Part shown: one piece after another, positions 1 to 35,565 of the stretch
Layout: the number at the start of each line of letters is the position of its first letter
Numbering within the stretch: the first letter of the stretch is position 1
Source of the DNA: an uncultured Candidatus Saccharibacteria bacterium
GTDB lineage: Bacteria > Patescibacteriota > Saccharimonadia > Saccharimonadales > Saccharimonadaceae
Assembly (NCBI GenBank): GCA_947166295.1
Contig: CAMVDR010000006.1
Location: 1 to 35,565 of the forward strand
Length of the DNA: 35,565 nt
Reading direction: 5' to 3'
Position numbers and translations under genes: made by a program
Notes under the pieces: generated by a model
The model's database searches: none
Told to the model about the DNA's origin: nothing
The model's input: only the letters and a program-made list of their open reading frames with translations

Positions 1-235
1 AATCACCTATCATATATACATCACTGCCATCCGAATTACCATTGCCAGTAGATTCTACACAATCATCCGCTTCTGGATCATAAAAATAGGAGTGGTCCAG
101 GCTCGCCGCACGTAAATTCTCCTGCTTCAAAGCCATCACTGGCGCCACTAAAGTAGCTAAAGAGTAAAATATAGCAGTTATTAAACACCAAAAAACTACC
201 ACCTTTTTTCTATTTTTCCGCAAAATAGAATCCAT
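1..235 (-). CDS. Secreted or membrane-anchored protein, N-terminal part only
   Basis: The gene starts at ATG 235 and runs off the left edge, so only about 78 codons are visible. The N-terminus begins MDSILRKNRKK, followed by a hydrophobic stretch (about residues 12-36, ending APVMA), which fits a signal peptide or signal anchor. The mature start contains the motif SYFYDPEADDC. From memory, similar FYDP...C motifs begin secreted cell-wall hydrolase-like proteins of Saccharibacteria, but the catalytic part is outside the window, so I do not assign a function. A TATAAT box lies 6 nt before the ATG and no Shine-Dalgarno site is seen, so the mRNA is probably leaderless. Confidence 0.6.
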   Translation of the reverse strand, partial: MDSILRKNRKKVVVFWCLITAIFYSLATLVAPVMALKQENLRAASLDHSYFYDPEADDCVESTGNGNSDGSDVYMIGD

Positions 236-241
236 ACCCTA

Positions 242-247
242 ATTATA
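242..247 (-). promoter_or_regulatory. -10 box of the truncated secreted gene
   Basis: TATAAT on the minus strand with 6 nt between it and the ATG at 235. Transcription would start at or within a base or two of the start codon. Confidence 0.6.
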
Positions 248-365
248 GCACATTTTCCCCATTTTTGCAAGATTTCGACTCAGAGGCCACCCAGAGACAA
301 AATATAAAAAAGGAAAGCACCAAAAAAACAAAAGTGATAATCAACGATATTAAGAAAGATCTAAA

Positions 366-2045
366 TCAGTTAGTATTAACCATGCAGCGAACCGAGAAAC
401 CGTAGCCCCTATATCCGTAGTTATAGTAGTTTGGGTAGATGGCAGTACTAGCGAAAATGAAGCCAAAATCGCCGTTAGCATTGTAGAGTGTACTAGAACG
501 ATAGCGGCCCCAGTTGCTTAAATCGACAAGCAAGCCGCTGCTGACACGGCCGAACCGCTGATAGTATAGAGGAGCCGTACGAAGCTTATTAAAGCCATCG
601 GTAGCATAAGAACTACCCGAGCTAAATACTTCTTGAGCAGTCATCAAAGTATCGTAGGTACCCTTTGCTGGTAAATCCCAGTTCTTTGGGCAGACAGAGT
701 TGCCCCAAGTGGACCAGTTTGACGCCGCACTCGCATCATTAGTCGCAGTCGCTGCAGGCCAGTTATAGTAATTGCCAAAATGTGTATGTTGGCAGCCTGC
801 CGTATCGCCATCATTGTTGTTGGAGCAAGCTTCTAGTGAGACATAGTTAGCTTCGTTATAGGTAGAAGGGTTGGTATACCTATATCTATCACCCGCATTA
901 GCAGAGTATGGTTTATTGTAATCATCCGTCCACCTAGGCACCGTAGCGGCAGTATCACTACTCCAAACCATATCTATGGTATCAGCACGCTGGATGCCTT
1001 CACCGTCTATAGTGTTAGGTAGCCACGATACTACTCCAGTGTCTTTATCCTTACTATACCCAGTCTCTGCGGTGTATATAGTAGTTCCATATGATTCTGG
1101 GTCTATATCGCTAGTTTCAGAAGTTAAGGCTACCTCACTAGATAAGTCCAGGTCTAAGTTTTGCGTCATCCAGCAATTACCATCTTTAAGTTTGGCTACC
1201 CAATATACCTTATCGTCTCTTACGTCTATAAGTTGCATACCTTTCTCTCCATCTGTGTCTATGGATTTACATATAGTAGGTGTCATATCTTGCATCTTAA
1301 AGTAACCATTATGCATTTCTGCACCTGAAGCTATAAAGGCATCTAGCATAGTAGTGGGGATAGTATTAGATACTGCAGTAAAGTTAATGACGTTAGTATA
1401 TTCTCCACTAGGTTGAGTATTACTTGCTCTTGCTGCTATTTTAAAGTTTACTGTACTATTGGTACTATCTGCTTTTTCTGCCAACTTAATACCAGTATTG
1501 GTATACAATGGTAAACCATTATAGCCAGTGCTAGTATTATTGTAATCCCCACTAATCCAAGTAGTACCAGAGTCTAAGGAATAGCTATAGCCCCAGGTAT
1601 TATTAGTGAAGTTAGCTAGTTCTGATATGTTGGATGATAATGGAGTGAAGACATAGTTATTGTCTACTGTGCTAACTAGATTGGCTGTATTATAGCCATT
1701 ACTGTTGGTGGTATTGTTATTGTTATTATCGTTATTGCTGTTATTACTACTACTATCACTTCCTACTGTAGCATATACGTTATAGCCTTCTGCTATGTTA
1801 GTAGAAACATTTATTGTAATAGTATTACTATCTACTGCACCACCACCTGGAACTAAATTATTAATAATAAGATTATCGTTAGATAAGGATACATTGAGGG
1901 TAGAAAGGAAGGTAAAGCCTATGTTGGTGCTAGTTTGATAGCTTAATGCGGAAACATTATTATCGTTAATACAACCATTATTTATAGCCATAAAGCCAAA
2001 TAATACAGTTATAACTACTATATATAGTATATGTTGTTTCCGCAT
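366..2045 (-). CDS. FISUMP-domain secreted surface protein (559 aa)
   Basis: Predicted secreted protein. I chose ATG 2045 because GCGAGGT lies about 10 nt upstream; a longer GTG start at 2075 would put that ribosome binding site inside the coding region. A hydrophobic signal segment covers about residues 3-22. Next comes a beta-rich domain with Asn/Ser runs that ends near SGEYTNVINFTAV. The C-terminal half matches the Fibrobacter succinogenes major paralogous domain family (FISUMP): VYWVAKLKDGNCWMTQNLDL, a Cys pair in ACSNNNDGDTAGCQH, VCPKNWDLP, and a terminal GFSVRCM. The binding target is unknown. The 3' part (about 366-1000) is rich in CpG and the 5' part almost lacks it. Transcription is governed by the structured leader at 2082-2269. 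Confidence 0.8.
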   Translation of the reverse strand: MRKQHILYIVVITVLFGFMAINNGCINDNNVSALSYQTSTNIGFTFLSTLNVSLSNDNLIINNLVPGGGAVDSNTITINVSTNIAEGYNVYATVGSDSSSNNSNNDNNNNNTTNSNGYNTANLVSTVDNNYVFTPLSSNISELANFTNNTWGYSYSLDSGTTWISGDYNNTSTGYNGLPLYTNTGIKLAEKADSTNSTVNFKIAARASNTQPSGEYTNVINFTAVSNTIPTTMLDAFIASGAEMHNGYFKMQDMTPTICKSIDTDGEKGMQLIDVRDDKVYWVAKLKDGNCWMTQNLDLDLSSEVALTSETSDIDPESYGTTIYTAETGYSKDKDTGVVSWLPNTIDGEGIQRADTIDMVWSSDTAATVPRWTDDYNKPYSANAGDRYRYTNPSTYNEANYVSLEACSNNNDGDTAGCQHTHFGNYYNWPAATATNDASAASNWSTWGNSVCPKNWDLPAKGTYDTLMTAQEVFSSGSSYATDGFNKLRTAPLYYQRFGRVSSGLLVDLSNWGRYRSSTLYNANGDFGFIFASTAIYPNYYNYGYRGYGFSVRCMVNTN

Positions 2046-2081
2046 CTTTACTTTTACCTCGCTTAGAGTTTTCACTTAGGA

Positions 2082-2269
2082 TGCGGTGCCATCTTTATAA
2101 TTTATGAAAAGGCGTATACAAAAATGGCACCGCAAGGGGTGCAACAATCTTACAATTCTTACCGGTGTACAGTTAGAATTCTTAGACTACCTCGCGGCGC
2201 CATTCTAGAACCCTAACAATACACTAGATATGAAAACATCCGGTAGCTTATAATTGTAAAATTGTTGCA
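2082..2269 (-). ncRNA. Structured 5' leader RNA of FISUMP gene, copy 1
   Basis: Elements in transcript order: arm A (2269-2252) TGCAACAATTTTACAATT, a 7-nt spacer, inner arm ACCGG (2244-2240), arm B (2204-2190) AATGGCGCCGCGAGG, inner arm CCGGT, arm A' (2157-2140), arm B' (2137-2123) CCTTGCGGTGCCATT running into five Ts, then element C (2092-2082) ATGGCACCGCA. A pairs with A' over 18 bp with one G-U. B pairs with B' over 15 bp with two G-U. C pairs with B' over 11 bp without mismatch. The B/B' hairpin plus U-run resembles an intrinsic terminator. The Shine-Dalgarno site follows C. The same architecture with a different A/A' sequence precedes the FISUMP gene at 20473. No known riboswitch class is recognised. 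Confidence 0.65.
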
Positions 2270-2274
2270 TTTTA

Positions 2275-2280
2275 ATTATA
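2275..2280 (-). promoter_or_regulatory. -10 box of FISUMP leader copy 1
   Basis: TATAAT on the minus strand; the predicted start is at the first base of leader arm A. The sequence around it (GTGTGG before, TAAAATGC after) resembles the copy upstream of 20473. The -35 match (TTGCGT, 18-nt spacer) is weak. Confidence 0.55.
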
Positions 2281-2337
2281 CCACACTCAAATTTCCCCAC
2301 GCAACAAAAATCCGCAAAAAACCAAAAACATTTTTAT

Positions 2338-4362
2338 TTATTCAAACACCGGCAAGTCATCCGGAAACGGATCAAAATCCCCACCAGAAAAATCATCAAA
2401 ATCATCTTCGGAAAAATCCTTAAATCCGTCCCCATCTTCGTCTTTGTATCCCGCCGAACCATACGGGTTATATCCTAGTTCCGTTAGAAACCTTGACGGC
2501 ATATTATAATTCCGACTTCCATATGAATATCTGCTTGCTGCATAAGTCAAGGACAATTTTCGCATCGCCCGCGTCATCCCCACATACGCCAAGCGTCGTT
2601 CTTCTTCCAGCCCCGCCTCATCTTCACTAGCTCGGCCACTCGGGAATAAACCTTCTTCCATCCCCACCATAAACACCACCGGAAATTCTAATCCCTTTGC
2701 CGCATGCAAAGTCATTAAAGTCACCGAATTCTTCGCTACACTTTCATCCGCACTAGACATCAGGCTTGCATCCGCCAAAAAATCTTCCAGCTTATCATAA
2801 GCCGCCGCGTTACTTACTAAGACTTCCAAGTTCGCCATCCGCTCTTCACCGCTTGGCGTGCCATCATCCGTCAAAGTTTTAAAATCAAAATATTCAATCA
2901 CCTTTTTTACAATTTCACCAGGATTATCATCTAATGAAATTTTTTTTAGAAAATTCACCAATTTTCCAAATCCATTCTTTGCTTTTGCTGCGCTTAAAAC
3001 TTCTAGAATATCCGGATTTTTCAAAGGTTCATCATCTGGTAGTGCATCAATCGCCATCAAAATTTTACCTAACGACACTTCGCCCACTCCAGAAATCACA
3101 TTTTTTACCACGCGCTCCAAACTCACTTTGTCGCGCCCACTAATTAATAATTTCAAAATCGCCAGTACATCTTTTACTTCCTTACGATCATAAAATCTCA
3201 CACCACCCACAATCTTATACGGAATATGCATATTAATAAACGCTTTTTCAAAAGTATACGATTGTGCGTTCGTCCGATATAGCACCGCAAAATCACTATA
3301 ATTCGGATACTGCCTCTGCATATTCATAATTTTAAGTGCTACATAGTTTGCTTCTTCTGTTTCATCACGCAAAGATTCAATCTCTACTGGCTCACCATTC
3401 CCAATTTCCGTAAACAAAGTTTTATCCGTCCGCGTTTTATTTTTATTAATTATTTTTTGAGACGCAGCCAATATGCAACCAGTAGAACGGTAATTCTGCT
3501 CTAATTTAATAACTTTTGCGCCCGGATAATCACGCTCAAAATTCAAAATATTTGTGAAATCCGCTCCTCGCCACGAATAAATAGACTGCCAATCGTCCCC
3601 CACCACACAAATGTTTTTCTGCTCATTTACCAAAAGTTTCACAATATTATATTGCACCACGTTAGTGTCCTGATATTCGTCTATCAAAATATGCTTAAAC
3701 TTTTCTTGCCACTTTTTTCGTACACTTGGATTTTTTTGCAAAAGTTCCAATTCTCTCAAAAGCAGATCATCAAAATCTAGTGCCCCAGCTTTAGTTTTTT
3801 CTTCTTCATATCGCCGAAAAACTTTTGCAATGTTATGCTGATTCGGATATAACGCCCCCGCCGCATATTCGTCTGGCCCATTACCTTGATTTTTCTCGCT
3901 TGAAATAATTGCCTGGATAGATTTCGGTTTCAAATTTTTATTATCTGTTAATTTTAGATCTTTTAAAATGCGCTTTATCAAAGAAACCTGATCATCCGCA
4001 TCATATATTACAAAGTTTCTGTCCAACCCAGCCGCATCTGCTTCAATCCGCAAAATTCGCACCGCAATTCCATGAAAAGTTCCCATATACGGCATAAATG
4101 AGCGCGGCGGATCAATTTCTCCATCAGCACCCGGTTCTAATATCCCCCACAATCTTACTCGCATCTCGTTTGCGGCCTTATTAGTAAACGTTACTGCTAA
4201 AATGTTACTTGGCATCACACCATGAGCTATCAAATTCGCAATCCGGTGTGTCAAAGTCTTCGTTTTACCAGATCCCGCACCAGCAAGTATCAAAAGCGGC
4301 CCAGATAAAGTCTCTACCGCTTCTTTTTGCGCCGGGTTCAAACCTCCTAGAATCGTATCCAT
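2338..4362 (-). CDS. pcrA: UvrD/PcrA-type superfamily 1A DNA helicase
   Basis: ATP-dependent 3'-5' DNA helicase of the UvrD/Rep/PcrA family, expected to act in nucleotide excision repair and replication-fork maintenance. Visible motifs: Q-motif region LNPAQKEAV at the N-terminus, Walker A GAGSGKT (residues 28-34), motif II IDEYQDTN, VVGDDWQSIYSWRGAD, motif IV LEQNYRST, motif V TLHAAKGLEFPVVF and motif VI EERRLAYVGMTRA. At 674 aa it is slightly shorter than typical PcrA. The tail is strongly acidic (repeated DD/DF) in place of the usual C-terminal Tudor-like region. It starts leaderless (-10 TATAAT 6 nt before ATG) and is divergent from the MurA fusion gene. pcrA versus uvrD cannot be separated by sequence alone. 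Confidence 0.93.
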   Translation of the reverse strand: MDTILGGLNPAQKEAVETLSGPLLILAGAGSGKTKTLTHRIANLIAHGVMPSNILAVTFTNKAANEMRVRLWGILEPGADGEIDPPRSFMPYMGTFHGIAVRILRIEADAAGLDRNFVIYDADDQVSLIKRILKDLKLTDNKNLKPKSIQAIISSEKNQGNGPDEYAAGALYPNQHNIAKVFRRYEEEKTKAGALDFDDLLLRELELLQKNPSVRKKWQEKFKHILIDEYQDTNVVQYNIVKLLVNEQKNICVVGDDWQSIYSWRGADFTNILNFERDYPGAKVIKLEQNYRSTGCILAASQKIINKNKTRTDKTLFTEIGNGEPVEIESLRDETEEANYVALKIMNMQRQYPNYSDFAVLYRTNAQSYTFEKAFINMHIPYKIVGGVRFYDRKEVKDVLAILKLLISGRDKVSLERVVKNVISGVGEVSLGKILMAIDALPDDEPLKNPDILEVLSAAKAKNGFGKLVNFLKKISLDDNPGEIVKKVIEYFDFKTLTDDGTPSGEERMANLEVLVSNAAAYDKLEDFLADASLMSSADESVAKNSVTLMTLHAAKGLEFPVVFMVGMEEGLFPSGRASEDEAGLEEERRLAYVGMTRAMRKLSLTYAASRYSYGSRNYNMPSRFLTELGYNPYGSAGYKDEDGDGFKDFSEDDFDDFSGGDFDPFPDDLPVFE

Positions 4363-4368
4363 CCTACG

Positions 4369-4374
4369 ATTATA
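4369..4374 (-). promoter_or_regulatory. -10 box of helicase gene
   Basis: TATAAT on the minus strand, 6 nt before ATG 4362. It sits back to back with the promoter of the gene at 4423. Confidence 0.6.
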
Positions 4375-4409
4375 TCATATTCTAGCTTTTCAAAATATTC
4401 ATCCTGTGA

Positions 4410-4415
4410 TATAAT
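4410..4415 (+). promoter_or_regulatory. -10 box of HTH-MurA gene
   Basis: TATAAT 7 nt before ATG 4423, preceded by TGTGA as a partial extended -10. The TTTTCA at 4387-4392 is a weak -35 at 17-nt spacing. A leaderless start is implied. Confidence 0.6.
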
Positions 4416-4422
4416 TATCCTC

Positions 4423-5973
4423 ATGAAAAAGCCTAAGACTTATCAACAAGTTATCGGTGAAACCGTAGAACACATGCGTATCAAAAAAGGTTGGACTCAA
4501 GACGAGCTTGCCAAAGCCGTCGGCTCTTCTCAATCCGCCATTCATCGTATCGAAAAAGGCGGCCAAAACATTTCCTTAGAAATGATTAAAAAACTCTCTG
4601 AAGCCTTAGGCAACCAAATTCTCTCTATCAACGATTCCGTTTCTCAAAGTTTTCGCATCCGTGGCGGCAAAGAACTTTCCGGCGAAATTACCGTCAACAC
4701 ATCAAAAAATGCCGCCGTTGGTCTGCTTTGTGCAGCTTTACTTAACGAAGGCCGCACAGTACTCCACCGTGTAGCTCGTATCGAAGAAGTCTTTCGCATT
4801 ATTGAAGTTTTAGAATCTATCGGCGTTAAATGCCATTGGCAAAATCGCCATCGCGATCTAGAAATTATATCACCTCGCGAATTAAAACTAGACAAAATGG
4901 ATATCGAAGCCGCTCGCCGCACTCGTTCTATCATTATGTTTTTGGGGCCGCTTTTGCACCGTTTCGCAAAATTCCAACTCCCCTACGCTGGTGGCTGCTC
5001 TCTAGGTACGCGCACCGTAGAACCTCATCTTAAGGCTTTAGAAACTTTCGGTCTTAAAGTGGACGCCGAAAGCAATAGTGGTTTTTACGAAGTAGAAGTA
5101 GATCAACGTATCCTACACGACAAAGAAGATCGTTACATTGTCCTTACCGAACGCGGCGACACTGTCACGGAAAATGTCTTAATGGCCGCCGCTCTCTTCC
5201 CAGGCAAAACTACCATCATTGGCGCCTCGCCAAATTATATGGTACAAGATGTTTGTTTCTTCTTAGAAAAACTTGGTGTTAAAATCACCGGCATCGGCAC
5301 CACCACACTTACTATTTATGGTCGCCCTCGCATCAATGTAGATATCGATTACCATCTTTCCGAAGATCCTATCGAAGCCATGTCTTTCATCGCTGCAGCC
5401 CTCGTCACCAATTCAGAAATCACCCTACTTCGTGCGCCAATCGAATTTCTAGAAATTGAACTAGAAGTCCTAAAAAACATGCACGCCAAATTTGAAAAAT
5501 CCCCTGAATATACTTCCATGAACGGTCGTACACGTCTAGTAGATCTTACCATCAAAAAATCCCAGCTCGTAGCCCCCGTAGACAAAATCCACCCTATGCC
5601 TTTCCCTGGTCTAAACATAGATAATTTGCCATTCTTTTCCGTAATCGCCGCCGTAGCCGAAGGTCGCACCCTCATCCATGATTGGGTTTTTGAAAATCGC
5701 GCCGTCTATACTACTGAACTCGCTAATCTCAACGTCAAAGTGGAGCTTCTAGATGCCCACCGTGTTTACATTGAAGGCCCCACCAATTGGCGCTCAGCTG
5801 AACTTGTCGCTCCGCAAGCTCTCCGTCCGGCGGTCGTTATCCTAATTGGCATGCTTGCCGCACCAGGCACTTCAATCTTACGCAATATTTATCCCATCAA
5901 TCGCGGCTATCAAGATTTCGCCGCCCGCCTTCGCCACCTTGGTGCCGATATCGTACCGCTTACTGGTATTTAA
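4423..5973 (+). CDS. murA: XRE-type HTH fused to MurA-like UDP-GlcNAc 1-carboxyvinyltransferase
   Basis: MurA transfers enolpyruvate from PEP to UDP-N-acetylglucosamine, the first committed step of peptidoglycan synthesis, in the cytoplasm. Residues about 77-510 show the EPSP-synthase fold. SKNAAVGLLCAAL carries the active-site Lys, and GGCSLGTRTVEPH has Cys at the position of the catalytic Cys (E. coli Cys115). Later come TENVLMAAALFPG and a terminal GYQDFAARLRHLGA. Unusually, residues about 8-68 form a Cro/CI-type helix-turn-helix (MRIKKGWTQDELAKAVGSSQ, then SAIHRIEKG). The 516-aa length is about 95 aa over normal MurA, matching the added domain. The fusion is in one frame and the start is leaderless. 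The 3' end overlaps the convergent pgk by 4 bp. The HTH may bind DNA or serve only as an interaction module. Confidence 0.9.
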   Translation: MKKPKTYQQVIGETVEHMRIKKGWTQDELAKAVGSSQSAIHRIEKGGQNISLEMIKKLSEALGNQILSINDSVSQSFRIRGGKELSGEITVNTSKNAAVGLLCAALLNEGRTVLHRVARIEEVFRIIEVLESIGVKCHWQNRHRDLEIISPRELKLDKMDIEAARRTRSIIMFLGPLLHRFAKFQLPYAGGCSLGTRTVEPHLKALETFGLKVDAESNSGFYEVEVDQRILHDKEDRYIVLTERGDTVTENVLMAAALFPGKTTIIGASPNYMVQDVCFFLEKLGVKITGIGTTTLTIYGRPRINVDIDYHLSEDPIEAMSFIAAALVTNSEITLLRAPIEFLEIELEVLKNMHAKFEKSPEYTSMNGRTRLVDLTIKKSQLVAPVDKIHPMPFPGLNIDNLPFFSVIAAVAEGRTLIHDWVFENRAVYTTELANLNVKVELLDAHRVYIEGPTNWRSAELVAPQALRPAVVILIGMLAAPGTSILRNIYPINRGYQDFAARLRHLGADIVPLTGI

Positions 5974-7028
5974 TTCTTCTTGACCACTTCTAATCCCGGC
6001 AATTTCTTACCAGCCAAAAACTCTAGTGCTGCTCCACCACCAGTAGATACTAGCGAATATTTCAAATTCGGATGATCCTTCATCAAATTTTCTACAAACC
6101 CAGTCGTATCACCACCGCATATCACCGTTTCGGCATCTTCCTTTTCACCAATCATTTCTGCTACTATCGTAGAAGCCGTAGCATAAGCCGGGTCCTCCGC
6201 CTTGCCAAGTAATCCGTTCCAAATAATCGTTTTGGCATCAGCAATAAATCCTGTGATTTTTACTGTAGCAAATGGCCCTATATCCAACTTTGCACCATTT
6301 GTATCCTCGTCAAAATCTTCCGCCACATATATATTATTACCACCCACATATCCATCCGCCGCAATCTTGCCACCCACTGCAATTTGCCCAGCTTTATTGG
6401 CAAATTTTTCAATCAGTGGTTTTTTGTCATCTACTTTTGCCCCGCCAATTATCAAAAGTACTGGTTTTTCTGGGTTCTTTGCTACTTTTTCCAAATTTAT
6501 CACTTCTTTTTCTAGCAATAATCCCATATACACCGGCAAAAACTTCGCCACCGCATCTGTAGATGCATGCGCTCTGTGTGCTACCGCAAACCCATCCTGC
6601 ACATACACCTCTGCGTCTACCGCATCAATAATATTCTTAATAAAATCCGCAGAATTTCCTTCTTCACCAGCATCAAATCGCAAATTTTCTAAAAGCACAA
6701 TTTTAGCATCATCAACCTCGCCTATTTTTTCGCCTTTTTCCGGCAGTAAGCAAAAACTAATCTTCTGTCCAGGCAGTAGCTTACGTAATTCTTCTGCCAC
6801 AGGTGCCAAAGTAAGCTCTGGATTATTTTTTCCTTCCGGCCGCCCAAGATGCGAAATCAAAATAATTTTCTTTGTCCCAGCTTCCAAGAGATAGCTCAAA
6901 GTCGGCAAACTCGCCCGAATTCTTAAATCGTCCGTGATTTTACCATCTTTCATCGGCACGTTATAATCTACTCGTACCAATACCACTTTATCTTTTACGT
7001 CCGCATCGCGAACCGTTAAATAACCCAT
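5970..7028 (-). CDS. pgk: Phosphoglycerate kinase
   Basis: Glycolytic enzyme converting 1,3-bisphosphoglycerate and ADP to 3-phosphoglycerate and ATP. Visible signatures: RVDYNVPMKDGKITDDLRI near the N-terminus, SHLGRPEG, ENLRFDAGEEGN, the nucleotide-binding GGAKVDDK, and STGGGAALEFLAGK near the C-terminus. At 352 aa it is shorter than the usual 390-400. The normally conserved WNGPMGVFE stretch reads WNGLLGKAEDPAY, a noticeable departure. It lies 8 nt after pyk with AGGAGG before ATG 7028, so it is the second gene of a pyk-pgk operon. It overlaps the convergent MurA fusion by 4 bp at its 3' end. Confidence 0.93.
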   Translation of the reverse strand: MGYLTVRDADVKDKVVLVRVDYNVPMKDGKITDDLRIRASLPTLSYLLEAGTKKIILISHLGRPEGKNNPELTLAPVAEELRKLLPGQKISFCLLPEKGEKIGEVDDAKIVLLENLRFDAGEEGNSADFIKNIIDAVDAEVYVQDGFAVAHRAHASTDAVAKFLPVYMGLLLEKEVINLEKVAKNPEKPVLLIIGGAKVDDKKPLIEKFANKAGQIAVGGKIAADGYVGGNNIYVAEDFDEDTNGAKLDIGPFATVKITGFIADAKTIIWNGLLGKAEDPAYATASTIVAEMIGEKEDAETVICGGDTTGFVENLMKDHPNLKYSLVSTGGGAALEFLAGKKLPGLEVVKKN

Positions 7029-7036
7029 TATTCCTC

Positions 7037-8470
7037 CTATACGTAGCGCACTTTTATCGTATCTGTACCAATTTTATCTTTATCACCAGACACAATTACT
7101 GCCAAAAGCTCTTCTTCATCATCTTTGGTATGCAAATATTCCGAATCTTTCAATTCTTTAGCCAAATCAAATCCAAAATCTGGAGAATATGGCCGCACAA
7201 ATGCCGAATTTGCATATATTAATGCCAACTGATTTGCCGCACGAGTATTTTCGGTCACCGTAATAATTGGTACATTTGGCCGCTGCGCCGCCATCGTCAT
7301 AGCCGTAAGCCCAGATGCCGTCTGACACACTATCGTATCTGCATCAATATTTTCTGCCAATCGTGCCGCAGCATTAGAAATCGCATCATAAATCCGCTCT
7401 TTCGTTACTGGTGGTCGTGAAATCGGCGCCAAACGTGAGTGATTCTGTGTATACAAAATCACCTTTTTCATCGCTTTCACGGTTTCCAAAGGATATTTTC
7501 CGTTTGCGGTCTCATCAGAAAGCATCACCGTATCCGCGCCCTGCACTACCGCTGTTGCCACGTCCGATACTTCCGCCCGAGTCGGTTCTGGCGAATCCAC
7601 CATCGAACTTAGCATTTGCGTCGCCACAATACAAAGCTTGGCATTAGCACGACACATCGCAATTAATTTACGTTGGATAATTGGCACCACCTCAGCACCG
7701 GCTTCCACTGCCATATCACCACGCGCCACCATGATGCCGTCCGCTGCTTTTACAATTTCCTCCAAATGTTCTTCGCTTTCTATCGCTTTTTTGGTCTCAA
7801 TTTTCGCTACTACTTTAGCCGTAGAACCAAGCGATTTCAAAAGCTCCTTTAATTTCACAATATCACTCGCCGACTGCACAAAAGAAAGCGATACATAGTC
7901 ATAGTCACATTTTGCACCGTATTCAATATCCGACAAATCTTTTGGCGTCAAAATATCACCGCCAAAATCCGTATCCGGCAAATTTAATCCTTTTTTAGAC
8001 ATAATAAAACCATCATTTAACACCTTCACTTTAATGGCTGTGTCAGACACGATATCTATTACTTCGCTTTTCACTTTACCATCAAACATAGATAGCGGTT
8101 CACCCACCTTTACCTTTTCCGCCAAATTATATTGCACCGGCACCGTCATCCCGCCGTCATGTTCAAATCCTTCTGCTGCTTCTAGTATTAATTCATCGCC
8201 AACTTTCAAATCCAGATGATTATCTTTGATAAACCCCAAGCGGATTTTTGGCCCCTGCAAATCTTGCAAAATCGCCACGCTGCGGCCTTTTTTCGCCGCC
8301 GCTTCACGAATCCACTGTATTTGCTGGTCGCGCTCCTCATTAGACCCATGCGAACAATTCAATCTACAACCATTCACACCAGCCATTATTACTTCTTCAA
8401 TTTTTTCAGCCGAATTCGTCGCCGGCCCAATTGTTGCCAAAATTTTTGTTCGTTTAAAAAGTTTACTCAT
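7037..8470 (-). CDS. pyk: Pyruvate kinase
   Basis: Catalyses the last glycolytic step, PEP plus ADP to pyruvate plus ATP. Visible features: N-terminal RTKILATIGPAT, the barrel motif RLNCSHGS, VAKIETKKAIE with the catalytic Lys region, the signature IMVARGDMAVEAG, and ATQMLSSMVDSPEPTRAEVSDVA (shown in part here). The C-terminal regulatory domain runs from about residue 355 (DTIVCQTASGLTA) to the end. Length 477 aa is normal. It is the first gene of an operon with pgk. The upstream -10 (TAAACT at 8478-8483) is weak but again about 7 nt before the ATG, suggesting a leaderless start. It is divergent from the gene at 8516. Confidence 0.95.
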   Translation of the reverse strand: MSKLFKRTKILATIGPATNSAEKIEEVIMAGVNGCRLNCSHGSNEERDQQIQWIREAAAKKGRSVAILQDLQGPKIRLGFIKDNHLDLKVGDELILEAAEGFEHDGGMTVPVQYNLAEKVKVGEPLSMFDGKVKSEVIDIVSDTAIKVKVLNDGFIMSKKGLNLPDTDFGGDILTPKDLSDIEYGAKCDYDYVSLSFVQSASDIVKLKELLKSLGSTAKVVAKIETKKAIESEEHLEEIVKAADGIMVARGDMAVEAGAEVVPIIQRKLIAMCRANAKLCIVATQMLSSMVDSPEPTRAEVSDVATAVVQGADTVMLSDETANGKYPLETVKAMKKVILYTQNHSRLAPISRPPVTKERIYDAISNAAARLAENIDADTIVCQTASGLTAMTMAAQRPNVPIITVTENTRAANQLALIYANSAFVRPYSPDFGFDLAKELKDSEYLHTKDDEEELLAVIVSGDKDKIGTDTIKVRYV

Positions 8471-8503
8471 ATATACTAGTTTACCATATCTTTAGTTTTA
8501 TGA

Positions 8504-8509
8504 TAAGAT
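8504..8509 (+). promoter_or_regulatory. -10 box of small membrane protein gene
   Basis: TAAGAT, 6 nt before ATG 8516; implies a leaderless mRNA. Confidence 0.45.
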
Positions 8510-8515
8510 ATAGAT

Positions 8516-8971
8516 ATGGCTTATGCTAAAAATCACAGCCGCAAACTTCACGCCTCAAAGGCTCGTTTTTTAGCGTCTCGCACACCGAATCCTGCGTGCA
8601 AAATCATCCTCACAGTAATCATCTCGACCATCGCAATAGTCGCTATCGTTCTATTTTGTGTTCCATTTTTCAGTCGCGAGCATCTTACCAAATCTCAAAT
8701 TTCTATCCTCGCCACCGATTATTACGAAAACTATTTTTATCCAAACGTTTTTTCCGGCGGCAAAGATATGTCCGAAGTTTTAGGCCGTTACGCAGACTCT
8801 GGCCTTGCCAAAGTTTCCTTGCGCCAATTAATTTTATCTAGCAACGATTCATCCGCCGCCAATTTACGTCAATACTGCGACGAAAATTCTACCTTTGTCC
8901 AATTTTATCCAGAAGATCCGTTTAACAAAACCTCTTACCGCACCGAATTCACCTACTCTTGCAATTTCTAA
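8516..8971 (+). CDS. Small single-pass membrane protein of unknown function (151 aa)
   Basis: I do not recognise a family. The first 29 residues are basic (MAYAKNHSRKLHASKARF). One transmembrane helix covers about residues 30-52 (IILTVIISTIAIVAIVLFCV), giving an N-in topology. The remaining ~95 residues would be outside and include two Cys (QYCDENST and the terminal SCNF) that could form a disulfide. It starts leaderless and reads toward the tRNA-Glu locus. The tRNA promoter -35 box lies within its last codons. Confidence 0.7.
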   Translation: MAYAKNHSRKLHASKARFLASRTPNPACKIILTVIISTIAIVAIVLFCVPFFSREHLTKSQISILATDYYENYFYPNVFSGGKDMSEVLGRYADSGLAKVSLRQLILSSNDSSAANLRQYCDENSTFVQFYPEDPFNKTSYRTEFTYSCNF

Positions 8972-8987
8972 CATTTCTTGCTATAAT
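8959..8987 (+). promoter_or_regulatory. Promoter of the tRNA-Glu(UUC) locus
   Basis: TTGCAA (8959-8964), 17-nt spacer, TATAAT (8982-8987). The transcript would begin just before the decayed tRNA copy at 9001 and continue into the intact tRNA at 9081. There is no separate promoter in the 16 nt between them. Confidence 0.6.
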
Positions 8988-9000
8988 AAAACCACTGGCT

Positions 9001-9064
9001 GGTCTCGTAGTACGGTTAGTGCAACGCAGGTTCGCACCGAGCGCAGCGAGGTTCCCTCTCCCGC
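9001..9064 (+). pseudogene. Decayed tRNA-Glu copy lacking the anticodon arm
   Basis: The first 12 bases are identical to tRNA-Glu(UUC) at 9081. After a 3-nt deletion the D-arm continues with CGGTTAGT. The sequence then jumps to a T-arm-like GCAACGCAGGTTCGCAC, skipping the anticodon arm. A second T-arm-like segment (GGTTCCCTCTCCCGCC) follows. No cloverleaf can form. It shares the promoter at 8959-8987 with the intact gene. It may be a scar of integration or excision at this tRNA. Confidence 0.7.
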
Positions 9065-9080
9065 CAAAAATTAACAATCT

Positions 9081-9155
9081 GGTCTCGTAGTATAACGGTT
9101 AGTACATCGGGTTTTCATCCCGACAACGCGGGTTCGACTCCCGCCGAGATCACCA
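9081..9155 (+). tRNA. tRNA-Glu (anticodon UUC)
   Basis: Full cloverleaf: acceptor GGTCTCG paired with CGAGATC, anticodon stem TCGGG/CCCGA around loop TTTTCAT (anticodon TTC), T-arm GCGGG-TTCGACT-CCCGC, discriminator A and encoded CCA. The serine recombinase gene on the opposite strand ends inside this tRNA, which marks it as the probable integration target of the island. Confidence 0.95.
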
Positions 9156-10710
9156 TACCAGAGTCAGAGTCCATATCGGACTCATTTTTGTTACATATAA
9201 CAGAGAAGAGAGGACTCAAATCTTGTGTTCCAAATTTTCGCTCTTTTATATTAAAGTGCAAACCATTTGGGAACATTATTCTTTGGAACGCTTGTTTTGT
9301 TTCTAGATCGGCATCTTTCCATAATTTCGCTGGCTTAGTAATAAAGTTGCAAACATATTCAATCGTTGATTCGTTTATACTTCGAACTCGCTCTAGCTCA
9401 TCAATTTTATTATGAAGTTCAAGCCGTTTCAGGCTTAATGCATCAGTATATCTATTCTTTTCATCAACATCTATTTTACCTCCCAAAAAAGCGTCGAGAG
9501 CATCTACAAGTTTTTTATCAATGTCTGATATTTCCTCACGGCATTTAGTTAATTCTTTTGTTGCATTTCCTAGTTTTTTAACGGCTGTTCTTTTCACTAT
9601 CTCCTTGAATAATTTTACTGTTCCATCATTTGGTGTAATTTCTTCAAGAAACTCCGTAAAGAGCTGGTGTATTTCTTTGGTCGACACAGAACTATGTCCC
9701 CTTGTTGTACAATGGTAACGAGGAAATCTTTCTCCACTTTTTCCCCTCGGTGCACTTGATCTAATCCTTACACCACAATCAGAACAAATGAGTAACTTCC
9801 TAAGCGGATAAAGTGTTTCGTCGTTAACAATTAAGACTTTCTTATTCTTACTTAGTATACGTTGATTTTTATTAAACGTTTCAATACTAATAAGACCATC
9901 AAAATCTCTAATCTTTTTCGGTTCGCCGTTTAATAGTTTCTTTGAAGTATTATATCCAGCATAAACAGATTGTTTTAATACACCTAAAAGAGTATTTAAT
10001 GTTATTGGCTTTCCATTTTTACCATTTACTCCCATTTTATGCGCAAGCTCTACTAGCTCAGCAGGTGCAATATCGCCATCAGAAAAACGATTAAGAAGAA
10101 AACGAATATTTTCGCCTATATTGTTAGTATTATCTATTTCTAAAGTATTGTGATGTTTCTTTTTCCCATCGTTCGTTAACTCACTAGTTATTATTGGCTT
10201 TAATTTTAGGCCAATAGGCGCACCAGACATCCACCAGCCATGACTCGCAAGTAGAGCCATATCATCTTTAACGGTTTTTGATTTTATATCATTATCTAGT
10301 TGATGTACAGATAAAGCAATATTAAGCATGAAACGACCAGTTGGAGATTCATCTATCACTTCCTGCGTAGAACGCAACGTAACGCCACATTTAGCCAGAA
10401 TAAAACCAATATCATTAAAAAATGATGTCATATTTCTAGATATACGACTAACATTGTAAACAACAACGTGATCTATGCGACCTTTATTTTTAGCAATACT
10501 AGAAAGCATTTTTTGAAGTTCTGGACGATGCGCGGTCTTTGCTGATATACCAGCATCAGTATACCAGCCAATAATTTCAATATTATTTTGTCTTGCGTAT
10601 TTTTGAATTGCCAATCTTTGATTTTCTAACGATGCGCCAAAAGTCTGTTCTTCTGTTGATACTCTAGTGTATCCATAAGCTATTCGTTTAACACCGTCGT
10701 CCATACTCAT
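9115..10710 (-). CDS. Large serine recombinase (integrase)
   Basis: Site-specific recombinase expected to integrate or excise the island through a phosphoserine intermediate. The N-terminal resolvase domain has RIAYGYTRVSTEEQ with the nucleophilic Ser at about residue 18, and VYNVSRISRNM. A recombinase domain follows (GWWMSGAPIGLKLKP region), then a zinc ribbon (CSDCG ... HCTTRGH, about 310-345) and a coiled-coil-rich C-terminal part (about 385-470). The start at 10710 lies 1 nt after the 72-aa gene's stop, suggesting translational coupling; a TTG at 10752 is the alternative. The last 13 residues (MVISAGVEPALSG) are the antisense of tRNA-Glu, so the stop codon lies within the tRNA gene. Confidence 0.9.
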   Translation of the reverse strand: MSMDDGVKRIAYGYTRVSTEEQTFGASLENQRLAIQKYARQNNIEIIGWYTDAGISAKTAHRPELQKMLSSIAKNKGRIDHVVVYNVSRISRNMTSFFNDIGFILAKCGVTLRSTQEVIDESPTGRFMLNIALSVHQLDNDIKSKTVKDDMALLASHGWWMSGAPIGLKLKPIITSELTNDGKKKHHNTLEIDNTNNIGENIRFLLNRFSDGDIAPAELVELAHKMGVNGKNGKPITLNTLLGVLKQSVYAGYNTSKKLLNGEPKKIRDFDGLISIETFNKNQRILSKNKKVLIVNDETLYPLRKLLICSDCGVRIRSSAPRGKSGERFPRYHCTTRGHSSVSTKEIHQLFTEFLEEITPNDGTVKLFKEIVKRTAVKKLGNATKELTKCREEISDIDKKLVDALDAFLGGKIDVDEKNRYTDALSLKRLELHNKIDELERVRSINESTIEYVCNFITKPAKLWKDADLETKQAFQRIMFPNGLHFNIKERKFGTQDLSPLFSVICNKNESDMDSDSGMVISAGVEPALSG

Positions 10711-10711
10711 A

Positions 10712-10930
10712 TTATACAACCATTTTGTTTTTTGGAACAACTTTAACGTCAATTAAATCACTTGCTATCTTATGCATGAGACCAATAAGTCTCGCAAGGT
10801 CTTCATCAGATATTCTAGTAGAATCTTTTTTACCTATTATTTTACGCGCCTCTTTTGTAGTGATTATTATTTCGTTGGAGCACAAAAAACTGCTTTTCTT
10901 TCCTTGTAGTTTTTTGCTTTTATCTTTCAA
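10712..10930 (-). CDS. 72-aa protein upstream of and coupled to the recombinase
   Basis: Unrecognised small, basic protein. The start is TTG at 10930, with an in-frame stop just before it and GGAG about 8 nt upstream. The sequence has a Lys-rich N-terminus and a helical C-terminal half (STRISDEDLARLIGLMHKIA). It ends 1 nt before the recombinase ATG, so the two are likely cotranscribed and coupled. Position suggests a recombination directionality factor or regulator, but nothing in the sequence proves that. Confidence 0.6.
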   Translation of the reverse strand: MKDKSKKLQGKKSSFLCSNEIIITTKEARKIIGKKDSTRISDEDLARLIGLMHKIASDLIDVKVVPKNKMVV

Positions 10931-11412
10931 CGACTATTCTCCGATTCATTAATGATTAAAGTCATTTTATTTATCCATCGGAACATAGTGCAAGTACAAA
11001 AAACAATATTTATATCATTTCCTTTGTTTATCCTTTGTTCGTCCTTGGTTCATTCTTGGTTCAATATTCAAAAAACAATTGCAATATTTAATACCTCAGC
11101 TCATATTATTCTAGCTTCGCTCGGGCTTCGTTTATGTTGGAAACATTATCTTTATCTTTATTTTTATGATACAATAAAATTGGCGTCGACATCGCTAGCA
11201 TTGCTGAACGCATAGTCCTTAGCGGTGGCGGTATTACCGTTCGATGTCGGGACTCCACGACGTGCTTCACTGCTGCTCATTAAATGGACAGTAATTTATA
11301 TATAATACATCAACGATACTACTAATTACATAACATTGTTTTCTCGGAGTTCGCTCGGAGCTTAGTTAACGTCTATCATTCATTTAGGGTATATACTGAC
11401 ATTCCCGCTATT
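10931..11412 (+). other. Noncoding stretch of the island between recombinase operon and RNA genes
   Basis: No convincing gene on either strand. It contains the 4x11-bp repeat at 11018-11061; a possible -10 TACAAT near 11173; an inverted pair GACATCG/CGATGTC around 11190-11255 enclosing CGGT-ATT-ACCG; and two similar GC-rich motifs containing TTCGCTCGG (near 11105 and 11350). These may be parts of further structured RNA or binding sites. Confidence 0.4.
11018..11061 (+). repeat. Four helically phased 11-bp direct repeats (iteron-like)
   Basis: Four consecutive 11-bp units: TTTCCTTTGTT, TATCCTTTGTT, CGTCCTTGGTT and CATTCTTGGTT. The consensus is NNTCCTTKGTT with variation in the first two bases. 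An 11-bp period places the units on one face of DNA, as expected for a cooperative protein-binding array. The array lies about 90 bp upstream of the 72-aa gene/recombinase operon. Confidence 0.75.
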
Positions 11413-11441
11413 TTGTGATACACTAGATTTAGCGGTATAAT
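11413..11441 (+). promoter_or_regulatory. Promoter of island hairpin RNA
   Basis: TTGTGA (11413-11418), 17-nt spacer, TATAAT (11436-11441). No open reading frame follows before the terminator at 11497-11514. Confidence 0.55.
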
Positions 11442-11447
11442 AAACTA

Positions 11448-11514
11448 ATGGAGGAGCTCCGCCAGCCCAAGGGACTTTTGTCCTGAAGAGGCCTCTGGAG
11501 TTCCTCCTTTTTTT
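11448..11514 (+). ncRNA. Short hairpin RNA ending in an intrinsic terminator
   Basis: GGAGGAGCTCC (11450-11460) pairs with GGAGTTCCTCC (11497-11507) over 11 bp with one G-U, followed by seven Ts. Inside are a GGAC-TTTT-GTCC hairpin (11472-11483) and a short GCC/GGC stem. With its own promoter the transcript would be only about 65 nt. It could be a small RNA or simply a promoter followed by a terminator. The unrelated function of the downstream RNA (11551-11804), which has its own promoter, argues for a separate unit. Confidence 0.5.
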
Positions 11515-11541
11515 GCACAATAATCTATTAGATGTTATAAT
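11513..11541 (+). promoter_or_regulatory. Promoter of tandem cloverleaf RNA
   Basis: TTGCAC (11513-11518), 17-nt spacer, TATAAT (11536-11541). The -35 overlaps the U-run of the preceding terminator. The predicted start is a few bases before the first cloverleaf. Confidence 0.5.
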
Positions 11542-11550
11542 ATTAATTAG

Positions 11551-11804
11551 TAGCTTGAGGACTGGAAATTGGTCGACCAGCACTGGAGAATACTCCTGAC
11601 GATGATGAACTTCGGCCATCATCCAAGCTACATCATAATAGCTTGACGAGCAGAAATTGGCAGTCTGCCCTCAGTAAACGTACTGACGGATGAAGGACAT
11701 TATCCTGCCACCTTCCAAGCTATCTATCGGGACTTTGAGAACCACTATCCATATGGAAGTTGTCCCGCCGTACTGGTTCATTTGAACCGATAGTGGTTCT
11801 TTTT
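11551..11804 (+). ncRNA. Two tandem cloverleaf-like RNAs plus interleaved terminator domain
   Basis: Unit 1 (11551-11630): closing stem TAGCTTG/CAAGCTA; arm 2 CTGG/CCAG; arm 3 GGAG-AATA-CTCC; arm 4 GATGATG/CATCATC with a C(UUCG)G cap, abutting the closing stem. Unit 2 (11639-11722): the same TAGCTTG/CAAGCTA; arm 2 GCAGA/TCTGC; arm 3 TCAGT/ACTGA; arm 4 GAAGG/CCTTC, also abutting. Arm sequences differ but each pairs, while GAAATTGG in arm 2 and CTGACG near arm 4 are shared. The 7-bp closing stem, three arms and 80-84 nt resemble a tRNA cloverleaf, but there is no T-loop, CCA or 7-nt anticodon loop. A terminator follows (AGAACCACTATC/GATAGTGGTTCT plus U-run, 11738-11804). Confidence 0.6.
11738..11804 (+). 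terminator. Terminator domain of the tandem cloverleaf RNA
   Basis: A perfect 12-bp stem (11738-11749 with 11789-11800) followed by a U-run, with an inner GGTTC-ATTT-GAACC hairpin. The 5' arm lies between CGGGAC (11728-11733) and GTCCCG (11762-11767), which pair with each other, so the two helices interleave. Confidence 0.75.
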
Positions 11805-11840
11805 ATATCTAATAATTCAGAAGGATAATTTGGTCTTTAT

Positions 11841-12221
11841 TTAGTCGCTTAAATAGCTTTGAATATCGATTTTCGATTCGTAATCCGTATATTTACCATT
11901 TAACACATCTTGGAAGTACTGACACTGTTTATCAGTGAGTTCATCGCCATCTTTAGTGTAGGTATTGTCGCAGTTGTCCTGTTGCGAATTAACTACTTCC
12001 CTAACTATACTACCAACAATAACTTGTGGTACTAGCCAAAAAACGCACACTAAAAAGCAAACCATCGGGAAAAAGATAAAAAAGCCAGTCTTGTCAGCTT
12101 TCTCTTTGAACTCTTTTTTGCTTATACCACGATTACTACACACCCATTCGCGTAGAATAGCCCATAGAAACCACGTTATACCTATCGTTAGTAAAAAGCT
12201 AAGAATTACATTTATCCACAT
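11841..12221 (-). CDS. Small two-TM island membrane protein (126 aa)
   Basis: Unrecognised. I place the start at ATG 12221 because AGAGGAAA lies just upstream. A longer reading frame from 12401 would run through the structured RNA and is rejected. Predicted helices are residues about 2-26 (MWINVILSFLLTIGITWF...) and 46-70 (FFIFFPMVCFLVCVFWLV), joined by a short charged loop (NRGISKKEFKEKADKT). The ~55-residue C-terminal tail is acidic with two Cys (DNCDNT, KQCQYF). It belongs to the island and lies downstream of the attenuator-like RNA at 12256-12394, which may control it. It converges with the tandem cloverleaf RNA. Confidence 0.65.
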   Translation of the reverse strand: MWINVILSFLLTIGITWFLWAILREWVCSNRGISKKEFKEKADKTGFFIFFPMVCFLVCVFWLVPQVIVGSIVREVVNSQQDNCDNTYTKDGDELTDKQCQYFQDVLNGKYTDYESKIDIQSYLSD

Positions 12222-12255
12222 ATTATTTCCTCTTTCTTCTTTAAAAGTCCTAAAT

Positions 12256-12394
12256 AAAAAGGACACCGCATGACGGTGTTCAGACTCGTTTTCCCGCAAC
12301 AGGTTTTGCCCAATTGCTTGCACACGGTGCCCTTTTCTGAGCAAAACGTGTTTTTGCGGGCGCTCCTGTATTAGGAACTTTTTTGAATCTGAAC
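12256..12394 (-). ncRNA. Long-hairpin RNA with terminator upstream of the two-TM gene
   Basis: Nested stems: GTTCAGATTC (12394-12385) with GAGTCTGAAC (12287-12278); CCCGCAA (12360-12354) with TTGCGGG (12299-12293); GTTTTGC (12347-12341) with GCAAAAC (12309-12303); and apical GCAC-CGT-GTGC (12330-12320). A hairpin ACACCG-TCATG-CGGTGT with a U-run (12279-12256) follows and would terminate before the gene at 12221. The rod has a large asymmetric internal bubble, a form seen in 6S RNA. An attenuated leader is equally possible. Promoter -10 at 12401-12406. Confidence 0.55.
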
Positions 12395-12400
12395 AATACA

Positions 12401-12406
12401 ATTATA
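12401..12406 (-). promoter_or_regulatory. -10 box of the long-hairpin RNA
   Basis: TATAAT on the minus strand. The first base of the closing stem (12394) falls 7 nt downstream, at the predicted start. Confidence 0.55.
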
Positions 12407-12425
12407 ACATATTTTACTGTCTAAA

Positions 12426-12661
12426 CTTCAAAGGGTTTCCCACAGAGCCTTGCTTTGGGATAGCTGGCTCTGATGGAAAACCCTTTGAAGCACCACTACA
12501 TCTTAATAACTATTGGTTCCATTAACGCTAGGGATGTAGTTTGTAGGATATAAAACAGTAGTTATGCCCTTAATGCGATAGAAGTCTGATACGAGAGAGT
12601 TCCAATTCGTGTAAACGAGGTTCACCAATTACAAAAAACAAGCCCTCCAGGCTTATTTTTT
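12426..12661 (+). ncRNA. Candidate structured RNA with rod hairpin, interleaved helices and terminator
   Basis: A 65-nt rod: CTTCAAAGGGTTTCC (12426-12440) pairs with 12475-12490 with one bulged A, and inner CAGAGCC (12443-12449) pairs with GGCTCTG (12466-12472). Then ACTACATC (12495-12502) pairs with GATGTAGT (12533-12540), while ATAACTA (12506-12512) pairs with TAGTTAT (12559-12565), forming an interleaved (pseudoknot) order. A TTCGT-GTAA-ACGAG hairpin lies near 12607-12619. The end is AAGCC-CTCCA-GGCTT followed by A and six Ts (12640-12661). No reading frame is present. The promoter is not clear, so strand is assigned from the terminator and structure. Confidence 0.5.
12640..12661. terminator. 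Bidirectional intrinsic terminator
   Basis: AAGCC/GGCTT stem with T-runs on both sides. It can end the plus-strand structured RNA and back up the terminator of the minus-strand gene at 12717. Confidence 0.65.
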
Positions 12662-12670
12662 ATTTCATAG

Positions 12671-12699
12671 CAAAACCCCCGAAGCCGTAGCCCGGGGAT
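12671..12699 (-). terminator. Terminator of the 135-aa gene
   Basis: On the minus strand CCCCG...CGGGG encloses a short inner stem and is followed by GTTTTG, about 20 nt after the gene's stop codon. Confidence 0.7.
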
Positions 12700-12716
12700 T
12701 AAAGACCTAATAACAG

Positions 12717-13124
12717 TTAGCTTAATGTCCCCCTCTTGATATGACAGGGGACTGTCCTCTTAACAGCAGCGTCGAGACCATCAAGAATGTAGTCCGGACA
12801 GCCATCGTCATAGCCATCAATGCGTATACATACGCAAATCCAACCAATAGCTTTGCTGCTGTTACACACAACATCATACGCTCTGACCTCGGGAATAATC
12901 TCCGCATACATAGGAAAAATCAACGGGTCCAACGGGAATTCCCGCGACATCACCTCATCTGGCAGCAAATCACCAAAACAAGGATCGTTACTATCCGTAT
13001 TCTGATAGAGCACAGCGAATACACCATTGGTCAGCCCATGCCTCACAGCATTTCTACGGATTGCAGAAACGATATTGTCAGTCAAGAGATTAGTGTTATT
13101 AATCAATGCAACTCTTCTTTCCAT
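12717..13124 (-). CDS. Island protein of unknown function (135 aa)
   Basis: Unrecognised soluble protein. A strong ribosome binding site (AGGAGGT, 7 nt before ATG 13124) and a terminator just downstream make the gene convincing. The protein has no signal peptide or membrane helix. It begins MERRVALINNTNLLTDNIVSAIRRN, has several Cys (FGDLL-preceding Cys, VVCNSS, WICVCIRIDGYDDGC) and ends KRGTLS. It is the last island gene before ligA and uses a full leader with SD, unlike the leaderless chromosomal genes around it. Confidence 0.7.
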   Translation of the reverse strand: MERRVALINNTNLLTDNIVSAIRRNAVRHGLTNGVFAVLYQNTDSNDPCFGDLLPDEVMSREFPLDPLIFPMYAEIIPEVRAYDVVCNSSKAIGWICVCIRIDGYDDGCPDYILDGLDAAVKRTVPCHIKRGTLS

Positions 13125-13225
13125 CGTAATACCTCCTATTACTAAATTCTAGGATGGCGAGAGTCTAACCACCATGCCTTAATTATAGCACACTTCTCCA
13201 AAAAAGTCAATACCTACCCCTTATT

Positions 13226-15226
<2,001 letters not shown>

Positions 15227-15230
15227 CTAT

Positions 15231-15236
15231 ATTTTA
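15231..15236 (-). promoter_or_regulatory. -10 box of ligA
   Basis: TAAAAT on the minus strand, 7 nt before ATG 15223; leaderless start implied. Confidence 0.5.
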
Positions 15237-15244
15237 TCATAATC

Positions 15245-15326
15245 AAAAAGAAAAATCAGAATTCACTTCTGTTTTTTCTTTTCATGCTAATTTCTGTTGC
15301 AAGACTTTTTTCCGAAGAAAAGTCTT
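15245..15326 (-). terminator. Double-hairpin terminator of the lemA-htpX operon
   Basis: First hairpin AAGACTTTT/AAAAGTCTT (15301-15326) overlaps the stop codon at 15325. Second hairpin CAGAA-GTGAA-TTCTG (15257-15271) is followed by ATTTTTCTTTTT on the minus strand. It is built like the module at 29654-29739. Confidence 0.75.
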
Positions 15327-16437
15327 AGCTTTCGTCGTAGTTCAACATCCACCGATAATACAAATATAAATATGCCGCCACATAAACCGCCGTAAAACAC
15401 GTCATCACATTTAAGCAAATAGGCACAAATGGTATGCCCGCCGTCCACTCAAATGTTTTCATCCAAAGATCAAACAAAATCAACGGCAGCATCACTATTA
15501 CCCACACTATCGCCAATGCCAATACTCCAGCCACCAAACGCAAAATAAACTTTACTCTCCGCCCCGCCATCAAATCCGAAGCCGCACTTAAAGCTTTCAA
15601 AGGATAAAGCCCTGGTGCCGATACCGCCACTAACGCGATCAAAGAGCTAGACAAAAGATACCCAGATAGTATTATCATTAGCGCCGCAAATACAAAGAAC
15701 AAAAATGCATAAAACGGCGTAGCCAAAAAATCCGTCTGCACTGCCGCAGAATATACGATTATCAATAAGAAAATCGGAATACACTGTATCACCGCAACCG
15801 CAAACACTACAAATGTAGAAATTAATGGCGTCATTGCATTATATAAACCATCGCGCAACTTCACTTTGTGCCCTGCCAAGCGATGTCTCAGCAAAAAAAT
15901 CGTCACTAACCATATAATCAAAAATATTATTACGCCAAACACCGTAGCCGCTTCCGAAGATTCACCAGACAACCCACCAGTAGTCACCGTAGAAATTAGC
16001 AAAAGCCCAGCTTTCGCCATGTTGCCGATATCTCCGCCCGCCACCTGCATACTTGTTTGATCTAATATATCCTGAAATTGCGTATACGTAGATTCACTCA
16101 TTATTCCCACCAATACCGAATTCAAAACTACTACAATAATTAATAGCGGCAAAAACAATTTCCAGTTTTTGAAAATTATTTTAAAAGTCGCAAAGATATG
16201 ATACATCATGCCTGGCACTTCTAAATCGCGCTGATAATCTTCACGATAAGACCTATGGAAAGATTTGTGTAATCGTACCCTACCAGCTCTTTTTTCTTTA
16301 ATTTTTCCTTTAGTTTCCAAAAATCTTACTTTTAAACCTTTTTTTTCATGCCGCACCCGCACCGGTTTTTTCTCTTCCGCCAAAAGTTTTTCTATCGTCT
16401 TATCTTTAACTCTATTTTTAGAACGTGTTTTTACCAT
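15325..16437 (-). CDS. Multi-pass membrane protein in the lemA-htpX operon (370 aa)
   Basis: Family not recognised. The N-terminal ~85 residues are cytoplasmic and very basic (KTRSKNRVKDKTIEKLL..., GRVRLHKSFHRSYR). About six membrane segments follow: near 92-112 (KLFLPLLIIVVVLNSVLVGI), 168-188 (VFGVIIFLIIWLVTIFLL), 208-235, 240-268, 298-320 and 340-365. ATG 16437 overlaps the end of htpX by 20 bp with GAAAGG just upstream, so the genes are coupled. Context suggests a membrane-quality-control or envelope role, which is inference only. Confidence 0.75.
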   Translation of the reverse strand: MVKTRSKNRVKDKTIEKLLAEEKKPVRVRHEKKGLKVRFLETKGKIKEKRAGRVRLHKSFHRSYREDYQRDLEVPGMMYHIFATFKIIFKNWKLFLPLLIIVVVLNSVLVGIMSESTYTQFQDILDQTSMQVAGGDIGNMAKAGLLLISTVTTGGLSGESSEAATVFGVIIFLIIWLVTIFLLRHRLAGHKVKLRDGLYNAMTPLISTFVVFAVAVIQCIPIFLLIIVYSAAVQTDFLATPFYAFLFFVFAALMIILSGYLLSSSLIALVAVSAPGLYPLKALSAASDLMAGRRVKFILRLVAGVLALAIVWVIVMLPLILFDLWMKTFEWTAGIPFVPICLNVMTCFTAVYVAAYLYLYYRWMLNYDES

Positions 16438-17296
16438 GCTCTAACCTTTCAATACGTTTTTCTATCGGCGGATGTGAGCTAAACAGGTTACTGAAAAAAC
16501 CTTTTCTTAGCGGATTATTTATATACATTGCTTCCGTGGCAATATTTTGGCTATGCATCGGCTGCGCATGCGATTGTAATTTCTTCAACGCGTCTATCAT
16601 TCCCTCTGGATATCGCGTAATATTTACCGCCGAAGCATCTGCCAAAAATTCCCGTTGCCTAGACACCGCCATTTGCGCAATTCCAGCAAATATCGGCGCC
16701 AATACTGCTACTATCAATATCAATACATATCCCACCGGACTACCCTCATTTTCGCGTCGTCGATTACCATAATACATAAATCTAAATCCAAAATCAGAAA
16801 TCAGCCCAATTACACACACTAATCCAAATACTATCATACTCACCCTAATATCATAATTTTTCACGTGCGACATTTCGTGCGCCATCACTGCTGTTAGCTC
16901 CTTATCATTCATAATATCCATAAGCCCAGTAGTCGCCGCCACAGCCGCATGTTTAGGATCACGCCCCGTTGCGAATGCATTAGGCGCTTTGTCGTCTATA
17001 ACATATACTTTTGGCATCGGTAAACCAGTCGTAATAGATAAATTCTCCACTATATTATATAGTCTAGGATTTTCCTTTTTGGTGATTTCTTTTGCACCAG
17101 TCATCGCCATGGCAATATTGCCTGCACAATAATACTGTATTAAGGCGTAAATCAATGCCGCCACTACCGTCCATACAGCAATCCACGGATCTCGGTAGCA
17201 CCAAGCAAACAGCGCCGCAATCACACCAATCATCAACACAAAACCCATAATAATAAATACGGTTCTGCGTTTATTTTCGGCAATTTGCTTGTACAT
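16418..17296 (-). CDS. htpX: HtpX-type M48 membrane metalloprotease
   Basis: Zinc-dependent membrane protease that removes misfolded membrane proteins. Membrane segments occur at about residues 12-32 and 36-56. The zinc motif HEMSH is at about residues 140-144 (VMAHEMSHVKNYDIRVS), followed by further helices (about 155-175 and 185-210) and the third ligand region REFLADASAVNITRYP. The C-terminus carries FSSHPPIEKRIERLE, typical of the family. Length 292 aa is normal. It lies between lemA (23 nt upstream) and a coupled membrane protein gene. Confidence 0.93.
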   Translation of the reverse strand: MYKQIAENKRRTVFIIMGFVLMIGVIAALFAWCYRDPWIAVWTVVAALIYALIQYYCAGNIAMAMTGAKEITKKENPRLYNIVENLSITTGLPMPKVYVIDDKAPNAFATGRDPKHAAVAATTGLMDIMNDKELTAVMAHEMSHVKNYDIRVSMIVFGLVCVIGLISDFGFRFMYYGNRRRENEGSPVGYVLILIVAVLAPIFAGIAQMAVSRQREFLADASAVNITRYPEGMIDALKKLQSHAQPMHSQNIATEAMYINNPLRKGFFSNLFSSHPPIEKRIERLEHGKNTF

Positions 17297-17319
17297 TATT
17301 TACGCCTAAAACAATACTA

Positions 17320-17898
17320 TTAAAACTTTACGTCTGGAGCTTTTTCGATTTTTGCTTTCTCGGATTCTTCTACTTCAAAGTAATCGCGCTTCTTAAAATG
17401 CCCCACCATGTTGTTAATCAAATTCGTTGGGAAGGTCAAAATCTTAGTATTAAGCTCTTTTGCACCAGCATTGTAAAATCTACGCGCAGCCTGAATTTTA
17501 TCTTCTACATCTTGCAATTGTTCTTGCAATTTTACAAAATTGGTATTAGCCTTGAGTTCTGGATAAGCCTCGGCAATTGCAAAAATCCGCCCAAGCGCAC
17601 CCTGCATTTCTTTTTCTGCTTCAGCAGCCTGCTTTACGGTTTTCGCACCCATCACCGCGCTGCGAGCTTCCGTCACCATTTGGAAAGTTTCTTTTTCATG
17701 TTTAGCGTAGCCTTTTACTGTTTCCACTACGTTCGGTATCAAATCCGCGCGATATTTTAACTGCACAGTAATATCAGACCAAGCTTCATTTACTCGTTCA
17801 TTTAGTTTAACTAAACCATTATAAGCACCTATCACAGTCGCAATTATAATGATTATTACTGCAATCACCACAATCGCTATTATTCCACCTATCGGCAT
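17320..17898 (-). CDS. lemA: LemA family protein
   Basis: A single N-terminal membrane helix (IIAIVVIAVIIIIIATVIGA, about residues 5-24) is followed by a helical bundle with the family signature YNGLVKLNERVNEAWSDI and later AYPELKANTNFVKLQEQL and RRFYNAGAKELNTKI. 192 aa is typical. LemA and HtpX genes often pair in bacteria; the exact role of LemA is unsettled. It is first in the operon. Unlike the leaderless genes, it has a leader with AGGAGA 6 nt before ATG 17898 and TATAAT further upstream. Confidence 0.93.
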   Translation of the reverse strand: MPIGGIIAIVVIAVIIIIIATVIGAYNGLVKLNERVNEAWSDITVQLKYRADLIPNVVETVKGYAKHEKETFQMVTEARSAVMGAKTVKQAAEAEKEMQGALGRIFAIAEAYPELKANTNFVKLQEQLQDVEDKIQAARRFYNAGAKELNTKILTFPTNLINNMVGHFKKRDYFEVEESEKAKIEKAPDVKF

Positions 17899-17976
17899 AT
17901 TTTCTCCTTTATTTTATATAACCATTATAGCATACATTTTTTTAACAAAAATATATGCAAGTCGCAAAATATATGA

Positions 17977-17982
17977 TATAAT
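17977..17982 (+). promoter_or_regulatory. -10 box of tRNA-Gly
   Basis: TATAAT ending 14 nt before the tRNA 5' end; no good -35 seen. Confidence 0.5.
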
Positions 17983-17996
17983 TAATGCATCAATGT

Positions 17997-18073
17997 GCGA
18001 ATGTAGCTCAGTTGTTTAGAGCGCTTCCTTGCCAAGGAAGAGGTCGAGAGTTAGAGTCTCTTCATTCGCACCA
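17997..18073 (+). tRNA. tRNA-Gly (anticodon GCC) with altered elbow
   Basis: Acceptor GCGAATG/CATTCGC, anticodon arm CTTCC-TTGCCAA-GGAAG (anticodon GCC), T-stem GAGAG/CTCTT with one G-U, discriminator A and encoded CCA. The D-loop reads AGTTGTTTA where AGTTGGTTA is usual, giving U19. The T-loop reads TTAGAGT, giving A56 instead of the near-universal C56. The two changes keep a Watson-Crick 19-56 pair. Confidence 0.95.
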
Positions 18074-18109
18074 TTTTTTATTGTTTTTACGAAGTTTTAT
18101 GTTACTATA

Positions 18110-18115
18110 TATAAT
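18110..18115 (+). promoter_or_regulatory. -10 box of the cation exchanger gene
   Basis: TATAAT about 23 nt before ATG 18139, giving a leader of roughly 17 nt without a Shine-Dalgarno site. Confidence 0.45.
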
Positions 18116-18138
18116 ATAAACATAATCAAAACAAACAT

Positions 18139-19113
18139 ATGGAAATAATTTTACAAGTCGCATTACTTATCATTGGTTTTATTATTTTAATCAAAGGCGC
18201 CGATTGGCTAGTAGATGGCGCATCATCCATTGCTACCAATTTTAAAGTTAGCAAAACCCTGATTGGCCTCACTATCGTCGCCTTCGGCACTAGCGCGCCA
18301 GAGCTTGCCGTATCCATTAGCTCTCTCGCTTCCGGCTCTACCGATATGCTGCTCGGCAACGTTATTGGTAGCAATATTATCAATGTATTACTACTCATTG
18401 GTGTCGGCGCACTTATTTGCCCTATCAAAGTAAATAAAGATACTGTTAGAAAAGAACTTCCTATATTGCTCCTTATTTCTACTGCTCTCATCGTACTTTT
18501 CCTAGACATCCCTCTGGTGGGCGATGCCGTAGACGCCATCTCGCGCAGCGATGCCATCATTTGTCTGCTATTTTTCTGTATTTTCCTTTATTACCTTATT
18601 GTCATGGCCAAACGCAATCGCGAAATGACATCTCAAAAAGCCGAAAAACCAAAATACAAACTCGGCAAATCCCTCCTATTCGCCATCCTTGGCTTGGCCG
18701 GCCTAGTCGCTGGTAGCCAACTCGTAGTCAATAGTGCTACCGAAATCGCCCATGTCATTGGTGTGTCAGATCGCATCATTGCGCTTACCATCATTGCGCT
18801 CGGCACCTCTCTGCCAGAACTTGTCACCACTATTGTCGCCGCCCGCCGCAAAGAAACTGATCTAGTCGTTGGCAATATCATCGGTAGCAACATTTTCAAT
18901 ATCTGTGTCGTTATGGGTATCCCAGTAGCCATTTTTGGCACCATTACTCCAGAAAGTTTTCAGATGATAGATCTTTTCATGCTCATTTTCTCCGCAGTTT
19001 TACTTTTCATCCTCACTCGCCACGATCATCAAATTTCTCGCCTTGACGGCGCACTCATGCTTCTCATTTTCGCGCTTTATTATGGTTACATAGTTTACGG
19101 AGCTTTTGCATGA
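18139..19113 (+). CDS. Calcium/sodium antiporter (CaCA family, YrbG-like)
   Basis: Integral membrane exchanger, 324 aa, with about ten helices. The two inverted alpha repeats are clear. Repeat 1 has VAFGTSAPELAVS and LLGNVIGSNIINVLLLIG. Repeat 2 has ALGTSLPELVTT and VVGNIIGSNIFNICVVMG. These carry the Glu and Asn/Ser residues that bind Ca2+/Na+ in the family. The two halves are joined by a basic cytoplasmic loop (MAKRNREMTSQKAEKPKYKL). The 3' end overlaps the next gene by 4 bp (ATGA), so the pair is translationally coupled. Confidence 0.93.
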   Translation: MEIILQVALLIIGFIILIKGADWLVDGASSIATNFKVSKTLIGLTIVAFGTSAPELAVSISSLASGSTDMLLGNVIGSNIINVLLLIGVGALICPIKVNKDTVRKELPILLLISTALIVLFLDIPLVGDAVDAISRSDAIICLLFFCIFLYYLIVMAKRNREMTSQKAEKPKYKLGKSLLFAILGLAGLVAGSQLVVNSATEIAHVIGVSDRIIALTIIALGTSLPELVTTIVAARRKETDLVVGNIIGSNIFNICVVMGIPVAIFGTITPESFQMIDLFMLIFSAVLLFILTRHDHQISRLDGALMLLIFALYYGYIVYGAFA

Positions 19114-20033
19114 GTTGGCTCGCTATCCTAGCCATTGCCGTTATCTCCGATGCACTTCGTATTTTTATAGACAATTACGCATCTGACTATTATTTCAAAG
19201 AAAAAGGTGCCGTCTCTCAAAAAATCGCCTCAGGCTTAATCCTTCCTATTACCGGCATTATCGTCTTAATCGTCAATGGTTTTAATCCATCCGCCGTGGA
19301 TCCTATTGCCATTACTCTACTCCTACTTTCTGGCTTACTTGGTAGCCTAGCCGGCATCCCTTACTATAGAGCACTAGAGTTAGATGATTCCACTAATATC
19401 GGTCTCTTCTTCCAATTTTCCCCTATCTTGTATTTATTATTCAACTGGCTGTTCTTTGGGCAATCCTTCTCCATTATGCAACTCATCGGCTCTATCGTCA
19501 TCCTTGGCGCTCCACTTATGGTTGTCCTTACCGCCAAGAAACGCAGTCGCAAAGTCCGCATCATGGCCGCTACTTATGCCTTCATTTCTATCCTCCTTTA
19601 TGTAGTCAGCGGTGTACTTTTTGTTCAAACAAACACCGCAGAGCTGGGCTTATTCAATGAGATTAGTCTAGTACTTATCGCCCGAGGCTTATCCGATCTT
19701 ATCATCATTGGCAGTCGCAAACATTGGCGCAGGCGTCTTGCCAAAGTCGTCAAATCTAGCCGCCGCAAGGTATTAATTCCAATTGGTGCCAGCCTTCTCA
19801 TGCGTATCATCCAAGAATTCTCTTATCGCATCGGCTTAATTATTGCTCCAACCGTCGCCATTGCCTCTGCCGCCTCAGATTCAGTGGAGCCCATCGTTAT
19901 CTTCTTTATGGGGCTTTTACTTACTCTTATCTGGCCCAAATTCGGCCGCGAAAAATTACAAAAGAAAGTCATTTTGGTGCATTTTATCGCCACAATCTTA
20001 GTAGTTATCGGCATTGTTTTAATGCAACTCTAA
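19110..20033 (+). CDS. EamA/DMT-like membrane transporter (307 aa)
   Basis: A multi-pass protein of about ten predicted helices with the two-repeat look of drug/metabolite transporters. The first half includes LLLSGLLGSLAGIPYYRALELDDSTNIGLFF (shown in part) and the family-like QLIGSIVILGAPLMVVL. The second half ends FIATILVVIGIVLMQL. A basic loop (RKHWRRRLAKVVKSSRRKV) separates two helices in the middle. The substrate is not evident. It is coupled to the upstream exchanger by ATGA overlap. No terminator is seen before tRNA-Cys. Confidence 0.75.
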   Translation: MSWLAILAIAVISDALRIFIDNYASDYYFKEKGAVSQKIASGLILPITGIIVLIVNGFNPSAVDPIAITLLLLSGLLGSLAGIPYYRALELDDSTNIGLFFQFSPILYLLFNWLFFGQSFSIMQLIGSIVILGAPLMVVLTAKKRSRKVRIMAATYAFISILLYVVSGVLFVQTNTAELGLFNEISLVLIARGLSDLIIIGSRKHWRRRLAKVVKSSRRKVLIPIGASLLMRIIQEFSYRIGLIIAPTVAIASAASDSVEPIVIFFMGLLLTLIWPKFGREKLQKKVILVHFIATILVVIGIVLMQL

Positions 20034-20041
20034 ATCTGTGT

Positions 20042-20047
20042 TATAAT
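20042..20047 (+). promoter_or_regulatory. -10 box of tRNA-Cys
   Basis: TATAAT ending 10 nt before the tRNA; no clear -35. Confidence 0.5.
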
Positions 20048-20057
20048 TTAGTCAGGT

Positions 20058-20131
20058 GGTGCTTTGGCGGAGTGGTTACGCAGCGGTCTGCAAAACCGCG
20101 TACACCGGTTCAATTCCGGTAGGCACCTCCA
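20058..20131 (+). tRNA. tRNA-Cys (anticodon GCA)
   Basis: Acceptor GGTGCTT/AGGCACC (one G-U), anticodon arm GCGGT-CTGCAAA-ACCGC (anticodon GCA), T-arm ACCGG-TTCAATT-CCGGT, U73 discriminator as expected for Cys, encoded CCA. Confidence 0.95.
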
Positions 20132-20136
20132 TTTTT

Positions 20137-20169
20137 CTTGACATTTTAACATAAGTGTGATATAATGAA
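20137..20169 (+). repeat. 33-bp promoter cassette, copy 1
   Basis: Identical over 33 bp to the minus-strand sequence 25748-25716. It contains a perfect sigma-70 promoter: TTGACA (20138-20143), 17-nt spacer, TATAAT (20161-20166). Both copies begin just after the 3' end of a tRNA gene. The spacer is also identical, so this is a duplicated cassette and not just two consensus promoters. Confidence 0.85.
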
Positions 20170-20218
20170 AGTATAGCCCAGTTATACTAGGCAATGGCGG
20201 TTTTGTCACTCTTTTTTA
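20170..20218 (+). ncRNA. Possible very short transcript between promoter cassette and FISUMP leader
   Basis: Downstream of the cassette lies an AGTATA-GCCCAGT-TATACT hairpin, then GGCAATGGCGG and a TTTTTT run near 20212-20217. This could be a roughly 45-nt RNA with weak termination, or simply a spacer read into the FISUMP leader. No reading frame. Confidence 0.3.
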
Positions 20219-20248
20219 TTGTCAATTAAATTATTTTTATGCTACAAT
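20219..20248 (+). promoter_or_regulatory. Proximal promoter of FISUMP leader copy 2
   Basis: TTGTCA (20219-20224), 18-nt spacer, TACAAT (20243-20248). The predicted start coincides with the first bases of leader arm A (20253), as at the copy 1 locus. Confidence 0.6.
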
Positions 20249-20252
20249 TAAA

Positions 20253-20435
20253 GTGCTATATTTAATCGTTTGAGTGAAACACTAGTACGTTTTTATAATT
20301 AGTTATAATCACGTAAATTACAATGGCGCCGCAAGGCATCAATTGTTTGCGTGGTTATTGCTAGTGTAAACGATTAGATATAGCACCCCTTGCGGTGCCA
20401 TTTTTGTTAATCCCCATTAATATAGTGGCACCACA
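20253..20435 (+). ncRNA. Structured 5' leader RNA of FISUMP gene, copy 2
   Basis: Arm A (20253-20271) GTGCTATATTTAATCGTTT, 7-nt bulge GAGTGAA, inner ACACTAG (20279-20285), arm B (20322-20336) AATGGCGCCGCAAGG, inner CTAGTGT (20361-20367), arm A' (20368-20386), arm B' (20388-20402) CCTTGCGGTGCCATT with a five-T run, and element C (20425-20435) GTGGCACCACA. A/A' pairs over 19 bp, the inner stem over 7 bp and B/B' over 15 bp. C can pair with B' at 10 of 11 positions. C also sits inside a local AATCCCCAT/ATGGGGGTT hairpin. The layout matches copy 1 while the A/A' sequences are unrelated. Confidence 0.65.
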
Positions 20436-20472
20436 TGGGGGTTTAAGTAAACAATATAAGTGAGGTTAAAAG

Positions 20473-22113
20473 ATGGGCCACAAAGTAAAACAATCTTTAA
20501 TGAGTAGTAGAATAGATTTCTTCTACTATGCTTTCCGTAATATATTGTTAGTTTCTGTTCCTCTTCTTATCTTTTCTATCTTTGTTTTCACTATTCCTCA
20601 TTCATCTGCAGAAATAAGTAGTAGTGCAGACAATGTCCAATTAGTCTTATCTACTTCATGTACAGTAAATGCAGTAGTTACATCAGAACATACAGTGAGT
20701 CTTAATGGTGGACAATTAGATAATAATGTAGGTAATACTAAACTCAGTGCTTATTGTAATGATAATAATGGTTATAGTATCTATGCAGTAGGTAGTAGTA
20801 ATGATATAGATGGTAATACAGATCTAATCTATAATAATGGATTTAGCGATAGTTATAACATTAGAACTGGAGTATATGATAGTAGTAATGTAGCTAATCC
20901 ATCATCCTGGGCTATGAAACTAACCGCCGGAACTGGTACTGGCATAGATCCAGTTACTGGAGAAAGTGTACCTACTACTCCACCCACTATATTAAATGGC
21001 TACGATAACTACAGTGCTATACCAAACGTCTATACCCAAGTAGCTAAAAGAACCTCAGGTACTAATATGATAACGGATAGTGACGCTTCAGGATCATATC
21101 TAAACACTACTTATCAGATTTATGCTAATTCCTATCAGCCTGCCGGTACCTATAATGGTAAAGTTAAATATGCTATAGTGCATCCAAATAGCAGCCATAA
21201 TACCATCCCAGACTTAGATACCGCTTTTGCTGTAGCTGGCAAAATGAAAGTCTATGAAGAAGGCGGTAATTCATATTATGCTATGCAGGATATGGATGCG
21301 GGGATTTGCAGTATGGTCGCTAACGACGGCGAAAGTACTTCTACACAATTAGCAGATCTTAGGGATAATAAGCTTTACTGGATAACCAAGCTAAAAGATG
21401 GACATTGCTGGATGACGCAAAATCTGGACACAGACATTAACCCTTCTATTAGTTTTAATTCTAACAACACAGATCTGAATGTAGCCTATGACTCTAACAC
21501 TGGGCAATATGCAGAATACAATGATGGATATACGGAAAGTAATGGAGTAATATACTATACTCCAGCTAGCACAGCTACTACTATAGACTTTACTGGTAAT
21601 AATATTTCTGGTTGGCAGGACAACAATACTACACCATATAGTGCTAATAAGACAGATAGCACAAAAACAGGCCATGCTTCACTAGGTAATTACTATAACT
21701 GGACTGCAGCTATAGCATCTAATAACTCTTCTTCATTAACACAAGATACATTAAGTGATATATCTAAAAATCCTAAGAACTCTATATGCCCTAAAGGATG
21801 GAGACTTCCTACTATATCCAGTGAGTCCGAAGCTATAGCTGGTTCTACTAATGAGTTTGGGAGGTTGAATTATTTATATAACGATAATTCCACCACTAGT
21901 CAACTCAATTTGACAATTGCTCCCTTATTCCTCGCCCAAGCTAGCATAATTATCGATGGTAGTATTCGTAATCTCGAAAGAGAGGGCCTTTATTGGTCCA
22001 GCAGTAACACCTCGCAGTACGCATATGACATAATTTTACAACCTTCCAGAGTACAAGCAAACGACATAACGAACAAAATACGTGGGGCCACCCTACGCTG
22101 CATCGCTAGATAA
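20473..22113 (+). CDS. FISUMP-domain secreted surface protein (546 aa)
   Basis: Secreted protein with GAGG 7 nt before ATG 20473. A signal segment lies at about residues 22-44 (NILLVSVPLLIFSIFVF), with likely cleavage near SSAEIS. The N-terminal beta-rich domain ends QPAGTYNGKVKYAIVHPN, like that of the other surface proteins here. The FISUMP region contains LYWITKLKDGHCWMTQNLDTDI, LGNYYNWTAAIAS, ICPKGWRLPT, LYWSSSNTS and a terminal ATLRCIAR, with conserved Cys that may pair. The last ~220 bp are richer in CpG than the rest of the gene. The stop overlaps the convergent pth by 8 bp. Expression is probably set by the structured leader upstream. Confidence 0.82.
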   Translation: MGHKVKQSLMSSRIDFFYYAFRNILLVSVPLLIFSIFVFTIPHSSAEISSSADNVQLVLSTSCTVNAVVTSEHTVSLNGGQLDNNVGNTKLSAYCNDNNGYSIYAVGSSNDIDGNTDLIYNNGFSDSYNIRTGVYDSSNVANPSSWAMKLTAGTGTGIDPVTGESVPTTPPTILNGYDNYSAIPNVYTQVAKRTSGTNMITDSDASGSYLNTTYQIYANSYQPAGTYNGKVKYAIVHPNSSHNTIPDLDTAFAVAGKMKVYEEGGNSYYAMQDMDAGICSMVANDGESTSTQLADLRDNKLYWITKLKDGHCWMTQNLDTDINPSISFNSNNTDLNVAYDSNTGQYAEYNDGYTESNGVIYYTPASTATTIDFTGNNISGWQDNNTTPYSANKTDSTKTGHASLGNYYNWTAAIASNNSSSLTQDTLSDISKNPKNSICPKGWRLPTISSESEAIAGSTNEFGRLNYLYNDNSTTSQLNLTIAPLFLAQASIIIDGSIRNLEREGLYWSSSNTSQYAYDIILQPSRVQANDITNKIRGATLRCIAR

Positions 22114-22624
22114 CTTCTTCAATCCTCTCCACCACTTCCCCCAAAATCTCCGGTAGTTTCTCCTTCTCTTCCAGCGTAAACTTAGAAAGCACAAAATCCA
22201 TATCCCCCATTTTGCGCCTTAACTCATCATTCCCAGTGCCTACGCGCAACCTTGCAAACTCTTCCGCCCCTAGCGTAGAAATTATAGATTTTAGCCCATT
22301 ATTCCCCCCAGCCGAGCCTTGCTCTCTATATCGCAACTTCCCAAATTCCAAATTAAAATCGTCACACACCACTAAAATATCATCTAATGGAATCTTGTAA
22401 AACCTCATAAATTCCTGCACTGCTCGCCCGCTTTCATTGTAATAATCCTGCGGCTTAATAAAAATCGTATCCCCCTCACGCGCCCACAGCGCCCCGAACT
22501 TTGGCTTGTCCTTCCACTCTAGCTTCCGTACCTTAAAATAAAAATCCAACACCAAAAACCCAAAATTATGCCGCGTAAAATTATACCGCGCCCCCGGATT
22601 TCCCAAACCAACAATTAATTTCAT
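22106..22624 (-). CDS. pth: Peptidyl-tRNA hydrolase
   Basis: Releases peptides from peptidyl-tRNA dropped by stalled ribosomes. Family motifs: VGLGNPGARYNFTRHNFGF with the catalytic His (about residue 19), KPQDYYNESGRAVQ, DDFNLEFGKLRYREQG with the catalytic Asp, and SAGGNNGLKSI. At 172 aa it is slightly short of the usual 185-195. The start is leaderless: TATAAT 6 nt before ATG 22624, placed immediately after the U-run of the PhoH-gene terminator. Confidence 0.95.
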   Translation of the reverse strand: MKLIVGLGNPGARYNFTRHNFGFLVLDFYFKVRKLEWKDKPKFGALWAREGDTIFIKPQDYYNESGRAVQEFMRFYKIPLDDILVVCDDFNLEFGKLRYREQGSAGGNNGLKSIISTLGAEEFARLRVGTGNDELRRKMGDMDFVLSKFTLEEKEKLPEILGEVVERIEEVI

Positions 22625-22630
22625 ATCTGT

Positions 22631-22636
22631 ATTATA
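22631..22636 (-). promoter_or_regulatory. -10 box of pth
   Basis: TATAAT on the minus strand, 6 nt before ATG 22624. Confidence 0.6.
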
Positions 22637-22671
22637 ACAAAAAATAGCCCCACCTTCAAAGCGGAGCTATT
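22637..22671 (-). terminator. Terminator of the PhoH-like gene
   Basis: On the minus strand AATAGCTCCGC pairs with GTGGGGCTATT (two G-U), followed by TTTTTTG. It abuts the pth promoter. Confidence 0.75.
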
Positions 22672-22692
22672 GTCTGTGTTTTGTCTAGTTGT

Positions 22693-24172
22693 TTAAGTGT
22701 TGATAAACTTATGGCTAGCCAAACGTTCAGCAATATGCCGAGCCGCCGCAGAACGCACTATTTCCCTACTCTGATCAAAAGAAACTACCGCAGTCAACGG
22801 ATCTCCAGCCAGCTTACTCGCCGAATAGCTTAAACCATTACTAGTACGATTTAAGTGCGGGTTAGTGGTTTGGTTCGGGTCCCCCAGTATCACAATCTTG
22901 CTGTCATTGCCAACCCTAGAAAGCAAAGCCTTAGCTTGTCCGCGTTCCATATCTTGGAATTCATCGTAAATCATAAACGATCCACTGATCGAACGGCCAC
23001 CCATATAGATAATCGGCTCAAACTCAAAGTACCTCTCGCGATATTGTTCTACAAGAGCCTTAATTGACAAATTAGACTGGTCACAACCTCCTTTGCGCCT
23101 ATTTTTGCCACAATCAGAATCCGCAACATCCCGCTTAATGTCCATCAAACTTATCACAGCCTCCAGATTATCCAAAATCGGTGCAGCCTGAGGCAAAATC
23201 TTATCGATTTTATCGCCCTTCAAGAAACCAATTTCGCGCCCCAATACACCATCTCGTGGACAAACAAAAATTTCTTTGTATTGCTCGTCCATTACCTGGG
23301 CCAGGCCAGTAGCCACCGCGCAAAAACGACTTACCAGTGCCAAAAGTACCCGAAGCCACCACGATGGGTATCTCCTCCACCGGCGCCAGTAACGCATCAA
23401 AGAGCATTGCCTGCCCCGGAGTCTTAGGACGAATACGCTTAAACGCCGGATTCTTGATTTTCGTAAAACGCAAAGGCACTATTGCTTCTCCGTTAAATCG
23501 GCCAATACTTTGGTAGTTAGAATCCACCTGACCACAAGGATTGAAAACCAATTCGACATACTGGTTAACTACCAACGGAGTATCTGGGAAAAGTTCATCC
23601 CATACATGCTTCGGAATCAAGTGATTCGTCCACCAAAGACTAGCGTAATCCTCCGGAAATAATACCTTTACTCTGCCCGTATATACATCCGGATTAACTC
23701 TCGCCACGTCGATACGGTTAAACAAAGCTGGAGTCGCCAGCTGATCACTGCCGGTCATAATAGCGACGTTTTCTTTTCCGAATGTCTCCTGTGCCGCCTT
23801 AGCTATAGCAATCGCATGGAACCTAGAGCTACTGTATTTGTCGTGCGAACTCCACTGCATACCATGAAAATCCGAGCCTTCGGGCAAATCCTTAAATTTC
23901 AAGCGCATGCCATTTTTAAACACAAAGGTATCACTATCGTTTAAATTCATGGCGCCAGAAATTTCACCGAAAATATCGGTTAGCTCGCGCGCCGATTCTC
24001 CGCGGTTACTTTGCTCATTGTAAAAATCCAAAACCCGATAAAGGTAAAAAGATGGAACATAAAGCATCCTCGCCTTCGGCTTCGTATTTTTGTCTGGAAC
24101 AAGAAACTCCGGATCGCTGATCAATACGTCTAGCCCTGGCACGATAAAATCGTGGAAACTACTAGAATTCAT
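22693..24172 (-). pseudogene. PIN-PhoH-like ATPase interrupted by a +1 frameshift
   Basis: Two overlapping frames make one protein of about 492 aa. The start is ATG 24172 with GGAGGT about 6 nt upstream. The N-terminal part resembles a PIN domain (GLDVLISDPEFL, YVPSFYLYRVLDFYN). The PhoH ATPase follows: Walker A ASGTFGTGKSF, then after the shift AVATGLAQVMDE, FVCPRDGVLGREIGFLKGDK, Walker B MIYDEFQDM and VILGDPNQTTNPHLNRTSNG. The frame breaks directly after Walker A near 23317-23326, at five Ts next to GCGCG; removing one base restores the protein. It may be a sequencing error, a genuine mutation, or programmed slippage. The family is linked to RNA metabolism. Confidence 0.82.
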
Positions 24173-24252
24173 AAAAACACCTCCTATAAAAGTACACTTC
24201 AACCAAAAATGGGCATACGCCCACCAGTATCAGATACCCATATTATATCACA

Positions 24253-25584
24253 TTACTTATCGCTACGGTATGAAAACATTATCGGTGTCCCCATAAACGG
24301 ATATTTTTCCCGAATTTTCCGCTCCAAAAATCTCTTCCAAGACCAATGCAAAAGCCCTAAGTCATGTCCATGCACCACAAACCACGGCGGGCAAGTATCT
24401 GTCTGCACGATATACTTCGGTTTTGGCCGTGTGTTTTTTAACCCTGCGGGCGGATGAGCCACTATCGCTTCGTTCAAAATTTTATTAAGATCTGAGGTCC
24501 TGATTTCCAAGTGTCTATTCGCGTCAATTTCTAGCGCTAATTCAAAAAGTTGCGTCACATTTTCACCTGTTTCAGAACTAGTGATTAGTACAGGCGCATA
24601 CGGCAAAAAGTCAAAATCTTTTTCCAAACTATCTATCAAGAAATCCGCCGCCGTGCGATTCCCTACATTTTCTTCACCAAAATAATTTGTCGGCGTAGAT
24701 TCATCCAAAAGATCCGACTTTGTCACCACCATAATAATACCCTTACCGGCCTCCACGATCTGCCCCGCCAAAGATTGGTCTAACTTACTATGTGGCTCCG
24801 TAGAATCCACCAACAAAGCACAAATATCCGCTTCTTCTATCGCCGCAAGCGTCCGAATCGCCGAGAATTTCTCAATCCCCACCTCACGCTTACCAGGCTT
24901 TCTCAGCCCCGCCGTATCCAAAATTTCCAATTCCCGCCCCTTATATTTTACCGTCACCCGATTGATATCCCGCGTTGTCCCCTGCCGACTAGACACTATC
25001 GCTTGTTGTTTTTTACCAAGCGTATTAAATAGCGAAGATTTCCCCACATTTGGCCGCCCAATCAAGGCAATTTTCAAAACATCATCATTTTGCGAAACTT
25101 TACCCTTTGGCAATACACTTTTTAATTTATTAATCCCCTGCCCAGTAGTAGCAGATACATAATAAATATTTTCCGGCGCAATTCCTAGAGCCCGAAATTC
25201 CGTCACCGGCAAAGATTCACCCAAATCGCACTTATTTAGCACCAAATACACCGGCTTACCAGAGCTTAGCGCATCCTTTGCAATCCTCGCATCACGATGA
25301 TCAAAATACTTCGCCGAATCCAGCGTCACCAATATCACATCCGCCGCATCAATCGCATCGGCAATTTGATCTTGAATTGATGCCTCAAAATCATCATTTG
25401 GGTCTTTCAACCCAGCCGTATCTATCAAGATAAAAGAATCATCAATCGTTGCCATCACGTTATCACGCGTAGTACCTTCTTCGCGCGCCACAATCGCGAT
25501 ATTTTTGTGCGCCATACGATTAAGAATGCTAGATTTCCCAGCATTTGTTTGTCCGATCAACGCTACAATTGGCAACTTTTTCAT
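24253..25584 (-). CDS. der: Ribosome biogenesis GTPase Der (EngA)
   Basis: Double-GTPase that assists 50S subunit assembly. G domain 1: GQTNAGKSS (about 10-18), a T-rich switch EEGTTRDN, DTAG and NKCD. G domain 2: GRPNVGKSSL (about 177-186), RQGTTRDINR, DTAGLRK and TKSD. The C-terminal KH-like domain begins near residue 355 and contains AHPPAGLKNTRPKPKYIVQT. 443 aa is normal. The first P-loop has GQTNAGKS where GRPNVGKS is usual. The start is leaderless. Confidence 0.95.
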   Translation of the reverse strand: MKKLPIVALIGQTNAGKSSILNRMAHKNIAIVAREEGTTRDNVMATIDDSFILIDTAGLKDPNDDFEASIQDQIADAIDAADVILVTLDSAKYFDHRDARIAKDALSSGKPVYLVLNKCDLGESLPVTEFRALGIAPENIYYVSATTGQGINKLKSVLPKGKVSQNDDVLKIALIGRPNVGKSSLFNTLGKKQQAIVSSRQGTTRDINRVTVKYKGRELEILDTAGLRKPGKREVGIEKFSAIRTLAAIEEADICALLVDSTEPHSKLDQSLAGQIVEAGKGIIMVVTKSDLLDESTPTNYFGEENVGNRTAADFLIDSLEKDFDFLPYAPVLITSSETGENVTQLFELALEIDANRHLEIRTSDLNKILNEAIVAHPPAGLKNTRPKPKYIVQTDTCPPWFVVHGHDLGLLHWSWKRFLERKIREKYPFMGTPIMFSYRSDK

Positions 25585-25590
25585 ATCTAA

Positions 25591-25596
25591 ATTATA
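25591..25596 (-). promoter_or_regulatory. -10 box of der
   Basis: TATAAT on the minus strand, 6 nt before ATG 25584. Confidence 0.6.
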
Positions 25597-25686
25597 GCAG
25601 ATTTTAGCATAAAAAGCAAGGCTACCGGCCCTCTATGCTTATCTATAAAAATATGTTATAATTACATTTCTTGTTTATTTTTTCAC

Positions 25687-25712
25687 ACAAAAAATCCCCA
25701 ACCGGGAACCAT
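25687..25712 (-). ncRNA. Possible ~25-nt transcript from promoter cassette copy 2
   Basis: Just below the promoter cassette the minus strand reads GGTTCCCGGTTGGGGATTTTTT. A small TCCC/GGGA hairpin with a six-T run would terminate after roughly 25 nt. No reading frame. The region continues to der without a gene. Confidence 0.3.
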
Positions 25713-25715
25713 AAC

Positions 25716-25748
25716 TTCATTATATCACACTTATGTTAAAATGTCAAG
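25716..25748 (-). repeat. 33-bp promoter cassette, copy 2
   Basis: Identical to 20137-20169. -35 TTGACA at 25747-25742 and -10 TATAAT at 25724-25719 on the minus strand. It lies immediately after the 3' end of tRNA-Glu(CUC). Confidence 0.85.
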
Positions 25749-25749
25749 G

Positions 25750-25826
25750 TGGTGACTCCTGCGGGAGTCGAACCCGCGATTTTCTGGATGAGAACCAGAC
25801 GTCCTAGACCACTAGACGAAGGAGCC
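25750..25826 (-). tRNA. tRNA-Glu (anticodon CUC)
   Basis: Minus strand: acceptor GGCTCCT/AGGAGTC (one G-U), anticodon arm TCTGG-TTCTCAT-CCAGA (anticodon CTC), T-arm GCGGG-TTCGACT-CCCGC, discriminator A and encoded CCA. It is the second Glu isoacceptor in the window; gltX lies 2.4 kb away. Confidence 0.95.
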
Positions 25827-25900
25827 GAATGTAGTTCCGCAAGAAGTTTGCTCGGCAAATCTCCTCAGGAGCCACTACCACTATTTTAACACAAATTTAT

Positions 25901-27166
25901 CTAATATTCAACACTTCCATAGGCTGGTACCGCCGAGACAATTGTTTGCCCTGGCGCCAAAGCAATTTCCGCACCATCCTCGCCAAAGAATTTTATTTGT
26001 TGATCTTTAGCGCCTTTAGCCCAAGATCCTTTAATAGCAGTGCCATTTTGAAAAATATATGCATCACCAGTCCCTATCGTAGTAATACTTTCATGGTAAT
26101 TATCCGCCGCCTTGCTTTCCTGTACTACCATTGCCACCACTACTGCCGGTGACATTTGCGTCAGCCTACATACATCCTCCGGATTTTTCTCGCCCAAATC
26201 CACCGCGTCACACTCGTACACATCATGAGCCACCCCAGAACCGTAACTTCGATTATAAGTATTAGTCTCCGCATTGTAATCATAATGCACATTAAAGCTC
26301 GCCCACCCACCAAAATTTAAATTAATGCTCGTAACATCTGCCACGGTTTCGGAGGTATCACCCGCAGCCATCTTAACGATATTTAACTTTTCTTTTACTC
26401 CTGCATCTACCCTAGATTTACCAGATTCATCTGGCGTCATCCGTGCAAATCCCTGAATATTAGAAGTATCGTAACCATAATCTGCACTAAATTGTTTCAA
26501 ATACGTAGCCGTAGTAAACAAATTATTCCATAACCTAGTACCATAAGTTCCGCGATACATATAGGTATAATCTTCGGATAAATCTTTATAGCCACCAGAC
26601 TGCACCGCCACCAAGGCATCATGCGCACCACCAGCATGCACAATCGTGCAATCAAACGGAGTATCCCACTCTAAATAATACATCCGAAGTGATCTAATCG
26701 GCCCAATCACTGCAGATGTTGGATTCTGATATATTGCCGCAAACCGCGTAATACCGGCCTCTGCAATGGCCTCGAATATCACACCAGCCTGCGTTAATCC
26801 CGCCTGTGGCCGCGCACCGTCCGTACCGTTTGGTGTCTGGATACAATATGCCGGAGCCGTTTTTAATGATGCATCCGCCAAAGGCTCACCAGTCAAATCG
26901 CTATAAACTGCATTATCTTTTTCCTCATTGCCAATTTGTGGAAATTTTAATTCACCAGCAACTTTGCCCCCACCAAAAATACCTACTACCAAACAAACTA
27001 CACCACCAATTATCCCCACAATACCGCTCACAAGAAACGCAATACTCTTTTTACCCCAATCAGATTTTTTTCTAGTCTTTTCATCACCGCCAAACGCTTC
27101 AGCCAAATCCATCTCTATATGTTCCCCGTTTTTAGCTACTTTTATTGGTTGTTTTTCCACCGTCAT
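25901..27166 (-). CDS. DUF3048 domain protein (YerB-like), membrane anchored
   Basis: 421 aa. The N-terminal ~45 residues are cytoplasmic and charged. One membrane helix spans about residues 46-70 (IAFLVSGIVGIIGGVVCLVVGIFGGG). The outer part matches DUF3048: ARPQAGLTQAGVIFEAIAEAGITRFAAIYQ, IGPIRSLRMYYLEW and a C-terminal segment ending APGQTIVSAVP. YerB-type proteins are exported; their biochemical role is not established. GGAG lies 6 nt before ATG 27166, and TAAAAT (27191-27196) is the likely -10. The gene is divergent from the surface protein at 27232, with both promoters in 65 bp. Confidence 0.88.
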   Translation of the reverse strand: MTVEKQPIKVAKNGEHIEMDLAEAFGGDEKTRKKSDWGKKSIAFLVSGIVGIIGGVVCLVVGIFGGGKVAGELKFPQIGNEEKDNAVYSDLTGEPLADASLKTAPAYCIQTPNGTDGARPQAGLTQAGVIFEAIAEAGITRFAAIYQNPTSAVIGPIRSLRMYYLEWDTPFDCTIVHAGGAHDALVAVQSGGYKDLSEDYTYMYRGTYGTRLWNNLFTTATYLKQFSADYGYDTSNIQGFARMTPDESGKSRVDAGVKEKLNIVKMAAGDTSETVADVTSINLNFGGWASFNVHYDYNAETNTYNRSYGSGVAHDVYECDAVDLGEKNPEDVCRLTQMSPAVVVAMVVQESKAADNYHESITTIGTGDAYIFQNGTAIKGSWAKGAKDQQIKFFGEDGAEIALAPGQTIVSAVPAYGSVEY

Positions 27167-27219
27167 ATGAGCTCCAAATTACTTATATTTATTTTAACAC
27201 AAATCCATTATGGTTGTGC

Positions 27220-27225
27220 TATAAT
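27220..27225 (+). promoter_or_regulatory. -10 box of the C-anchored surface protein gene
   Basis: TATAAT, 6 nt before ATG 27232; leaderless start. Confidence 0.6.
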
Positions 27226-27231
27226 AAATAT

Positions 27232-28191
27232 ATGCTTAAAAGGATTGCTAGAGCTGCGACGGTGCTAGTGCTTATGGGTACTCTATTTTTCCTCTTCCCG
27301 TCAAAATCCGCCATCGTTCATGCGGAAAATCCTGCCAATGTTACTTTCCAAGTCAACGTACAAGAAGTATTATCTGTATCTATTACCACACCCACCAACT
27401 GGGCCAAGGGCAATATTAACAATTTTTTGCGCAACGAAGTCACTCTAGCTGTCACGTCTAACCATATCGATGGTTTCACTGCTTCTATGATCTCCAGCGA
27501 TACTAATGCCGAGCTCCATCACTCATCCAAAGCCAACACTGTTATTCCTACCTTCGATGATAACGAATCTCATACTTGCACCGACAATACTACCTGTCCT
27601 GAATTCCCCGCAAATAAATGGGGCTTTGCAATTAACGCTGGCGCAAACACCGACGACGTATATAATCAAATACCCAAAGCCAGTGGCGCACCAACCACGC
27701 TCATTAGCAATGCTCAAAGCACCGGCCAAACCCCTATCACCTCTCGTGATATTTACTTTGGCTCCAAATCCGACATCACTCAAGCTTCCGGCACCTATTC
27801 TGGTACCGTTATATTTTATGTAGTTTCTGGCATTATTGACAATACCAATAACACCAATCCAAACCCACCCGTCAACCCAACCACCGATGGTTCTAGCACT
27901 CCTACTTATGCTAATGGTCAGACTGTGCAAACCGCCACCACAGAAAATCGCAACAGTAATAGCCAAGTCGTTTCTACTACCACTACTACTACCATCAACG
28001 AAGGCGACGCTACCAGCTCTTACCAGGAGCCTGCCGGTGTCACTGATAGCACCAGTTCCAATATTTACGACGGCTCTATGCTTAACACCGTTCTCGCTAC
28101 CACCGCTTCCGTAGCTGCCGCTTCAGGCCTCATCTTCTTCATCCTTGCCAAACGCAAGAAAGACGATGACGACGAAGAAGAAACCGCATAG
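27232..28191 (+). CDS. Surface protein with signal peptide and C-terminal membrane anchor (319 aa)
   Basis: The start at ATG 27232 fits both the -10 box 6 nt upstream and the signal peptide that begins there (MLKRIARAATVLVLMGTLFF, likely cleavage after VHA). The exported domain (about 28-200) has NVTFQVNVQEVLSVSI, KWGFAIN and QASGTYSGTVIFYVVSG, the same pattern as the N-terminal domains of the FISUMP proteins. A Thr/Ser/Asn/Pro-rich stalk follows (about 205-275). A C-terminal helix (about 288-308) is followed by KRKK and an acidic tail DDDDEEE. This resembles a sorting-signal layout, but no LPXTG is seen. Promoter and ATG placement imply a leaderless mRNA. Confidence 0.75.
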   Translation: MLKRIARAATVLVLMGTLFFLFPSKSAIVHAENPANVTFQVNVQEVLSVSITTPTNWAKGNINNFLRNEVTLAVTSNHIDGFTASMISSDTNAELHHSSKANTVIPTFDDNESHTCTDNTTCPEFPANKWGFAINAGANTDDVYNQIPKASGAPTTLISNAQSTGQTPITSRDIYFGSKSDITQASGTYSGTVIFYVVSGIIDNTNNTNPNPPVNPTTDGSSTPTYANGQTVQTATTENRNSNSQVVSTTTTTTINEGDATSSYQEPAGVTDSTSSNIYDGSMLNTVLATTASVAAASGLIFFILAKRKKDDDDEEETA

Positions 28192-28197
28192 ATATGT

Positions 28198-28203
28198 TAT
28201 AAT
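28198..28203 (+). promoter_or_regulatory. -10 box of gltX
   Basis: TATAAT, 7 nt before ATG 28211; leaderless start. Confidence 0.6.
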
Positions 28204-28210
28204 ATAATAT

Positions 28211-29650
28211 ATGGAAATTATCACTAGATTTGCCCCTAGTCCTACTGGGTATATTCATATCGGCAACGTCCGTTCTGCCATCTATCCTTATCTTCTCGCC
28301 AAACAAAATAAAGGCAAGATGATTTTGCGCATCGAAGATACCGACCGCGCCCGCTACGTAGAAGGCGCTACCGAACTAATCGAAGATACTTTAGAATGGT
28401 TGGGTCTCAATTGGGATGAAGGTCCCATTGTGGGTGGTCCACACGGCCCTTATTTCCAAAGCGAACGTATGGAGATTTACCATAAGTGGGCTCGCAAATT
28501 AATTGAATCTGGCCGTGCCTACGCCGACCCTACTCCACCAGAAAAAATCGCAGAATATCGTGAAAAATGTAATCAAGAAAAAATTCCTTTTCTTTATCGT
28601 AACTTCCGTCCAGAAAACACTCCAGAATGGGAGCCAGGTATTCCCTTGCGTTTCAAGGCTGAACCAAAACCCTATACTTGGCACGACGAAGTCATGGGCG
28701 ACATGCACTCTGGTCCAGAAGTTTTAGACGACATCATACTTATTAAAAAAGATGGTTACCCTACTTATAACTTCGCCCACATTGTAGACGATGCCGAAAT
28801 GGGCGTCACACATGTCATGCGTGGTGTAGAATATTTATCTAGCACGCCAAATTATTTAGCACTATACGAAGCACTACACCTAACACAGCCCAAACTTGTT
28901 TCCCTCCCACACATTTTGGCACCACAAGGCAATAAAAAACTCGGTAAACGCGATGGCGCTAAGTCCGTCACTGAATATCGCGATGATGGCGTCTTGACTG
29001 AAGCCATGTTGAATTATCTCGCCTGCCTTGGCTGGAACGACGGCACCGAACAAGAAATATACACCAAAGACGAACTCATTAAAAATTTCTCTTTAGATCG
29101 CATTCAGAATTCTGGCGCTCGCTACGACGAAACAAAATTACTCTGGCTCAATGGTCAATGGATTCGCCGCATTTTTACCAAACAAGGCGCCGAAGCTCTT
29201 TATGCTCGTACCACCAATTTCTGGCCAGAAATCGCCAATGATTTTTCCGACGAATACAAAATCAAAGTTCTATCCATTATTTACGATCGCCTTAAAACTC
29301 TTTCCGATCTTCGCGAAATGACCACTTATTTCTTTGAAGATCCCCGCATAGATATAGATATGTTAGTCAACAATAAATTTGTCAAAAAGCTTTCCGAAGC
29401 CGAAATAGAAGACCTACTCAAGCTAACCATTGCCAAACTCACCGATCTCAAAGAGTGGAACGCCGACAATATTCAGATAATACTAAACGAGCTACTAACG
29501 GAAACTGGCAAAAAACCAGCTGAACTCTTTAGCCTCATCCGTATCGCTATTAGTTTTGCGCCATTTAGTCCAGCGCTCAATCTCACCATGGATGTTTTGG
29601 GGCGCGATATCACCCTCGCCCGTCTCAATGCCGTCGCTCGCAGCATTTAA
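28211..29650 (+). CDS. gltX: Glutamyl-tRNA synthetase
   Basis: Class I synthetase charging tRNA-Glu, cytoplasmic. The HIGH motif appears as HIGN within RFAPSPTGYIHIGNVRSAI, followed by LRIEDTDRARY. The KMSKS-type loop is KKLGKRDGAKSV (about residues 245-256). The C-terminal anticodon-binding helices end near DVLGRDITLARLNAVARSI. 479 aa is normal. The start is leaderless with TATAAT 7 nt upstream. A strong bidirectional terminator follows. Confidence 0.96.
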   Translation: MEIITRFAPSPTGYIHIGNVRSAIYPYLLAKQNKGKMILRIEDTDRARYVEGATELIEDTLEWLGLNWDEGPIVGGPHGPYFQSERMEIYHKWARKLIESGRAYADPTPPEKIAEYREKCNQEKIPFLYRNFRPENTPEWEPGIPLRFKAEPKPYTWHDEVMGDMHSGPEVLDDIILIKKDGYPTYNFAHIVDDAEMGVTHVMRGVEYLSSTPNYLALYEALHLTQPKLVSLPHILAPQGNKKLGKRDGAKSVTEYRDDGVLTEAMLNYLACLGWNDGTEQEIYTKDELIKNFSLDRIQNSGARYDETKLLWLNGQWIRRIFTKQGAEALYARTTNFWPEIANDFSDEYKIKVLSIIYDRLKTLSDLREMTTYFFEDPRIDIDMLVNNKFVKKLSEAEIEDLLKLTIAKLTDLKEWNADNIQIILNELLTETGKKPAELFSLIRIAISFAPFSPALNLTMDVLGRDITLARLNAVARSI

Positions 29651-29653
29651 ACC

Positions 29654-29739
29654 AAAACAGAAACGGAATTCACTTCCGTTTCTGTTTTTAACCTAGTTTT
29701 CCTTGCTAAACTTTCTTTTTCCGAAAAGAAAGTTCAAGG
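29654..29739. terminator. Convergent double-hairpin terminator module
   Basis: AAAACAGAAACGGAA (29654-29668) pairs with its mirror ending in TTTT, serving gltX on the plus strand and the convergent gene on the minus strand. A second hairpin AACTTTCTTTT-TCCG-AAAAGAAAGTT (29709-29734), extended by CCTTG/CAAGG, ends 1 nt before the stop at 29740. It shares the GAATTCACTTC core and layout with 15245-15326. Confidence 0.8.
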
Positions 29740-30591
29740 TTATAAAGATGTCGCAATTGTATTGATTTGTTTCTTGGTTAACGATCCTGCAGTCGTATCA
29801 ATTTTATACACCACACCACCATTCACCCAGGCCGCATCACTGCCACTTATATATATAGTAAGCCCTTGTTCGCGCACTGTAGAATAATTTTCACCATATT
29901 CGTCTTTCACGAAATTAGTCAAAAGAGCATTGGAATCCCACGATGATTGTTCTTCAATCAAAGAAAACGCATCACCCGTACCAGAATTCTTAAAATTCAA
30001 GGTTATTTTTCCATCTTCGGAAGTAATATCCGATAAGCTAAAATCACGTGGCACATAGCCAGGATATTTTGCATCTATACCAGTTTGCATTGCCGCTACC
30101 CGCATAGAGATATCCGGCATATTCAAATTCACAAAATACACAATCGCAAACACTGCCGCCGCCGCACAAGAAAGCGCCAACACTACACGCCCCAAACCAA
30201 AATGCACCCTTGGAGCTTTTTGCTTCTTTGCCTTCTTGGTTTCACTTTCGGAAGTCTTGGCCGCACTAGCCAAAGCTTTCTTTATAGCCTGGTCCTTCAA
30301 TTCTTTAGCCGTCATTCTGCTCGCCACAGGCGCCGCAGCACGCTCTTGCATTTTATTAATCGCCGATACTTGCATTGGATGCGCCACTACTGGAGCCACC
30401 GGCTGAGTATCCTGCATTTTCTTCACATCCATAGCAGAATTAAAATGTTTTACTTTAGAACTTCGCTTCACAGAAACCATCACATCCGCACTTTTCACTG
30501 GTCTTTTTACGTACCTACGATTGAGTGTAGTAGAAGCCTGCACCTTACGATGCGTAGCCGTCGCTGAATGTGTAGTATCTGATTTTTGCAT
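29740..30591 (-). CDS. Single-pass membrane protein with DUF4367-like outer domain (283 aa)
   Basis: I set the start at ATG 30591, directly after GCGAGGTGAAA; the longer frame from 30645 would contain this site. The first ~130 residues are cytoplasmic, basic and low in complexity (Ala, Lys, Thr, Gln). One helix covers about 137-157 (VVLALSCAAAAVFAIVYFV). The outer C-terminal domain (YPGYVPRDFSLSDITSEDGK, REQGLTIYISGSDAAWVNGG) resembles DUF4367-type domains, a moderately confident match from memory. It is divergent from the PEGA protein gene with overlapping promoter regions. Confidence 0.7.
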   Translation of the reverse strand: MQKSDTTHSATATHRKVQASTTLNRRYVKRPVKSADVMVSVKRSSKVKHFNSAMDVKKMQDTQPVAPVVAHPMQVSAINKMQERAAAPVASRMTAKELKDQAIKKALASAAKTSESETKKAKKQKAPRVHFGLGRVVLALSCAAAAVFAIVYFVNLNMPDISMRVAAMQTGIDAKYPGYVPRDFSLSDITSEDGKITLNFKNSGTGDAFSLIEEQSSWDSNALLTNFVKDEYGENYSTVREQGLTIYISGSDAAWVNGGVVYKIDTTAGSLTKKQINTIATSL

Positions 30592-30669
30592 TTTCACCTC
30601 GCTTATTCTTATATTAATCATACTCTTTCCCAACACAAAACGCAAGAGCTAATTTTATGAAAAATATGT

Positions 30670-30675
30670 TATAAT
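30670..30675 (+). promoter_or_regulatory. -10 box of the PEGA protein gene
   Basis: TATAAT, 8 nt before ATG 30684. Confidence 0.55.
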
Positions 30676-30683
30676 ATTGTCAT

Positions 30684-32087
30684 ATGGATCCAGAACGAGC
30701 TAAACGCCGCCAAAGCGCAAAAATTATTATATCTGAAACCATTATGGTACTCGCCGTAGTAATTACGGTTACTATGCTGGCTTTTATCGTTTCCGGATAT
30801 TGGCTTAATTCAGATTTCAAGGTAGAACGTAACGGCCTTTTGCAAATTTCTTCCGTGCCCACCGGCGCAGATATATATATAGATGGCGATTCGTCCTGGC
30901 TCCAACGCACCAATACTTCCAAAGTACTTTCATCTGGCGAACACAGCGTAAAACTCACCAAAGACGGTTATGATTCTTGGCAAAAAACCATCAATATCTC
31001 CGAAGGTCTACTTTACCGCATTCATTATCCGCGCCTATTCCTTCAAAATAGGACCCCAGAAAGCTTACTAGATGTCACTGGCACCACGCTTGCCACCACT
31101 TCTCCAGACCATAATTCTCTTATTCTCATCAATAACACTACCGAATGGGCTTTTATCAATCTAGATTCCGACGAAATCAAACCAGAGCCAATAAATATTT
31201 CTCAAATTTTCTCTAGCGTTAGCCTTGCGCCAGAAGCCACCACCGGTCTTTTCACCGGCACAGTTCAAGACATTAAGTGGGATTACGACGGCACACATGC
31301 ACTTTTCAAAATCAGTAACACCGACGCCACCGAATGGGTACTTCTAGATGTTAAAAATCCCGCCAAGAGCATCAATCTTACCAGAGAATTTGGCGCCAAT
31401 TTTAACGAAATTCAGATCCTAGATAATTCATCCAATAATCTTCTAGCTATCAGAAACGGCAATCTCCACAAAATAGATGTCTCCGGCAAATCTATCTCCG
31501 CCGTACTCGCAGAAAACGTCACCAATTTCGACCATTATAATAACGAAATTGTATTTTCTGCCACCACTACGTCAGAAACTCCAGTCAATTATATAGGCTT
31601 CCTCAAACTTGGCGATGACAAAATCACCACCCTAGAAGAAACCGATTCCCCAGCCCTAGTTACTCTTAGCAGATTCTACGATGATAAATATATCACCGTA
31701 CTTTCAGATCGTCTAGTTTCTCTTTACAAAAAAGAAGACTTCGCTAAGATCAAAGATTTTGAGCTCACGTTCCAGCCCGCTTCTATCAAAGTCGGCCACA
31801 ACGGTGAATTTATCACTATGCCTCTAGGCAACCAAATCGCCACCCTAGATATGGAAGCTATGTCTGTTACAGAGTGGCAGCCGTCCGGTACACGTTTCGG
31901 CTGGATAGATAATGACATGGTTTACACTGTCGCAGATAATTCCCTTACCGTCTATGATTTTGACGGTCACAATCAACGCACCATTGCTAGTAACGTATCC
32001 GAACATTTCCCGGCTGCCATCACCAATAATAAATGGCTATATTATTTCAGCGACAACACTCTAATTCGTGAAAAAATCACCGATTAA
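30684..32087 (+). CDS. PEGA-domain membrane protein (467 aa)
   Basis: A short basic N-terminus and one membrane helix (about residues 16-40, MVLAVVITVTMLAFIVSGYW) anchor an extracellular protein. Residues about 50-105 match the PEGA domain: LLQISSVPTGADIYIDGDSS, GEHSVKLTKDGYDSW and LLYRIHYPRLF. The remaining ~350 residues contain repeated short beta-like segments (VQDIKWDYDGTHALFKIS, LAIRNGNLHKID), consistent with a beta-propeller. A surface or envelope role is likely; a precise function is unknown. It converges with the sortase gene, 19 nt apart. Confidence 0.82.
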   Translation: MDPERAKRRQSAKIIISETIMVLAVVITVTMLAFIVSGYWLNSDFKVERNGLLQISSVPTGADIYIDGDSSWLQRTNTSKVLSSGEHSVKLTKDGYDSWQKTINISEGLLYRIHYPRLFLQNRTPESLLDVTGTTLATTSPDHNSLILINNTTEWAFINLDSDEIKPEPINISQIFSSVSLAPEATTGLFTGTVQDIKWDYDGTHALFKISNTDATEWVLLDVKNPAKSINLTREFGANFNEIQILDNSSNNLLAIRNGNLHKIDVSGKSISAVLAENVTNFDHYNNEIVFSATTTSETPVNYIGFLKLGDDKITTLEETDSPALVTLSRFYDDKYITVLSDRLVSLYKKEDFAKIKDFELTFQPASIKVGHNGEFITMPLGNQIATLDMEAMSVTEWQPSGTRFGWIDNDMVYTVADNSLTVYDFDGHNQRTIASNVSEHFPAAITNNKWLYYFSDNTLIREKITD

Positions 32088-32106
32088 TCACACTAATAAT
32101 AGCTAA

Positions 32107-33321
32107 TCAATTCCCCGTCAGCCAATTCCAAATTCCTTCAAAGAAGGAGGGCTCATTAGATGGAAACGCATCACTCGTATTCTGATCTACCGTAGGTAAA
32201 TCTTCTGAAGTCTCCGCTCCGTCATAGCTTGGCGAAATCTGTTCCGCCGTCACCAGCAAACGATACCTAGAAGTCCCCAGCGGCGTGCAAGTCACCAACG
32301 TAAGTAATGGTTTATCCGTATCCACTACTAGCGCCGCCACGTTGCTCGGCTCTACTACTTCTTTCTTTACCACACGATAAGTGTACCGCACGGAATTATA
32401 GTTCACATATATCAAATCGCCATCATCTAGCCGCTCTAGTCCAGAGAAAATATATTTATACGGATTAGAACTATACACATCCCCCGCCGAATGTCCCGTA
32501 ATCACCAAATTCCCGATTTCTCCAGGATACGCACTCGCACCCGCTATCCTGTAATGCGCCACCCCATTATTCATCGCGCTCATCACTTCATTTAGCGAAA
32601 TCCCAAAATGTATCGGCACATCTATATTTAATTTCGGGATAATCAACCGTGGCTCTGCTGATACTGTTTGCGTAATTGTCGGATCTATAGCTTCTATCTG
32701 CGAAGCTGGTGCATTTCCTGGCGATACATATGCCATAATTGGCGCAAAAATCAACCGGTTATATTGCAAAAACAATATTAGTAGCACCACCGCCACCCCA
32801 GCAAGTACCGGTATCCAATGCCGTCGCCGGCGCGATTTTTTTGCATTTTCTGTTGCTTTTTTACGAATTGTTCTTCTTAATCTACTCTTAATATCATCAT
32901 CATTTTCGGAAGAAACGGACGCGCCCCCTTCAACATCCCCCCCTGTTAACGAAAGCCCGGCCTTTTTATCGCTCTTCATGCTATTGCGCGTCAGCGTTCC
33001 TAATATTTCTTCCTCTTCCGCTCTATTTCTAGCATCTTTCAAACGCTCTTTCTCTATATAAGTCCGCGCCGCCTTAGAATAATAATCACTGTAGTACTTT
33101 TGATAATAATCTTGCCACGCCGAATGATACTTCTTCCAAGATTCCGAATTAATTTTCGGTGTTACCGGTTCATTTTTCAGATGAGAATCGTTATTTTCTG
33201 GATTTTTCGCTGCTTTTTTTGCCGCATCAGTATAAGCCGCTAGTACCTTTTTCCTAGCGATTTGTGCGGCTGTCTGCCTCTGTACGTCTCTAGAAGATAG
33301 CCCACCTTTTTCCGAATCCAT
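32107..33321 (-). CDS. Sortase with long cytoplasmic N-terminal region (404 aa)
   Basis: Membrane transpeptidase that would join sorting-signal proteins to the envelope. A membrane helix lies at about 172-192 (WIPVLAGVAVVLLILFLQY). The catalytic domain is extracellular: PRLIIPKLNIDVPIHFG, His in VITGHSA, Cys in LTLVTCTPLG and Arg in SRYRLLV. It ends EGIWNWLTGN. The ~165-residue charged N-terminus (KKYHSAWQDYYQKYYSDYYS, Arg/Lys/Glu-rich) is unusual for a sortase. No LPXTG-type substrate is visible in the window. The start is leaderless with TATAAT 6 nt before ATG 33321. Confidence 0.9.
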   Translation of the reverse strand: MDSEKGGLSSRDVQRQTAAQIARKKVLAAYTDAAKKAAKNPENNDSHLKNEPVTPKINSESWKKYHSAWQDYYQKYYSDYYSKAARTYIEKERLKDARNRAEEEEILGTLTRNSMKSDKKAGLSLTGGDVEGGASVSSENDDDIKSRLRRTIRKKATENAKKSRRRRHWIPVLAGVAVVLLILFLQYNRLIFAPIMAYVSPGNAPASQIEAIDPTITQTVSAEPRLIIPKLNIDVPIHFGISLNEVMSAMNNGVAHYRIAGASAYPGEIGNLVITGHSAGDVYSSNPYKYIFSGLERLDDGDLIYVNYNSVRYTYRVVKKEVVEPSNVAALVVDTDKPLLTLVTCTPLGTSRYRLLVTAEQISPSYDGAETSEDLPTVDQNTSDAFPSNEPSFFEGIWNWLTGN

Positions 33322-33327
33322 AATAAA

Positions 33328-33333
33328 ATTATA
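33328..33333 (-). promoter_or_regulatory. -10 box of the sortase gene
   Basis: TATAAT on the minus strand, 6 nt before ATG 33321; divergent from the tRNA-Leu promoter. Confidence 0.6.
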
Positions 33334-33354
33334 GCATAATTAGGGAAAATATGT

Positions 33355-33360
33355 TAAAAT
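33355..33360 (+). promoter_or_regulatory. -10 box of tRNA-Leu
   Basis: TAAAAT, 8 nt before the tRNA 5' end. Confidence 0.45.
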
Positions 33361-33368
33361 AACTACAT

Positions 33369-33455
33369 GGGCGAGTGGCGGAACTGGTAGACGCGCTAGA
33401 CTCAAAATCTTGTGATCGCAAGGTCGTGAGGGTTCAAGTCCCTCCTCGCCCACCA
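33369..33455 (+). tRNA. tRNA-Leu (anticodon CAA)
   Basis: 87 nt with a long variable arm. Acceptor GGGCGAG/CTCGCCC, anticodon loop CTCAAAA (anticodon CAA) with a T-T mismatch in the stem, variable arm around TGATCGCAAGGTCG, T-arm GAGGG-TTCAAGT-CCCTC, discriminator A and encoded CCA. Confidence 0.95.
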
Positions 33456-33494
33456 TGTTAAGACTACATCTTGGAGGTCAAGGTATAGTAAAGA

Positions 33495-33524
33495 AAACCC
33501 CTGATTTGTCGGGGGCTTTCTTTT
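33495..33524 (+). terminator. Terminator after tRNA-Leu
   Basis: A stem of ACCCC paired with GGGGG-side bases around TGATTTGTC, flanked by GAAA/TTTC and followed by TTTTG. Confidence 0.55.
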
Positions 33525-33530
33525 GTTATT

Positions 33531-33541
33531 CTCGCCCACCA
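33531..33541 (+). repeat. Direct repeat of the tRNA-Leu 3' end
   Basis: CTCGCCCACCA, identical to the tRNA's last 11 nt (33445-33455), 76 nt downstream. It looks like an attachment-site remnant or partial tRNA duplication. The rest of 33542-33614 shows nothing recognisable. Confidence 0.6.
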
Positions 33542-33614
33542 CGCAGAACAAATCCCAAAGTGGCTTCTTTTGGTTTTAGATAATCCTACACTTTTACCAA
33601 CCCTATTTTTCTTA

Positions 33615-33620
33615 TATAAT
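33615..33620 (+). promoter_or_regulatory. -10 box of the Nudix gene
   Basis: TATAAT about 65 nt before ATG 33686; gives a leader of roughly 59 nt with an SD site. Confidence 0.5.
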
Positions 33621-33685
33621 ATATAACAATAAGTTTAATATGCTACGAATTTAGCAAAATTTGAACATCGAAGGAGAATTAAAGT

Positions 33686-34171
33686 ATGCAATCAGATATT
33701 GAAAAACATTTTGCCGTAAGTGGTTTTGTTATGAACCAAGAAAAGACGAAACTATTAATGGTATATCACAAAAAATTGAATACCTGGGTCATCCCTGGGG
33801 GTCATTTAGAGGCTGACGAATATCCAGCAGATGGAGCTATTAGAGAAATTTTTGAAGAAACAGGAATTAACGCTACAGTAATTGATTCCAGCGAATTTAC
33901 ATTTAAAGGTAACAAAAAGGAATCGTCTATTGCTACACCTTACGCTATGCTTAGTGAATTCATACCAGAAAAAGGTGATAAACCTGCGCATATTCATATG
34001 GATTTTATATTTGTATGTACAACTGACGAAGATATTCCTAGAAAACGAGAAACTGAAGTTGCCGATGTGAAATGGATGACCTGGGAAGAAGTTTTAGAAT
34101 CAGACATATTTGAATCTATTAAGGAGTTCGCGAGAAAGATGGTAGACGAAAAAAGCAAAAATGTGACGTAA
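33686..34171 (+). CDS. Nudix hydrolase (161 aa)
   Basis: Hydrolyses nucleoside diphosphates linked to another group; substrate unknown. A complete Nudix box starts at about residue 37: GGHLEADEYPADGAIREIFE followed by ETGI, fitting GX5EX7REUXEEXGU. The start ATG 33686 has AAGGAGA upstream with 9-nt spacing and a true leader, unlike most neighbours. Codon use is plainer and more AT-rich than in flanking genes (few CCG/GCC codons). With the repeated tRNA-Leu 3' end just upstream, this suggests acquisition by transfer. Confidence 0.92.
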   Translation: MQSDIEKHFAVSGFVMNQEKTKLLMVYHKKLNTWVIPGGHLEADEYPADGAIREIFEETGINATVIDSSEFTFKGNKKESSIATPYAMLSEFIPEKGDKPAHIHMDFIFVCTTDEDIPRKRETEVADVKWMTWEEVLESDIFESIKEFARKMVDEKSKNVT

Positions 34172-34201
34172 CAGAAACATATAACCATTTTAGGCCTTTT
34201 T

Positions 34202-35565
34202 TTAATTACTCCGCATACACCGCACGGAGACCCCGCTGTACTTATTGCGGTTGTCGCTGCGAAGGGCGCTGGTACCATCGAAGTACAGGTAGTACGCGTT
34301 GCTATTATAGTTCCGAGAGCTAGACCACCAGCTGCCGACGCTGCCGACATTGCTCTGAGAGCCGGAGCCGAAGCTCCCGGTAGTAGCTAGCATCCCAGGG
34401 TTATTCCCGCTATCCAATAGCGTAGCCGCCGTAATATCGTTATATGTAGGTAAAGTCCAGTTTGCTGGGCAGATAGAGCCAAGTGAAGCATTATCTCGTG
34501 TCGTATTAGCGCAAGATGATGAACTGGATACGCCGGTCGTTGGGTTTGCCTTTGCCGCATACCAGTTATAATAATATTCATTACCTATATAGCGCATCCT
34601 AGCTTCACAATAGTGGTTTTGCGAGCTACTTGTCCAAGTAGTTTGATCTGGCAAGGTAAAAGCACCTTTAACATTAGAAGTAGACGAATCCAGAGCTGTA
34701 CCACCTTCTAGTCTCAGGTTACTCAACATATAACAATAGCTACCAAACTTTGCTACTGTATACGATTTACCATCTCTTTCATCGGTCACATTCACACCGC
34801 CAGGCGTATTTATGTCATTATATACAGGGCAATTAGCTACCGTCAAATCCTTCATCTTCGTATAAGAAGCGGTGCTAGAACTACCGTTAGCCGTTAGGGT
34901 TTCACTACCGTTTCCTACCGTATATGTAGTAGTAAGCAGTGTAGTGCTTGCCAAAGTCCCCTTAGAAGTATCTCTCGTCCATGGGGTAGTAGCGTCCAAT
35001 GTATGGTTAGCTGCTGGTACTACGGTGACAATATATTTAGTTCCCACCACGGCATTCTCAAATTTAGCTTCACCAGTACTGCCAACTGCATATTGTGGTG
35101 CATACTTATTACTACCATCTGCTACTATTACGGCATCTATATTATTCCCCGCTTTAAAAATGATAGTAGGTATCTCTGCCCACATCGCATAAAGCACTAA
35201 ATCATTCTCACCAGAAATTTGGTCTATCGTATAACTACCACCAGCTGCGTACTGGGTATTAGGACTATCACAGGTACCGCCATCTGCTACTGCGGTAGTA
35301 CACCAACCCACAAAATTATAACCACTTCTAGATGGGGCGCTACCTACTGTTACACTAGTATTTACAGTAGTAGTATTTACATTGCTAGGCATATTGGCTA
35401 CGGTGTCTTCTGTATTCTTATTGTAAGTTATAGTGTATGGTATCGGATTAGCTACTACTTGTACTACAAATGTATTTGTATAGCTTCCTTTAGGTACTTC
35501 CGTATCTACCCTAGCACCTATAGCTATATTGTAGTTATTAGCCGTGTTGGCATTGGCTGCGTCAG
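34202..35565 (-). CDS. FISUMP-domain surface protein with InlB-type repeat, 5' end missing
   Basis: The frame stays open to the right edge, so the start is outside the window; 453 aa are visible. The first visible part, YNIAIGARVDTEVPKGSYTN and on, corresponds to the end of the N-terminal domain seen in the other FISUMP proteins. An InlB B-type (Flg_new) repeat follows: YTITYNKNTEDTVANMPSNV ... SGYNFVGWCTT ... LVLYAMW. Then comes the FISUMP domain: SYTVAKFGSYCYMLSNLRLE, YNWYAAKANP, ICPANWTLPTYNDI, WWSSSRNYNSNAYYLYF and a terminal GVSVRCMRSN. The 3' ~320 bp are CpG-rich and the rest is CpG-poor. Confidence 0.82.
   Translation of the reverse strand, partial: DAANANTANNYNIAIGARVDTEVPKGSYTNTFVVQVVANPIPYTITYNKNTEDTVANMPSNVNTTTVNTSVTVGSAPSRSGYNFVGWCTTAVADGGTCDSPNTQYAAGGSYTIDQISGENDLVLYAMWAEIPTIIFKAGNNIDAVIVADGSNKYAPQYAVGSTGEAKFENAVVGTKYIVTVVPAANHTLDATTPWTRDTSKGTLASTTLLTTTYTVGNGSETLTANGSSSTASYTKMKDLTVANCPVYNDINTPGGVNVTDERDGKSYTVAKFGSYCYMLSNLRLEGGTALDSSTSNVKGAFTLPDQTTWTSSSQNHYCEARMRYIGNEYYYNWYAAKANPTTGVSSSSSCANTTRDNASLGSICPANWTLPTYNDITAATLLDSGNNPGMLATTGSFGSGSQSNVGSVGSWWSSSRNYNSNAYYLYFDGTSALRSDNRNKYSGVSVRCMRSN

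Follow-up and report, generated by a model that had tools for sequence, protein, structure and literature searches.

In ON-type transcriptional riboswitches, such as the ZTP, fluoride and pbuE adenine riboswitches, a strand of the pseudoknot or of P1 is common to the terminator. The other described systems that come closest to the locus analyzed here are the ToxI RNAs of type III toxin-antitoxin systems, the attC sites of integrons, and the pilE/pilS and vlhA surface genes of Neisseria and Mycoplasma; the features of all these systems that are used for comparison are general knowledge. The window, meaning the whole stretch of 35,565 nucleotides that was analyzed, is one whole contig of an uncultured Candidatus Saccharibacteria bacterium, and there is nothing of the contig past its right edge. 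The leaders found in it (Table 1) are members of an undescribed structured RNA family whose logic is of a known kind. They are probably cis-acting, riboswitch-like transcription attenuators in which a pseudoknot and a terminator are mutually exclusive, a reading to which a probability of roughly 0.6 is assigned and for which there are no transcript, termination or ligand data.

Table 1. Leaders in the window, their elements and the genes behind them (positions in the window; elements of the folded RNA are predicted).
Feature	Position	Strand	Basis or remark
Leader 1, promoter: TTGTCA, 18 nt, TACAAT preceded by TG	20219..20248	+	consensus scan
Leader 1, P1 5' arm (A), GTGCTATATTTAATCGTTT	20253..20271	+	at or near transcript start; sequence, fold, covariation in 36 copies
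Leader 1, P2 5' arm, ACACTAG	20279..20285	+	sequence, fold, covariation
Leader 1, P3 5' arm	20305..20316	+	closes the B-containing loop; fold, covariation
Leader 1, B, pseudoknot 5' strand, TGGCGCCGCAAGG	20324..20336	+	complementary to B'
Leader 1, P3 3' arm	20347..20358	+	fold, covariation
Leader 1, P2 3' arm, CTAGTGT	20361..20367	+	sequence, fold, covariation
Leader 1, P1 3' arm (A'), AAACGATTAGATATAGCAC	20368..20386	+	sequence, fold, covariation; final bases double as part of terminator 5' arm
Leader 1, B', pseudoknot 3' strand, CCTTGCGGTGCCA	20388..20400	+	nearly invariant genome-wide; includes terminator 3' arm
Leader 1, intrinsic-terminator-like hairpin GCACC-CCTTGC-GGTGC and U-run	20383..20405	+	predicted, -7.7 kcal/mol
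Leader 1, C element, TGGCACCACAT	20426..20436	+	possible second B' partner; sequence, C:B' permutation in diverse set
Leader 1, Shine-Dalgarno-like GTGAGGT	20460..20466	+	sequence
FISUMP surface-protein gene behind leader 1	20473..22113	+	TIGR02145, 43.6 bits (cut-off 41.65)
Leader 2, -10 box TATAAT	2275..2280	-	sequence
Leader 2, whole	2120..2269	-	sequence, block search, covariance model
Leader 2, P1: TGCAACAATTTTACAATT with AATTGTAAGATTGTTGCA	2269-2252 with 2157-2140	-	
Leader 2, B	2202-2190	-	
Leader 2, B'	2137-2125	-	
Leader 2, U-run	2124-2120	-	
Leader 2, C element, TGGCACCGCAT	2081..2091	-	sequence
Surface-protein gene behind leader 2	366..2045	-	weak FISUMP match, 32.5 bits (under cut-off 41.65)
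Leader 3, whole	12395-12253	-	P1 from 12395
Leader 3, B	12332-12321	-	
Leader 3, B'	12272-12261	-	
Leader 3, U-run	12260-12256	-	
Small membrane-type protein gene behind leader 3	11841..12221	-	no Pfam match

Leaders 1 and 2 had been proposed in an earlier sequence-only reading, which gave them the same order of elements (A, B, A', B', U-run, C and Shine-Dalgarno sequence), and on rereading of the sequence both are real and ordered as described; leader 3, which that reading overlooked, matches covariance model R2 at E 1.5e-8 and model R3 at E 2.0e-13. The predicted fold consists, in order, of P1 (about 10-19 bp, beginning at the presumed transcript start), P2 (separated from P1 in leader 1 by the bulge GAGTGAA), a small U-rich hairpin that lies on the 5' side between P2 and P3 in many members, and P3, with B in the P3 loop and B' just 3' of P1 before the U-run. 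The sequence-only reading treated B and B' as ordered blocks, which is correct as to order and understates what they are, because together they form a long pseudoknot helix of 12-13 bp. In a diverse set of leaders the end of the -10-like hexamer is usually 5-6 nt ahead of the hairpin, and in the source genome 4-6 nt; of 80 downstream start codons, 76 are no more than 81 nt from the RNA's end, with a median of 42. The structured leader is located at a fixed position between a promoter and a coding gene.

The source genome (767 kb) contains 37 copies of the leader, 36 of them with surface genes and one other. The 3' block CCTTGCGGTGCCATTTTT is present in 34 exact copies and one copy with a single mismatch, compared to none for the reversed control pattern, and each full copy has a different hairpin ahead of this block. 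Searching with a covariance model, as the sequence-only reading had proposed, recovered 36 copies in the source genome at E 7.1e-14 or better from a model built on 32 copies. In the alignment of these 36 copies P1 is paired in 97.9% of cells, with 15 of its 17 pairs changed on both sides, in keeping with the claim that the A/A' helices are unrelated in sequence yet paired; the whole structure is paired in 93.8% of cells, versus 69.6% when shuffled and 36-46% when slid. This alignment was fitted to the model, so the counts for P1-P3 are biased towards structure; B:B', which lies outside the model, is paired in 96.7% of cells. Relatives found with the first model gave rise to a second model (R2) built from other genera. 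In the diverse set the full structure is paired in 92.9% of cells versus 65.0% when shuffled, and both sides have changed in 35 of its 41 pairs; B:B', again absent from model building, is paired in 96.1%, and both sides have changed in 6 of its 12 pairs. A permutation comparing own with foreign partners of B:B' gave 22.3 for own partners versus a permuted mean of 13.7 (standard deviation 0.51), and no permutation exceeded 15.6. The covariation that had been claimed from the two leaders thus holds for P1, P2 and P3 and extends to the unmodelled B:B', all well above the shuffled and slid controls. G-U pairs far outnumber A-C oppositions (105 versus 9 in the pseudoknot, 207 versus 45 in the stems), which indicates that the transcribed strand is the functional, selected strand. 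Three copies (L001, L008, L011) have in common an insert beginning GTACTTTTGCATAATTCATTATGTTTCGGGAGCTA between the C element and the gene, about 50-230 nt past the U-run. Eight contigs of the source genome (C2, C3, C12, C14, C17, C20, C27 and C29) end just behind a leader, and with so many ending there, the genome should hold more surface-gene cassettes than the draft assembly shows.

B' doubles as the 3' arm of a predicted local terminator hairpin, the 5' arm of which overlaps the closing bases of P1. A hairpin of this kind, of -4 kcal/mol or better, is predicted in 85 of 88 leaders of the diverse set and in 32 of 33 leaders of the source genome, and there are members in which its two arms have been altered together (GACAG/CTGTC in L126, GACAACC/GGTTGTC in L128, GACGACC/GGTCGTC in L129). 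B in turn has a second covarying partner in J5', which lies on the 5' strand, between P2 and P3 (z of 7.2, versus -1.7 to 0.3 for three controls); only 29 of the 88 leaders have it in strong form, and it is not apparent in the type found in the source genome; C, beyond the U-run, is a weaker second partner of B' (permutation z of 4.2 in the diverse set). An intrinsic attenuator calls for a terminator hairpin and U-run ahead of the gene, which is what these leaders have, and a structure that competes with and excludes the terminator is provided by the predicted pairings B:B' and J5':B. If B is paired with B', so that P1 and the pseudoknot are formed, the terminator hairpin would be blocked and RNA polymerase would read into the gene; if B is held by J5', or if the fold is destabilized, B' would make the terminator and transcription would stop after about 150 nt. 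The ON signal would be a ligand or protein that stabilizes the core of P1, P3 and pseudoknot, and its identity is undetermined. In the absence of ligand data, the attenuator is most likely a ligand-binding riboswitch, and a protein-binding antiterminator is possible. The pairings are supported by the comparison of sequences; the effect on transcription, its direction and its trigger are inferred.

The main rival to the attenuator reading is that the B:B' helix, which abuts the U-run, is the terminator itself, in which case the leader would be an attenuator with weak regulation or none, or else an element for 5' stability, and would have no ligand. The near-universal local hairpin, the arms of which change together in divergent members, is difficult to reconcile with this rival, and the covariation of J5' with B points to a competing state. 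The energies favor it, the median being -20.2 kcal/mol for B:B' versus -9.2 kcal/mol for the terminator hairpin, as does an A-tract ahead of B that is able to pair with the U-run. Furthermore, one leader of the source genome (L035) has kept B:B' by compensatory change despite the loss of a predicted local terminator, so the functional part may be B:B' itself, perhaps even as terminator. The rival is considered unlikely on balance, and the reading of the leaders as switches between pseudoknot and local terminator is preferred.

Model R2 has matches in 110 of the 393 genomes sampled from the class, in 43 of 153 genera; these are lower bounds, because only eight candidates were scored per genome and the filters were strict. 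Outside the class, the phylum gave only scattered matches, four found with the second model and two more with a third; four matches were read individually, and these keep the B:B' complementarity and the U-run, for example AAGCGGCGCCCGG with CCGGGTGTCGCTT in L154. In another genus (G003) there are tandem leaders with no gene between them (L094, 256-573 of the minus strand). The named genomes in which a pattern scan found the terminator block are mostly Candidatus Saccharibacteria. Block matches labelled Uhrbacteria and Psychrobacter were rejected as family members, since the RNA model is unmatched there and the block is probably a mere terminator; a match labelled Oscillospiraceae has the full RNA, and its contig may be mis-binned. 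The terminator block was not found in viral contigs, and plasmid and phage collections contained no match to the downstream gene. Against Rfam 15, the window and 20 related loci gave only tRNAs at the gathering threshold and only chance-level matches at a relaxed threshold, and no description of this RNA was found in the literature by a search that covered few subscription journals; to this extent the earlier statement that no described RNA class has this form is upheld. The sequence-only reading had also tied the leader to FISUMP surface-protein genes. Within the window this is right for the gene at 20473, which passes the cut-off, and is not secured for the gene at 2045, which falls below it. 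The association is not specific, being confined to this genus, with other types of gene behind the leader elsewhere. The first genes across genera are FISUMP-type in 7 of 79 cases, DUF4352 proteins in 4, DNA methylases in 3 and T4SS pilins in 2, and they also include a Tsp45I-type restriction enzyme, TM2 and DUF4190 proteins, small membrane proteins and many proteins without a Pfam match. No common pathway is evident among these first genes, and they suggest no candidate ligand. The possibility that the leader marks membrane proteins generally found no support in a crude hydrophobicity test (50 of 80 genes, versus 14 of 25 background genes). A third FISUMP-like gene in the window (34202-35565, minus strand), with a Listeria-Bacteroides repeat, has its 5' end and any leader beyond the end of the contig.

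The variety of first genes bears on the possibility that the RNA is a stand-alone small RNA that ends at the U-run and acts in trans, with the gene depending for its expression on occasional read-through, the arrangement of type III toxin-antitoxin systems. Such an RNA would have a promoter and terminator of its own, as the leader does, and in the tandem pair mentioned above the promoter of the second leader comes directly after the first leader. This explanation is improbable, because the gene follows so closely in nearly all cases, the downstream genes are unrelated across genera, and P1-P3 contain no conserved stretch for pairing with a target; nor are there the tandem RNA repeats before a ToxN-like gene by which a type III toxin-antitoxin system would be recognized.

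Fifteen leader loci of the source genome have counterparts in the congener G181, with 84-100% identity of the upstream flank at 13 of them. At eight of the nine loci where both genes are readable, the gene behind the 20-bp block is non-orthologous, with its best match at a different locus; the sole readable pair that keeps a related gene is L169/L193. In the pair L175/L179, 900 of 900 bases are identical upstream and through the leader, and identity is 40% beyond the block. In G181 the window gene at 20473 is swapped, with 97% synteny restored 3 nt past the stop codon, and the exchangeable cassette at leader 1 extends from B' through the stop codon of this gene. Cassettes nearly all terminate in a motif resembling SVRC(V/I/L)AR. 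Judging from the aligned sequences, the replacement, by a different member of the gene family, spans B' to the stop codon and the rest of the RNA remains with the locus. With the leader fixed to the locus and B' moving with the gene, B' would be nearly invariant but the helices free to diverge. Identity of the leader is often only 66-76% where that of the flanks is 84-97% (15 loci, G000 versus G181), and in the pair L167/L187 both strands of the P3 helix have been replaced throughout, with P1 and P2 nearly unchanged. The comparison involves two draft assemblies only; misassembly is unlikely to explain it, because the break falls within a common block of 20 bp, which is too short for typical misassembly.

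Since cassette replacement borders the 3' block, since the helices vary in sequence and not in shape, and since the genome encodes tyrosine recombinases, the hairpin might be thought to function as DNA, as a folded recombination site like integron attC that mobilizes surface-protein cassettes. An attC site travels with its cassette; here the hairpin remains at its locus while the gene changes, the pairing holds for one strand only (with G-U far above A-C), the position of the promoter is fixed, and elsewhere a few copies of the same RNA precede unrelated genes, all of which makes a DNA site very unlikely. Ribosome-mediated attenuation through a leader peptide, for which B begins with ATGGCGCCG in leaders 1 and 2 (MAPQGINCLRGYC, MAPRGSLRILTVHR) and the window leaves both of these short frames open, is rejected, as the alignment contradicts it: the ATG start codon is not conserved, other copies having ACGGC, TTGGC or GTGGC at that position, and changes in B track its pairing with B'.

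Two reverse transcriptases are encoded in the source genome. One belongs to a diversity-generating retroelement (DGR) on contig C10 (L204), where the reverse transcriptase gene (3670-4683, minus strand) is accompanied by a template repeat downstream of it in the opposite orientation (about 3424-3632, plus strand) and by a FISUMP target gene (5731-6459, minus strand). The 3' end of the target has 24 differences from the template, 23 of them at template adenines; reverse transcriptase, template repeat and adenine-specific changes are all present. The other FISUMP genes are less similar to the template, and what similarity they have is weak and older. A second, different reverse transcriptase gene is located near a surface-protein gene on contig C13 (L203, 3911-4654, plus strand). 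In this genus, the common B/B' pair would make any cassette functional behind any leader. The leader may be a split, plug-in switch for surface variation, with a 5' RNA part fixed to the locus and a cassette-borne 3' strand of pseudoknot and terminator that doubles as the border of recombination; any cassette could then be accepted at dozens of sites under the same control, with at least one family member also diversified by the DGR; this larger proposal is tentative, its odds being somewhat below even.

If the attenuator reading is true, this is an unusually abundant regulatory RNA, with its 37 copies in 0.77 Mb and matches in roughly one in four of the genomes sampled from the class. To our knowledge, little is known about the control of gene expression in these obligate epibionts, and an RNA that is strongly supported and clearly laid out like a switch offers a direct handle on it. 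In this genus the leader precedes a large family of surface proteins that may meet the host, and the use of the pseudoknot 3' strand as the border of cassette exchange ties RNA regulation to surface variation, a link of which we know of no prior description.

The leader resembles the ZTP, fluoride and pbuE adenine riboswitches in its 5' position, its structured core, the terminator that overlaps the fold and the gene directly downstream; it differs from them in having no Rfam match, no known ligand and no common gene pathway, and in a sequence that diverges strongly while pairing is kept. Like ToxI of type III toxin-antitoxin systems, it is a pseudoknotted RNA followed by a terminator and then a gene; whereas ToxI consists of tandem repeats with one toxin family, the leader is a single copy as a rule and precedes surface proteins, methylases and others. 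With integron attC it shares hairpins conserved in shape and variable in sequence beside exchangeable gene cassettes, but its function is that of a transcribed strand, the hairpin stays at the locus, and the cassettes are dispersed rather than arrayed. Unlike the elements of a DGR, of which it is not a part, the leader RNA precedes many non-target genes. The cassettes themselves are comparable to Neisseria pilE/pilS and Mycoplasma vlhA as paralogous surface genes that are swapped as blocks with conserved borders; the difference is that here a separate promoter and leader RNA serve each site, and that the 3' strand of the leader's pseudoknot forms the 5' border.
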